A DNA stretch of 47,699 nucleotides from a bacterium (lineage in GTDB: Bacteria > Patescibacteriota > Minisyncoccia > Ryanbacterales > GWA2-47-10b), in the NCBI GenBank assembly GCA_027624915.1, contig JAQBTR010000006.1, positions 1 through 47,699 on the forward strand. Direction: 5' to 3'. Positions 1 through 47,699 of the stretch are shown here, piece after piece; the first letter of the stretch is position 1, and each line of letters starts with the position of its first letter. Made by a program: the position numbers and the translations under genes. The notes below the pieces were generated by a model. It had not been told where the DNA came from. It did not search any database and saw only the letters and a list, made by a program, of their open reading frames with translations.

Positions 1-968
1 GGCAAAAGACCCAAATTCATACCCACGTGGATAGCTATCTGACCAACCAAAAGGAACGAGACTCCAAGCCCAAATAGCTTGGAAAAGTTGTCCGGGGCTT
101 TCATGCTTATTACAAAAATCCGCCAAAAGAGCACTCCGAAAGATAGGAACAAAAAGAGCACACCAACCAACCCCCACTCCTCGGCGAAAGCTGCAAACAT
201 GAAGTCAGTCTCGGGTTCGGGTAAGAACTGAAGGCGTGATTGTGTGCCATATCCAACCCCCTTACCCCAGACGCCGCCCGAACCAACAGCAATCATTGCC
301 TGGATAGCATGATATCCAGACCTGTGTGGGTCTCGTTCTGGGTTTAAAAACGCTAAAATTCTCTCTTTTTGATACGGCTGCAACAATGCAAACCATCCCA
401 CCGACGCAATAACGCCACCTATGACAGCCAACACAATTATCTGTCTCGCATTGAGTCCCGCAAAAAGCACCATTGCTCCCCAAATAAAAAAGAGAAGCAT
501 AGCTGAGCCAAAGTCTGGTTGCAAAAACACAAGTGTGAGTGGAATTGCTACATAAAAAAACGATATAGCCAAATGACGCCATAAGGCAATCTCAACATAT
601 CGTCCAGAGAAATATTTTGCGAGCAATAGTATAAGTGAAAACTTGATGAGCTCTACTGGTTCGATACCTGCAGACCCAACATACAACCAACTCTGTGCAC
701 CACGTGTCGCAAATCCAAAAATTGCTAGACCAATCAACACCAAAACACCTATTCCATACATGGCCAAAATAAATGAGCTAGACTTGAGTCCACGCCAGTC
801 GATTGCAGCAGCGCCAAACATAGCCAAAATCCCAACACCAATCCACAAAAGCTGTCGATTAAAAAAATAATCATCCCCACCTAGGGACTTCATCGTAAGA
901 AGACCGAGCACCATTATTGGTACTATAGGAATAAGCAAAAACCAGTCAAAACGACGCCAAAACATCAT
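1..968 (-). CDS. rodA: Rod-shape-determining protein RodA (SEDS glycosyltransferase), 3' end cut off
   Basis: SEDS-family peptidoglycan polymerase that elongates glycan strands from lipid II in the cytoplasmic membrane, normally paired with a class B PBP. Translating the minus strand from two adjacent ATGs (968 and 965) gives MMFWRRFDWFLLIPIVPI, followed by many hydrophobic segments and typical family stretches such as GAQSWLYVGSAGIEPVELIKF near residue 80, FLQPDFGSAM near 140 and GSGGVWGKGVGYGTQSRLQF, then PEPETDFMFAAFAEEWG, the conserved SEDS region with the catalytic Asp loop. About 322 codons are present and the frame is open at the window edge; the family is usually 370-400 aa, so only the last helices are missing. 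It lies 44 nt after the upstream minus-strand membrane-protein gene and is probably co-transcribed with it. FtsW is the alternative, but the start and loop sequence fit RodA better. Confidence 0.9.
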   Translation of the reverse strand, partial: MMFWRRFDWFLLIPIVPIMVLGLLTMKSLGGDDYFFNRQLLWIGVGILAMFGAAAIDWRGLKSSSFILAMYGIGVLVLIGLAIFGFATRGAQSWLYVGSAGIEPVELIKFSLILLLAKYFSGRYVEIALWRHLAISFFYVAIPLTLVFLQPDFGSAMLLFFIWGAMVLFAGLNARQIIVLAVIGGVIASVGWFALLQPYQKERILAFLNPERDPHRSGYHAIQAMIAVGSGGVWGKGVGYGTQSRLQFLPEPETDFMFAAFAEEWGLVGVLFLFLSFGVLFWRIFVISMKAPDNFSKLFGLGVSFLLVGQIAIHVGMNLGLL

Positions 969-1012
969 GTTGGCATACTATCATAGTGTTTTTGTATCTT
1001 CTACTCTTAACC

Positions 1013-1771
1013 TTATGGCAACCCCCTACGGAAGAAAACCTTTACGTTACCCGGCGTTCTAAATGAAGCAGTTGGCCACGTAAACAACACATCACGTTCT
1101 GTACGTCCTTCAAAATTATTGATTTGAGAAGATGATGCGGCATATACCGTTCCGCGATCATCCTCAAGTAAAACATAGGCTTCAATCTGTGACTCCTCAA
1201 AAAGCGAGCGGTTAGCAAACGTAGCACGAACAGCTGGATTCTCATCAAATTCAAATCGTTGATTTATTATCTCTACCTCTAGGTCGTGATCCTCCTCTGG
1301 AAATCGCTCCCACGTCAAAGAGTTTACTTCGAAGTCTATTCGTGAAGGTCTGTTGGGCCCCGTTATAAGATTTGATTCATATACAAATGTTTGCTGTCCG
1401 GGAAGTATAAACGTCGAGCCGTCCTTCTTGGAAAGAAGAACATTGTCACTGTCATACAACCTAAATGTATATGTGACTTCGCGAGCTCCAGCTTCTATAT
1501 TTAGGTTTTCAATCATGGCGCCACCATCATAGACACCACTCCGTACCCCAAAGAATCTACTCCACAAAACAACTGGGTCTCTTAGATTAGACAAACACTG
1601 ATTTTGACAACTTCCACCACAGTCAGTCCCCGCCTCGTCTCCATTACGAATTCCATCAAAACAAGAAGGACGTGGTGCAAAATACCAATATGAACCGCCA
1701 ACTATGATCAAGAAAATGACAATTATCACTATAATTCCTGAAGCTTGGCGTTCGAACATCCACATTTTCAT
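1013..1771 (-). CDS. Membrane-anchored protein with CPR cysteine motif, unknown function
   Basis: About 252 aa. One N-terminal membrane helix (ASGIIVIIVIFLIIVGGSYW) is followed at once by a cysteine motif CFDGIRNGDEAGTDCGGSCQ, then an extracellular beta-rich region of about 190 residues with no motif I recognise. The motif is common in Parcubacteria exported proteins and its four Cys probably form disulfides outside the cell; that is inference. I start at the ATG at 1771 because a -10-like TACAAT box (1778-1783) ends only 6 nt upstream, so the longer reading from 1795 would run through the promoter; the mRNA would be leaderless. rodA follows after 44 nt on the same strand, suggesting an envelope role. 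Function unknown. Confidence 0.75.
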   Translation of the reverse strand: MKMWMFERQASGIIVIIVIFLIIVGGSYWYFAPRPSCFDGIRNGDEAGTDCGGSCQNQCLSNLRDPVVLWSRFFGVRSGVYDGGAMIENLNIEAGAREVTYTFRLYDSDNVLLSKKDGSTFILPGQQTFVYESNLITGPNRPSRIDFEVNSLTWERFPEEDHDLEVEIINQRFEFDENPAVRATFANRSLFEESQIEAYVLLEDDRGTVYAASSSQINNFEGRTERDVLFTWPTASFRTPGNVKVFFRRGLP

Positions 1772-1793
1772 CTTTGTATTGTAGCAGGAAAAC

Positions 1794-1820
1794 AAAAAAA
1801 CCGCCTTTGGCGGTTTTTTT
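1794..1820. terminator. Bidirectional Rho-independent terminator
   Basis: An A7-CCGCC-TTT-GGCGG-T7 hairpin at 1794-1820 has a T-run on both strands. On the minus strand it closes the small-gene cassette unit to its right, directly before the promoter of the cysteine-motif gene. Confidence 0.8.
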
Positions 1821-1821
1821 A

Positions 1822-1879
1822 CTCCCCTGAGAGCTCTACAAGTTAATTTGAAAGAACAAAATTAGAGCTCTCGGGGGAA
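1822..1879 (-). repeat. Copy A of a palindromic 3'-end unit
   Basis: Left arm TCCCCTGAGAGCTCTA (1823-1838) pairs with TAGAGCTCTCGGGGGA (1863-1878); the only irregular pair is at the same position as in copy B (2404-2497), where the outer arm sequence is nearly identical but the loop is unrelated. Arm conservation with a variable loop suggests a mobile or recombined element, or a protein/RNA recognition structure. The loop contains AATTTGAAAGAACAA (1845-1859), which is complementary to the leader of the operon at 2544-2918. Confidence 0.7.
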
Positions 1880-1880
1880 T

Positions 1881-1904
1881 CGGGGCGCAATGTTCTGCGC
1901 CCCG
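1881..1904 (-). repeat. GC hairpin of unit A
   Basis: CGGGGCGCA-ATGTTC-TGCGCCCCG is a 9-bp stem lying between the stop of the gene at 1969 and palindrome A. The same arrangement of GC hairpin plus palindrome occurs in unit B. There is no T-run directly after it, so it is not a classical terminator; it may protect the mRNA 3' end. Confidence 0.65.
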
Positions 1905-1968
1905 TGTTTCTGTTGTCTAAGAAAGCTTCATCCACCGAACGCCATCACGATGATGGCACCAGTGGTAG

Positions 1969-2295
1969 CTACCACGAACTCGATGAGTCCGGGCGCACGA
2001 CGCTTGATTCGTCTAATTCTATGATGCATTCTTCTTCCTCCTGTTCTTCTGGGATTCTTCTGCCGAGCGTGAGCGCGAACAGAAGAACCAGATAGGCCGA
2101 CCAGATGACCGACATGATGAGCCCGAACCAGAACGGCTCGAGAATGGGGTCACGCCATTGAATCATGAACGCGGCCCAGATAATTCGGACCGCCGCATCC
2201 ACATTGCTCACGACCACATATGGAATGTTGGTCGCGAACAAAACGTAAAGCAAAACGAAGACCCAGAAATACTGCATTCGATTCGAAACATCCAC
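1969..2295 (-). CDS. Small membrane protein of unknown function (cassette 2)
   Basis: About 108 aa with two or three membrane helices (YFWVFVLLYVLFATNIPYVV near the N-terminus, a middle amphipathic stretch, and FGLIMSVIWSAYLVLLFALT) and an acidic, serine-rich cytoplasmic tail (PEEQEEEEC..., ending DSSSSW). I chose GTG at 2295 because AGGAGG lies six nt upstream; an in-frame ATG at 2310 would overlap that Shine-Dalgarno itself. Base composition is more GC-rich than the flanking genes, and the SD is much stronger than at most starts in this window. It is flanked by the two copies of the palindromic unit (A downstream, B upstream), which makes it look like a discrete cassette. No homologue recognised. 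Confidence 0.6.
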   Translation of the reverse strand: MDVSNRMQYFWVFVLLYVLFATNIPYVVVSNVDAAVRIIWAAFMIQWRDPILEPFWFGLIMSVIWSAYLVLLFALTLGRRIPEEQEEEECIIELDESSVVRPDSSSSW

Positions 2296-2403
2296 CTCAC
2301 ACCTCCTCATCTATACAGGCCCTTTGCCTGCACGTTATTAAACTAGTTTTAGTGGAATGAAGCATATACACACCTTGTAAAGAACTTCTGTTTTGGAATT
2401 ACC

Positions 2404-2497
2404 TCCCCTGAGAGCTTGTACGTATCAGTACTGGTACGAAATAAATCATGCCAGTACTAGGCCCAGGCTTTCGCCAAGGATACAAGCTCTCGGGGGA
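2404..2497 (-). repeat. Copy B of the palindromic 3'-end unit
   Basis: TCCCCTGAGAGCTTGTA (2404-2420) pairs with TACAAGCTCTCGGGGGA (2481-2497), 17 bp with the same single irregular pair as copy A. The longer interior has its own helices, including AGTACTGG with CCAGTACT. The outer 12 nt of each arm are identical to copy A, while the rest changes in a compensated way (CTCTA/TAGAG versus CTTGTA/TACAAG), so pairing is under selection. Confidence 0.72.
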
Positions 2498-2499
2498 AG

Positions 2500-2521
2500 G
2501 GCGGACCGCGTTGGGTCCGCC
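2500..2521 (-). repeat. GC hairpin of unit B
   Basis: GGCGGACC-GCGTTG-GGTCCGCC, an 8-bp stem 22 nt after the stop codon of the gene at 2544. It sits exactly where the GC hairpin of unit A sits relative to its gene, with a different sequence but the same placement. Confidence 0.65.
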
Positions 2522-2543
2522 GTGTTGAAGTTGAAGAACGTGG

Positions 2544-2741
2544 TCACCAAGGATCGGTTTCTTGAAACTTGAGCTGGCCCCGATTTGAGATCAATCGAAT
2601 CTGGTACTTGTGGCGCCGGAACTGAATCCGATCACCCACACGAAGACGTCTCCTTTTCTTCACGGAGACAACCCGCTTGGTCACATCCTTGTGTGGTACC
2701 AAGATCCAGTAGTTGAAGGTCGGAATATCAGCCTCGAACAC
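2544..2741 (-). CDS. Small basic protein of unknown function (cassette 1, second gene)
   Basis: 65 aa, strongly basic in the middle (VKKRRRLRVGDRIQFRRHKY), predicted mostly beta; the spacing of RVGDRIQFRRHKYQI resembles a small SH3-like or S1-like barrel, but this is only an impression. Start is GTG at 2741 with an AAAGGGG Shine-Dalgarno seven nt upstream; it begins 15 nt after the stop of the preceding gene, so the two are translated from one mRNA. It may bind nucleic acid or an acidic membrane partner; no family recognised. Confidence 0.6.
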   Translation of the reverse strand: MFEADIPTFNYWILVPHKDVTKRVVSVKKRRRLRVGDRIQFRRHKYQIRLISNRGQLKFQETDPW

Positions 2742-2756
2742 TCTTTGCCCCTTTCT

Positions 2757-2918
2757 TCAGTTGGCGAGAGAGAGAATCACTCCCTCGCCGATAAGCACGA
2801 GAAGGCCTACAGCCTTCGCGAGCTCGGTTGGGGTGTAGGGTCTCTTGCCTACATCAAACGTCATCTTGGCGAGCACGATCATCAGGATGACATCCCGAAT
2901 CAGAAAATACTCCTGCAT
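2757..2918 (-). CDS. Tiny membrane protein of unknown function (cassette 1, first gene)
   Basis: 53 aa: MQEYFLIRDVILMIVLAKMT, a short linker, then a second hydrophobic stretch (KAVGLLVLIGEGVILSLAN). The ATG at 2918 is preceded by AAGGAGG nine nt upstream, and a consensus promoter lies at 2989-3017, so expression is well supported even though the protein is short. An in-frame start further upstream is not needed. Two helices suggest an integral membrane peptide, possibly a partner of the basic protein encoded 15 nt downstream. Stop is TGA. No known family recognised. Confidence 0.65.
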   Translation of the reverse strand: MQEYFLIRDVILMIVLAKMTFDVGKRPYTPTELAKAVGLLVLIGEGVILSLAN

Positions 2919-2988
2919 CGTGGTCTCCCTCCTTAAGGAAGTTGGACGAGGTCTCACACCTCGTAGTTGTTCTTTCAAATTCGTTCCT

Positions 2989-3017
2989 ATTATACATCAA
3001 ATAAAGCTTGTTGTCAA
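2989..3017 (-). promoter_or_regulatory. Consensus sigma-70 promoter of the small-gene cassette
   Basis: On the minus strand TTGACA (3012-3017), 17-nt spacer and TATAAT (2989-2994) match the consensus perfectly. The leader that follows contains a hairpin ACGAGGT-CTCAC-ACCTCGT just before the strong AAGGAGG site of the 53-aa gene. It is the best promoter seen in this window, which implies high expression of the tiny proteins. Confidence 0.9.
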
Positions 3018-3051
3018 GCCTAAAAAGCCTTATTTTGAGCCATTTTTTAAC

Positions 3052-3579
3052 CTACCTGCTTTTTAACTTGAGCCCGTTAACGACTCGCATAAGTACTGGA
3101 TCGTTCCGCTCTAATTCTCCGTCGCTATGTATTTTATCTAAAAGACCATCTGTCAGGGTGCCGCCACTACCCTTGCGATACCCTTCTTCATCCAGTGAAA
3201 ACATAAACTCACCCAAATCATCCTTTCCATTTTTACCAACATCAACAGAATACTTTCGTACAATAGAATCAACCTCTTCGAGTGTACTCACCCCTTCTAA
3301 CTCAGTACGACAATCTGCAATATGTTTTGCCCATTCTTTCCATTCATCCACCTCTTTCTGGACTTCTTTTTTTTCTGCTTCAAGTTCTCTTTTGGTCCTA
3401 TTGTAATAATTTTTATCTGATTGTGATGCTTCTGAGTCCGGTTTTTGCATGTCATCTATCCGAGACTCAATGTCAGTAACTCTTTTCTGTTCTTCACCTA
3501 ATTGTTCATCAAAACGCTCCTGCCAATTAATTGGCTCTTTTTCCTCTTCTTGTGCTTCAAAATTTGGTATTCCTTCCAT
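3052..3579 (-). CDS. Coiled-coil cytoplasmic protein, unknown function
   Basis: About 175 aa from the ATG at 3579 (MEGIPNFEAQEEEKEPINWQ). A charged helical region (residues about 20-90, rich in E, K and R, for example RTKRELEAEKKEVQKEVDEW) predicts a coiled coil, followed by a more compact C-terminal part with the stretch DDLGEFMFSLDEEGYRKGSG. There is no signal peptide or membrane helix. The longer reading from 3636 would add a hydrophobic leader but runs into the T-rich end of the rRNA unit, so I rejected it. It lies just downstream of the rRNA unit on the same strand. No family recognised. Confidence 0.6.
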   Translation of the reverse strand: MEGIPNFEAQEEEKEPINWQERFDEQLGEEQKRVTDIESRIDDMQKPDSEASQSDKNYYNRTKRELEAEKKEVQKEVDEWKEWAKHIADCRTELEGVSTLEEVDSIVRKYSVDVGKNGKDDLGEFMFSLDEEGYRKGSGGTLTDGLLDKIHSDGELERNDPVLMRVVNGLKLKSR

Positions 3580-3621
3580 ATGACTAGTATGCACATATAT
3601 AAAAAAATAAAAAAGCACTTT

Positions 3622-3656
3622 GAGCTGGCGGCCCATAAAAGAGTATCATCGGCTCA
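3622..3656 (-). pseudogene. Truncated duplicate of the 5S rRNA 3' end
   Basis: GAGCTGGCGG plus CCATAAAAGAGTATCATCGG and a few more bases repeat the 3' end of the real 5S gene (3799-3847) with an internal deletion of about 13 nt. On the minus strand the piece can fold as TGAGC...GCTCA and is followed by a long T-rich tract (3601-3615), so the relic may now serve as the transcription terminator of the rRNA unit. The duplication is seen directly; the terminator role is inferred. Confidence 0.75.
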
Positions 3657-3705
3657 GTTGTTCACTCACGACTATGATTTCTCGCTATCGCTCGAAACGC
3701 TCGTG

Positions 3706-3730
3706 CGCGATATGCTCCCAGCATATCGCG
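3706..3730. repeat. Strong 11-bp hairpin between the 5S and its relic
   Basis: CGCGATATGCT-CCC-AGCATATCGCG is perfectly complementary. It sits in a stretch bounded by direct repeats of CACTCACGA (about 3663 and 3752) between the 5S gene and the truncated 5S copy. There is no T-run, so it is not a classical terminator; it may be a processing or insertion scar. The rest of 3657-3798 shows no gene. Confidence 0.6.
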
Positions 3731-3798
3731 TGATTTATGACTCTTCCTGCACTCACGAGACAGAATAAAATAAAATACCTGAGAAGTTTGAGAGCTAT

Positions 3799-3910
3799 GA
3801 GCTGGCGGCTACCTACTGTCCCCATAAAAGAGTATCATCGGCTCAACCACGTTTTACGACTCTGTTCGGAATGGAAAGAGGTAGTTCCGCGGCGATGACA
3901 CCACCAGCTC
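3799..3910 (-). rRNA. rrf: 5S ribosomal RNA
   Basis: The minus strand reads GAGCTGGTGGTGTCATCGCC, then CCATTCCGAACAGAG (the conserved loop of 5S), and ends ...TAGCCGCCAGCTC, with the terminal GAGCTGG/CCAGCTC helix closing the molecule; length about 112 nt. A longer flanking helix (AATACCTGAGAAG with CTTCTCAGGTATT, roughly 3770-3785 and 3932-3947) brackets the gene, as expected for RNase III release from a precursor. It is last in the 23S, unknown RNA, 5S order. Exact mature ends are uncertain by a few bases. Confidence 0.93.
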
Positions 3911-3952
3911 ATAAATCTCAATAAACCTTCTCAGGTATTTTATTTTTTATTT

Positions 3953-4567
3953 AAATTCGAAACTGAGAGGAGAAGCCAAGTACACTGACTTGGCAATAGA
4001 GAAAACGGTTCTGGGAACCCCAGCGAGAGACCACGTATGGTTCACTCAATCGCTGGGGCTCCCAGCCTGGGGTCGGACACCCCAAGTTGTTTACAAGTGC
4101 TTGAGGTGGCGAGGGCGCTTAGAATTACTTCCAGGTCTTTGCTCAGACGTAGCCACTTATACCGGTATCCAGCCGGCGGTACGTGGGTTCGAGCCACGCC
4201 CTATCGCTACTCGCTGCAAGCGCTCACTCTAGCTGGTTCCAGAGCCACCACCTCAAGATGGTCGGGGTACGGCGAAGCTATTCGCGTGTGGCAACACTGC
4301 CCATGGTCAGGTCGCTTGCGCAAGCCGACTCTTGGGGGATCACCATCAGGGCAAACGTAATGCGCTCCGCCATACCTCGTCTTGTACTGCTGGGGGTGGA
4401 GCCACACTCGACTCCTAAATGACCGAGTTCGTCCCGGTCCATGCCGAAAGATGTGCGGCGGGTGATACGTTTTATACGTGATCGACCCATGCTAAATCCA
4501 CCTCCGCTGGAGGTGTCCTCGGCTGGCAAGCATTCATGCCCCCATGTCTTCTCCTCTCAATTTCGAA
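3953..4567 (-). ncRNA. Unknown structured RNA of about 615 nt between 23S and 5S
   Basis: A GC-rich block stands out from the AT-rich spacers on each side. It is closed by its own inverted repeat: TTCGAAACTGAGAGGAGAAG (3956-3975) pairs with CTTCTCCTCTCAATTTCGAA (4548-4567). Inside are many stable helices: GCCAAGT/ACTTGGC (3975-3994), a long hairpin with arms CTGGGAACCCCAGCGA and TCGCTGGGGCTCCCAG (4011-4065), CCTGGGGTC/GACACCCCAAG (4066-4086), GACCGAGTTC/GTCCCGGTCC (about 4421-4440) and CACCTCC/GGAGGTG (4499-4515). No frame encodes a recognisable protein. I compared it by eye with RNase P RNA, tmRNA, SRP RNA, 16S and group II introns and found none of their hallmark sequences. Its position and flanking helix imply that it is processed from the rRNA precursor. 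Identity unknown. Confidence 0.7.
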
Positions 4568-4720
4568 GAACTGTTCTTAAATTATATATACATTGTGTAC
4601 ATTTTCTAATGGAAAACTCGGACTATTAGTACTCCCCAGCTGAACGCATTGCTGCGCTTACACGTAGAGCCTATCAACCTAGTAGTCTCCTAGGGTCCTC
4701 AAACGATTCCTTATCTTAGG

Positions 4721-4758
<38 letters not shown>

Positions 4759-4768
4759 TCCATACATA

Positions 4769-4801
<33 letters not shown>

Positions 4802-4898
4802 TACACCAGAGGTATGTTCCTCCCGGTCCTCTCGTACTAGGGAGAACTCCCTTCAAGAATCAACGACTGCAGCAGATAGGAGACCAACCTGTCTCACG

Positions 4899-5243
4899 CT
4901 TCTCTTCACGAATTACGTCGTGGAATGGACTATATCTTCCCGATCATTACACACGTAATGATTTAGGGGTTAACGTGTAGTCTCTACGGGTGCTCAAGTG
5001 AGCTTCCCTCGGTATCGCCCTCAAGTAATTACTTGGTCGGGTTTCACCGATATCAGTTAACTTTTTCTTCCCGACCCTATGCAATAAGATCGGGAGACCG
5101 CCGTGATATTTGTTTTGGTTGGTTTTCTATCAACTTGATTTGTTTTAAACGAAAAGACATATATTGATGTCATTGGTGGTTGTATGTAAACAACCATTGG
5201 GATTCAGAATGGTTCAGGTGCCGACAGTTGCATCAGCAACTGA
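4899..5243 (-). other. Group I intron 2 in 23S rRNA (near E. coli position 2593), no ORF
   Basis: The 5' exon ends ...GGTTCAGACCGT and the 3' exon starts CGTGAGACAGG; joining them restores the conserved 23S sequence after helix 92. The exon ends in T and the 345-nt intron ends in G (4899), as required for group I splicing. P7-like AAGATATAGTCC and its partner GTAGAGACTAC lie in the 3' half, with several stable hairpins in the 5' half. Counting from the A2602 equivalent puts the site at about U2593, where a Chlamydomonas chloroplast group I intron is known. No endonuclease is encoded, so it must be inherited or mobilised in trans. Confidence 0.85.
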
Positions 5244-5577
5244 ACGGTCTGAACCCAGCTCACGTACCCTTTTAATTGGCGAACAGCCAAACCCTTGGGA
5301 GCTTCTTCACCCCCAGGATAGGACGAGCCGACATCGAGGTGCCGAACACCGCCGTCGATATGGACTCTTGGGCGGTACCAGCCTGTTATCCCCGGAGTAA
5401 CTTTTATCCGTTGAGCTTTCGCGGCGTCTAATGCCCACGATCGGATCACTATGTTCTGCTTTCGCATCTGCTCGACATGTCCGTCTCGCAGTTAAGCTGG
5501 CTTTTGCCATTACACGACACGTGCGATTTCCATCCGCACTTAGCCAACCTTTGTAAACTCCTCCGTTACTTTTTAGG

Positions 5578-6535
5578 CATTTTGTTAATCTATTCTAAAA
5601 CTTATATTGCATTGTTTTGTGAACATATGGCTCTATAAGCTTTCTAAATTCATGTGCAGACTCACTATATATGTAAATCCGAAATGAATTGTTGCGTTGC
5701 TTGTGTAACCCTGCTTTTATCTTAAATTTATCATCTAAGACACCTGTCAGAATTTGTAATTCTTTCTTTGTATATCCAAGAGAATGAATAACGTATGATT
5801 TATGTTTTGATGACTTTTTTGATCCATCATCCATAAACCATATTGCAAGAGCTAAAGGATCAAGAAACTTATGTATAAGGCGAGGAATAACTTTTTTTCC
5901 ATCCTTATAGAATTGTTGTCTATAGAATCTAAGCTTTCCGCTTGTATACGTTGTAAAACCGTACGCGATAAGTTTTTTTCCTAAGGACGTTCTTATTCGT
6001 TTTTTTGGTGGTGAATGCGTCCAATTCTTGAGTTCGCGCCACAACCAATCTACGTAATCCTTCTGCTTGATAGAGTGTTCGACCTTGAGTCTAAAAACCC
6101 TATCGTTCACTGATTCCATATGTCCATCACCTAACAACAGGCCAATAATAATTGATTGTTGTCGTGGTGTAAGACTAAGCGTCTTTTTTAACTCATGTAT
6201 TTCTTTTGTATTCATATAGATTTGCTCACTACTTATGAGCACTCTTTGTCGCCAAAGAGAGCAGACTATCTCATTCAAGTATCTTCGAAATATATTTATT
6301 TGGGCGAAATATATTTCTGTTATAAGCTCATACCTGATTCAGCGTATAGTCGTTGAGGGCTCGCTTCGTTTTACACGAAGATTGCCTGCTGATTGTCCGT
6401 CGATTTCGACACATTGTCGAAATACCACTCTGTGATTTTTACGGTACAAAATACTCGTACACATGAGATACACGGATGTTCCAGCATATAGCTGAATTTT
6501 ACTAACCCCCACAATGTAACGGCATTGTGTTGTTA
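5578..6535 (-). other. Group I intron 1 in 23S rRNA (near E. coli position 2262), encodes a LAGLIDADG endonuclease
   Basis: The exon sequence GGGGCGCTATCCT joins CCTAAAAAGTAACGGAGGAG, which rebuilds the helix CTCCTCC/GGAGGAG beside the P loop. The 5' exon ends in T and the intron ends in G at 5578, both diagnostic. Core elements in order on the minus strand: CAGCAGGCAATC (P/Q region, about 6390), CAACGACTATAC (R/P7 5' side, about 6350) and GAGATAGTCT (P7 3' side, about 6268). The endonuclease ORF lies 3' of P7. Splice sites were deduced by comparison with E. coli and could shift by a base. Confidence 0.87.
5595..6215 (-). CDS. LAGLIDADG homing endonuclease in the 23S group I intron
   Basis: About 206 aa with two LAGLIDADG motifs in one chain: IIIGLLLGDGH near residue 24 and LALAIWFMDDGSK near residue 123; the acidic residues D in GDG and DD in MDDG coordinate the catalytic metals. 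The enzyme should cut intronless 23S genes at the insertion site and promote intron homing; many members also help splicing as maturases. I prefer the ATG at 6215 because the in-frame ATG at 6278 lies inside the P7 strand of the ribozyme core. The ORF stops 17 nt before the 3' splice site. It is AT-rich compared with the surrounding rRNA, consistent with a mobile intron. Confidence 0.88.
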   Translation of the reverse strand: MNTKEIHELKKTLSLTPRQQSIIIGLLLGDGHMESVNDRVFRLKVEHSIKQKDYVDWLWRELKNWTHSPPKKRIRTSLGKKLIAYGFTTYTSGKLRFYRQQFYKDGKKVIPRLIHKFLDPLALAIWFMDDGSKKSSKHKSYVIHSLGYTKKELQILTGVLDDKFKIKAGLHKQRNNSFRIYIYSESAHEFRKLIEPYVHKTMQYKF

Positions 6536-7705
6536 AGGATAGCGCCCCACTAAAACTGCCCACCAGCCACTGTCCCTCTAGAGTTTTGCTCTAGGGGTTA
6601 GAACTTAATTTTTTAGAGATGAGTATTTCACTGACGACTCCATGTCCCCCAAAAGGGACACTTCAAAGTCTCCTCACTATTCTACGCAATAAAAACCTAA
6701 GCCCAATGACAAGCTGCAGTAAAGCTTCCGGGGTCTTTTCGTCTAGCTGCAGTTAACCGGCATCTTCACCGGTATCGCATTTTCACCAGGTACCTCCTCG
6801 AGACAGTTTTCCAGTCGTTACTCCTTTCGTGCGCGTCGGAACTTACCCGACAAGGAATTGCGCTACCTTAGGACGATTATAGTTATCGCCGACATTGACG
6901 AGGGCTTATACCGTGCAGCAGAAAGACCGAAGTCCAACCACCAACAGTATTTAACCTTCTCGCATTGGTCAGGAGTCACCCTCTATACATCCTCTTACGA
7001 GTTCGCAGAGAGCTGTGTTTTTGATAAACAGTCGCCAGAAATACTTTCGCTGCGGCCCCCACACCATTGCTGGGAGGGGCAGGCCTTATCCCGAAGTTAC
7101 GGCCGCTTTTTTGCCGAGTTCCTTAAGGAGGTCTCACCTGTTCGCCTTGGTCTTCTCGACCCGAGCACCTGTGTCGGTTTGCGGTACGGTTCGATCATAC
7201 ATATTCTTAGAAGTTTTTCTTGGAAGGCTGCTTTGTAGAATTTCTCAACCCGAGGGAAGAAATTTTCACGACGCTTGGAGTTTGTCATCTAAGACAGGGC
7301 CCGGATTTGCCTGGGCACCCTCCTTACGCAATGAACGTAAATCCAATAATACGCTCCACATACTAGCCTCCGTCCCTCCATCGATCTATGACCGAGTTAC
7401 GGAATATTAACCGTATGTCCATCGATTTCAGCTTTCGCCATTACCTTAGGACCGACTAACCCTTGGATGATCACCATTGCCAAGGAAACCTTGCTCTTTC
7501 GGCGTACGGGGCTCTCACCCGTATTGCGGTTACTTGTGCCAACATTCTCTCTTCCATGCGCTCCACCAGCCCTCACGGGTCCGGCTTCACAGCAGATGGA
7601 ATGCTCTCCTACCATATGTAGGCTTCATTGAATAGTCGAGCGAGCTCGCTCGACATTAGGGGTCGTGAGTGAGGAATTCCTCACCCAACTTTTGAAAGTT
7701 TATAA

Positions 7706-7798
7706 AAGCGGAGGCTGGACTTGAACCAGCGACCTTCTGCTTGCCCCCGTAATTCTCTTGGGATTAAGCAGATGCTCTACCAGCTGAGCTACTCCGCC
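7706..7798 (-). tRNA. tRNA-like gene with a 20-nt insertion in the anticodon loop
   Basis: Acceptor GGCGGAG/CTCCGC(T), D arm GCTC-AGCTGGTA-GAGC, anticodon stem TCTGC/GCAGA, variable AGGTC and T arm GCTGG-TTCAAGT-CCAGC all have canonical lengths; position 73 is T. The anticodon loop, normally 7 nt, has 27 nt. If 20 nt after T33 were removed, the loop would read TTGGCAA, anticodon GGC (Ala), but the acceptor lacks the G3-U70 pair of alanine tRNAs, and T73 is typical of glycine tRNAs. Inverted GAAAGTTT/AAACTTTC repeats flank it. Without splicing it should not decode. It may be a processing tag or a relic. No CCA is encoded. Confidence 0.6.
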
Positions 7799-7818
7799 CA
7801 AACTTTCTACTCTCTTCA

Positions 7819-7892
7819 TGGAGCCGGGAGCGATCGAATCTCCGACCTCCCTGCGTGGAACGCAGGGGCTCTACCATCTGAGCTACGGCCCC
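7819..7892 (-). tRNA. tRNA-like gene: alanine-type acceptor with anticodon TCC
   Basis: Acceptor GGGGCCG/CGGCTCC contains G3-U70 and A73, the alanyl-tRNA synthetase identity set. The D arm GCTC-AGATGGTA-GAGC and anticodon stem CCTGC/GCAGG are regular and closely resemble tRNA-Ala, but the loop GTTCCAC places TCC (glycine) at 34-36. The T arm GGAGA-TTCGATC-GCTCC has an A-G mismatch where the conserved G53-C61 pair should be, and the variable region is one base longer than usual. It is therefore either a degenerate tRNA-Ala relic or a tRNA that could put alanine at GGA codons. It lies inside 23S and could supply an RNase P site. Confidence 0.6.
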
Positions 7893-8649
7893 ATAAAACC
7901 TCTGAACTATTCAATGAAACCTACATATCCACACCTTCGGTACTTCGTTTAAGCCCCGATTATTTTCGGCGCGAAGTCTTTTGACGAGTAAGCTGTTACG
8001 CACTTTTTAAAGGATGGCTGCTTCTAAGCCAACCTCCTCGCTGTCTGTAAAACTTCACCTCCTTCTTTGCACTGAACGAAGATTTTGGGACCTTAGATTG
8101 TGATTTGGGCTGTTTCCCTTTTGACCGACGGAGCTTAGCCCCCGTGGTCTGACTAGATATTCTTTAACACCTGCCATTCGGAGTTTGATAGGGGTGTCGA
8201 GATTTCTCCCTGTACAACCCTTCCAGTGCTCTACCTGCAGGTTTGCAATATCCGCTAGCCCTAAAGCTATTTCGGAGAGAACCAGCTATTACTGAGTTCG
8301 ATTAGCTTTTCACTCCTTACCACAAGTCATCCGAACGTTTTGCACGGCGTATCGGTTCGGGCCTCCCTTCGACTTTCGTCGAAGTTCACCCTGCTCATGG
8401 CAAGCTCACCCAGCTTCGGGTCTATTGCAGACTACGTTCAACCATAAAGATTGATAAACGCCCTATTCAGACTCGCTTTCGCTACACCTCCGTTCCCTGA
8501 GGGAACTTAGATTACGTAATGTACAATAACTCGTTGGCTCATGCTTCAATAGGCACACCGTCACCCACACTCAATCCGAAGATCGAGGGGGCTCCGATTC
8601 TTTGTAAGCTTATGGTTTCAGAGACTATTTCATCGCCCTCTACGGGCTG

Positions 8650-8688
<39 letters not shown>

Positions 8689-9340
8689 TTTCAAAAGTAT
8701 TTAGCCTTAGCCGTATAGTTCGGCTGGATTCCTCCTACCTTATCGTGTGTAGAAGTACTCAAGAAACCATCAATGAGAACGTTACTTTTTCGCATACAGG
8801 ACTATCACCTTCTTTGGTCGGGCTTTCCAGCCGCGTTCCGCTAAAGTATCGTTTTTATAACTCACATTATCCGAAGATAATAAGATGGCTCTTACAACCC
8901 CACCCTATGAACATTTTGACGAATCAAACTGTTCAAGTTGGATGGTTTGGGCTGTTCCCTTTTCGCTCGCCGCTACTCGGGGAATATGAAATACGTTCAT
9001 CACCAACATCGATGGAACGACGCGGGTGATAAAAGTATTTCGTTTTTTTCTTTTCCTCCAGGTACTGAGATGTTTCACTTCCCTGGGTACGCTACTGGCA
9101 CATTGCTATGTCAGCTGATGCAATTATTCATCGCAACGGGTTTCCCCATTCGGATATCGTCGGATCATAGGTTGCTCGGCACCTACCCGACGCTTAATGC
9201 AGCCAAGCCACATCCTTCATCGCCTTTTGAAACCTAGGCATCCACCATAAGCTCTTAATTGTTTTCCATTAGAAAATGCACACTGCATCTGAAAAAACCT
9301 AAATATATTGGGATATATTTTGGGATTGTTACAAACTCGC

Positions 9341-9465
9341 TTTCGTAAGTAAAATTTTCAAATTTTGAGCGGGGCGAAGTCATAAATTTCGAAATTAATA
9401 CTAGAAGTATCATTGAGAAATTTTTAACAAGTCGCAGCCAAAATTTGAAAGTTTTAGTAGAAATG
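9341..9465 (+). repeat. Dispersed hairpin repeat, copy C
   Basis: Outer arms TTTTCAAATTTTGAGC (9355-9370) and GCCAAAATTTGAAAG (9437-9451), inner hairpin ATACT-AGA-AGTAT (9398-9410), and the family signature GCAGCCAAAAT...TAGTAGAAATGG at the right end. It lies in the leader of the 23S transcript, on the opposite strand. Confidence 0.7.
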
Positions 9466-9579
9466 GGGTTTGTGAACAGTCCCATTGTTTATCAGATACT
9501 GTATATTTTGAATTTATTATTTTAACAATAAATTCTGATTCTTTAATTACAGTTCATGAAGAGCTTGTTTAAAATCTGC

Positions 9580-9705
9580 TTTCGAGCCGAGAAGTGATAT
9601 TTTTGTTGCGAGATGCAAGCTGGAGGACGAAGAATATCCACAAGATATTTTGAGTCCGAAGCGAAGTATCGTAGCCACAAATAACATTTCGTAGGCCGAA
9701 ATGGG
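9580..9705 (+). repeat. Dispersed hairpin repeat, copy D
   Basis: Inner hairpin AATATC-CACAA-GATATT (9633-9649) inside GGAC/GTCC, then GTAGCCACAAATAACATTTC and GCCGAAATGG matching the right-hand signature of the family. The outer stem is less perfect than in copies A-C. It lies 115 nt from copy C in the same orientation. Confidence 0.6.
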
Positions 9706-9743
9706 ATTTTATAACACGCTCTATTTTGTCAAAGGTCATTCGT

Positions 9744-9774
9744 CCAGAAAAGAAAACCCCCGCCGATCGCGGGG
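9744..9774 (-). terminator. Rho-independent terminator of the TM-helix protein gene
   Basis: CCCCGC-CGATC-GCGGGG (9758-9774), followed on the minus strand by GGTTTTCTTTTC. It lies about 200 nt past the stop of the gene at 9969 and insulates it from the rRNA leader. A second, weaker hairpin with a T-run lies at about 9893-9928. Confidence 0.7.
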
Positions 9775-9968
9775 TCTAGCAAAGCACCAAAATGGAGCTT
9801 TTAACGCCGCTTTTTGTGAGTATTTACTTGTATGGTTCGTCTCATTTCGTAAGTATGATTATACGTCCAGGGATCCTAAAAGTCAACAAATCAAAAACCC
9901 CCTTATGCACATGGCAAAAGAGGGCTTAAGAACCACAAAAATAGTGGCCTTGGTCACCGACATGAGGT

Positions 9969-10661
9969 CTAACCCTTCATGTCTTTCTTGAGTTTGTCTA
10001 GATACTCTGCTGCTACGTCTCGACCACCGAGACCAAAAGCAAGACCACCCGCAAGTGCTAACATCGCAAGAAATGCGACGAGCACTGTCTGAAGTGGTAT
10101 TAACAAGCCGATAACTCCCAACTGGAAGAGAGCAGCTGCTAAAGCAAAGATCCAAATTGCCCATTTTGAAATGGCGCCAATGAGATTTGCGGCAGGCATG
10201 TTTGCAGCCTGTGCAGAACCACGAGAAACCTTCTGAGCCATATCGGCAAGCAAAGCACCTGCAATAACGATGATAGCTGCAACTGCAACATTAGGGATGT
10301 AGTTGAGAACAACGTCAGAGAGGAACTCGGCAACCCGAGTTAGCTCAAGAATGTCTACTGCGACGAGCAAAGCTAAGATGATAAAGAACCATCTTACCAA
10401 ACCACCAACAAAGGAACCGGTGTTTAGGTGATATCCTGCACGAGAAAGAACTTCCTGCGTGCCAAGACCTTCGAGAAGTGCATCAATCTTGAGACTGCGC
10501 ACTATCTGCTCGACAAGGCGTCCAAGCATAATGGCAACAATCCACAAAACAATAAACGCGAAGAGAGCAACAACCAAACGTGGTACAAATGTAGCCACAC
10601 CCGTTGCTAACATCTCCAGCGCTGTTTGAAATGCGTTGATACCTGAGTCTACTGGATTCAT
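9969..10661 (-). CDS. TM-helix repeat / MscS-like membrane protein
   Basis: 230 aa with five predicted membrane helices (about residues 25-48, 80-102, 120-142, 160-185 and 190-213). The repeated pattern VPRLVVALFAFIVLWIVAIMLGRLVEQIV and IPNVAVAAIIVIAGALLADM matches the 'conserved TM helix' family (PF05552) found in small mechanosensitive-channel-like proteins. The C-terminal FGLGGRDVAAEYLDKLKKDM is also typical (GLGG...A). It lacks the large cytoplasmic MscS vestibule, so it may be a regulator or a minimal channel. It probably responds to membrane tension. A TATAAT-like box at 10723-10728 could drive it; the downstream terminator is at 9744-9774. Confidence 0.85.
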   Translation of the reverse strand: MNPVDSGINAFQTALEMLATGVATFVPRLVVALFAFIVLWIVAIMLGRLVEQIVRSLKIDALLEGLGTQEVLSRAGYHLNTGSFVGGLVRWFFIILALLVAVDILELTRVAEFLSDVVLNYIPNVAVAAIIVIAGALLADMAQKVSRGSAQAANMPAANLIGAISKWAIWIFALAAALFQLGVIGLLIPLQTVLVAFLAMLALAGGLAFGLGGRDVAAEYLDKLKKDMKG

Positions 10662-10980
10662 ACGTATGAAATTTAGCCTATGAACAAATAATAAACATTA
10701 AAGTTTGTGACCTTTAGTCTTCATTATATCACCTACTTAAACAAGAGTCATAGTACTGTGGATAATATGGTACTAATGCTAGCTATAACCATAAAGTATG
10801 GAATATTTAGTTAGGACTATTTTGTAGAGAGCTTTCTCCCGTGGGAGCTAAAGGGACTCCTTATAAATACACCAGATAACACCAATAAGAAGAGCTTTTT
10901 GCGAATCTGGAGACCTCCTACAAGTTATTTTAGCCAAACTATAAAACCACCCTCCGGGACATCACTGAACAATATCATTT

Positions 10981-11092
10981 CCGCTACAATTCCTATTATT
11001 TGGGCTGTAGCGAGATAAAATATTCTCACCATATACGCTGTATATAACTTGAAAATTTTATCTTCACTTCGCTCAAAATAATAAAAATTCAC
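10981..11092 (-). repeat. Dispersed hairpin repeat, copy E
   Basis: Read on the minus strand it has arms TATTATTTTGAGC and GCCCAAATAATAGG, inner hairpin ATATAC-AGC-GTATAT (11031-11045) and the right-end signature CTACAGCCCAAAT...TTGTAGCGGAAATG. It lies in the 473-nt gap between the TM-helix protein and the HTH gene, which otherwise contains no gene I can support. Confidence 0.68.
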
Positions 11093-11134
11093 CAGGAAAG
11101 CATATTATTCAGCAATGTCTTTGGGGCGGTCTTT

Positions 11135-11911
11135 TTAATCTTCTTTTGATAGTGGTTCTGGTTCCTTTTTCTCTGACTCAAGTCCTATGTGATCCCAAAC
11201 ACTCTCGCTACTCGGACCATATTCAGATTCCAAATCTGAGCCGGAAGACTTCATATTTCTCATCTGAGAAACAGCACTATTTTTAGTCTCAGGGACACCA
11301 ATTTTATCAACAAGAACCTCGTGTGGATTATCAAATAAATTCTTTAAGAAGCGATCAAAAAGTCCAAATCGATAGTTAAACTCTTTTGTAGACATAAGGG
11401 CGTACACGATTTCCTGTCCTATTTCGTACTCAACACGTTTAAGAAGTGCTTCAATTTTTTGCTTTTTGAATGCGTCGCCAACAATAAACATATCAACCTG
11501 ATCGCGTGTATTCCCAATGAGAGCGCCAGCAATAACCAACAGATTTACTTTTCCGCTCCCCTTTATTCCAACCAAGAGTCGCTCTCTTACAAGTGGAGTA
11601 TGAGACGAAAAAAGCTGTGTTACTTCTTTTAAGTACGGAAAATCTTTGGCTAACATATAGCCCTCTGCCTTTTCTTTTTTTATCTTGCCTTTTGTATCCT
11701 CAATTGGAATATACTTGAACGCTCGACGAATAAAACCAATATCCTCTAGAGATTTTAATTCACTGCGGAAAGATGCTGCTTGCATACCCACCCTAGTTGA
11801 AAGATCTTTTGTTTCAAAAACTTCTTGTGGGTTTGCGACAAATATACTCAAAAGTCTTGCTCGTGCAGAGTCTCCAAATAGCTTTTCTAGGATGTTTTCT
11901 ACATCTACCAT
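11135..11911 (-). CDS. HTH protein with nucleotidyltransferase-like C-terminal domain
   Basis: About 258 aa. Residues 1-85 look like a winged helix (LEKLFGDSARARLLSIFVAN, then FETKDLSTRVGMQAASFRSE, the recognition-helix region, and LEDIGFIRRAFKY as wing). The middle region LLVIAGALIGNTRDQVDMFI resembles the strand-D-x-D of MNT-type nucleotidyltransferases fused to HTH domains, although the usual GS motif is replaced by GA. The C-terminal 45 residues are polar, probably disordered. Start at the ATG at 11911; a GTG 6 nt upstream is possible. It likely acts as a DNA-binding regulator; targets are unknown. It lies downstream of rplL but is separated from it by a terminator. Confidence 0.65.
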   Translation of the reverse strand: MVDVENILEKLFGDSARARLLSIFVANPQEVFETKDLSTRVGMQAASFRSELKSLEDIGFIRRAFKYIPIEDTKGKIKKEKAEGYMLAKDFPYLKEVTQLFSSHTPLVRERLLVGIKGSGKVNLLVIAGALIGNTRDQVDMFIVGDAFKKQKIEALLKRVEYEIGQEIVYALMSTKEFNYRFGLFDRFLKNLFDNPHEVLVDKIGVPETKNSAVSQMRNMKSSGSDLESEYGPSSESVWDHIGLESEKKEPEPLSKED

Positions 11912-11946
11912 GCGCACACACTAGCGCTCAGTGAGTAGCTAGTCAA

Positions 11947-11981
11947 CAACAAAAAATCCCCTTGTTGGGGATTTTTTGTTG
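11947..11981 (-). terminator. Terminator after rplL
   Basis: CAACAAAAAATCCCC pairs with GGGGATTTTTTGTTG across a 5-nt loop, 15 bp, with T-runs on both strands. It ends the rplJ-rplL transcript and also separates it from the HTH gene. Confidence 0.88.
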
Positions 11982-12006
11982 ATAAAGTCTATTGAGAGAA
12001 TGTGGC

Positions 12007-12462
12007 TTATTTTAGCTCGACAGTAGCACCTGCTCCTTCGAGTTTTGCCTTCAGTTCCTCTGCTTCTTCCTTGGCAACACCCTCCTTGATAACCTTAGGA
12101 GCTGCATCTACCAAGTCCTTAGCCTCCTTGAGTCCTACACCGAGTGCCTCACGGAGAACCTTGATAACCTGTATTTTCTGATCACCAGCTGTCTTGATTT
12201 CGATGTCTTTGGTAGCGGAACCGGCATCTTCCTCTTCAGCACCAGCACCACCTGCGGCAGCAACTGGCATAGATGCAGAAACACCAAACTTAACTTCCAT
12301 TGCCTTAACCAAGTCATTGAGCTCGAGAACAGTAAGTTTCTCTACTTCCTCAATAAGCTTTGCGAGCTTTGGATTAACATCCTTTGCAGGAGCTTCAACC
12401 TTAGGCTCTTCTGCCTTTGGTTCCTCTTTTTTTTCCTCTTCTTTTTTTGTTTCGTCTGTCAT
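12007..12462 (-). CDS. rplL: 50S ribosomal protein L7/L12
   Basis: 151 aa, forms the ribosomal stalk that recruits and activates translation GTPases. The C-terminal domain is canonical: [28 protein letters not shown]...[18 protein letters not shown]. The N-terminal dimerisation domain ([30 protein letters not shown]) is also clear, followed by the flexible Ala/Gly hinge. Before it sits an unusual Lys/Glu-rich extension of about 30 residues ([20 protein letters not shown]), absent from E. coli L12 (121 aa) but seen in some CPR. The gene follows rplJ by 19 nt on the minus strand, and both share the promoter and attenuator at 12988-13117. Confidence 0.97.
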
Positions 12463-12481
12463 GATAATAAATTAATTAAGA

Positions 12482-12976
12482 TTACGCCTGACCTTTTTTG
12501 TTGCTAATTTCATTTACCGTGTACATAAATTTACGAATGTTACCTGCAAGTACGCCTACCAGTTGTCCGTAGAGACCATCTCTACCAGGGATTGCGCCGA
12601 GTTGTTTTGCTTTACCTGCGTCAACATACTCACCCTCAAAGAATCCTCCAAGAATTTCAAAGGCTTCTTTTTCCTTCTTGGCAAAATCTGATGCAGTTTT
12701 GAATACCAAGAGTTCATCTCCGTATCCAGTAGCTAGTGCTACCTCACCATCTAGCTTTTCTGGAATCTCACGTCCTGATTCCTTCAAAGCAATATTGATA
12801 AGAGTTTTCTTGGCCACCATGTATTCAGCGTCACCATCACGAAATCCTTTTCGTAAAGTCTGAGCCTTATCTACACCTAGACCATGGAAACGTGCAAAAA
12901 CAAGCGATTTTGATTTCGCAATCCTATCTTTGAGATTTTTTACAATCTCTTCCTTTTTGTTTCGTGATATTGCCAT
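12482..12976 (-). CDS. rplJ: 50S ribosomal protein L10
   Basis: 164 aa, anchors L12 dimers to the 23S GTPase centre. N-terminal RNA-binding domain: MAISRNKKEEIVKNLKDRIA, ...SLVFARFHGLGVDKAQTLRK; helix-8 L12-binding tail: GQLVGVLAGNIRKFMYTVNE. Length is normal. It is followed by rplL; L11 and L1, which commonly precede it elsewhere, are not next to it. L10 with L12 autoregulates its operon by binding its own leader in many bacteria; the leader here is about 100 nt and structured. Confidence 0.96.
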   Translation of the reverse strand: MAISRNKKEEIVKNLKDRIAKSKSLVFARFHGLGVDKAQTLRKGFRDGDAEYMVAKKTLINIALKESGREIPEKLDGEVALATGYGDELLVFKTASDFAKKEKEAFEILGGFFEGEYVDAGKAKQLGAIPGRDGLYGQLVGVLAGNIRKFMYTVNEISNKKGQA

Positions 12977-12987
12977 GTGCTTAAAAA

Positions 12988-13016
12988 GAAAATACGGCTA
13001 GTGTAGCCGTATTTTC
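12988..13016 (-). promoter_or_regulatory. Attenuator-like hairpin in the L10 leader
   Basis: GAAAATACGGCTA-GTG-TAGCCGTATTTTC is a perfect 13-bp stem ending 11 nt before the rplJ ATG, followed on the minus strand by a T-rich stretch (TTTTCTTTTTAAG). It looks like a leader terminator or translational block; together with the upstream CCCGCTAAAGCGG element it probably mediates L10(L12) feedback. Confidence 0.65.
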
Positions 13017-13089
13017 TCACCGCTTTAGCGGGAAAGGGACCTAGACAGGGCTTACACTGCTTCGCCTGTCGTCTACGGCTTACGAGTTG

Positions 13090-13117
13090 AGTATATCACA
13101 ACCTCGCAAACCGTCAA
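13090..13117 (-). promoter_or_regulatory. Promoter of rplJ-rplL
   Basis: TTGACG (13112-13117), 16-nt spacer and TATACT (13090-13095) on the minus strand, about 110 nt before the rplJ start, leaving room for the structured leader. Confidence 0.8.
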
Positions 13118-13142
13118 GCGTGGACTTAGCTATAAATTTATA

Positions 13143-13262
13143 GTTGTAGCGAAACGTTCAGATTTCGAGCGAAAAAAGTGAAAGACGAAGCAGGAATACC
13201 CAGAGGGTATTTTAATGAGGAATAAACTTTTTGCAGCCAAAATCTGAATGTTGTAGCAGACT
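13143..13262 (+). repeat. Dispersed hairpin repeat, copy B
   Basis: Arms CGTTCAGATTTCGAGC (13155-13170) and GCCAAAATCTGAATG (13246-13260), inner hairpin AATACCC-AGA-GGGTATT (13195-13211). Both ends carry GTTGTAGC (13144-13151 and near 13259). It lies between the rplJ promoter and the secreted-protein gene. Confidence 0.75.
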
Positions 13263-13281
13263 AGAAATTTTTAGGTAAGTC

Positions 13282-14514
13282 CTATAGCCCCTGCATCATG
13301 AGACTGATGTCACGAACAGCATATCTAATACTACCAATGACACCCGCTGATACAGCCTCACCAGGAAGCATGACTCGCTGTGCAAATTTAACCGCCGGTG
13401 GATTAGTTATCGGATTATCCACTGGAAATGTTTCAAAAATAAAATTGAATACATCACTAACACCATTTAGTAGACCAGCTCCAACGCCCGCTTCGACAGA
13501 TGGATTAACTCGAGTAAAGTCTGCATTGTCGCAAAAGACGGGCGTTCCATCGCTACCATACATCCATACGTGAACTCGTATAGGACCTGTATCTGGGTTG
13601 CCTTGCCTGTGTCGAGCTAGATTGATAGATGCAGTCCAAGTACCATTTGATCCAGGCACTTTGACACCCTCATACCAAACGATGTCGTCTTGCTTGCGTC
13701 CATAAACCTCTACATCTGACCAGGTTGGAAACAATACCTTAGCAGCATTTTGTACTCCATATGCATACACCTTGTATGAACCCTGAGTAGCGGACGTTGT
13801 TAGATTGTCGGATCCTGCGCCACCACTTGGATGACTTGTGTTACATGACACTACGTTTGATGGTGGTGGTACAACCACGTCGTTACCAACGGTAATTGTT
13901 ACTGTGTCAGACCAGTCAGAAACTGGACCGCCAGGCAAACCAGTACCTCGTACTTTGTATGTATACGTCCCAGGCGCTGTAGAACCATCATGGATATAAC
14001 TCTGTCGAGAACCCAAAACGTCGAATCCTCCGCTTATGCCAGGAGATGAAGGTGAAGTCCGATGTGTCACGGTCCCCTCAACAGTCACGTAGTTTGCATT
14101 ATTCTGCCACGAGATTAAATTTGCATCTCCATAGAGACCCTGACTCGTTCTGCTCACAGTTAGATTGGACGGAGCTCTTACCACTGTTGAAGTAGTAAAG
14201 CTGACTGTTTCGACTGAAGCAGTTTTACTTGATTGCACCTGGAGCAAAATACGCGCACTTTCAGCCTTGTCGCCTTCAATGATCCCAGCTCCGATAAAAA
14301 GCTCAACAAGCTCTTCTGGGGTTACAGACTGGTTGGTTGACGATTGAGTAAACTGAACTTCGTCAATGCGGACCAAGAGCTCATCAACTTGAGTTTTTAG
14401 TTCGTCTACTTGTGCCCGCAAATCATTAATGGTTAGCGCGCTAGCAAAAGATGGAACGACAAGAAAAAATGCAATGACAATTCCTGTCACCTTCTTTGGA
14501 AGAGAAAGATTCAT
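13282..14514 (-). CDS. Secreted surface protein with GBS-Bsp-like domain
   Basis: About 410 aa. Signal peptide MNLSLPKKVTGIVIAFFLVV..ASA, then a short coiled coil (INDLRAQVDELKTQVDELLV), a linker, a fibronectin-III-like beta domain (about residues 115-210, with APSNLTVSRTSQGLYG and TVTITVG), and a region KVLFPTWSDVEVYGRKQDDI plus VWYEG...IRVHVWMYGSDG that matches GBS Bsp-like repeats of surface proteins. The C-terminus has a hydrophobic stretch near AGVIGSIRYAV. It is probably extracellular and involved in cell-surface contact; this is inference. ATG at 14514 is used because the longer reading starts at GTG inside a TATTATAA promoter-like sequence. Confidence 0.7.
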   Translation of the reverse strand: MNLSLPKKVTGIVIAFFLVVPSFASALTINDLRAQVDELKTQVDELLVRIDEVQFTQSSTNQSVTPEELVELFIGAGIIEGDKAESARILLQVQSSKTASVETVSFTTSTVVRAPSNLTVSRTSQGLYGDANLISWQNNANYVTVEGTVTHRTSPSSPGISGGFDVLGSRQSYIHDGSTAPGTYTYKVRGTGLPGGPVSDWSDTVTITVGNDVVVPPPSNVVSCNTSHPSGGAGSDNLTTSATQGSYKVYAYGVQNAAKVLFPTWSDVEVYGRKQDDIVWYEGVKVPGSNGTWTASINLARHRQGNPDTGPIRVHVWMYGSDGTPVFCDNADFTRVNPSVEAGVGAGLLNGVSDVFNFIFETFPVDNPITNPPAVKFAQRVMLPGEAVSAGVIGSIRYAVRDISLMMQGL

Positions 14515-14640
14515 AAAATAATTAATTAATTTATAATACACGATAAAATCTGACTTGTTTTTTACAAAACGAGTCTGAATATCGGGTCTTCAACAACCCC
14601 AACACACAGCGGCTCATTACTTTCTATTATAGAAAGACCT

Positions 14641-15339
14641 TTACGCTAGGTGTTTGACAGATTTAGAATCTTTGTTGATAACTAAGACAAATTCGCCTTT
14701 TATTCTTTTCTCTTTTTCCAAAAAATCCCTCATTTCAACAATGGTCATTCTTAATGTTTTTTCATAAACCTTACTAATTTCTTTGATAAGTACCCCATCA
14801 AACATTGATAATCCTATATCACAAAGGTCGGAAAGCGTCTTTAAAATACGATGTGGTGATTCGTAGAGAATAACCGAGTATTTTGCATTTAACACTCCCT
14901 CAAAAAAGGTCTTTCTACCCTTTTTGGTTGGCGGAAATCCAAGGAATAAAAACTCGTCACGAGTAAGTCCCGCTATGGAAATGGCGGCGGCCAAAGCTGA
15001 CGGGCCTGGAATTGGAATGATATCTACTTCGGGCAACTCACGCGTCACCTCTCGTACCAAAAATCCTCCGGGATCAGCAACACCTGGCGTCCCCGCGTCT
15101 ACTGTGTATGCCACATTTTTTTCTTCACGCAAAAGATTTAAAACTTTATTTAACTCCCCTCTCGTTGAATGTTCATGGAAAGAAAGAGATGGTTTTTGGA
15201 TTTCTAAATGAGTCAAAAGTTTTTTTGTGTGTCTTGTGTCCTCACTTACCACAACATCAACATAGCGTAATATTTCAATTGCGCGCAACGTTATATCGCT
15301 TAGATTTCCTATGGGAGTTGCTACTAAGTATAGAGCCAT
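14641..15339 (-). CDS. rsmI: 16S rRNA (cytidine-2'-O)-methyltransferase RsmI
   Basis: 232 aa, SAM-dependent tetrapyrrole-methylase fold; modifies C1402 of 16S rRNA in the decoding centre. Family signatures: LYLVATPIGNLSDITLRAIE, VVVSEDTRHTKKLL, SFHEHS, VDAGTPGVADPGGFLVRE (SAM-binding loop), PGPSALAAAISIAGL and FLGFPPTKKGRK, then ILYESPHRI. Length is slightly shorter than E. coli (286 aa), lacking the C-terminal extension, as in other small genomes. It starts just after the stop of the DUF192 gene, so both are co-transcribed. Confidence 0.95.
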   Translation of the reverse strand: MALYLVATPIGNLSDITLRAIEILRYVDVVVSEDTRHTKKLLTHLEIQKPSLSFHEHSTRGELNKVLNLLREEKNVAYTVDAGTPGVADPGGFLVREVTRELPEVDIIPIPGPSALAAAISIAGLTRDEFLFLGFPPTKKGRKTFFEGVLNAKYSVILYESPHRILKTLSDLCDIGLSMFDGVLIKEISKVYEKTLRMTIVEMRDFLEKEKRIKGEFVLVINKDSKSVKHLA

Positions 15340-15341
15340 GG

Positions 15342-15800
15342 CTAATATGTTATACCGTCATTAATTTTAATATCATTTGTTTTTGTCCAGCCAGTGTTTA
15401 CTTCAATTACTTTATTTGCAACGCTTGGTGACTGGACAAAAGTTATCTCATCGCTTATCGCTGGGAGTGAACTCGTACCAATTACTTTATTATCAAGCGC
15501 CCAAATAATATCAAGTGGTATCAAAGTATTTTTATTCCAAAATTGCAATGTAGTTGGCTCTTCTTGGAAGATAAAAAGCATTCCGTGGTTTTCTTTGAGC
15601 TCGGTTCGATGCATTAAACCGAGTGCTCGCTCCTCAGGACTAGTAGCAATCTCAACAAAAAGTTCTTTGTCTCCTATTATTATAAGTTGCAAACCACTCC
15701 CCTCATCAACGACTATATCTTCTTCTCTATTAAAAATAAAATACGCTCCAATGGTCAGTACAAAAAATACTATAAAGATTTTTATGTGGCTACTTTTCAT
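15342..15800 (-). CDS. Membrane-anchored DUF192 protein
   Basis: 152 aa with one N-terminal membrane helix (IKIFIVFFVLTIGAYFIF) and a DUF192 domain outside the cell: LFVEIATSPEERALGLMHRT, ENHGMLFIFQEEPTTLQFWN and KNTLIPLDIIWAL are the family hallmarks. The biochemical role of DUF192 is unknown; it is a small beta-barrel often exported. It is 2 nt from rsmI and they form an operon, but no functional link is known. The divergent protease gene starts 32 nt away. Confidence 0.88.
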   Translation of the reverse strand: MKSSHIKIFIVFFVLTIGAYFIFNREEDIVVDEGSGLQLIIIGDKELFVEIATSPEERALGLMHRTELKENHGMLFIFQEEPTTLQFWNKNTLIPLDIIWALDNKVIGTSSLPAISDEITFVQSPSVANKVIEVNTGWTKTNDIKINDGITY

Positions 15801-15832
15801 TTAACACCATAAGAGTACACTAAGAACAACAC

Positions 15833-16789
15833 ATGAAGCAACTCCTCTTTATTTTATTTCTTATTATCCTTGGGCTTATACTCATAATTCCCTTGCCAGA
15901 AACAAGGGTGAGTGTTCTTATTCGTGAAATCGAAGAAGAAATTATTTTTGAGCCAGAAGTAAAAACTGAAGATGAAAAGCCTACCTTAGAGGAAGATAGC
16001 CCGGCGCATGTTGAGTCTCTGGTTGTTATTAAAGAAGAACCAAAAAATGAAGAACATGTAATCCTGGAGACACAAGATATAGCTGAAATTTTAGAACCAA
16101 TTGCACAAAGTATAATTTACGATAAGGCCCTCTTGAGTATCGTAAACTTGGTCTGCCCAGTTAAGAAGAATAGCTTTGCAATCGCAACCGGAGCAATTGT
16201 AAGTCCCGAGGGACATATACTTTCTGTTGCTCATCTAACTGAAGGATTGAACATCGGTTCCAAATGTACCCTGCGACGTGGTTCCCCCGCTCGTGATTTT
16301 GCTAGTGCCGAACTTTTGTTTGTACCTGATAACTACAAACTAGCTACGACAACTAACTCTCAAGCACCTTTTGACTTTTCTATATGGAAAATAATAACTG
16401 AAGATAAACAATCCTTTGAGTACTGGGACATAACAACTGACAAAATACTAGACTCAAACAACAATGTTTTGACATTAAGTTATGCGGCAGAGCTTAATAG
16501 TGGATCCGCACTAAAAAATCTTAACCTACTCTTTTCACTAACTACTGTGGATTTTGATGATTCATATATCGTGAGAAGTAAATCAACAATCAGCGCTCAG
16601 GAGGGCTCCTCTGGGGGTATTCTTGTAGATCCATATACATCTAACATACGAGGTATGATATTCGGAGTAAGTAAGGATGATTCTGTGTTTGATAGATTTT
16701 TGTTTTCACTAAACCCACAGGCTATAGAAAACGCACTCAAAAATGAAACTGGTAAAACAATTAAAGAGTACCTGGGAGGTACTCTTTAA
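15833..16789 (+). CDS. Membrane-anchored trypsin-like serine protease
   Basis: 318 aa. One N-terminal helix (LLFILFLIILGLILIIPLP), an acidic linker of about 60 residues, then a trypsin-like domain. The catalytic triad can be read as His in GHILSVAHLTEG (about residue 134), Asp in FDFSIWK (about 182) and Ser in AQEGSSGGILVD (about 260). No PDZ domain follows, unlike DegP/HtrA. It probably acts on exported proteins outside the cytoplasmic membrane. A -10-like TACACT (15816-15821) ends 11 nt before the ATG, so the mRNA has a very short leader. It ends in a 16-bp terminator hairpin that includes the stop codon. Confidence 0.8.
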   Translation: MKQLLFILFLIILGLILIIPLPETRVSVLIREIEEEIIFEPEVKTEDEKPTLEEDSPAHVESLVVIKEEPKNEEHVILETQDIAEILEPIAQSIIYDKALLSIVNLVCPVKKNSFAIATGAIVSPEGHILSVAHLTEGLNIGSKCTLRRGSPARDFASAELLFVPDNYKLATTTNSQAPFDFSIWKIITEDKQSFEYWDITTDKILDSNNNVLTLSYAAELNSGSALKNLNLLFSLTTVDFDDSYIVRSKSTISAQEGSSGGILVDPYTSNIRGMIFGVSKDDSVFDRFLFSLNPQAIENALKNETGKTIKEYLGGTL

Positions 16790-16792
16790 TTG
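16758..16792 (+). terminator. Terminator overlapping the protease stop codon
   Basis: CAATTAAAGAGTACCT-GGG-AGGTACTCTTTAATTG, a perfect 16-bp stem whose right arm contains the TAA. It could work in both directions, separating the protease gene from the convergent gene at 16814. Confidence 0.75.
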
Positions 16793-16813
16793 AGGCTTTG
16801 GTGTTTTACCTAT

Positions 16814-17194
16814 TTAGAGCTGATTTAATTCATTCTCTATATCTTCAAACTCTTTATCAAGGTCTCCAAGATCTGTTGAATCAAGTTCGCCATCAAGTAC
16901 TGAGGTTGTATCATCTTCTGATGCGTCTCCCACTATATCTACACTAGGAGCTGGCTCATCCTGTCTGGCTTCTATACCATCTTCTGGGTTAACTACATTC
17001 GAACCATTCTGGTACATCCAAAATCCAACTGCCGCAAGAACAAGTACTACAGCAATGCCAAGGATTATAACTACTGATTTGTGGTCATGGCCACCCTCTT
17101 GGCCACCATCCATTTCGTTACGAGGAGTACCAACCGTTGGTGATTGTTCCTTTGGTGGAACTTGTGAGGAGGGAATATTTTGCATTGGGTCCAT
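16814..17194 (-). CDS. Single-pass membrane protein with acidic tail, unknown
   Basis: 126 aa: a Pro/Gln/Gly-rich cytoplasmic segment of about 40 residues, one membrane helix (SVVIILGIAVVLVLAAVGFW), then an extracellular, strongly acidic tail (for example LDGELDSTDLGDLDKEFEDI). No catalytic motif. It follows the coiled-coil secreted protein by 22 nt, so the two are probably one transcription unit; the charged helical partner and the acidic anchored protein may bind each other, which is inference. No family recognised. Confidence 0.65.
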   Translation of the reverse strand: MDPMQNIPSSQVPPKEQSPTVGTPRNEMDGGQEGGHDHKSVVIILGIAVVLVLAAVGFWMYQNGSNVVNPEDGIEARQDEPAPSVDIVGDASEDDTTSVLDGELDSTDLGDLDKEFEDIENELNQL

Positions 17195-17216
17195 AATATT
17201 CTTTTATTAACAATAA

Positions 17217-18152
17217 TTATTCTGAACTATCATTGCCATCTGAATCGTCACTATCGTCAGAGTTATCTTCAAAATCGGTGTCATCAACCTTTGGAATCAA
17301 TTTGAGAGACTCTACAGCATTCTTAAGCGCCAATCGTACATCTCCAAGTGCGCCACGAATTGCCCTGAGATCAGATTTCAGTGCTGAACGCGCTTCACCC
17401 ACCTTCTCACGTAGATTTTCTTCTGTATCAACATCTATATCATATGTCTTATCCGCTTGAGTAACAATCAAATCTTGTGCGGTTGCAAGAAGTTCCTCGG
17501 CACGCGTAATGGCGCTTCTCGCATCAACTACGTCATTTCCTGCCGCCTCCGCCTTGTCTGCTCGTGACTCTATCTTGAGAAGAACATCTTCGAGTCGGTC
17601 AGCTGTTTTATTAAATAGCTCTACCATTCGGTTGTTAAGCTTAACAAGATTGTCTGCAATTCGCTCAACACCAGCCTTTTTTCTTTGGTCTCTAATGCCT
17701 TCGAGCTTAGTTTTTAATTCCTCTCTTTTGGCTGCAATTGTATCTTTTGATGCCTCTCTTCGTGTCTGTATTTCTTCGTTACGTGTCTTTCGCAAGTCAT
17801 GTGCACTTGTCCTAAACTCCGTTCGCTTATCATTAATGTTTGAACGAAGTTCCATCCTACCCTCTTTGGTAGGGCTGTCCTTAATCTCCTGCTGCTTAGT
17901 ACGCACCATCTGTCTCAAATCAATCTTTTTATCACGAATCTCAATTCGTGTCTTCGTTCGAGTCTCCTGTGCCTTCATAATTCGATCCTTGTTCTCCTTA
18001 TTGCGCTCCATCTGGAAATCACTTCTTTCCTTTTGAGCCTCTTGGTTCAATTCTCGAACTGTGTCACTTGGGCTTGTATCTTCGTTCTGCGCCAAAGCAA
18101 AAGACGATACAAGAAGTCCTGTCATGACAGATACTGCAAATAGCTTTTTCAT
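17217..18152 (-). CDS. Secreted coiled-coil protein
   Basis: 311 aa. Signal peptide MKKLFAVSVMTGLLVSSFALA with an A-x-A-like cleavage site, then about 150 residues of highly charged helix (RNKENKDRIMKAQETRTKTR...), a second helical region (VKLNNRMVELFNKTADRLED) and an Asp/Ser-rich C-terminus (DDSDDSDGNDSSE). The pattern is that of exported CPR proteins with long helices and no enzymatic motif; a structural or adhesive role is possible. First gene of a two-gene unit with 16814. Its antisense strand shows long open frames only because of the skewed composition. Confidence 0.7.
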   Translation of the reverse strand: MKKLFAVSVMTGLLVSSFALAQNEDTSPSDTVRELNQEAQKERSDFQMERNKENKDRIMKAQETRTKTRIEIRDKKIDLRQMVRTKQQEIKDSPTKEGRMELRSNINDKRTEFRTSAHDLRKTRNEEIQTRREASKDTIAAKREELKTKLEGIRDQRKKAGVERIADNLVKLNNRMVELFNKTADRLEDVLLKIESRADKAEAAGNDVVDARSAITRAEELLATAQDLIVTQADKTYDIDVDTEENLREKVGEARSALKSDLRAIRGALGDVRLALKNAVESLKLIPKVDDTDFEDNSDDSDDSDGNDSSE

Positions 18153-18292
18153 ATATACATATTAGCCCTAATAATAAGTTTACCCTTATAGTATCACTCT
18201 CGTGCTCACACACACTCCAGTGAGGTGTGCATAAAGCAACCCTATAGTGTTAAACGGGGGACCTCATTGGATGTGACAACTATTAATAGTAT

Positions 18293-18320
18293 AAAAAGAG
18301 CTCCCTCTGTGGGGAGCTTT
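18293..18320 (-). terminator. Terminator of the prkA-yeaH-spoVR operon
   Basis: AGCTCCC-TCTGTGG-GGAGCT stem followed by CTCTTTTTAT on the minus strand, 14 nt after the spoVR stop. The gap 18153-18333 also holds an imperfect inverted repeat CCAGTGAGGT (18217-18226) with ACCTCATTGG (18261-18270). Confidence 0.85.
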
Positions 18321-18333
18321 TGTAATGAACTAT

Positions 18334-19890
18334 CTATTTTGACTGGTCTCTTACCCTCACTTCTTCATCTACTTTATATTGGGCTACCTGCTTGGGTTCG
18401 CCATCGATGATTGTATTGACAATCACCGGACGCATCCACAGAGTGCGCAGATGCTTCACAGTCTCTTTTGCGTATTCGAGCTCTAATGGATAACCATCAT
18501 CCTCATGCTCGAGAACAAGAACATTACCCTTGAACCCAGCTTCAACAACCCTGATGACTGGCTGAGCCCCTATGCCAGTACTTCTGGCAAGCTCGTCGCG
18601 GACATTTTTCCAACCATCATCGTTACCGGTATCAGTTACGATGAGGTCGTAATGGTCTCCCTCGTCCTTTTCATCGTATCGGAAAAGACCAAGTTCCTGA
18701 ACCATTCGCCTAGACAAAAATCTTTCAATGAATGTGCGGTCATCCCCTTCTTCGCGTACAGCGAAGATTTTCTCGTCCCCAGTAGCCTTGCCGGCATCTG
18801 GTGGTACTAAATCACACTCCTCAAAATCTTTTTTCAAACTAATGAAAAGCTGAGGTTCGAATGTATCAGGATTGAGACGACTTTCATCAATCATCCCATC
18901 GTAGTAAACGTGTATCGCCTCCCACAATGAGTAGCCAACATGATAAGGATTTAGACCGCCTGGGTGTGGTCTCAAAACACCACTATGTCTTTGGGAGAAC
19001 TCAAGCCACATTGCGGGTGGCAAATCCAGCGCTCGCAAAATACGATTATGCCAGTAGCTTGCCCAACCCTCGTTCATAATCTTAGTTCGAATCTGAGGCA
19101 TGAAATACCTAGCCTCCTGATCCACGATATAAAGAATGTCTCGTTGCCAATCTGTGAGGAGAGGATTCTCCTCGGCAATGAACAAGAGAATGTCTGGGTC
19201 TGGCTCAAGAGGATGCTTGCGTAAACTTTCTTTTAGGGCCTCAGGATCTACCCTTGCTACTGCGTGTAGATTAGGATATTGATCTTTGTGGGCATCGTAG
19301 AAACGATCACGAACTCTTGCCATCTGATCTTCACGCGATAAGCGCTTACGATCTAGATACGGATTACGATTGTGAGAAAGCGAGTGCGCAGCATCAAGAA
19401 AACTCTCTACTTCGAGTTCTCCATGAAGCTCCTTATACCCTCGTATGCGCCCGGCTGCAGATTTAAACCTGCCAATCGTCTGTTGTGGCTCTGAGTGGCG
19501 AAACGTTAAGTTCCGCTTAAAGAAATCATTATGACCATACACATGCGCCATCGTTAACACCTGTAAAAGAAGTGTGTTGTTCTTCATTAGGTATGCAAGA
19601 GCGGGATCAGAATTGATTACCATTTCGTATGGAAGCCCAGACACGCCATGATCATAGAGTGTCTTTTGCTTCTCATATGCTTTTCCATATGACCAGTGCG
19701 GATAGTGAGATGGCATCCCACTATACGCCATGAATCCAATCATATGATCGTGGTCACAAATCTCGAAGTCCTGTCTAAAGCAATCGAGGCCAAACCCATC
19801 GGCAAGCTCTCTTATACGCTCATCCCACCCTTGGAGATCGCGCATGGTGTAATTCTCTGTGCCAATGAGTACATTCATCATATCGGTCAT
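18334..19890 (-). CDS. spoVR: SpoVR family protein
   Basis: 518 aa, the usual length. Diagnostic stretches: FGLDCFRQDFEICDHDHMIG, YGKAYEKQKTLYDHGVSGLP, NSDPALAYLMKNNTLLLQVL..AHVYGHNDFFKRN, MNEGWASYWHNRIL and PHPGGLNPYHVGYSLWEAI. SpoVR-family proteins (E. coli YcgB) occur with the PrkA kinase and YeaH; in Bacillus SpoVR affects the spore cortex, but no spore genes are seen here. It overlaps yeaH by 4 nt (ATGA) with an AAGGAGA Shine-Dalgarno inside the yeaH end, so translation is coupled. Biochemical function unknown. Composition is more GC-rich than the flanking genes, suggesting acquisition by transfer or high expression. Confidence 0.93.
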   Translation of the reverse strand: MTDMMNVLIGTENYTMRDLQGWDERIRELADGFGLDCFRQDFEICDHDHMIGFMAYSGMPSHYPHWSYGKAYEKQKTLYDHGVSGLPYEMVINSDPALAYLMKNNTLLLQVLTMAHVYGHNDFFKRNLTFRHSEPQQTIGRFKSAAGRIRGYKELHGELEVESFLDAAHSLSHNRNPYLDRKRLSREDQMARVRDRFYDAHKDQYPNLHAVARVDPEALKESLRKHPLEPDPDILLFIAEENPLLTDWQRDILYIVDQEARYFMPQIRTKIMNEGWASYWHNRILRALDLPPAMWLEFSQRHSGVLRPHPGGLNPYHVGYSLWEAIHVYYDGMIDESRLNPDTFEPQLFISLKKDFEECDLVPPDAGKATGDEKIFAVREEGDDRTFIERFLSRRMVQELGLFRYDEKDEGDHYDLIVTDTGNDDGWKNVRDELARSTGIGAQPVIRVVEAGFKGNVLVLEHEDDGYPLELEYAKETVKHLRTLWMRPVIVNTIIDGEPKQVAQYKVDEEVRVRDQSK

Positions 19891-21344
19891 GAGTGTCTCC
19901 TTTCGTCTTCCTTCAGAATTGATGAAAGCTGTGGCCAGACCTCATCTTTAGATTCAATCGATAGCGCATGAAAATTTCTACGCTTACCAAGAAGTTTTTC
20001 GAAAGTTTTGATCATAGAGCCCTCGAAATAACGAGACCCCTTGGGCTTAATCTCTACATAGCCAAACAAATTACAGATATCGAGTAGAGCATTTGCAGTT
20101 CCAACTGCTTTTTTATTATCATTGTCGAAGTTATCACCATCAGAACAATGAAATGCATATATATTCCATAGATCTGGATGGTATCGGTCCTCAATGATGT
20201 CGAGAGCTCTTTGATACCCAGAAGAAATATATGTTCCACCAGATTCACCTTTAAAGAAGAACTCTTGTTCGGTTACTTCTTTGCTCTCTGTGGTGTGAGC
20301 CACAAACACGACCTCTACTTGCGAGTACCGCCTCTGGATGAAGCTGTAAAGCAAGAAGAAGAACATTCGAGCAAAATATTTTTTCATCGTATCCATTGAG
20401 CCTGACGTATCCATGATACAGATTACTACCGCATTGGATTCCATCTTGGGTCTCGTCACATGTTTCTTGTATCTAAGGTCGTCATTCTCAAAAGGAAAAC
20501 GACCACCGTCTTTGGGATTTTTCCGAATATATTCACGATACTTTGGCCCAACTTCTGACAGAGGCATGACCTCATACAGCTTTGCAAGACGGGTACGCAA
20601 AGGAGCGGCGGCCACGCGTAAGCGACGCGTCTCCAGAACAGCCAAGTGAGCAAGCCGAAAGTGTTCAGTCACCTGAGCACGATCTCCAGCTTCGCGGGCT
20701 TTGTAAGCCGCACGTCGTTGGTTCTCAATATCCGCCTGTGAATGCAAGATATCGAGAGTCTTTTTCATGACTATTTCTTCTAGTTTAGGAAGAGCGCGTT
20801 TTCGCGCACCAAATCTACGAAGTCTTTCGATGGCTGTACGTCTCATGTCGCGATGAGTCTCGGGACCACTTCGTCGATACCCAAGACGTTTGGGAGCAGT
20901 CTTGGTCTCAACCATCCTGAGTTTTTTCTTGTCCATATCCGGCAGTTCAAGATCTTCAAAAACTATATCCAAAAGCTCATCAAGGGTTACGTCGGTTTCG
21001 TAGTAATCCTCACCTGGCTGAGTTCCGGCCTTATCGCCATCTCCTCCCTCGCCTGGCTTCTTGACCTTGCCTACTACTTGACCCTCACCAACATCGCCGT
21101 CACCTTGAGAGACACCGCTGCCGGGTTTCCCACGAATAAATCGATATTCTCTGACACCACGCAACGGAACTCTGACAATCTTATCGCCTCTTTGGCCGAT
21201 AATAGACTCATCTGAAATGATATCGGCAATATTACCGTGAATCGCTTCTCTTACTTTTTCGCGATGACGCCTGCGATCACCAGCTGTTCGATCACTTCTG
21301 CCAGCGTTCGTATGCGTTGGATTACGAAAAATAGATTGTTCCAT
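19887..21344 (-). CDS. yeaH: YeaH/YhbH family protein (DUF444)
   Basis: About 485 aa. The N-terminal half is basic and Gly/Arg-rich (IFRNPTHTNAGRSDRTAGDR; GKPGSGVSQGDGDVGEGQVV), as in DUF444 proteins; the C-terminal half holds a VWA-like fold with AVVICIMDTSGSMDTMKKYF (MIDAS D-x-S-x-S) and YIFAFHCSDGDNFDNDN-like residues. ATG at 21344 is chosen because GGAGG lies eight nt upstream. It is the middle gene of the prkA-yeaH-spoVR trio known from many Proteobacteria and Firmicutes, where the kinase complex acts in starvation and stress response. A terminator-like hairpin separates it from prkA, so expression may be adjusted. Confidence 0.93.
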   Translation of the reverse strand: MEQSIFRNPTHTNAGRSDRTAGDRRRHREKVREAIHGNIADIISDESIIGQRGDKIVRVPLRGVREYRFIRGKPGSGVSQGDGDVGEGQVVGKVKKPGEGGDGDKAGTQPGEDYYETDVTLDELLDIVFEDLELPDMDKKKLRMVETKTAPKRLGYRRSGPETHRDMRRTAIERLRRFGARKRALPKLEEIVMKKTLDILHSQADIENQRRAAYKAREAGDRAQVTEHFRLAHLAVLETRRLRVAAAPLRTRLAKLYEVMPLSEVGPKYREYIRKNPKDGGRFPFENDDLRYKKHVTRPKMESNAVVICIMDTSGSMDTMKKYFARMFFFLLYSFIQRRYSQVEVVFVAHTTESKEVTEQEFFFKGESGGTYISSGYQRALDIIEDRYHPDLWNIYAFHCSDGDNFDNDNKKAVGTANALLDICNLFGYVEIKPKGSRYFEGSMIKTFEKLLGKRRNFHALSIESKDEVWPQLSSILKEDERRHS

Positions 21345-21412
21345 TTGAATAACCTCCATTGTCAACGAATGCGAGTCCACCATATTCGTAGCACACATGT
21401 CAAGCCAGAACA

Positions 21413-21444
21413 AGAAAAAAGACCACAGCGCGTTGGCTATGGTC
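21413..21444 (-). terminator. Terminator-like hairpin between prkA and yeaH
   Basis: GACCATAGC pairs with GCTGTGGTC (one G-U), loop CAACGC, followed on the minus strand by TTTTTT (21415-21420). It lies 11 nt past the prkA stop, inside the operon, so it may reduce yeaH-spoVR relative to prkA; a TTGACA-like box near 21390 could restart transcription, but I see no good -10. Confidence 0.7.
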
Positions 21445-21455
21445 TCGTGACCTTT

Positions 21456-23426
21456 TTAGTCCTTCCAGAGGTTGTTTGCTGCATACTTCAGCACCACGTC
21501 TACACAGTGTTCGCAGTATCCATGCTGCATCATCTGTTCGACCATCGCATCGTACTTCTTGGTCTGCTCGTCATCTCTGGTACGAGCCTTGGTTACGATG
21601 CGGCTAATATCGCGGACGGAATGCATGAGCTTCTTCTCGATTGCTTCTTTGAGCGGGCCGTATGCCGTGTAAGTCAGTTTCTCTTGTCTGCGTTGTGCCG
21701 CAAAGAGAAACGAAACAACTGACTGTCTAAAGCCATCGGCACCAGAGCCTACTACAGCAATTTGCTCCTCGATAGACTTGAGGAATGCCTCGTCGGGCAT
21801 CAGCTCTTCTTTCGTATTTTTGTCCTTGACCTTTGTTTGATTAACAAAGGCCTCAGCATGATCCAAATAATTTTGAAAGAGCTGCTCGGCTTGTTCCGCA
21901 TAGGCATACACAAAAGCCTTCGTAATCTCCTTTTCGAGAACCTCGAGATACTCTTTGTGAATGACATCCTGCAAAAGTTGAAGTAGTCGCTTACGCTCAT
22001 CATCAGCAATGTCTGCTTCCTTGACCCCTTGGGTCAAGGCTTCGCGCACGCTGATTGGATTAACGCAAGGATGTTCTTCTTCAGAATCTGAAAGAGCGTT
22101 ATCGATTGCCTTCATAGTGAAACGCGTTGAGATTCCAGTCATGCCCTCTCTTGGGTGGTCGTCCTGGAGCTCGCGCACATCTACCTTTTTTACCGTACCC
22201 TTCTCTACAACTTCATCGCCGTTGTAAAGCTTGAGCTTGGTAAGAGGATCGGCTTTTTCAGTCTGCTCGAGACGCGACAGAACCGCGAACATCGAAGCAA
22301 CTTCCAAGGTGTGAGGAGCAATATGGGGTTTGAAATCTGACTCTCTGATGATCTTTTCGTAGATCTTTACCTCTTCGGAGAGTCTCAAGTTATATGGAAC
22401 CTTGACCACAACAATTCGGTCAAGAACCGCTTCGTTCGTGTGGTCTGCCCTAAATTTTTGCCATTCAGCCTCATTGGAGTGAGCGACAATAACGGTATCG
22501 ACATGAATCATGCCATGCCGACCTGGCGCCGGAATGACTTTCTCCTGTGTCGCTGTGATCATCGCATGCAGATATTCGGTTTCGTTTTTGAAGACCTCAA
22601 TGAATTCCACCATGCCTCTGTTTCCGACATTGAGTGCCCCGTTGAGCTGTAACGCCTCTGGGTCATCTTCGCCGTACACATCGAGCTTGGAGATATCGAT
22701 ACTACCTATCAGCACCGAGGAGTCCTGATTGTTGGAATCAACTGGAGGTACAACCCCGATACCAATACGTCCACGCCTCGAAAACGAGAGCTCTACGACT
22801 GGAAATTCTTCGTATTGCTTATTGAATTCTTCCTTGAGACGCTTCCGGCACTGAGGACAAAGATCTCCCTCGATCCTGACGCTATACATTTTTTCAAAAG
22901 CCCCTCTTAGATGTCTTGGAACGAGAAGTAATGGATCTTGGAACATACTGCATCCTTCGAGTGCAAACAGAGACAAGCCTTCGAGTTTCTTCTTAAGAGC
23001 CTCAGCAATCGAGCTCTTGCCCGAACCAACTGGGCCCATCATGTATAGAACTTGGCGAGACTCCTCACCCTTGAGAGCGGCACTATGGAAGTATCTCGCA
23101 ATCTTGGCGATAGTCGGCTCAATCCCAAAGAACTCGTCTTCGAACGCTCCATAGACCAGTGTCTTTGGTCTATCCTTGTAGAGCCGTTGAATGCGAGGGT
23201 CGGTTGAAGTCAAGATATCTCTTGAACCACCGGGCTTGATTACACCCTCATACAAAGTCGCATGAGCGTGCTGACCAAGCTCTGGATGACCCCTTAGCCT
23301 TTGATCAAGATATTCGAGAAAAGTGCCACTCCATTTGGGTTCTTTTTTCGCTTCAGCTGCGCGATCATCAGTAATCCATGCTTGGAGTTCATCCAATGAT
23401 TTTGGTTCCAATACGGGGTCTGACAT
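21456..23426 (-). CDS. prkA: PrkA family serine protein kinase / AAA+ protein
   Basis: 656 aa. N-terminal AAA+ domain with Walker A in YMMGPVGSGKSSIAEALKKK (about residue 110), Walker B-like region around YLHAMITATQEKVIP, and the conserved PrkA sequences DPLLLVPRHLRGAFEKMY, CPQCRKRLKEEFNKQYEEFP (Cys pair) and NRGMVEFIEVFKN. The C-terminal part (from about 420) is the eukaryotic-kinase-like PrkA domain. Start at ATG 23426 with GGGAGGTG upstream. PrkA proteins are kinases or ATPases that report nutrient stress; E. coli YeaG is the homologue. It heads the prkA-yeaH-spoVR operon; promoter at 23469-23498. Confidence 0.94.
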   Translation of the reverse strand: MSDPVLEPKSLDELQAWITDDRAAEAKKEPKWSGTFLEYLDQRLRGHPELGQHAHATLYEGVIKPGGSRDILTSTDPRIQRLYKDRPKTLVYGAFEDEFFGIEPTIAKIARYFHSAALKGEESRQVLYMMGPVGSGKSSIAEALKKKLEGLSLFALEGCSMFQDPLLLVPRHLRGAFEKMYSVRIEGDLCPQCRKRLKEEFNKQYEEFPVVELSFSRRGRIGIGVVPPVDSNNQDSSVLIGSIDISKLDVYGEDDPEALQLNGALNVGNRGMVEFIEVFKNETEYLHAMITATQEKVIPAPGRHGMIHVDTVIVAHSNEAEWQKFRADHTNEAVLDRIVVVKVPYNLRLSEEVKIYEKIIRESDFKPHIAPHTLEVASMFAVLSRLEQTEKADPLTKLKLYNGDEVVEKGTVKKVDVRELQDDHPREGMTGISTRFTMKAIDNALSDSEEEHPCVNPISVREALTQGVKEADIADDERKRLLQLLQDVIHKEYLEVLEKEITKAFVYAYAEQAEQLFQNYLDHAEAFVNQTKVKDKNTKEELMPDEAFLKSIEEQIAVVGSGADGFRQSVVSFLFAAQRRQEKLTYTAYGPLKEAIEKKLMHSVRDISRIVTKARTRDDEQTKKYDAMVEQMMQHGYCEHCVDVVLKYAANNLWKD

Positions 23427-23468
23427 GAAGTCACCTCCCAACTGTGAAAGAACAGGACTCTACCCTTA

Positions 23469-23498
23469 GGCATAGCAGAAAATCTAAGCCCGTGTCAA
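23469..23498 (-). promoter_or_regulatory. Promoter of the prkA operon
   Basis: TTGACA (23493-23498), 18-nt spacer and TATGCC (23469-23474) on the minus strand, about 42 nt before the prkA ATG. The -35 is perfect, the -10 weak, which is typical of regulated promoters. Confidence 0.65.
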
Positions 23499-23511
23499 TG
23501 TGTTTGGAGTC

Positions 23512-23865
23512 CTATTCTTTATTGCGTTCCTTTTTAGCAATAGCATTCATAAATCCATTAATAACAAGTAAGACAACGCTAAATATGAGTGCAATCCAAA
23601 ATGAGCTGACCTCAAACCCTGGGACCACCGAGGCTGCTAACATAACAAGAAAAGCATTGATGACAAATGTGAAGAGCCCAAGAGTAAATATATTTATAGG
23701 AAGTGTGAGCAATATAAGAAGAGGGCGAAGAACTGCATTTAGAATACCAAGGACTACTGCAACAATGAGGGCAACAAAATAACTATCGATAGTGACCCCT
23801 GGAATAAGATATTCCGCTATCACGACCGCAAGAGTACTTACAAGAAGATGTATAAATAATTTCAT
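23512..23865 (-). CDS. Phage-holin-family-4-type membrane protein
   Basis: 117 aa with four membrane helices (LFIHLLVSTLAVVIAEYLI, DSYFVALIVAVVLGILNAVL, RPLLILLTLPINIFTLGLFT..VINAFLVML, and FWIALIFSVVLLVINGFMNA). The motif GILNAVLRPLLILLTLPINI is the hallmark of PF04020 ('mycobacterial 4 TMS phage holin, superfamily IV'). Despite the name these are widespread chromosomal proteins without a proven lysis role, and no phage genes are nearby. Monocistronic; the gene at 23949 diverges from it. Confidence 0.9.
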   Translation of the reverse strand: MKLFIHLLVSTLAVVIAEYLIPGVTIDSYFVALIVAVVLGILNAVLRPLLILLTLPINIFTLGLFTFVINAFLVMLAASVVPGFEVSSFWIALIFSVVLLVINGFMNAIAKKERNKE

Positions 23866-23948
23866 ATTTTTATAGTATCAAAAATTCACTGCGGTACAAA
23901 ACGAGCCCAAGATATGAAGAACGCATTATATATGTTACTATTACGTCC

Positions 23949-24239
23949 ATGAGTGACATCATAAAAGCAGATATTTTCTTCTTTATCACGAGCATTGCTG
24001 TCGCATTGCTTAGCATTCTGACGGCTATTGTTCTCTATCATCTCATTCGTATATTTCAAAAAACAAACCTCATTATTGATGAAATCCAAACAGAGATACA
24101 CCAAGCTCGTGAAGATATCGCGGGATTTCGAGCATCTATGCGTGCGAATAAAAATATGATCAAACATATATTTAAAAATATGACACCAAAGGTCGTGCGA
24201 AAAACAAAGACAAAGAAAAATGATGACCAAGAAACATAA
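23949..24239 (+). CDS. Small membrane protein with coiled coil (DUF948-like)
   Basis: 96 aa: one N-terminal membrane helix (FITSIAVALLSILTAIVLYH) followed by an amphipathic helix (LIIDEIQTEIHQAREDIAGF) and a very basic C-terminus (PKVVRKTKTKKN). The arrangement resembles DUF948 and other small envelope-stress proteins. It overlaps the next gene by 20 nt, and the pair forms an operon ended by the terminator at 24535-24566. Function unknown. Confidence 0.75.
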   Translation: MSDIIKADIFFFITSIAVALLSILTAIVLYHLIRIFQKTNLIIDEIQTEIHQAREDIAGFRASMRANKNMIKHIFKNMTPKVVRKTKTKKNDDQET

Positions 24240-24546
24240 ATCACACAAACTTGCGTATTCGGGTCTTGCTCTTGCAGCTATCGCTGGAGTTCTCTATACG
24301 TATGGCTCAGATCCTAAAAGAAAAAAACAAATAAGAGGGTGGCTTTTAAAAGCAAAAGGAGAGGTGTTGAGTAAAATCGAGGGTGTAAAAAATATCGACA
24401 AGGACCAGTATATGAAAATTGTTGATGATGTGGTAAAAAAATATACCAAGATAAAATCAGCAAGTGGCAAAGAAGTGGCAAGCCTCAAGAAAGAATTAAA
24501 AGGTCACTGGAAGAAAATCCAAAAAGAGGCGCAAACAAAAAAATGA
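24220..24546 (+). CDS. YtxH-like small membrane protein
   Basis: 108 aa. Basic start (MMTKKHKSHK), one membrane helix (LAYSGLALAAIAGVLYTYGS) and a Lys-rich amphipathic helix (KKQIRGWLLKAKGEVLSKIE..VDDVVKKYTKIKSASGKEVA). This is the layout of YtxH-type general-stress proteins, but similarity is only in architecture. It overlaps the upstream gene by 20 nt and may form a complex with it at the membrane. Start at the first of two ATGs is arbitrary. Confidence 0.72.
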   Translation: MMTKKHKSHKLAYSGLALAAIAGVLYTYGSDPKRKKQIRGWLLKAKGEVLSKIEGVKNIDKDQYMKIVDDVVKKYTKIKSASGKEVASLKKELKGHWKKIQKEAQTKK

Positions 24547-24566
24547 TCCTTTCGGATCATTTTTTT
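24535..24566. terminator. Shared bidirectional terminator of convergent genes
   Basis: AAATGATCC-TTTC-GGATCATTT with T-runs on the plus strand and A-runs on the left that serve the minus strand. It closes both the YtxH-like gene and the convergent AbrB-like gene, and includes the YtxH stop codon. Confidence 0.85.
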
Positions 24567-24741
24567 ACTTTTTCCAATCTGCAATAACAATACGGTTTTT
24601 ACCGAGTTTTTTTACTACCACCTTTTGACGCTCGCGCCATTTGAACTCGCGTATGAGTTCCACGGGTATCGTAATGTAATATGAACCCTTAGACTTTTGT
24701 ATATTGCGCACTCCCCTTTGTTTTAATGTTCTTCGTGCCAT
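24565..24741 (-). CDS. AbrB/SpoVT-like DNA-binding protein, 58 aa
   Basis: A short gene: MARRTLKQRGVRNIQKSKGS, then YYITIPVELIREFKWRERQK and VVVKKLGKNRIVIADWKK. The swapped-hairpin pattern (S-Y-Y-I-T-I-P-x-E-L-I-R-x-F-x-W-x-x-x-x-x-V) matches AbrB/SpoVT domains, which act as transition-state regulators or antitoxins. No toxin gene accompanies it. A perfect 38-bp palindrome begins 16 bp upstream of its ATG, a likely autoregulatory operator. It lies directly downstream of secA on the same strand. Length and fold fit well; DNA targets are unknown. Confidence 0.82.
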   Translation of the reverse strand: MARRTLKQRGVRNIQKSKGSYYITIPVELIREFKWRERQKVVVKKLGKNRIVIADWKK

Positions 24742-24756
24742 ATGACCACTGTAACG

Positions 24757-24794
24757 TATCCCTAGGTTTAATCCTAGGATTAAACCTAGGGATA
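24757..24794. promoter_or_regulatory. 38-bp perfect palindrome upstream of the AbrB-like gene
   Basis: The two half-sites TATCCCTAGGTTTAATCCT (24757-24775) and AGGATTAAACCTAGGGATA (24776-24794) are exact inverted copies with no spacer and contain CCTAGG three times. It lies between the secA stop (24808) and the small gene's ATG (24741). I interpret it as an operator for the small DNA-binding protein; in RNA it would also form a very strong hairpin at the 3' end of secA mRNA. Confidence 0.75.
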
Positions 24795-24807
24795 ATATGT
24801 ATCTATT

Positions 24808-27417
24808 TTATTGCTTCTTATGTTCCTTGGCATCAATAAGTCCACATTTTTTATATTTGAGTCCTGAACCACATGGGCATGGGTCATTGCGTCCAACTTT
24901 TGAACCGTCGGCTTTTTTTAAAATCTTTTCAGCGACAATCTTTGATTCGTTCGTCATCATACGTGGAGCGCGTGTTGGCATCGCCTGTTGAGTTCCTATC
25001 TTAAATAGATTTTGTACAAACAAATTAACAAGAGCTGAGTTAAAATCTCTGAATAGTCGTACAGCTTCGTTCTTATATTCTACCAGTGGGTCTCGCTGAC
25101 CGTACGCTCTAAGACCAACGGATGAACGCGTATATTCCATCACCTCCAAGTGATCACGCCACAAGGTATCAACTATCTGCATAAACAAAGTCCTGGTATT
25201 ACGCATAAAGCCCTCCTTGTCTTTGTTAAGTCGCATCTGATATTCATCTGCAAGAACCAAGGCAAATGCTTCTGGCATATCCATATTTTCTGGAGGTATT
25301 AATTCTTTATCTTCTTTACTTAGTAGAGATGCAATTATTTTGCGTGCTTCAGTTTCATCATCATGTGCATCCATAACAGCCTTCGAAAATTCACCAAGTA
25401 TGTCACGCACAAGCTCATCTTGCTCCTCATCTGTAGCCTCTAACATATCTCTTCTCATTCGATATACTGACACTCGCTGCTTAGACATAACGTTGTCATA
25501 GTCGAGCAAGTGTTTTCGTGAATCAAAGTGTAAACCCTCAATCTTCTCCTGAGCTTGCCCAATAGAACGCGATACGAGTCGTGCTTCAATTGGTTCGTCC
25601 TCTGGTATACCAAGTCTTCCCATCAAATTCTTAATTTTATCGGGTGCAAAAATACGCAAAAGATCATCCTCAAGTGATAGATAGAACTGACTCTCTCCAG
25701 GATCCCCCTGTCGTCCAGAACGTCCACGTAACTGATTGTCAATACGACGTGCTTCATGACGCTCGGTACCAATAACTAAGAGACCTCCTAACTCACGAAC
25801 TTTTTTGGAGCTTTCGTCTGTTGGTGGGTTTCCACCAAGAATAATATCGACACCACGTCCTGCAATGTTGGTCGCGACCGTAACCGCCCCGGGTGAACCC
25901 GCCTGTGCTAGAATCTCCGCTTCTCGCTCATGGTTTTTGGCGTTCAAAACATTGTGTGGAACTCCCTCTTTTTTGAGATAATTAGAAAGAACCTCATTTT
26001 TTTCTATAGATGAAGTCCCAAGAAGAATCGGCTGACCTTTGTCGTGGCGCGCCTTTACTTCACGAGCTACTGCAATAAACTTTCCGTTCTCTGTTTGAAA
26101 TACCTTATCCGACTGATCAAGTCGAATCATCTCCATATTGGTTGGGACTACAGCTACCTCAAGATTATACACTTTGAGAAATTCCTCCTCAGAAGTTTTG
26201 GCAGTACCCGTCATTCCTGAGAGTTTGTCGTAGAGTTTGAAATAGTTCTGAAATGTAATGGTAGCAAGCGTGCGCGATTCTTTTTGGATAGTCACACCTT
26301 CTTTTGCCTCAACCGCTTGATGAAGTCCTTCTGACCATCTTCGCCCTGGCATAAGACGTCCCGTAAACTCGTCTACTATAACAATCTCGTCACCCTTAAC
26401 GACGTAATGTCTATCCTTTTGAAAAAGAGCTTGCGCCTTAAGTGCCTGCTCTAGGTGACGAACATAACGAATACCATTTTCACTATAAATATCGTCTACA
26501 CCTAAAAGCTTCTCTACTTTTGATATCCCCTCATCATTCACCAAAACAGATCTATGTTTTTCATCAAGCACATAATCAGTGTCCTTTGTAAGCTTTGGCG
26601 CAATACCAGAAAATGTCTTGTACAGGTCTGCTGCATCATCATCGGGTGCGGAAATAATAAGGGGGGTTCGTGCCTCATCAATCAAAATAGAGTCTACCTC
26701 GTCCACAATTGCAAATGAATATTCACGCTGACGAAGCTCCTCTTTTTGTAAGACTAGATTGTCACGTAACCAATCAAATCCATACTCATTGTTAGTACCA
26801 TATGTTATGTCCGCCGCATATGCCTCTACCCTAGAGCAGGGACGTAAAAATTCGTTAACCACATGAAAGCTCCCTATTTCGTCTCGTTTTTCGTCTTCTT
26901 TAGAATCTTGTTTTACTGTTGGGTCATACAAAAAAGAAGAATCATGATTAATACACGCAACAGATAGTCCAAGAAAATCATAAATCTCTCCCATCCAAAC
27001 AGCATCACGACGAGCTAGATAATCATTCACAGTAACAACGTGCGCACCCTTACCAAGAAGCGCGTTAAGAGCTGTTGGAAGTGTTGCGGTTAGCGTCTTA
27101 CCCTCACCAGTACGCATTTCTGTAATCTTGCCTTCATGCAAAACCATTCCACCCAAAAGCTGTACATCAAAATGTCGTTTGCCACTTGTCCTCTTTGAGG
27201 CCTCTCGAACCATTGCAAAAACATTTGGTAAAATCTCATCGAGATATTCTGAAGACATCTTTTCATTATCACGATATTCTTGTATTTCCTTTTTTATATC
27301 TTCGTCTGATTTGGCCTCGTATTCACTCTCGAGTGCGTTAATGTCCGCAACTCGCTTTTGTAGTCGCGCAATAGTACGTGTCCCCTCGTCACCAATTATA
27401 TTAGATAAGAAAGACAT
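24808..27417 (-). CDS. secA: Protein translocase subunit SecA
   Basis: About 869 aa, ATPase that drives preproteins through SecYEG. Walker A MRTGEGKTLTATLPTALNAL, DEAD-type DEVDSILIDEARTPLI, VTVATNIAGRGVDIILGG and RGRSGRQGDPGESQFYLSLE are all clear, and the zinc-binding tail DPCPCGSGLKYKKCG closes the protein. Start at ATG 27417 is fixed by the promoter (27428-27456), which overlaps the alternative upstream start. The leader is only a few nt. The small AbrB-like gene follows on the same strand. Confidence 0.97.
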   Translation of the reverse strand: MSFLSNIIGDEGTRTIARLQKRVADINALESEYEAKSDEDIKKEIQEYRDNEKMSSEYLDEILPNVFAMVREASKRTSGKRHFDVQLLGGMVLHEGKITEMRTGEGKTLTATLPTALNALLGKGAHVVTVNDYLARRDAVWMGEIYDFLGLSVACINHDSSFLYDPTVKQDSKEDEKRDEIGSFHVVNEFLRPCSRVEAYAADITYGTNNEYGFDWLRDNLVLQKEELRQREYSFAIVDEVDSILIDEARTPLIISAPDDDAADLYKTFSGIAPKLTKDTDYVLDEKHRSVLVNDEGISKVEKLLGVDDIYSENGIRYVRHLEQALKAQALFQKDRHYVVKGDEIVIVDEFTGRLMPGRRWSEGLHQAVEAKEGVTIQKESRTLATITFQNYFKLYDKLSGMTGTAKTSEEEFLKVYNLEVAVVPTNMEMIRLDQSDKVFQTENGKFIAVAREVKARHDKGQPILLGTSSIEKNEVLSNYLKKEGVPHNVLNAKNHEREAEILAQAGSPGAVTVATNIAGRGVDIILGGNPPTDESSKKVRELGGLLVIGTERHEARRIDNQLRGRSGRQGDPGESQFYLSLEDDLLRIFAPDKIKNLMGRLGIPEDEPIEARLVSRSIGQAQEKIEGLHFDSRKHLLDYDNVMSKQRVSVYRMRRDMLEATDEEQDELVRDILGEFSKAVMDAHDDETEARKIIASLLSKEDKELIPPENMDMPEAFALVLADEYQMRLNKDKEGFMRNTRTLFMQIVDTLWRDHLEVMEYTRSSVGLRAYGQRDPLVEYKNEAVRLFRDFNSALVNLFVQNLFKIGTQQAMPTRAPRMMTNESKIVAEKILKKADGSKVGRNDPCPCGSGLKYKKCGLIDAKEHKKQ

Positions 27418-27427
27418 TGTGCCACAA

Positions 27428-27456
27428 AGTATAGTGCTAAAAGCCTTTATTTTCAA
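27428..27456 (-). promoter_or_regulatory. secA promoter, nearly leaderless
   Basis: TTGAAA (27451-27456), 17-nt spacer and TATACT (27428-27433). The expected start of transcription is about 4 nt before the secA ATG at 27417, so no Shine-Dalgarno can be present. Confidence 0.8.
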
Positions 27457-27562
27457 TGTCTTGGGCTTGTAACGTTACACTGCTCACTGCGTTCCCAGCA
27501 TCCTCCAATCCGCAAATGAATAATCAAAAATTATTCAGCGAAATTAGGGTCAGCTACGTCAC

Positions 27563-27587
27563 AAAAAAACTGCTCTTGTGAGCAGTT
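27563..27587 (-). terminator. Terminator of the polyamine operon
   Basis: AACTGCTC-TTGT-GAGCAGTT followed by TTTTTTTG on the minus strand; the stem overlaps the TAA of the deoxyhypusine-synthase-like gene. The rest of 27457-27562 holds no gene. Confidence 0.88.
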
Positions 27588-29100
27588 AAGTAAGCCGAAG
27601 TTTTTCCATAATTGAGCGAAGAATGAATGGCCATACAATGGTGGCATCTGCCTGAACTTCAGCGAACTGCCCATGTGGATCCATTTTGCGCCAACTCTTG
27701 CCTTCACTGTACGTACACCCTGAAAGATGGCCGTAATACATAGGGTCCGGCGCAATTCGTACGCCATAATTGAATGTTGGAACCGGTAACTCTAACCCCA
27801 CCCTTCCATTTAATATCTCAATGAGTGGTGCATCATTTTGATCGTTATTACGGGGAACACCACCACCAATTGAAAATATTCCAAGCTGCTTTGACTTCAT
27901 CTTAAGGCTAAGCCTTTTCCATGTGTCTCGTTCCAGGTCCATGATGAGCTTGGGTCGTACCCTACCTGTATTGTTACCATTGATATCCATTCCACGTTTT
28001 CGTCTTTCATTATGAACGAAAAGATCGTTTCCAACTTCTGAATCAACGAAGGCTGGGTTAAAGATAGGAACTCTATGTTTATATGCAGAACTTACTATAC
28101 CCCTCCAATTAGGATGATGTTTTATTAAATATGCGCCTACATATTTATACAAAACACTCGGGGTCAGAACGGTTCTGTCCTTGATTGAAGCCAAAACCCT
28201 CCTCAAGATGTCCTCCACATGATTAAGGTTGCTTTCAGGCTCCCACGTATCGGTTACACGGTTGATTAGGGCTTCGGCCAACTCATCATCTGACATGCTT
28301 GGGTCGTGCTTGTAATGCTTGAGGCCGATGTTTTCGGCAAGCCCATGGGCAATCATGGCACCAGTCGTCGTAAGAGACTGAATCATGCGTTCTTCGATCA
28401 TGTCGCAGAACAAAAGCCCCATTTGAGCAATTGTCATAGCACCAGAGGCCGTCATAAAAACCATGCACTCTGGATCAACAATCATGTCATACAAAGTGTT
28501 ACGAGCTGATTGTAAAGAATGAGACAGGCCGTATTGACCTAAATTGTAATGATTCGCTAGCTGAGCTGCGTAATCAATTACTTCAGATAATGTATCTTCA
28601 CTTGCACATACATACCTTTCAAGAACAGGAAAAAAGAAGGCCGGATCAACAACAACCATGTCACGAAAACAACCATCGCTGATATGTCCCTTTGGGACCA
28701 TCCCATATTCGTTGACGAATATTGCTTGCTTACTAGCAAGTAATTCTTCATGGCTTGGGTCATATGCACCAGCAATAATTAGTTTTACATTTCGACAATG
28801 CCCTGGTGTGTGAATAAATTCACGTGACATCATTACCCTACACAAACCCCTAGAAGCAAAAGCTTTTTCCAGGTATGTCAGCATCGAAGAATTCATTTGG
28901 CTGTCATGGATAATGACTACACCGCTGGATTGTTCATGGGTTGCACGAAACTCTTGAATCCACATATCAATCTTCTTTATTGATTCACTAAACATACGTG
29001 CTCCGAATGAGCAGCGCGACATGGCGTCTACAAGTTGGCGTATATTATTGGTCGTACGAAGGTCAAGCGGCTGTAAGGCCACTGCATGTTCTAAGTTCAT
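27586..29100 (-). CDS. Deoxyhypusine synthase-like enzyme (polyamine-modifying)
   Basis: 504 aa, longer than typical DHS (about 370). Family sequences: FMTASGAMTIAQMGLLFCDM with TTTGAMIAHGLAEN (NAD-binding), YKHRVPIFNPAFVDSEVGND, IFSIGGGVPRNNDQND and SGCTYSEGKSWRKM, which carries the Lys expected for the enzyme-imine (SxGxSWxK). DHS transfers the aminobutyl group of spermidine to eIF5A Lys, but bacteria lack eIF5A; bacterial relatives act as homospermidine synthases or on other amines. An N-terminal extension of about 120 residues (LEHAVALQPLDLRTTNNIRQ) is unusual. SD GAGAGGTGAAG precedes the ATG. It follows the arginine decarboxylase gene by 43 nt, so both probably work in one polyamine pathway. 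Confidence 0.8.
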   Translation of the reverse strand: MNLEHAVALQPLDLRTTNNIRQLVDAMSRCSFGARMFSESIKKIDMWIQEFRATHEQSSGVVIIHDSQMNSSMLTYLEKAFASRGLCRVMMSREFIHTPGHCRNVKLIIAGAYDPSHEELLASKQAIFVNEYGMVPKGHISDGCFRDMVVVDPAFFFPVLERYVCASEDTLSEVIDYAAQLANHYNLGQYGLSHSLQSARNTLYDMIVDPECMVFMTASGAMTIAQMGLLFCDMIEERMIQSLTTTGAMIAHGLAENIGLKHYKHDPSMSDDELAEALINRVTDTWEPESNLNHVEDILRRVLASIKDRTVLTPSVLYKYVGAYLIKHHPNWRGIVSSAYKHRVPIFNPAFVDSEVGNDLFVHNERRKRGMDINGNNTGRVRPKLIMDLERDTWKRLSLKMKSKQLGIFSIGGGVPRNNDQNDAPLIEILNGRVGLELPVPTFNYGVRIAPDPMYYGHLSGCTYSEGKSWRKMDPHGQFAEVQADATIVWPFILRSIMEKLRLT

Positions 29101-29143
29101 TCTTCACCTCTCAAGGTAAACCGAACGCACTATACCATAAAAG

Positions 29144-29686
29144 CTATGGAATGAAAACAGCGGCAGCAAGCACGGTCGTCCAAAGACCGCTCTTATGACC
29201 GACTGCGGACTGTGTAATGTTTGTTGTTTTAATTATTTTACCGCTTGTTTTATAAACCTCTTCTCTCTCATTCCAAGCTGCGTCAGGATCAAATTCAAGA
29301 CCCAGGGTTGTTGCAAGCATGCTTGCTGCCAAATCTTCCGTATAGTCCCCCGCTACTTTTTCTGTCTCCCCAAACGCCTTATGTTCAGAAAGATATCCAT
29401 ATTGTTGAGTGTCAGCAGGCAAGGCAAGTCCTACGGAGGCCGCCATTAAACGACCTGGTTCGCAATTACGCAAATCATACATTACGCAAAATACAATTTC
29501 ACCAGCACTTAATTCTTTAAGTCCTTTTTCGCGCGAAACAATTTTACACCCTGGTGGAAAAATAGAAGAAACAGTTACAAGATTAAACTTTTCTATACCG
29601 GCATTGCGAAGAGCCATCTCAAATGAACCCAATTCCTCTTTATGACGACCCACACCTTTTGTAAAAAAGACTTTCTTTGGAATCAT
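29144..29686 (-). CDS. Pyruvoyl-dependent arginine decarboxylase
   Basis: 180 aa; self-cleaves to form a pyruvoyl cofactor, then converts arginine to agmatine. The cleavage site is [15 protein letters not shown] (Ser-Ser, about residue 40), and the conserved segments [21 protein letters not shown] and [20 protein letters not shown], with [19 protein letters not shown], match archaeal/chlamydial PvlArgDC. Immediately upstream of the DHS-like gene in the same operon, it should supply agmatine or a derivative for that enzyme. Promoter at 29729-29756. Confidence 0.93.
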
Positions 29687-29720
29687 GTTATTTTTTATTC
29701 TTTGTGATTAATTATAAATT

Positions 29721-29860
29721 CCATTTCTATTATAATGCCATAATTTTGGCTGCAAACAATTCACAACTCATCGGCGCATACTCTATATGTTACCTCTTCG
29801 TTCTTTATTGCTTTCATACAAAATGGCAGCATTTCATTACGAAAACAAACTTCTCATTAA
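29721..29860 (-). repeat. Degenerate dispersed repeat F overlapping the arginine decarboxylase promoter
   Basis: Read on the minus strand, TGAATTGTTTGCAGC, then CAAAATTATGGCATTATAAT and AGAAATGG align with the right-hand half of copy A and the right end of copy C. Left-hand arm and inner hairpin are weak. In this copy the sequence corresponding to TTGTAG has become TATAAT, which is the -10 box (29729-29734) of the arginine decarboxylase promoter, with TTTGCA (29751-29756) as -35 at 16 nt. Confidence 0.5.
29729..29756 (-). promoter_or_regulatory. Promoter of the arginine decarboxylase/DHS-like operon
   Basis: TTTGCA (29751-29756), 16-nt spacer, TATAAT (29729-29734) on the minus strand, about 42 nt before the ATG at 29686. 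Strong -10; -35 has four of six consensus bases. It overlaps degenerate repeat F. Confidence 0.65.
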
Positions 29861-29867
29861 TGACAGG

Positions 29868-30809
29868 TTAAAAGCCTACATATTGAATCTCTTCCTCTGG
29901 GTGCAAACCAAACTTACGGTGAATTCTTTCTTTTACAAGACCTATCAACATGATTACTTGTTCAGCTGTAGCGCCACCATCGTTAATAAAATAATTGGCA
30001 TGTTTATCAGATATATGGACGTGTCCTATTCGCTTACCCTTAAGACCTAGTGCGTTATCAATCAAAAATCCTATTGGTATATTTTGTCGTCCTATAAAAT
30101 CCTGAAGATCTGGAAATCTTTCAAATAATTTTTCACGTTGTTTTCTATCCGATGGCCATTCTACATTTTTAAATACACAACCCGCCGAAGATGCTCCAAT
30201 GTCCTGTTTATCTGTGCGTGTTGATGTATAGTACCGTACAAATCTCTGGCTCACATCTGGATTTGTTTTGCGAAGACCAAGATCTGCTGACAGAACAACT
30301 AGGTGCGGATACTCCTTGAAAATACTATGTCTATATTTAAAACCGCACCCTTGATTGTCGAGAACTTCAGTATCATCCGTTAAGGTGTTAAACAGTGTTA
30401 CCTTCTTTACTACATCCCTCATCTCGCCAGAAAAGCATCCAGCATTCCCGCGTACTGACCCTCCTATAGTCCCAGGAATACCAATAGCCCATTCGAATCC
30501 GCCAAGACCCTGTTTGAGGGCATATGAGACTGCAATGGCATTTGGCACGCCAGCATCTACACGAAGCGTATCTCCATCCGTTACAATGTTACGCATCATC
30601 ATTCGTATAAAAACACCCGGGTATCCATCGTCAGAAATAAGGGTGTTCGATGTAGCACCCGCAATAAAAAATGGAACGCCCTCGCCTTTTGCAAATTTGA
30701 CAGCATCTCGAAGCTCGCCGGGATTTGTTACATCAGTAAAGTACTTAGCGTGTCCGCCAATCTTAAAATATGTATAGGGTTTTAAATCTATGTTCTTCTT
30801 AATTTCCAT
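29868..30809 (-). CDS. murB: UDP-N-acetylenolpyruvoylglucosamine reductase MurB
   Basis: 313 aa, FAD-dependent reductase that makes UDP-N-acetylmuramate, cytoplasmic peptidoglycan precursor synthesis. FAD-binding signatures: YTYFKIGGHAKYF, FFIAGATSNTLISDDGYPGV, FEWAIGIPGTIGGSVRGNAGC (the GxPGTxGG core) and GASSAGCVFKN with catalytic-serine region; C-terminal VHISDKHANYFINDGGATAE closes it. Start at ATG 30809; the Shine-Dalgarno-like GAGGTGAG lies in the 3' arm of a long leader hairpin, suggesting translational control. It stands apart from the polyamine operon, which has its own promoter. Confidence 0.97.
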   Translation of the reverse strand: MEIKKNIDLKPYTYFKIGGHAKYFTDVTNPGELRDAVKFAKGEGVPFFIAGATSNTLISDDGYPGVFIRMMMRNIVTDGDTLRVDAGVPNAIAVSYALKQGLGGFEWAIGIPGTIGGSVRGNAGCFSGEMRDVVKKVTLFNTLTDDTEVLDNQGCGFKYRHSIFKEYPHLVVLSADLGLRKTNPDVSQRFVRYYTSTRTDKQDIGASSAGCVFKNVEWPSDRKQREKLFERFPDLQDFIGRQNIPIGFLIDNALGLKGKRIGHVHISDKHANYFINDGGATAEQVIMLIGLVKERIHRKFGLHPEEEIQYVGF

Positions 30810-30818
30810 GTGTATTCA

Positions 30819-30911
30819 GATTCTCACCTCGGAGGGCCGATGAAGGGTTAAACTCCACAAAATATGTCCTTATGTGAGTGCCAGCAACATCAGCCCTCCC
30901 AAGCGAGAATC
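30819..30911 (-). promoter_or_regulatory. Structured leader of murB that can sequester the ribosome site
   Basis: Three stacked helices: GATTCTC/GAGAATC (30819-30825 with 30905-30911), GGAGGGC/GCCCTCC (30831-30837 with 30893-30899) and GATG/CATC (30839-30842 with 30888-30891), around a 45-nt apical region. The 3' arm on the minus strand carries GAGGTGAG, 14 nt before the murB ATG, so folding would hide the ribosome site. It resembles an RNA switch or protein-binding leader; I match no known riboswitch. Confidence 0.65.
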
Positions 30912-31010
30912 TATATCTACTATACACGAGACCTAAAGCAAATTCACCCCCACACTAATTGTTACAAAGCACTTTATGCGGTGTTTACATGATTGTAACG
31001 ATTGGTAAAC

Positions 31011-31036
31011 AGAAAAACCCCCGAGGGGGCTTTTCT
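31011..31036. terminator. Rho-independent terminator between murB leader and glycan locus
   Basis: AGAAAA-A-CCCCC-GA-GGGGG-C-TTTTCT; T-rich on both sides. A further hairpin GTCCTGC-ACAA-GGCAGGAC follows at about 31052-31070. The direction is unclear since divergent genes lie on both sides; it may be an attenuator for murB. Confidence 0.6.
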
Positions 31037-31115
31037 ACGGACATATTTGGAGTCCTGCACAAGGCAGGACACCCACATGTAAAGTCATATTAGCGCATTT
31101 AACCTTCTTTGTCAA

Positions 31116-31183
31116 TCCCCTAACTAATTATCACAAAGATGCTTCGCATCACACCAAATGTCTTGTGATAATTAGTTAGGGGA
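31116..31183. repeat. 68-nt element with 21-bp perfect terminal inverted repeats
   Basis: TCCCCTAACTAATTATCACAA (31116-31136) and its exact inverse (31163-31183) flank 26 nt that include GATGC-TTC-GCATC. There is no T-run, so it is not a terminator; the size and perfection resemble a MITE-like or recombination element, or an operator array ahead of the glycan locus. Confidence 0.7.
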
Positions 31184-31252
31184 TGAAGCAACCATACCTC
31201 TGCTCTATTTCGTTATATAAAGACATTAGAATATACTACAATATACACGTTT

Positions 31253-32596
31253 ATGTCTCGAAATATATACCAAACATTTATCCTCTTATTAGGTGACATA
31301 CTTGCCTTCTGGGCTGGACTCACAGCAACACTCCTTATTAGATATGGACTTAGTGAGCTGGGGTCTAAGTTTGCGCTCCACACACTTCCATTTAGTGTCG
31401 TCTTTTTGGTATGGCTTTTGGTTTTTTATGTAACAGGTCTTTATGACATCCGTACGACAAATAATCGTCCAAAATTACTAAGAGCGCTCTTCTATGCAAT
31501 GCTCTTCGGTGGCATTATTGCGATGGCCCTCTTTTATTTTATCCCTGCATTTCAAATTACACCTCGCACAAACCTTATCATCAATATAGCTGTAACCGCT
31601 GTTCTCCTAGTTATATGGAGAATCTTCCTAGAGTCAATTATAAAGAACACATCAAAAACATGTGTTATATTACTTGGCTCATCACCTGACATAGAGGAAC
31701 TCGAGGAGTCTATAAAACAGTATCCACAACTTGGTTATGTTGTTGTATCGCGTCTCCCATCAATTGATGAGAGCGTTATACACGCAATTCAAACCACAAA
31801 AGCAGATATTGTTGTGGCCCCAAAAGAAATAGAATCTAATAGCACGCTTGTACATGCTCTTTATGATGCACTTCATAAAAATATTCGTTTTATGGATGCA
31901 TCTTTCTTTTACGAACAACTCCTAGGGAAAATTCCTGTGTCTCTTATTTCTAAAATGTGGTTTTTGGAAAATATAGCCGAAACAGAAAAGGCTTTTTATC
32001 GCCTATCAAAACGTGTTGTTGATTTTTCTTTAGCTTTAGTACTTGGTCTCCCAACAATCACGCTGCTTCCACTTATTGCTATCCTAATAAAAATTGACTC
32101 GAGAGGACCAGTATTCATAAAACAAAAACGTGTTGGACGACTAGGAAAGTCGTTTACTCTAATCAAATATAGAACAATGTATGCCCTCTCTCCTGATGGT
32201 TCGGCCGAAGTAGACGGAAAGGCTCAATGGGCAAAAGAAAATGATGACAGAATTACTCGCATTGGCCTCATGTTGCGCTCAACACGAATTGATGAACTTC
32301 CACAACTCTGGAATATTATTAAAGGTGAAGTATCTTTCATTGGACCACGTCCTGAACGTCCAACATTTGTTGGAGAGCTAGAACGTGATATCCCCTACTA
32401 CAACATGCGCCACCTTATTCGCCCAGGACTTTCTGGTTGGGCTCAAATTAACCCACCATATTATTATGGAACAAAAGATGAGGCCTTGATAAAACTTCAA
32501 TATGATTTGTATTATATTAAAAATCGGGACTTCGGTCTCGATCTAGCCATTGCTCTAAAAACCCTAATGGTTATTCTTTCCCGCCAAGGACGCTAA
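31253..32596 (+). CDS. Initiating sugar-phosphate transferase (polyprenyl glycosylphosphotransferase)
   Basis: 447 aa, WcaJ/WbaP-like enzyme that loads the first sugar phosphate on undecaprenyl phosphate to begin glycan synthesis. Four or five N-terminal membrane helices, a Rossmann-like loop CVILLGSSPDIEELEES, a further helix (VVDFSLALVLGLPTITLLPL), then the catalytic domain DSRGPVFIKQKRVGRLGKSF..IKYRTM, RITRIGLMLRSTRIDELPQL and IGPRPERPTFVGELERDIPY. A TACAAT box (31237-31242) ends 10 nt before the ATG, so the mRNA is almost leaderless. It opens the surface-glycan locus and its stop overlaps that of the convergent gene by 4 nt. Confidence 0.95.
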   Translation: MSRNIYQTFILLLGDILAFWAGLTATLLIRYGLSELGSKFALHTLPFSVVFLVWLLVFYVTGLYDIRTTNNRPKLLRALFYAMLFGGIIAMALFYFIPAFQITPRTNLIINIAVTAVLLVIWRIFLESIIKNTSKTCVILLGSSPDIEELEESIKQYPQLGYVVVSRLPSIDESVIHAIQTTKADIVVAPKEIESNSTLVHALYDALHKNIRFMDASFFYEQLLGKIPVSLISKMWFLENIAETEKAFYRLSKRVVDFSLALVLGLPTITLLPLIAILIKIDSRGPVFIKQKRVGRLGKSFTLIKYRTMYALSPDGSAEVDGKAQWAKENDDRITRIGLMLRSTRIDELPQLWNIIKGEVSFIGPRPERPTFVGELERDIPYYNMRHLIRPGLSGWAQINPPYYYGTKDEALIKLQYDLYYIKNRDFGLDLAIALKTLMVILSRQGR

Positions 32597-34785
32597 AGAG
32601 TTCGTAAAAAGGCCTCTACTTGCGGTAGTAACTCTGGGTTAAGCTCCCCAACTTTACGCGCGGCCTCTGTTGCGCGCACTGTATCTCCAACCTCTTTATA
32701 AAGGGCGGCGAGTGTTTGATAAAGAGCGGAAAGCTGCGCTGGATCATAATAATCTTTTTTACTTTCGATATACTCGAGCTGCAAACTGATCGCCCTTGAG
32801 AAACGTCCATTACGAAAATATGCATCGCGAATAGAAACATAATCTATGTCCGAATCTCTCTCATGGATAACCTTCAGGGCAGAGTCTTCTCTTTCTGGAT
32901 CCCCGACATCAATGGCATATACCACTTCGTTATAATAAATATTAATACTATCAGGTATAAGCTCTTTCATTCTATCAATCATATCCCACATACCTGATAT
33001 ATTATTTTGAATTTTTCGTGCTTGAGCAATTTCAGCATAAACCTGTGGGCGACCTGGAGAAAGTGCCAAAGACTTAAGAAATTGCTCTTCTGCGTTTTTC
33101 GCATACCCAACCAGTGGTTCATCACTCAAAAGAACAGCCCCCAAATTATATAACTCGCCCTGATACATATACCACTTAACATCATTAGGGCTTTCTGCAA
33201 TGTTTTTATCCATTAGCTCGATACCATAATCAATAAGAACCTTGAGGTCTTCTTGGGAGCGCCTACCCCCCTGCTTCAAAAATTCAAAAGTATATTCAGC
33301 AACTGCGCGTCTTACATCAATGTTTCCATATGTGTCGTAAGCAAGAGCCTTGTTTACAAATTCGTATCCACTCTTATCATCTCCAATGGCAAATGCATTA
33401 TAAGATAAATTTCCATAATAATTTTCTTTTAACGGCTTCCAAGAACCTAGATAAAATGTAGGAGCTGCAATCAATACGGCTATTACTATATATACCAATG
33501 GTTTTTTTGCAACAGTTATATTATCATCCCCTGTTCGCGTCTCGGTCGTAATAAGCGCCAACAAAAAGAATAATATTGCGAGTGATGACAAGAGATCAAA
33601 CAATAACATGTCCTGTATCACGTGTGCCGCAAGAGCAGTCGTTAAAATTGAGAAAGTCCAGAAAGAAATATGATTCTTTCTCCACGACCTAAGTAAATGG
33701 ATTACAGCCAAAACAAGAAGACCAAAGTACGAGGCAAGGCCAAGAAGACCAGACGTTGTACCTATATCAAAAATAATGTTGTGGGCGCGATCAAACCAAG
33801 GCTCTTGCTGGAAAAGGCCTGGATCATAGTGAATATTAAAAAGAATATTAAAATTTTCTAGTCCCCAACCTGTTAACAGGTTGTCTTTAATACCATCCCA
33901 TGCGACACCCCACGTCAAGAAACGAGCCACCAATGTTCTGTTCGTAAGTGAAATATCACCGATACGCTTAAAAATATCTATTTGTGATGAGGCTAGTTGG
34001 TCTCGGAATATTACAGCCGATACACTCAAAAGAATAAGTGTCATAAGACCAATCATCACAATTTTTTTTATTTTTTTATTTGTTCCTATGCCAAAGAAAA
34101 GATACAGAGAACCGAGCAAGAAATATCCACCCAAAAGAGCAGCGAGTGTCCCTCGTGTACCAGTTAATACAATTGCTATGACAATCAATCCGTATGAGAC
34201 AAACCATGCTCGCGACTCTTTCTTTGACAATTTTTCATGAAATGCGAGCCAAAGAGTAATAAAAGAAGCGAGCAATAAATATGAGGCAAGAAAAGATGCG
34301 TTTGCTAGCGTTGACTCAATACGAGTTCCACCGCCAGCCATAAAAGCCTCTCCAACTCCTATCAACGAAACAAGAGTTGCAGAGGCAGATACAATGCGCG
34401 CAAGCATTAAACGAACAGGTACAACAATCATCAATGACACGAGCATTAAAAAAAATAGAACAATATGACCCCACATCCAAAGTCCTGTCATTCGCTCATA
34501 ATCTGACCAAACGCTGTGATAAAAATCGACACCAAGAAGTGAGGTTGCAAAAAATACACCATACAAAATAAAAACTCCCCACACCATATGGTTTTTTCTT
34601 AACGCACGAAACACGGATGGCACGAAAGCTAGCCACACGACAAAAGCCAACTCGACCATAATTAAGAAGAAGATGGATTTTGTAAACACAGAACGATATA
34701 AAAATCCCTGCCACTGTAAAAGAGGTAACACAAAAAGAAGGGTCCCAATGATACTAAATAATATTTTCTTTACATTATTCGCCAT
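32593..34785 (-). CDS. O-antigen ligase/polymerase with C-terminal TPR repeats (copy 2)
   Basis: About 730 aa. Twelve or so membrane helices and a Wzy_C-type motif: WGVAWDGIKDNLLTGWGLENFNILF..EPWFDRAHNIIFDIGTTSG; the conserved Arg in a periplasmic loop and the H in RAHN are catalytic in WaaL relatives. The C-terminal 280 residues are TPR-like helices (EQFLKSLALSPGRPQVYAEI; EVGDTVRATEAARKVGELNP). It is probably a ligase or polymerase that transfers glycans to a surface acceptor. It is paralogous to the upstream gene 34775-36985 and overlaps it by 11 nt. Starts at ATG 34785. Confidence 0.9.
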   Translation of the reverse strand: MANNVKKILFSIIGTLLFVLPLLQWQGFLYRSVFTKSIFFLIMVELAFVVWLAFVPSVFRALRKNHMVWGVFILYGVFFATSLLGVDFYHSVWSDYERMTGLWMWGHIVLFFLMLVSLMIVVPVRLMLARIVSASATLVSLIGVGEAFMAGGGTRIESTLANASFLASYLLLASFITLWLAFHEKLSKKESRAWFVSYGLIVIAIVLTGTRGTLAALLGGYFLLGSLYLFFGIGTNKKIKKIVMIGLMTLILLSVSAVIFRDQLASSQIDIFKRIGDISLTNRTLVARFLTWGVAWDGIKDNLLTGWGLENFNILFNIHYDPGLFQQEPWFDRAHNIIFDIGTTSGLLGLASYFGLLVLAVIHLLRSWRKNHISFWTFSILTTALAAHVIQDMLLFDLLSSLAILFFLLALITTETRTGDDNITVAKKPLVYIVIAVLIAAPTFYLGSWKPLKENYYGNLSYNAFAIGDDKSGYEFVNKALAYDTYGNIDVRRAVAEYTFEFLKQGGRRSQEDLKVLIDYGIELMDKNIAESPNDVKWYMYQGELYNLGAVLLSDEPLVGYAKNAEEQFLKSLALSPGRPQVYAEIAQARKIQNNISGMWDMIDRMKELIPDSINIYYNEVVYAIDVGDPEREDSALKVIHERDSDIDYVSIRDAYFRNGRFSRAISLQLEYIESKKDYYDPAQLSALYQTLAALYKEVGDTVRATEAARKVGELNPELLPQVEAFLRTL

Positions 34786-36985
34786 CAAGAAGTGGAGCTA
34801 CAGATGAACGCTGAGTTGGATCAAGCTCGACAAGTGCTTTTGCGTGCTCCTTGGCCCTCTTTATATCTCCCATGTCTGCATATGTCTGTACAAATACAGA
34901 GTGCGTAATAACAGTACTTCCAGAGTATGCCTCTAAACGCTCTAGAAATTCTGCACGTGCACTAAGGTCACCAACACGGAGACTTCTACGAAATACTTCT
35001 TCAACTTTTTCTATTTCAAACCCCTGCCCTGGTTTAAGACCGGTCACATATTCCTCTAAAATTGCATCAGCTCCCTTAATATTATTCGCAAGTAAATGAG
35101 TCGAAAGAGCAGCATAAAACATTGAGGCAGAACGTGGAGCTAACAGATATGCCTCATCTACAATTCGTATTGCCTCCTCATTGTTACCCAAAATAAGCTC
35201 CAGTTCAGTCTGTCCTAAAAGTATCTGAACATAATTGGGCGAAAGCTCCCTTGCTCTTGCATACCACATGCGTGAATCTTCCGCCCCCTCTCCGGTCCAA
35301 TGCTGTTTTAATATGTATAGCTTCCCTAAAAACAGTGGATACTTAGCAACCCTTGGCTGAAACTCTACTTCACGCTCCAACCCATCAATGGCGGCATCAA
35401 GAAGAACAACAGCTCCTGGACCAACATTATCAAGCTGAAAAGAAATTTGAACAACGGTATCAGCCAAACGTTCCCGAGCCTCTGTCGTACCAAAAGTTTT
35501 ATAATCCTCTACCTTCAAAAATTCAGCAACAGCTTGTTCAGGAGTTTCGCTTGTCCCGAGGGACTCAAGTGCTGTAATAATCTGACGAGAAGCTAGAATC
35601 GGTCGAACATTAAGAACAAAAAGAGAGACGACAGTAAGAGCCAGTACAGTAGCGGCTCCAACTGACCGAAAATGAAAAGATGACTTTAAAATTTTTGATG
35701 GTTGCCCCTCTGGTTCATATCTCGAGCCCAAATATGCAAGAACAGAGACTAGAAAAATATACGTAACTATATTATCAAACACAAAAGCATTTTGTATTAT
35801 ATACGCCACAAAAAAACCAATCATCATGGTAGTCATCATTCTAGAAAAAGTTCCTCGTTTGTAGAGAACGTGGAGTACGTAAACTGATGCACCAAAAATT
35901 CCAAGATACGAAACAAAACCCATAATCCCCGCCCCCACAAGCCATTCAAGAAGCATGTTATGTGCGCGATCAAACCACGGCTCATTACCAAAGAGGGTTG
36001 GGTTATAAAGCTCCCCGAATGGAACAATAAAGTTCTCGGGACCCCAGCCCAAAAAAGGACGCTCCTTGAATGCCTCCAGTGCTATACCCCATATCTTAAC
36101 TCGAGAATCATCTCCGAGTTGGGCAAAAGAAATTGCTGAAAGCCGCCCAAGAAGATCAACGTTTTTTACAATTGCAGTCTCGGGGAAAAAGGCTACAAGA
36201 GATCCAATGATAAGTAAAAAACCAATAGTTAGGGCCCCGAGCATTCTATACTTCCAGGCCATGTGGGAAAAGATAAGGCCAAATGCGATAATTGTCATGC
36301 CTACACCAAACCCAATAAACACCCCTCTACTTGCTGCCAAAAACAAAACATAGAGGCCAAACAAAAACGAAAAAGAATAGAGAATTCGCGCCCAAGAAGC
36401 ATTTACACGATAAAACATTACAACAGCAATGAATAAATGTGTCATAAGATATACCGCAAGGTAGATAGAATTACCAAGCAAGGCGTATGGCCTCGTATTT
36501 CCGAGGGTTTCTGTAATATTTAAATACTGTAATAACCCGTGCGAAGCTACAAGAAAACTTATGGCCAGTGATATATTAAAAAAATAAAACCACTCGTATT
36601 CCTTTTTAAATAGAGAAGTTAATACAAACAAAAGGCCGAGAAGATGAAGGTGGGTAATAAGACCCTCCATTCGCTCAAAGTTTGACCAAAAACTATGGTA
36701 CGGATCTACACCAAAAATTGAAGCAAGAAGAATGACACCTATAAAAATCGTAAAGGCTATGAGAATAGGATTTTTCCGTGGACGATAATCAGGATTTATT
36801 ATCGCTAACGCCCCCCATGCACCAATGGTTAGCTCGGCTACTATTCTAAAGTAAAAATTCTTTACAGTTATAAACGGGAAAAAGAAGCCCTTAGAGATGG
36901 CCTCTGGTGCTATGAGTGGTGTAAACAAGAGCAGAAACGCGCCTATTCGAATCGACCAAAGAAGTGTTTTTTCAATTTTTGTCAT
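34775..36985 (-). CDS. O-antigen ligase/polymerase with C-terminal TPR repeats (copy 1)
   Basis: About 736 aa, same architecture as the downstream paralogue: about 12 membrane helices; Wzy_C motif region WGIALEAFKERPFLGWGPEN with EPWFDRAHNMLLEWLVGAGI, and a TPR-rich C-terminal half (WYARARELSPNYVQILLGQT; ANNIKGADAILEEYVTGLKP). GTG at 36994 is possible, but the ATG at 36985 has GGGGTG just upstream. Tandem duplication followed by divergence is likely; the copies may join different glycans or acceptors. GT39 gene follows upstream in the same orientation. Confidence 0.9.
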   Translation of the reverse strand: MTKIEKTLLWSIRIGAFLLLFTPLIAPEAISKGFFFPFITVKNFYFRIVAELTIGAWGALAIINPDYRPRKNPILIAFTIFIGVILLASIFGVDPYHSFWSNFERMEGLITHLHLLGLLFVLTSLFKKEYEWFYFFNISLAISFLVASHGLLQYLNITETLGNTRPYALLGNSIYLAVYLMTHLFIAVVMFYRVNASWARILYSFSFLFGLYVLFLAASRGVFIGFGVGMTIIAFGLIFSHMAWKYRMLGALTIGFLLIIGSLVAFFPETAIVKNVDLLGRLSAISFAQLGDDSRVKIWGIALEAFKERPFLGWGPENFIVPFGELYNPTLFGNEPWFDRAHNMLLEWLVGAGIMGFVSYLGIFGASVYVLHVLYKRGTFSRMMTTMMIGFFVAYIIQNAFVFDNIVTYIFLVSVLAYLGSRYEPEGQPSKILKSSFHFRSVGAATVLALTVVSLFVLNVRPILASRQIITALESLGTSETPEQAVAEFLKVEDYKTFGTTEARERLADTVVQISFQLDNVGPGAVVLLDAAIDGLEREVEFQPRVAKYPLFLGKLYILKQHWTGEGAEDSRMWYARARELSPNYVQILLGQTELELILGNNEEAIRIVDEAYLLAPRSASMFYAALSTHLLANNIKGADAILEEYVTGLKPGQGFEIEKVEEVFRRSLRVGDLSARAEFLERLEAYSGSTVITHSVFVQTYADMGDIKRAKEHAKALVELDPTQRSSVAPLLDGE

Positions 36986-37022
36986 AGAATACACCCCAGT
37001 ATGCCAAAAATAACCCTAAAAT

Positions 37023-38345
37023 TCAAAGGCTTCCTTTTTTAATAGACATTTTAAGAAATCGGAATCCAAGTCCAGCGGAAATAAACATCAGGGGCTCAAA
37101 AGGAAAGCGAAGTCGAGCATTTGCCACAGTTCCGGTCGCAACGGCAGCTAGAACTATAATGACAATAAAGTAAACGATATCAGAACGATATCGTGACTCT
37201 CTATATGCATAAAGCAAGCTAATAACCATACCAATAAACAAAAGACCCCAAAAAATCATCTCAAAGACGGAGACAAGTCCGAGAACCCCCTGATCACGAA
37301 GAGCGCCAATTATACCAGACCAATCCCCCCTCAATAGTGCGCTAGTTATGTTTGGAGCATCTGTACTAACCAAGCCAGACTTAAGTGCTACATCATATGT
37401 GCCGTCAGCAAAAAAGAAAGGGGCCGTCTTTACTACATAGAAAAGTGAGAAAGAAACAGGATCTTCAAACAACTCTTTTTTTACTGCACTACTTAAATGA
37501 TGCGCCGAACCAATATCTATATCATCATATGGGACCTCAAGCTCACTTTTTAATATGTCTAATGCATCTTTATGACTCGTATCATCTTTATATGCCTTGA
37601 AAAGTGCCGTGTGGTAAGAAAAGGCGTTAATGGTAGATATTAAACTCAACTGTGAAGAACCAAAATGTATTTGATTTCTAATCATCCAAGGAGACAGAAC
37701 CAAAATAAAAACCCCAAAAAATAGTAGTGCTCGCTTCCAATCCCTAATGAGCGACAACAGGAATCCGATAACCAACACCTGACCTATTGGTCTTACTAAG
37801 GTTGCGAGTCCCAGTAGAGCAGCAGACCAAACACTGCGAAATTCTCCACGCAAAAATATGTATATAGACAATAAAAATAGAAATGTGAAAAGTGTCTCTG
37901 AAAGAAGTACACTGGATAAGAAAAGACTTGTTGGGTGTAAGCCATAGATAAGCGCTATCGCCATACTCAAATTGATTGAAAAATATCTTCTAGCAATACG
38001 AAACACTAATATGCCAGTGAATCCAGAAAGTACGGCCTGAGCGATTGAAACTGATACTATAAATCCAAAAAGACTAAGTAAGGTTGCTATAAAAAATGTG
38101 TAGCCCGGTGTTCTTTTAGAGTCTGGAATAAATGGCTCAACAACACTCGACGAAAACGCACCATGATCTTTTATATTTTCAGCTATATTGATATATCCTC
38201 TTGCATCAGAGCCAAGTACCGGAACATCAACTCCATACATATAGAGCCCAGCAAGAGCGGTCAAATGAAAGAAAATGACAATACCAAAAACTAGAACCTC
38301 TGTCCTGTGCTCTCTGTACCACTGCTGTAATGTAATCTGCGCCAT
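37023..38345 (-). CDS. GT39/ArnT-like membrane glycosyltransferase
   Basis: About 440 aa with 10-12 membrane helices. The first periplasmic loop has GSDARGYINIAENIKDHGAF and KRTPGYTFFIATLLSLFGF, with the DxxxY acidic pair typical of GT-C lipid-linked sugar transferases. It should transfer sugars from polyprenyl phosphate to surface molecules outside the membrane. It follows the GT2 gene by 24 nt, which likely makes its polyprenyl-sugar donor. ATG at 38345 is preferred over a TTG further up. Confidence 0.87.
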   Translation of the reverse strand: MAQITLQQWYREHRTEVLVFGIVIFFHLTALAGLYMYGVDVPVLGSDARGYINIAENIKDHGAFSSSVVEPFIPDSKRTPGYTFFIATLLSLFGFIVSVSIAQAVLSGFTGILVFRIARRYFSINLSMAIALIYGLHPTSLFLSSVLLSETLFTFLFLLSIYIFLRGEFRSVWSAALLGLATLVRPIGQVLVIGFLLSLIRDWKRALLFFGVFILVLSPWMIRNQIHFGSSQLSLISTINAFSYHTALFKAYKDDTSHKDALDILKSELEVPYDDIDIGSAHHLSSAVKKELFEDPVSFSLFYVVKTAPFFFADGTYDVALKSGLVSTDAPNITSALLRGDWSGIIGALRDQGVLGLVSVFEMIFWGLLFIGMVISLLYAYRESRYRSDIVYFIVIIVLAAVATGTVANARLRFPFEPLMFISAGLGFRFLKMSIKKGSL

Positions 38346-38369
38346 AGGATAGAATAGAGTGTACAATCC

Positions 38370-39092
38370 CTAGATTCTATTTTTTTGAAATATCAACCTC
38401 CAAGGAACAAAAAAGGATTCATACACTACACCCGCACTCAATTTAGACTTCCCCTTTCTTCGTTCTGTAAAAACAATTGGAAATTCAATTATTTTATACT
38501 CTTTAAGTAAGACCTTATATTTCAATTCGACCAGAAAAGCAAAGCCGCGAGCACTAAATGAAGATAAATCAAAACCATTAAGAATATCTTTTTTAAAACA
38601 CGCAAAACCCGTCGTCATATCCCGCACATGAACGCGTAAAATACTACGAACATATAAGTTTGCAAATTTACTTAACACCCTACGAAATGTACTCCAATTT
38701 TCGATTCTGCCACCAGGAACATACCTTGAACCAACAACAAAGTCTGCATCAGTTGTTTTTTCAACCATTGCTGGTATCTCCCTAAAGTCATGTGAAAAAT
38801 CAGCATCCATAGTTACGATATGCTTATACTTATCGTTTTGCATTATTGAATTAAATGCATCGCGATAAGCACTCCCAAGTCCTAACTTTCCCTCGCGAGA
38901 ATGAAGAAGTAAATTAGGAAAAAATTTTTGCATACGCCTTATTTCATTTGATGTACCATCAGGAGAAGAATCATCTACAATCATCAAAGTAACTCCTGGT
39001 AAGTGGTGAAAAATGGCAGGAATTAATACCTGTGCATTATCAAGCTCATTATAAGTTGGAGAGATAATTATCGTCTCTTCTAACTTAGTCAT
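38370..39092 (-). CDS. Polyprenol monophosphomannose synthase-like GT2
   Basis: 240 aa. GT-A fold: IIISPTYNELDNAQVLIPAI, MIVDDSSPDGTSNEIRRMQ and SREGKLGLGSAYRDAF, VTMDADFSHDFREIPAMVEK (the D-x-D-x-S-H metal site), FVVGSRYVPGGRIENWSTFR, RDMTTGFACFKKDIL. No C-terminal membrane domain, so it resembles soluble DPM1-type synthases. Product would be polyprenyl-phosphate mannose (or similar), the donor for the adjacent GT39 enzymes. Overlaps the methyltransferase gene by 8 nt; translation is coupled. Confidence 0.92.
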   Translation of the reverse strand: MTKLEETIIISPTYNELDNAQVLIPAIFHHLPGVTLMIVDDSSPDGTSNEIRRMQKFFPNLLLHSREGKLGLGSAYRDAFNSIMQNDKYKHIVTMDADFSHDFREIPAMVEKTTDADFVVGSRYVPGGRIENWSTFRRVLSKFANLYVRSILRVHVRDMTTGFACFKKDILNGFDLSSFSARGFAFLVELKYKVLLKEYKIIEFPIVFTERRKGKSKLSAGVVYESFFVPWRLIFQKNRI

Positions 39093-39732
39093 CTTTTTTT
39101 ATCTCTAAAATGATCAGCCCTAGAAGAAATCCGAACGGAGACGGAGGCAAAAAGAATACTCGTGATTTATAACCTGTTTTTTTACCAAACTCCAAAAGAT
39201 CTTTTCGTGAAGGATTCTCCTGCTCTGTCCATGGCCATAATTTATGTAAACCAGGAATTTTAGCAATTTTATACCAAAGGGTATGAATCGAATATTTATA
39301 TGGAACACTTATAAGTACTGTCCCCTTTGGACCTGCAGTATCAACATGACTTTGTACAACAGCAGCCGGATCCTTGAAGTGTTCAATCAATCCATGACTC
39401 CAAACTAAATTAAACCGCTTGTTGTTATTTGTATAGCCGCGACAATCAGCAATTTCAAATGTCATGTTTTTCTTGTTGAGCTTACTAGCTTTTGACTGTG
39501 TTGACTCAACAATTAAGGGAGATATATCTACTCCATGATATGAATCAATAGAGCCTGCCAACAGAAAACCTATGCTTGAAGTACCACAACCAAATTCAAT
39601 CATATTGGTCTCTTTTATTATATAACGATTTAGCAGATTCTTAAAAAAATTATTATAAAACCGACGTGCCATATCAACTATGCGCGCTAAAACACCCTTT
39701 TGAGACCAAACATCATCCCAATCCTTCTGCAT
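39085..39732 (-). CDS. Class I SAM-dependent methyltransferase
   Basis: About 215 aa. SAM motif I NMIEFGCGTSSIGFLLAGSI, motif II YHGVDISPLIVESTQSKASK, then FEIADCRGYTNNNKRFNLVW..GLIEHFKDPAAVVQSHVDTA and GTVLISVPYKYSIHTLWYK. It resembles glycan or lipid methyltransferases. Start ATG 39732, with GAAGGA six nt upstream. It heads the minus-strand operon MT-GT2-GT39 (-ligases); the divergent gene at 39770 begins nearby. Substrate unknown. Confidence 0.88.
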   Translation of the reverse strand: MQKDWDDVWSQKGVLARIVDMARRFYNNFFKNLLNRYIIKETNMIEFGCGTSSIGFLLAGSIDSYHGVDISPLIVESTQSKASKLNKKNMTFEIADCRGYTNNNKRFNLVWSHGLIEHFKDPAAVVQSHVDTAGPKGTVLISVPYKYSIHTLWYKIAKIPGLHKLWPWTEQENPSRKDLLEFGKKTGYKSRVFFLPPSPFGFLLGLIILEIKKDD

Positions 39733-39769
39733 TTCATGTCCTTCATTTTTCATATTGTATTATCTCTAT

Positions 39770-41266
39770 ATGAAACATTTTTACACAAAGAACACCTTCG
39801 GTCAAAAATTAGAAGAAGCATTTTCTGCTACAAAATGTAATACTAATTACATGATCGATAGTGCATTTTTTAACAAGGATCGACTGTTTTTTTTGGGCAT
39901 GATGACCCTTATTTTTGGATTAAGCATCTGGAGCCCATCTGGGCACTTCACTGGAACGCCAAAGTATTGGTGGGATGAGAGTTTTACAATAGAAAATGCA
40001 AGAACCCTACTGGAGACTGGGGGACGGCCAGACTTCACGGTAGCACCAAATACACCATCGATGATGCCAGCTCTTGTTCATGCAAACGGCTTTCCGTTAG
40101 TGCTCTCGACGGCAGCATTCTTCTCTATATTTGATGTAGGACTTACTCAAGCAAGAGTATTTATGATCTTGTGGATACTGGCTACGAGTATCTCACTATT
40201 CTTTATACTAAAATCATTTTTTGATAAACAAGCAGCATATGCTGGCACACTACTTGTTACTACTTTTGCTTCTTTTTATGCCAACGGAAGGACCCTGACT
40301 GGGGATATTCCAGGGTTTTTCTTTTTACTGTGGGGGCTGTGGCTAATTATTGAAAAAAAATACTACTTATTTGGAGGTGTCATCCTTGGTCTTGCGGCTG
40401 TAACAAAAATATCGGTATTCCATATGATACTTCCAGCAATTGGTATCGCAATCTTAATTATCAAAAAAGCAGACGGAATAAAACCACTACTCAAAATTGC
40501 CACTGGATCTATATTAGTTGGAATAATATGGTGGCTGCTAATGTTCCCCCACCCACTTAATATCAGCGAAATATCTGAAACCCTTAGCTTTTTCAAAGAG
40601 CCCTACCATAAAGCATCAATGATCGACAGACTACCAAATAGTCTCGTAGAATTTACTCTATCTAGCACTGCTATATATTTTGCAATACTAGCTTCACTCA
40701 TAATTTATTCTATAAAAAAATATTCATTATCTGATAAAGAAAAGATACTTTTTGTTTTTTCTGGTATCTATATACTTTTACAATTTTATGTATTTTTTAA
40801 AAGTCCTGGATGGAATAGATACCTAATTGTAAGCGAACTTCTGATACTGATGCTTTTATATCCATCACTCACTCGGATAATAAAAAATAAAAGGATTATA
40901 TCAATCTCTGTTACATTTCTTTTATCTATGCAAATAGTGCAATATTTATATTTTTCTAACATATTCTCACTCGAATCCCCAACAAGAAATGCATATGCCA
41001 TAAACAATCTTCTAGAACGTGAGCCTGATAGTACAATTGGATTTATCAACAACCCAATGGATGCAGCACTAGTTGCTAGTAGTAGAAAATATCAAACCGT
41101 ACATGTTGGTGGTAAAACATTCATAGGGAAAAACCCTCTTGACTATAGCGAGTCAGAACTACCTACCTATATATTTGCAGGTAAAGAAATAGACCACCCC
41201 AATATTTTTTTATACGAGTATCTGGAGATCACTGGCGAAATAAATATGTGGAAACGAAAAAATTAG
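39770..41266 (+). CDS. GT39-type membrane glycosyltransferase
   Basis: About 498 aa with an N-terminal cytoplasmic tail, 11-12 membrane helices and the GT-C loop GTPKYWWDESFTIENARTLL, then LVHANGFPLVLSTAAFFSI. A soluble C-terminal domain of about 100 aa follows (NPMDAALVASSRKYQTVHVG). A TATTAT box lies directly 6 nt before the ATG, so the mRNA is leaderless. Its stop overlaps by 4 nt with the convergent methyltransferase gene. Donor and acceptor unknown. Confidence 0.85.
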   Translation: MKHFYTKNTFGQKLEEAFSATKCNTNYMIDSAFFNKDRLFFLGMMTLIFGLSIWSPSGHFTGTPKYWWDESFTIENARTLLETGGRPDFTVAPNTPSMMPALVHANGFPLVLSTAAFFSIFDVGLTQARVFMILWILATSISLFFILKSFFDKQAAYAGTLLVTTFASFYANGRTLTGDIPGFFFLLWGLWLIIEKKYYLFGGVILGLAAVTKISVFHMILPAIGIAILIIKKADGIKPLLKIATGSILVGIIWWLLMFPHPLNISEISETLSFFKEPYHKASMIDRLPNSLVEFTLSSTAIYFAILASLIIYSIKKYSLSDKEKILFVFSGIYILLQFYVFFKSPGWNRYLIVSELLILMLLYPSLTRIIKNKRIISISVTFLLSMQIVQYLYFSNIFSLESPTRNAYAINNLLEREPDSTIGFINNPMDAALVASSRKYQTVHVGGKTFIGKNPLDYSESELPTYIFAGKEIDHPNIFLYEYLEITGEINMWKRKN

Positions 41267-41994
41267 TTTTTCTGTCTGCACACAAAAACTAAATCGTAGG
41301 AAATATAACGAGTTCCAGGAATCCGAGACAAAAATGTATCTAGGACAAACATGGCTCGTGAACCAAAAAATCTATAGAAAGTTTTCGGAATAAGACCAAA
41401 CCCGTACCAACGAACTACCTCGAGACCATGATTACGTGCCAAACGTCTTCCAGATCGTAGTGATGCTACATTGAGACGTCTTCCACCGATTGCATACCAA
41501 ATCTTTGTAAGCATGCGGTAATTCCACAAATTACCGTGCATATTAAAAATTAATAGACTATTCTTGTTACGTAGCATACTACCTAGCACTCGCATACTCT
41601 CCTCTCTAAGCTCGGGTTGAGCATTTAAGAAAAAGCGGAAGGCTGTAATTAAATCAAATTTTTCAGTCGTGACATTTTGCTTTGTTAAATCGGCACAGAT
41701 AAGTTTTGATGTTTTAATCTTTCTCTCAGCAACGCCAAGCATCTCCTTGGCAATATCAACACCAACTGAACGCTCCATGTATTCTTCTAGATACGCAATG
41801 ATTCGGCCAGTACCACATGCGAAATCTAAATATGCCAAATCAGACACATCCTGCGAAAGGTCGTCAACTTCTTTGGTCAACACTCCTTTTTCCCACATCC
41901 ATAAAAAATCGTCATAGGAACCCTGACCATAGATTTTTTCTTCATATTGACGAGTTATTCGTTCGCTTTGATGTGATGTTCGATAGTCCTTCAT
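41263..41994 (-). CDS. Class I SAM-dependent methyltransferase (glycan locus)
   Basis: 243 aa. Motif I LAYLDFACGTGRIIAYLEEY, motif II RSVGVDIAKEMLGVAERKIK, then LICADLTKQ and EKFDLITAFRFFLNAQPELR, all typical of class I methyltransferases. The C-terminal half (RRLNVASLRSGRRLARNHGL, WYGFGLIPKTFYRFFG) is found in sugar or lipid methyltransferases of surface loci. Single gene; shares its 3' end with the GT39 gene on the other strand (4-nt overlap). Confidence 0.88.
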   Translation of the reverse strand: MKDYRTSHQSERITRQYEEKIYGQGSYDDFLWMWEKGVLTKEVDDLSQDVSDLAYLDFACGTGRIIAYLEEYMERSVGVDIAKEMLGVAERKIKTSKLICADLTKQNVTTEKFDLITAFRFFLNAQPELREESMRVLGSMLRNKNSLLIFNMHGNLWNYRMLTKIWYAIGGRRLNVASLRSGRRLARNHGLEVVRWYGFGLIPKTFYRFFGSRAMFVLDTFLSRIPGTRYISYDLVFVCRQKN

Positions 41995-42042
41995 AAAACC
42001 TAGAATACCGTAGATTTTACCCTAGCAACAGTCTAACGCTAC

Positions 42043-42161
42043 GTTTCGTTGCGAAACAATGAGATTTTTAGCGAAAACAATGAAAATGAGGAGTGGGTAC
42101 ACGGAGTGTACGACGACGAAGTATGAATTGTTTGCAGCAAAAATCTCATTGTTGTAGTAGA
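42043..42161 (+). repeat. Dispersed hairpin repeat, copy A
   Basis: Arms CAATGAGATTTTTAGC (42057-42072) and GCAAAAATCTCATTG (42137-42151), inner hairpin GTACAC-GGA-GTGTAC (42097-42111), left hairpin GTTTCG-TTG-CGAAAC (42043-42057), right end TTGTAGTAGAAA. Best-preserved copy of the family. Confidence 0.75.
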
Positions 42162-42209
42162 AAAAGTGGCTTAGACTGTTGCCTGATACTATGCTATTAA
42201 TGAGTCATT

Positions 42210-44498
42210 GTGAGTAGCCTACGTATACATAAAATCGTATTTGGAACTATCTTTGTCTCATTACTTGTTGGGGTAAGTTTTTTATTTTTAGTGATACGAA
42301 ATGAATCATTAAAAATAAGCATCTTTCGTCATCCACTGGTACAATACACACTGCCAACATATCGGTCTCTTCGTAAAATAGTTGACCTTCCGTATGCTTG
42401 GTACAAAGTCTTTGGCAGCAATTTACCAAGGTATGCCATCATACTTAGGGCAGAAGACGTAGCTCTCATGAACGCAGCCCTACCAAAAGATAACTTCAAA
42501 GGGCGCCTTACCGACGAAAACAAAGTTAAAGTGAAGGCTGACTTTTTCTCACTTGATTATGAAGAAAGTATACGTATTCGTTATCGTGGTCGCGGACCGA
42601 ATCATTGGAATGCTTTCAAAAAGTCATATCACATGGACTTTCCCGAAAATAATCCATTTAACGGATACACGGCTCTCAAATTTGTTATACCCGAAGACCG
42701 GTCGTATGCTATCGAGCATTTGAATGCACAGCGCGCACAAAAATTGGGTATGTTTGTACCAACGCCGTGGTTTAGTACCCTTGAAATAAGTGAACAAAAT
42801 ATGGGTGTGTACACCATTATCCCCCATTGGTCCACATCTCTTCTGGAACAAAATGGATTTTCAGAAACATCAAATATTTTTGGTGTAATTGATTTTGAAC
42901 TCAAGGACCTTAAAGGCAGAGATTTTTTTGATCCTAGCGAGCTAGCATTTTGGGAAGACTATACTCGCACTGCCGATACTCACACTGCCGACTTTGATTC
43001 ACTCAAAGAATTTCTATCATTCTTAAATGCGCCCGAAGAGGTCTACAAAAATACACTTCCAGCACTAGTTGATATGGATGCGCTCTATGGCTGGCTCATC
43101 ATGAACACGCTTGCTAGCTCATCCCACCAAAACGCAACTGTAAACATAATCCTTTTACGAAACGCTAACACCGGCAAGTTCCACCCCGTTCCTTGGGACA
43201 TACAGATCTACACCCCTCGACAACTCAGCTTGGAGTTTCACCCGCTAATAGGACGCACACTGAACATACCTGAATATAGAGAGGAGTTTTTGAGACGACT
43301 TAAAGACTATGTACTAGATCAAAGCAACTATGATGATGACATGGCCTTTTATGATGCGGCTACAGATTCTATACATACAGAGCTCATGAAGGACGACGCA
43401 AAGGCTCCATTAAACTTTCAGGTCAACAAAGACATAAAAAGACTATATACGCTACTGCAAGAAAACTACATGTTCGTTGAAGATGCTTTAAAAGAAAACC
43501 CAGACGAACTATTACAAGGGAAGTTCGAGACAAAACAAAAACCAGCCGTGCTGTCCTCAATCTACAAAGAAGCGGGGCAAACTATTAATGAATTTGTTTT
43601 GCGTAATCCTGGCTTTTACAAAATCGACCAAACAACTATTGGTATCGGTCCAGGAGCTCTAACAATTACCAAAACTGCGGTACTACCGACAAACACTACG
43701 CTCACCATACAGCCAGGAACGACACTCCTCTTAGGCAAAGACATATCTATAGTGAGTTGGAAAAACATTACAGCAGCAGGCTCGAAACAATCACCAATTA
43801 AATTACTACCTCTTGGGGCCGCCCCATGGGGCAACATTCTTATCCTGGGAGATCGCTCAGTGACCAGCACGTTTGAATACGTAACAGCTCGAGATGGTAG
43901 CGGATTTCATAATTCAAATATTACAGCAACGGGGATGATCGCAATCCATAACAGCAATGCAATTATCAAAAACAGTATGTTTGAATCTTCACTGGACGAT
44001 GATGCACTCAATATTAAATTTGGTAACGTTGAAATTACAAACAATGCGTTTCTTAACACGGGCTCTGATGCGATAGATATCGATAGTGGTACAGGTTTTA
44101 TAACAAGCAACACATTTAAAAATATAGGCAAAGACATATCAGTAGGCGGAGATGCTATTGATATCAGTCTCTCTCAACTCGAGATCACAAATAATATCAT
44201 TGATAGATGCGTGGATAAAGGAATTAGTGTAGGAGAAAGGTCTTCTCCTACAATTGACCTGAATCAAATTTCAAATTGTGGTATTGGTATTTCAGTAAAA
44301 GACCTATCAAGAGCAGTAATCACCAACACGACCCTTAACTCTAATGGTATTGGTCTTGAGGTAAAACAAAAAAAGCCAATCTTTGGCGGTGGCCATGCAA
44401 TGATCACACAGTCCACACTTACCAACAATGGCAAAAATTTCTTTATAGCAGATGGTAAATCCTCGATAGAGGAAAACTCTAACTTGGTTGAGAACTAA
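42210..44498 (+). CDS. CotH-like kinase fused to a right-handed beta-helix
   Basis: 762 aa. One N-terminal membrane helix, then a CotH-type domain: SIRIRYRGRGPNHWNAFKKS, YHMDFPENNPFNGYTALKFV, HLNAQRAQKLGMFVPTPWFS, MGVYTIIPHWSTSLLEQNGF and FHPVPWDIQIYTPRQ (catalytic Asp region). CotH proteins are atypical secreted kinases of spore coats and surface complexes. From about residue 480 a parallel beta-helix follows (LTIQPGTTLLLGK; ITNNAFLNTGSDAIDIDSGT; ITNNIIDRCVDKGISVG), which usually binds or cleaves polysaccharide. The fusion suggests an exported enzyme that modifies surface glycan or glycoprotein. GTG start; no SD. Stop overlaps the convergent GT39 gene. Confidence 0.85.
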   Translation: MSSLRIHKIVFGTIFVSLLVGVSFLFLVIRNESLKISIFRHPLVQYTLPTYRSLRKIVDLPYAWYKVFGSNLPRYAIILRAEDVALMNAALPKDNFKGRLTDENKVKVKADFFSLDYEESIRIRYRGRGPNHWNAFKKSYHMDFPENNPFNGYTALKFVIPEDRSYAIEHLNAQRAQKLGMFVPTPWFSTLEISEQNMGVYTIIPHWSTSLLEQNGFSETSNIFGVIDFELKDLKGRDFFDPSELAFWEDYTRTADTHTADFDSLKEFLSFLNAPEEVYKNTLPALVDMDALYGWLIMNTLASSSHQNATVNIILLRNANTGKFHPVPWDIQIYTPRQLSLEFHPLIGRTLNIPEYREEFLRRLKDYVLDQSNYDDDMAFYDAATDSIHTELMKDDAKAPLNFQVNKDIKRLYTLLQENYMFVEDALKENPDELLQGKFETKQKPAVLSSIYKEAGQTINEFVLRNPGFYKIDQTTIGIGPGALTITKTAVLPTNTTLTIQPGTTLLLGKDISIVSWKNITAAGSKQSPIKLLPLGAAPWGNILILGDRSVTSTFEYVTARDGSGFHNSNITATGMIAIHNSNAIIKNSMFESSLDDDALNIKFGNVEITNNAFLNTGSDAIDIDSGTGFITSNTFKNIGKDISVGGDAIDISLSQLEITNNIIDRCVDKGISVGERSSPTIDLNQISNCGIGISVKDLSRAVITNTTLNSNGIGLEVKQKKPIFGGGHAMITQSTLTNNGKNFFIADGKSSIEENSNLVEN

Positions 44499-46216
44499 TT
44501 TCTGCGTTCCCAAATTTCGATAATTCGTTTTGATCTTCCCTCTCCATAGGTTTCCACGTGTTCATAATTTGTTGCCACAAAATCCTGAAACATTGGATAT
44601 GGTTCAAAATATTGAGCACGCATCCTACCATCAACGATTGCATACTTTGGAGGTCTCGCTTCTAGCAAGCTCAGATACTCTCGCGGGGACAAAAAAGTAC
44701 CCCGACGCTCATTTTCATTTTGAGCAAATTTGATAGAGTACGGATTCATATCATTTGGCACGTGTCTATAAGCAAGAATTACTGGTAAGACATTGGCGGC
44801 CATTACTTCATCCTCTGGTTGTGTATTATTCTTTATATATTCTGCTGTTTCATTAATTGTCTTGTGAGTCCACCACCAACCGCCCACTGGTGGGTCCTGA
44901 TACCAAAAAAAACTTACTGACCAAAAGAAAATAAAGACCAGTGCCCCAACTATTTTTGCATTCAATCGAGAGAAGCCACCAAATAGAGACCATAAAACTG
45001 CCGTTGAAAGAAGTATTAAAGGTGGTGACATTTCTCGTATATATCCAGGAATAAAAAAAGAGTACGCAATAATCAAAGAACCAATCCAAATAAATGTAAA
45101 TGGAATAATGTATGAATGTCGCTCAATGAAATGTTGTATGCTTCTTGTGCGAACCCCGTAAAAATACGCACCAATCCAAAATGCCACAGTAATCACTCCA
45201 AGAAACAAAAAAACATATGGCCGAAACGAACCCCCTGCAACGACACGATATGTATGAAGTAAAAATGCTCCGCCCAAAAGAAGCCCCACAAGTCCTGTAC
45301 CAAAAAGTTCCGCGGTACGTTTTTTATATAAAACATGTTGTGTGATGCCGAGAAAAAACAAAACAAAAGAAGCGAAAAGTATACCGCCCTCAATCGCCAA
45401 CTGTTCTGTAAACGCAATCGCCCAGTCTCGAGAAAAGCGCTTTGCAGTTTCGAAAAGAGACATATCTTGTGGTCCCTTAACATCAAGCGTTTGCTGAACA
45501 ACAAACGGACTTAGCCAATATTGATTAGCGGCACTTGTATTTACTGACGCTACATATGCATACACGGGCAAGAATCCAACTATCACACCAAATAATAAGA
45601 GAGATCCCCTACTGACAATTAAAACTGCTTTCTTTTTGTTAGAAAACACATCCCACACAACAAGCAGGCAGGACGCTAACATAAAAGCTATGGCTGACTG
45701 TCGCTCAATATATGCAAGACCCATACATATTCCAGACAAAATAAACAAGACCTGGCTGTTTCCCTTCATGGCTCGTAATAAAAAGAGTGCTGAAAGCGAC
45801 ACAAATAGTATTGTGAGTGGTTCTGTTTTTATTACATGAGCGTTCCAAAGAACAAACGGGACTAGAGAGTAGAGCAAAGATGCAAAGATTCCAATTGTGC
45901 GAGAAAAAAGTTCTTTACCCAACAAAAAAATAACTCCGGCCGTAAGCGCAGTAGATATCATAACTGGTATATGAAAAACATAGATTGAACGGCCAAACAA
46001 TTCCGTAACAAAGTTTAATGCCCACGAAAGAATGGGGGCGCGAGTAGAATAATCAGCAATGGGAACCTCACCACGACCAATCCGAAGAGCATCTTGAACA
46101 AATCTACCATCATCTCCTCCAACAAGGGTCAGTGGGTAGACTGCTGAAAGCGCTACAAAAGAAAAAAGAACGAGAGAAACAAAAATAAAAAAATTACTGT
46201 GTTTCATTTGTAGCAT
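44495..46216 (-). CDS. GT39-type glycosyltransferase (third in the locus)
   Basis: 573 aa; 12 or so membrane helices. First loop LTLVGGDDGRFVQDALRIGR with the acidic DD pair, YSTRAPILSWALNF, and LPVILAYRHVPNDMNPYSIK in the C-terminal soluble part; the overall pattern is ArnT/PMT-like. It follows the LAB_N gene and overlaps its end by about 23 nt, so both are coupled. An alternative start is the ATG at 46207. Likely transfers a sugar from a polyprenyl carrier on the outer side of the membrane. Confidence 0.87.
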   Translation of the reverse strand: MLQMKHSNFFIFVSLVLFSFVALSAVYPLTLVGGDDGRFVQDALRIGRGEVPIADYSTRAPILSWALNFVTELFGRSIYVFHIPVMISTALTAGVIFLLGKELFSRTIGIFASLLYSLVPFVLWNAHVIKTEPLTILFVSLSALFLLRAMKGNSQVLFILSGICMGLAYIERQSAIAFMLASCLLVVWDVFSNKKKAVLIVSRGSLLLFGVIVGFLPVYAYVASVNTSAANQYWLSPFVVQQTLDVKGPQDMSLFETAKRFSRDWAIAFTEQLAIEGGILFASFVLFFLGITQHVLYKKRTAELFGTGLVGLLLGGAFLLHTYRVVAGGSFRPYVFLFLGVITVAFWIGAYFYGVRTRSIQHFIERHSYIIPFTFIWIGSLIIAYSFFIPGYIREMSPPLILLSTAVLWSLFGGFSRLNAKIVGALVFIFFWSVSFFWYQDPPVGGWWWTHKTINETAEYIKNNTQPEDEVMAANVLPVILAYRHVPNDMNPYSIKFAQNENERRGTFLSPREYLSLLEARPPKYAIVDGRMRAQYFEPYPMFQDFVATNYEHVETYGEGRSKRIIEIWERRN

Positions 46217-46505
46217 TTGTATCTGAAGAACCCTTGCGAGCTAAAAAGATATTACGAGAATAATAAATAAATCCAATAAACTGACCTGTAGAAAACACGG
46301 GGTCTTTAATCTTAATCGCATAGACAATAAGCATGGTATTCCCCACAAAACTTAAATACCAATACGCAATGGGTATTACACTTTTGCCCGCTCGTTCTGA
46401 TGAAATCCACTGCACAAGCATTCGCAAAAAAAATAAAAACTGTGCTGCAAAACCAAAAAGCACCCACCCATCAACGACAAACCCAAAAATAGTAAGTGGA
46501 AACAT
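46194..46505 (-). CDS. LAB_N (lipid-A-disaccharide synthase N-terminal-type) membrane protein
   Basis: 103 aa with three membrane helices: VVDGWVLFGFAAQFLFFLRM, the motif LVQWISSERAGKSVIPIAYW, and FVGNTMLIVYAIKIKDPVF..GQFIGFIYYSRNIFLA. This is the LAB_N family (PF07578), a SWEET-like three-helix unit found beside glycosyltransferases and LpxB; here there is no LpxB partner. Proposed roles in lipid-linked sugar handling are unproven. Located between the GT4 and GT39 genes. Confidence 0.92.
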   Translation of the reverse strand: MFPLTIFGFVVDGWVLFGFAAQFLFFLRMLVQWISSERAGKSVIPIAYWYLSFVGNTMLIVYAIKIKDPVFSTGQFIGFIYYSRNIFLARKGSSDTNATNETQ

Positions 46506-46514
46506 GACTTTATA

Positions 46515-47621
46515 TTACCAGTCGCCGTACACACGGACAACAGCATCTTTAATTCTTTGTTCTTGGAGCTCAACACTGCACAAATTGGTATAAAAATCAT
46601 ACCCAGCATTTGCTACAGCCTTGCACTCTATTTCATGGTCACGTAAATATACTATTTTTTCTGCAAGTGCGTGCTCGTCTCCCGGTGGAACCATAAAGAT
46701 ATTTTTATCCTCTTCAAAAAATTCAAATACTCCGCTTGATGATAGAGGAGGTCTTAAAGTTAATAGGGGTCGTGCCATTGCAGTAATTTCAAAATGTTTA
46801 TTGGTCATCAAATGATTACGAATTGATGTTCCAAAAACACCCAAAGACAAGTCTGCATTACTTCTCTGTTTAATAAGTTCTTCGTTTGAAATATATCCCC
46901 TCAATATCACATTTTTTGGTTTAATGCTCTCATATAGCTCATGCACCTCTTGAGAGCATTGACCACGTCCCGCAATAATAAAAACTATATTTGTGTCCTC
47001 CAAAAGCTTTGCCGCCTTTATTATGTATGGAACGCCGTGTATGGGACTAAACTCTCCACAAAATTCTACAACAAAAGATTTTTCTTTGTCGTTGGATTTC
47101 TCTGATGATCGTGGATAAAATAATTTAAAATCAGCACACATTGGAATATTAATCATTTTTTGATTTGGTACCTGATAATGATGAGATAGATATTTCTGAT
47201 GTGCAACATCATGGGTTATAACAAGATCAGAAAAGTAATATGCATAGTAGTCGATCAGGTGTATAACTCTCCCCTGGAAAGAATTCGGCTTACAAAAACC
47301 ACGATCTAAACACATAGCTTCAAATAATGAATTTTGTAAGTCAAAAATAATTGGTTTCCTTGATAGCAATCTTATAATTGGAACAAGTTGGAAACCCATC
47401 CATCCAACCCAAAAAATATCTGCATTCCAAATGTGAAAAGGTAGCCGTACAAACACGCTTAAAGTTCTAGAATAATATGTTCCGAGATCAGAAAAAAGGG
47501 TGCGCAAATCTACAAAACCAGAGAGGTGACGAATCTTAATTCTATTTGATGGATAACTCTCTTTAGCAGTACCCAAAAAAAGTATCCGAGGTTTTTTCTT
47601 ATAACGATTTGTATTCTTCAT
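46515..47621 (-). CDS. GT4 family glycosyltransferase
   Basis: About 368 aa, GT-B fold: N-terminal RILFLGTAKESYPSNRIKIR, linker, and the C-terminal donor domain VVEFCGEFSPIHGVPYIIKA, FIIAGRGQCSQEVHELYESI, NVILRGYISNEELIKQRSNA, LSLGVFGTSIRNHLMTNKHF. This is the usual GT4 arrangement of an inverting/retaining sugar-nucleotide transferase at the inner face. Starts at ATG 47621, overlapping the preceding gene by 23 nt. It probably adds sugars to the lipid-linked precursor started by the transferase at 31253; specificity unknown. Confidence 0.9.
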   Translation of the reverse strand: MKNTNRYKKKPRILFLGTAKESYPSNRIKIRHLSGFVDLRTLFSDLGTYYSRTLSVFVRLPFHIWNADIFWVGWMGFQLVPIIRLLSRKPIIFDLQNSLFEAMCLDRGFCKPNSFQGRVIHLIDYYAYYFSDLVITHDVAHQKYLSHHYQVPNQKMINIPMCADFKLFYPRSSEKSNDKEKSFVVEFCGEFSPIHGVPYIIKAAKLLEDTNIVFIIAGRGQCSQEVHELYESIKPKNVILRGYISNEELIKQRSNADLSLGVFGTSIRNHLMTNKHFEITAMARPLLTLRPPLSSSGVFEFFEEDKNIFMVPPGDEHALAEKIVYLRDHEIECKAVANAGYDFYTNLCSVELQEQRIKDAVVRVYGDW

Positions 47622-47699
47622 ATTCAACCGTTGGTGGTTTATTTCGTGTAATAATCTCGGCCAAAAGTCCCATCAAAATAAACTGAAACCCAACCACAA
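47599..47699 (-). CDS. C-terminal end of a GT2 (DPM-like) glycosyltransferase, cut by the window edge
   Basis: Only the last 32 codons are present: VVGFQFILMGLLAEIITRNK, then PPTVEYEEYKSL and TAA (47599-47601). The GLLAEII pattern after a hydrophobic stretch is the typical C-terminal end of GT2 enzymes with a membrane tail (G-L-x-G-E-Y-I-G-R). It overlaps the start of the GT4 gene and belongs to the same operon. Confidence 0.55.
   Translation of the reverse strand, partial: VVGFQFILMGLLAEIITRNKPPTVEYEEYKSL

Follow-up and report, generated by a model that had tools for sequence, protein, structure and literature searches.

The rRNA genes of CPR bacteria are rich in introns and IVSs. In Coxiella, RNase III cuts within the 28-bp stem that encloses the IVS, and rapid degradation of the IVS RNA follows (PMC4990558); RNase III has been retained by CPR bacteria (PMC12641178). 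A survey of CPR rRNA insertions covered the 16S, 23S, and 5S genes and left the word spacer unused (PMC11270868), and no description of a 23S-5S spacer module such as the one analyzed here was found in the literature searched, a search whose scope left out most subscription journals and preprints.

The locus lies in a window of 47,699 nt, the whole stretch of DNA analyzed, which corresponds to contig 8 of an 839-kb genome (G000) whose nearest relatives in the genome collection are Candidatus Ryanbacteria MAGs. On the minus strand of the window, the 23S rRNA gene (9268-4608; RF02541, model positions 1-2925), containing an IVS and introns, is followed by the 5S rRNA gene (3908-3800; RF00001), and both are flanked by stems: sequence and duplex prediction give a processing stem of ~23 bp around the 23S (3' arm 4595-4617, 5' arm 9261-9283), and the 5S sits inside its own two-part stem, formed by the inverted repeats at 3767-3808 and 3901-3946. 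The 23S aligned to positions 5 to 2884 (of 2904) of the E. coli 23S, and since the alignment reaches position 2884, the gene is essentially complete at its 3' end, which puts the block at 4567-3956 in the spacer. This 23S-5S spacer is 699 nt long, compared with 28 to 197 nt (median of 75 nt) at 27 other Paceibacteria loci. Downstream, 25 nt from the 3' half of the 5S recur exactly at 3632-3656, followed on the minus strand by a T-rich run; they represent a truncated 5S duplicate, located ~190 bases downstream of the corresponding 5S segment. Upstream of the 23S, 38 kb (window positions 9268-47699) contain no match to 16S, and the 16S and 23S are apparently unlinked.

The 23S gene itself carries inserts, all on the minus strand. 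The insert at 7613-7929, located at the IVS site of helix 45 (E. coli 1163/1186), is enclosed by a stem of ~23 to 24 bp and holds a tRNA-Gly(UCC) (7893-7818) together with a second tRNA (7799-7705) that has ~20 extra nt in its anticodon loop. BLAST found no close second copy in the genome, and the presence of tRNA genes within a 23S IVS looks unusual. A group I intron (5578-6535; 65.5 bits) at E. coli position 2262/2263 carries a LAGLIDADG_2 endonuclease ORF (5595-6278), and a degenerate group I intron (4899-5243), scoring 40.9 bits and thus below the cutoff, lies at position 2593.

Within the spacer, an element of 612 nt (3956-4567, minus strand) is bounded by an inverted repeat at 3956-3978 and 4545-4567, of 23 nt and 91% complementary. 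The initial annotation had described a GC-rich, hairpin-dense block at 3953-4567 with its own flanking inverted repeat of about 20 bp, like those around the 23S and the 5S, and this description holds, with the ends of the stem now placed at 3956 and 4567. The GC content of the block is 56.5%, compared with 20.9% in the immediate flanks and 41.7% in the window, and the block folds at -282 kcal/mol, with z scores of -7.6 to -8.2 relative to dinucleotide shuffles. When the closing stem is left out, the interior still yields a z score of -5.9 for the transcribed strand, compared with -2.4 for the opposite strand. The fold of the transcribed strand is clearly better in G000 and in one of its relatives (G002), while the strand bias is weak in another (G001).

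A BLAST search with the block matched only its two ends in G002, and the 23S-5S spacers of the family were then examined, revealing homologues at the same place in two further genera of the same Ryanbacteria family, represented by G001 and G002. The spacers measure 467 nt in G002 and 436 nt, including 24 N, in G001 (contig MHOB01000006), and the homologues themselves are ~400 and at least 310 nt long, compared with 612 nt in G000; both carry TTCGAAMTTGAGAGGARRA on their 5' side and a nearly complementary sequence on their 3' side, as in G000. The block is absent from the ~75-nt spacers of G003 and G004, which belong to the same genus as G002, and the sequence pattern of the closing helix, P1, is found nowhere else in these two genomes (completeness of 91% and 85%). 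The insert at E. coli position 2593 of the 23S is likewise missing from G003 and G004 and present in all three carriers of the element, being larger in G001 and G002 than in G000. Since two relatives of the same genus do without it, the element is a real but dispensable RNA. The 23S sequences of G003 and G004 are 96 to 98% identical to that of the carrier G002, and those of the three carrier genera are 86 to 91% identical to each other; because these identities, which are not a tree, place G000 and G001 outside the group formed by G002, G003, and G004, presence in the ancestor of the family followed by loss in G003 and G004 would be the simplest history, with independent gains as the alternative.

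When the three carrier sequences were folded separately, one plan emerged, in which P1 encloses all other domains and P2/P3, a middle domain, P5/P6, and P9 follow in the same order (all coordinates below refer to the minus strand). P1 is formed by the 5' arm TTCGAAATTGAGAGGAGAA (4549-4567) and the 3' arm TTCTCCTCTCAGTTTCGAA (3956-3974), as supported by the pattern search, the comparison of pairing, and the inverted repeat; 16 of the 19 positions of the 5' arm are identical across the three genera, and three two-sided changes separate the helix of G000 from that of G001. Domain A (4391-4544) is multi-branched and closed by helix P2 (4544-4539 with 4396-4391), which pairs in every carrier, as UGGGGG/CCCCCA in G000 and G001 and as UGGGGC/GUCCCA in G002; the P3 hairpin (4398-4415), which adjoins the 3' strand of P2, is also present in all three, with two-sided changes. 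Domain B (4266-4376) is predicted to fold into a long hairpin, whose counterpart in G002 is shorter. Domain C (4100-4257) comprises helix P5 (4257-4246 with 4111-4100) and hairpin P6 (4245-4226) and contains a 49-nt stretch that can be aligned between G000 and G002 (73% identity); 7 of the 17 domain C pairs are variable, and none is broken. The fold of G000 alone then contains two extra hairpins (4011-4086), at a place where G001 and G002 have a short, mostly unpaired stretch. Finally, the P9 hairpin (3975-3994) directly abuts the 3' arm of P1 and has at least 7 bp in each of the three carriers, although the letters differ at 4 to 7 of 7 pairs among them.

The order of the domains is common to three genera, with a largely diverged inner sequence; alignment over the whole length with MAFFT misaligns the interior of the element. 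P3, P5, P6, and P9 vary without any broken pair, and two-sided changes occur in six helices (P1, P2, P3, P5, P6, and P9), a count that comes from three sequences only, one of them with the 24-N gap, and that is biased toward pairing because the helices were picked from folds. The placement of P9 is less biased than the pair counts: among dinucleotide shuffles of each interior, 0.7 to 0.8% have a hairpin of 7 bp or more that stops precisely at P1, compared with 3/3 of the real sequences, for a joint chance of ~4e-7 if the three are independent.

No large RNA had been recognized in the block by the initial annotation, and searches against Rfam 15 agree with this: cmscan returned nothing at the gathering cutoffs and, at an E value of ≤10, only a chance-level match to Bcj11 (15.5 bits; E value of 6.3), with similar results for the homologues. 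A divergent form of a known large RNA had also been suggested, and this is not supported, since OLE, ROOL, and GOLLD gave no match in the block at an E value of ≤10 and RNase P RNA, also unmatched there, has its own gene elsewhere (G000:C24:13503-14037; 140.8 bits). What stands of the overall reading is an unrecognized structured, stem-bounded RNA, and the collection of homologues from relatives, proposed as a check, produced two between 23S and 5S in which the helices remain paired through changes in sequence. Other candidates fared no better. The block did not match tmRNA, whose gene lies at G000:C13:87617-87959 (98.3 bits) and is located elsewhere in 5/5 family genomes. SRP RNA was matched neither in the block nor anywhere in the family, including the genomes lacking the element, and since none scored above the cutoff in 36 relatives either, its absence is uninformative about the block, which could still be a strongly divergent SRP RNA. 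More generally, SRP RNA (RF00169) was not detected above the Rfam cutoff in the 36 Paceibacteria genomes G000 to G035, while most control genomes gave a match; the SRP RNA of Paceibacteria is either very divergent or missing. A tRNA-like nature of P2/P3 was rejected, as a canonical T-loop (TTCAACT) stands beside P2 in G002 but not in G000 and G001, and ARAGORN found no tRNA gene in the element, the match to tRNA-Sec being at chance level (E value of 2.6). Three ORFs of the block lack a Pfam match at an E value of ≤1, and no long frame is present in all carriers. The block was unmatched in phage and plasmid records, as was the P1 pattern in IMG/VR.

Taken together, the element is probably a vertically inherited, IVS-like spacer RNA module of one Ryanbacteria family that is released by RNase III. 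The proposed course of events is as follows: (i) the element would be transcribed together with the 23S and 5S; (ii) P1, a helix of 19 to 20 bp, would fold it as a unit separate from pre-23S and pre-5S; (iii) as a candidate site for RNase III cleavage, P1 would allow the element to leave the precursor as one compact piece; and (iv) selection would keep P1 and the overall fold (P2/P3, P5/P6, and P9). We infer insulation by P1 and removal by RNase III from the build of the Coxiella IVS and from the occurrence of RNase III in CPR bacteria, its gene being present in 5/5 genomes of the family. The most likely purpose of such an arrangement would be to keep a long insert from disturbing the folding and processing of rRNA. 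The sequence conservation of P1, the number of sequences, which is only three, and the weak strand bias in G001 count against this explanation.

The conservation of P1 bears most directly on a different possibility, namely, that the element is a stable noncoding RNA of a new class, excised from the rRNA transcript by RNase III, present in rRNA-like amounts, and active in trans or in the assembly of ribosomes, with P1 serving as a protein-binding site. Within a spacer that is otherwise unalignable, the 5' arm of P1 is conserved to an extent comparable to that of the 23S, which exceeds what RNase III alone should need and, judged from the sequences, is a hint that a specific partner binds P1 and hence that the element has a function; the retention of domain order in three genera while the inner sequence diverged and the strand bias of the fold energy point in the same direction. 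On the other hand, two species of the same genus live without the element, its size drifts from ~310 to 612 nt, and it has been recognized in one family only. We regard a functional RNA of this kind as unlikely, and it is mainly the conservation of P1 beyond the needs of pairing that keeps its probability from falling lower; a tolerated, processed insert is the more likely alternative to an RNA acting in trans.

The same ends of the element could instead be read as the termini of a MITE-like DNA mobile element inserted in the rRNA spacer, in which case the TTTCGAAA found at either end would represent a duplicated target, matched by the single TTTTGAAA at the empty site of G003 and G004. The terminal inverted repeat and the clean presence or absence within one genus, where the empty spacers keep a single TTTYGAAA-like core, fit such an origin. 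However, TTTCGAAA is palindromic and therefore, as part of the stem, recurs as a direct repeat, so that a clean deletion is explained as well. Further arguments against mobility come from the P1 pattern, which occurs at one place in each carrier genome, always in the 23S-5S spacer, and nowhere else in the family, and from inner helices that stay paired as their sequence changes. When the search was extended to 384 Paceibacteria genomes with up to 2 mismatches, 43 of them matched, mostly through single arms, and since a reversed control pattern was likewise scattered over many of the genomes, these matches look like chance; none of those whose surroundings were examined lay in a 23S-5S spacer, and no further carrier was recognized, although carriers with another P1 would escape such a search. 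A mobile element is thus improbable. Least likely is a degenerate group I or group II intron, or other ribozyme, in the spacer, for despite the two group I introns in the same 23S and the joint absence of the element and the 2593 intron from G003 and G004, no Rfam intron model, including those of the catalytic cores, matched any of the three carriers at an E value of ≤10, while the degenerate 2593 intron still reaches 40.9 bits, and an architecture of one closing stem plus side domains does not correspond to a group I core.

With up to 612 nt of structured RNA, shared across genera and missing in a sister group, this spacer module indicates that streamlined genomes also carry sizeable RNA inserts in rRNA spacers; were the excised RNA stable, few RNAs of the cell would be more abundant. 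Plastid 4.5S rRNA is similarly an extra RNA between 23S and 5S, but it is the detached 3' end of the 23S, whereas the 23S of G000 reaches E. coli position 2884/2904 before the block begins. Like the stems at which RNase III processes the pre-23S and 5S precursors, the element has a double-stranded stem in the 23S-5S region, and in Helicobacter pylori such processing stems include an atypical structure upstream of the 5S (PMC8708148); in contrast to them, the stem of the element surrounds no mature rRNA but a separately folded domain, ~570 nt in length. In length and dense structure, it resembles OLE, ROOL, GOLLD, and similar RNAs, from which it differs by its location in an rRNA spacer and the lack of an Rfam match. 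The closest likeness is to the 23S IVSs of Salmonella, Coxiella, and Leptospira and of the CPR sites 23IS2 and 23IS4, which are also inserts of a few hundred nt in the rRNA transcript with a long inverted-repeat stem, predicted to be RNase III substrates and sporadic among close relatives. On a strict definition, which requires a position inside the 23S gene, the element does not count as an IVS, since the gene can be aligned to E. coli position 2884 and Rfam position 2925 before the block; the element resides in the 23S-5S spacer and fragments no rRNA, it does not contain the gene for the S23 protein (an optional IVS feature), and its inner helices are conserved across genera.

Follow-up and report, generated by a model that had tools for sequence, protein, structure and literature searches.

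tRNA-like cloverleaves within a helix-45 intervening sequence of a Patescibacteriota 23S rRNA gene

Intervening sequences in helix 45 of the 23S rRNA are usually regarded as selfish stuffing, and that of Salmonella is also located in this helix. The helix-45 insert of Coxiella has a 28-bp stem. According to the available text of PMC4990558, it is cut by RNase III in vitro, its excised RNA is degraded, and it is termed a selfish element. In the candidate phyla radiation (CPR), 82% of 23S genes carry insertions of 100 bp or more, and the available text describes short insertions that are not introns and sit at known intervening-sequence sites as suspected of being of that type (Tsurumaki et al. 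2024, PMC11270868). The main text of that paper, as available, contains neither “trna” nor “transfer RNA”. A literature search, in which one broad topic was sampled partly, found among the papers listed no bacterial precedent for tRNAs in a 23S insert. This agrees with an earlier note on the DNA described here, whose author knew of no such insert holding tRNAs.

The window, defined here as the whole 47,699-nucleotide stretch that was analysed, contains a 23S rRNA gene at positions 4608 to 9268 on the minus strand (RF02541, 2201.5 bits, model positions 1 to 2925). This is the sole full-length 23S match in the genome (G000), an 839-kb draft of 31 contigs that is 98.6% complete. The gene contains a 315-nucleotide insert at 7614 to 7928, minus strand, that falls between RF02541 model positions 1218 and 1219 in the cmscan alignment. 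We take the helix interrupted at this point to be helix 45. The insert is present once in the G000 genome. The alignment bears out the coordinates of the earlier note, and its 23-bp stem is essentially right, as pairing runs unbroken for 24 pairs from the base of the helix.

The insert (all features on the minus strand) is composed of, in RNA order, a 5’ arm, tRNA-like 1, tRNA-like 2, a hairpin, a terminal hairpin, and a 3’ arm. The 5’ arm of the closing stem (7907 to 7928) aligns with the arms of four other inserts described below and pairs with the 3’ arm (7614 to 7635). tRNA-like 1 is located at 7819 to 7892 (ARAGORN 7818 to 7893) and matches RF00005 with 46.6 bits and an E value of 5.6e-9. 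tRNA-like 2 is located at 7706 to 7798 (ARAGORN 7705 to 7799) and matches with 59.6 bits and an E value of 1.5e-12. The gathering score of RF00005 is 29 bits, and the two cloverleaves that had been read from the letters are thus accepted by both ARAGORN and Rfam. The anticodon loop of tRNA-like 2 (7741 to 7767) is 27 nucleotides long and is predicted to form an extended hairpin. In the predicted fold, one hairpin (7662 to 7689) follows tRNA-like 2 and precedes the terminal hairpin. The terminal hairpin (7635 to 7654) abuts the 3’ arm, as in the four related inserts. The region 7600 to 7945, which is the insert with short flanks, folds with a z of −6.8, and none of 100 shuffles is as stable. 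No intron covariance model matches inside the insert, RF00028 being found only at 6242 to 6528. No tmRNA match is present in the Rfam listing of the window, which omits lower overlapping matches of the same clan.

Other features of these rRNA genes were recorded. The RF00028 match is a group I intron in the same 23S gene (6242 to 6528, minus strand, 65.5 bits). It is adjoined by an ORF of 227 amino acids (5595 to 6278, minus strand), which presumably is LAGLIDADG homing endonuclease-like. The 16S gene is located on another contig (C15:6133-7669), about 6 kb from the nearer contig end, so the 16S and 23S genes appear to be unlinked. A 91-nucleotide 23S fragment lies between ORFs on a further contig (C24:11375-11465; L174, about 976 to 1066) and matches 23S model positions 2125 to 2216 with 59.7 bits. 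This fragment, which we take to be probably the L1-stalk region, is absent from a later scan.

The two tRNA-like sequences depart from ordinary tRNAs in different ways. tRNA-like 1 combines an alanine-tRNA-like body, including G3:U70, the alanine identity pair, with a UCC (glycine) anticodon in a 7-nucleotide loop. An A53.G61 mismatch replaces its G53-C61 pair, and it lacks CCA. Among the ordinary tRNAs compared, Ala-TGC tRNAs from other genomes come nearest, with 81 and 80% identity. tRNA-like 2 has all four stems, a canonical T-loop, and the G53-C61 pair; it lacks CCA, and the tRNA that its body most resembles is a Gly-CCC tRNA from another genome. Besides the insert, 38 tRNAs were called by ARAGORN in the stretches of the G000 genome that were examined, and separate genes are called for Gly-TCC, Gly-CCC, Ala-TGC, Ala-GGC, and Ile-GAT. 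A deviant loop length or a deviant G53-C61 pair is present in three of the three ARAGORN-called insert tRNAs (two in G000 and one in genome G006) and in none of the 82 other tRNAs of these two genomes (Fisher 1.0e-5, with criteria picked after looking). The count of none includes one tRNA-Ser that was flagged by the script through a misparsed arm and was judged normal by eye.

The earlier note had proposed that processing enzymes would, if the insert is active, simultaneously split the rRNA and free tRNAs from the insert, linking rRNA maturation to tRNA supply. The acceptance of both sequences by ARAGORN and Rfam, the four stems and canonical T-loop of tRNA-like 2, and the 7-nucleotide anticodon loop of tRNA-like 1 are what such genes would have. 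We nevertheless consider working tRNA genes improbable here. The 27-nucleotide anticodon loop would have to lose a 20-nucleotide intron, and we know of no bacterial splicing route for one. tRNA-like 1 carries A53.G61, and under the alanine identity rule its alanine body with a glycine anticodon would misread. The isoacceptors have separate genes, and the modules of the relatives are still further from tRNA, with expanded arms or non-tRNA loops. The two modules are probably not working tRNAs, and decoding has probably been lost; the idea of tRNA supply is not upheld. A spliced form of tRNA-like 2 (Ala-GGC or Ile-AAT) was also considered and is unlikely, given the splicing route that it would need and a body nearest to Gly-CCC.

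Related genomes were searched at three levels. Within the same family, the site is a short helix with nothing inserted in three genomes (G001, G002, and G004), and G003 gave no match. The order was represented by 10 genomes, seven of them with a 23S match, and the class by 55 genomes, 47 with a 23S match. Genomes listed for the class range from 0.4 to 1.5 Mb, which together with the insertion-rich 23S suggests a CPR lineage. The 23S set from the class is composed of 49 records (L074 to L122). ARAGORN called a tRNA in one of these 49 records (L111), which belongs to G006, a genome of the same order as G000 and of a different family. The G006 insert is also located in helix 45, is present in one copy in its genome, and folds at a z of −7.1. 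Its module matches RF00005 with 51.9 bits, the lowest of the 45 RF00005 matches in G006, and has an anticodon loop of 11 nucleotides. The interior is unlike the G000 insert in sequence and alike in fold, being tRNA-like, and the stem is similar and covarying. BLAST with the G006 insert as query did not recover the G000 insert. MAFFT aligns the G006 module with tRNA-like 1. A proposed homology of this module with tRNA-like 2 is not upheld; its score of 27.9 was inflated by masked letters that had been counted as matches.

Helix-45 inserts across the class are highly diverse. Those of G008 and G009, both of the same order as G000, have no tRNA match, and G012 and G050 have no helix-45 insert, with 34 nucleotides between the anchors. 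Paired helix-45 anchors are absent from the regions of seven genomes that match parts of the G006 insert.

Several inserts of other kinds were observed in these records. Three helix-45 inserts (L095, L107, and L118) are rich in TCAAATGTC-like repeats and fold as long hairpins, and three more (L105, L109, and L122) contain other AT-rich self-complementary repeats. L119 (G036, minus strand) has, by eye, a helix-45 insert of about 600 nucleotides with a long near-perfect stem and an interior of two short ORFs and no tRNA-like module. In L088 and L089 (G021 and G049), the 23S gene has an insertion that lies upstream of helix 45 and, by eye, seems to code for a GIY-YIG-like protein.

Helix 45 was located in 47 of 50 records, these being the 49 class records and the window. 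Inserts of at least 60 nucleotides number 19, and the 18 of at least 100 nucleotides were all given a cloverleaf test. With tRNA-like loop limits (strict search), the inserts of G000, G006, and G026 (L116) pass, with none of 300 shuffles as good; those of G013 (L110) and G052 (L102) do not. With longer D and anticodon loops, limits that were set after the folds of G013 and G052 had been seen, all five pass and none of 200 dinucleotide shuffles reaches the score. Since both searches accept only stems in which every position pairs, the finding of intact stems partly follows from the method; the unconstrained folds of G013, G026, and G052 also contain acceptor and T stems. Among the other 13 of the 18 inserts, 12 have no cloverleaf (one of them, L119, was mis-anchored and its true insert is longer), and L105 has a weak one that is matched by 12 of 200 shuffles. 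The five genomes belong to four families (G000 to f1, G006 to f2, G013 to f7, and G026 and G052 to f20), which makes an assembly artefact unlikely.

The modules share a core and differ outside it. A 7-bp acceptor stem and a 5-bp T stem are paired in every module except tRNA-like 1, and predicted folds place a hairpin directly before the 3’ arm in five of five inserts. N-CCA follows the module in G013, G026, and G052 and is absent in G000 and G006. Neither U33 nor the D-loop GG is present in the G026 module, whose T-loop is 8 nucleotides long. In the G052 module, the D-loop is very much longer than usual and the T-loop is not canonical. Neither the G026 nor the G052 insert has an Rfam tRNA match, and among the modules of the four relatives only that of G006 has one. 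Covariance-model support, which the earlier note had made decisive for the cloverleaf, extends to three of the six tRNA-like sequences examined, namely the two of G000 and the one of G006.

The G013 module (L110, 1914 to 2013, minus strand) has a long arm where the anticodon arm should be. A tmRNA match lies exactly on it with 24 bits and an E value of 2.9e-6, which is below the Rfam gathering score, and drops to 9.4 bits in a shorter search; both G000 modules, in contrast, are reported as tRNA. Its acceptor stem and T-arm, its CCA end (the likeness includes the CCUCUCCACCA end), and the long arm that replaces the anticodon arm are like those in the tRNA-like domain of tmRNA. Because of this resemblance, a tmRNA origin of the G013 module is possible.

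The closing stems of the five cloverleaf inserts have 21 to 24 contiguous pairs. The other 13 inserts have 0 to 16, the 0 being the mis-anchored L119, with the exception of L087, which has 24 and is not tRNA-bearing. The five stems align without gaps over 21 pairs, and all 105 of 105 cells are paired, a value that is partly so by construction since the arms had been defined by taking those ends of each insert that pair. Changes on both sides are found at 15 of the 21 aligned pairs, and three of the 21 are invariant. Slid-register controls are 34 to 46% paired. In shuffle tests of the stem, none of 500 shuffles came up to the observed value on four of five measures; on the remaining one, further pair types, 31 of 500 did. 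The ten pairs that the five inserts form have on average 24.9 of 44 arm positions identical, versus 13.1 (sd 4.5) for other insert pairs, two of which are equally alike (30 and 32 of 44). Between G000 and G006, the two arms are identical at 14 and 15 of 22 positions (binomial 1.4e-4 for 14 of 22 at p=0.25), 21 of 22 pairs are kept in both, and six pairs have double changes. From the shared stem register, motif, and identity, we infer that the five inserts descend from a common ancestor.

The search of relatives that the earlier note had proposed gives a divided result. The five inserts with a similar stem all keep a cloverleaf, and their interiors differ in sequence. The note had also held that the same stem around an unrelated interior would speak against its reading. 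Inserts without a tRNA do occur in the same order, in G008 and G009, yet the five of similar stem have the cloverleaf.

The origin of the insert was sought in wider searches. The G000 insert was compared with a 379-genome sample of the phylum at an E value of 1e-6; it matches 23 other genomes, and in all 23 the matches fall on an ordinary tRNA. With these matches and a single copy in G000, a mobile repeat was rejected. The G006 insert, searched against 383 class genomes at an E value of 0.01, matches at least 168 others; among the matches listed, these are short stretches, mostly of the D-arm. A phage origin was likewise rejected. There, 30 records match, and the annotated ones among the matches listed are nearly all tRNA genes; one unannotated record matches over 123 nucleotides.

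A pattern scan of the whole collection, which may leave out records near the window, for a tRNA D-arm 30 to 60 nucleotides past the helix-45 base returned two matches, both by chance. L128, in which Rfam matches nothing, looks protein-coding, and the L129 match falls on an ordinary tRNA-Val in a record that lacks a 23S match. A similar pattern in the 383 class genomes was found only in G000 and G006, with one match of the reversed control in another genome. Both scans need an ordinary D-arm and miss modules like those of G013, G026, and G052, so they are no proof of absence elsewhere.

One alternative is that tRNA genes, or mobile pieces derived from tRNA, landed in a tolerant helix 45 and are decaying there with a fold that has no role. 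In its favour, both G000 modules are still near ordinary tRNAs of other genomes, and helix-45 inserts in the class are highly diverse. The selfish element described for Coxiella (PMC4990558, in its available text) points the same way. Against such passive remnants, the G006 cloverleaf stays paired with no close ordinary tRNA among 127 distinct tRNAs compared, and those of G026 and G052 stay paired with no Rfam tRNA match. The similar covarying stem and the hairpin are common to all five inserts, and those of G000 and G006 each occur only once in their genomes. We regard passive remnants as possible and, on balance, doubtful. The cloverleaf recurs in interiors that differ in sequence, and we therefore judge that its shape more likely has a role than persists by chance.

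A different alternative is that the insert is never processed and that mature 23S stably retains it as a protein-binding, tRNA-shaped domain exposed to solvent. The very stable folds of the G000 and G006 inserts fit such a retained expansion, whereas a perfect stem of at least 21 bp is a typical RNase III substrate. By the title of a study cited in PMC8708148, E. coli 23S can work with unprocessed intervening sequences; the Coxiella helix-45 insert, by the available text of PMC4990558, is excised. We consider this alternative very unlikely.

The best reading, and in our judgement a fairly probable one, is that these are intervening sequences of the RNase III type that carry a decoding-dead tRNA-like module whose shape is kept for processing. 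The scaffold of this helix-45 family is a perfect closing helix of at least 21 bp, a tRNA-derived cloverleaf, and a 3’ hairpin against the helix, with the cloverleaf present twice in the G000 member. RNase III would most likely cut the closing helix in the pre-23S, the insert would be discarded, and the resulting two-piece 23S would be held together by the ribosome. Cleavage by RNase III and the split of the 23S are plausible by analogy with described inserts.

Sequence, loops, and arm lengths vary among the modules while the acceptor and T stems stay, which suggests that it is mainly for its compact fold that the module persists. The acceptor/T-arm stack is what RNase P and RNase Z read, and for this reason cutting by these enzymes would be the simplest role for the shape. 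Sites for both enzymes may be present in the module, and such cuts would aid removal or trimming of the insert. We put forward only tentatively a further step, in which RNase P and RNase Z recognise the module as a tRNA-shaped signal and, together with RNase III, cut the 23S in two; common machinery would then serve the maturation of tRNAs and of ribosomes, as it does in organelles.

The recurrence of the design in five genomes suggests an undescribed RNA element tied to rRNA cutting. A family that keeps a tRNA shape under sequence drift would itself be a structured RNA element, and through it one could test directly if bacterial rRNA can be fragmented by tRNA-processing enzymes. tRNA calls within the 23S genes of such genomes need not be usable tRNAs, and they call for caution.

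Among bacterial systems, the G000 insert is like the CPR insertions of PMC11270868 (as described in its available text) in being short, non-intron, and located at an intervening-sequence site of the 23S. It is like the Coxiella helix-45 insert in its similar size, long terminal stem, and scattered distribution (PMC4990558 and PMC8708148, in the available text of each). The two differ in content, since tRNA-like cloverleaves and a 3’ hairpin are found here and an S23 protein ORF is found in the Coxiella insert, as far as the available text describes it. Helix-45 intervening sequences of Coxiella, Salmonella, and others are excised by RNase III without ligation, whereas excision of the G000 insert is a prediction. 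In our comparison, the nearest analogue is the mitochondrial large-subunit (LSU) rRNA whose parts are separated by tRNA genes, and the LSU rRNA of Tetrahymena mitochondria is of this kind. The available text of PMC2996981 describes LSU parts separated by tRNA genes in oyster mitochondria as well, where the segments are far apart and have protein genes between them. Unlike these mitochondrial genes, the G000 gene is one continuous bacterial 23S with its tRNA-like modules inside an insert closed by a stem.
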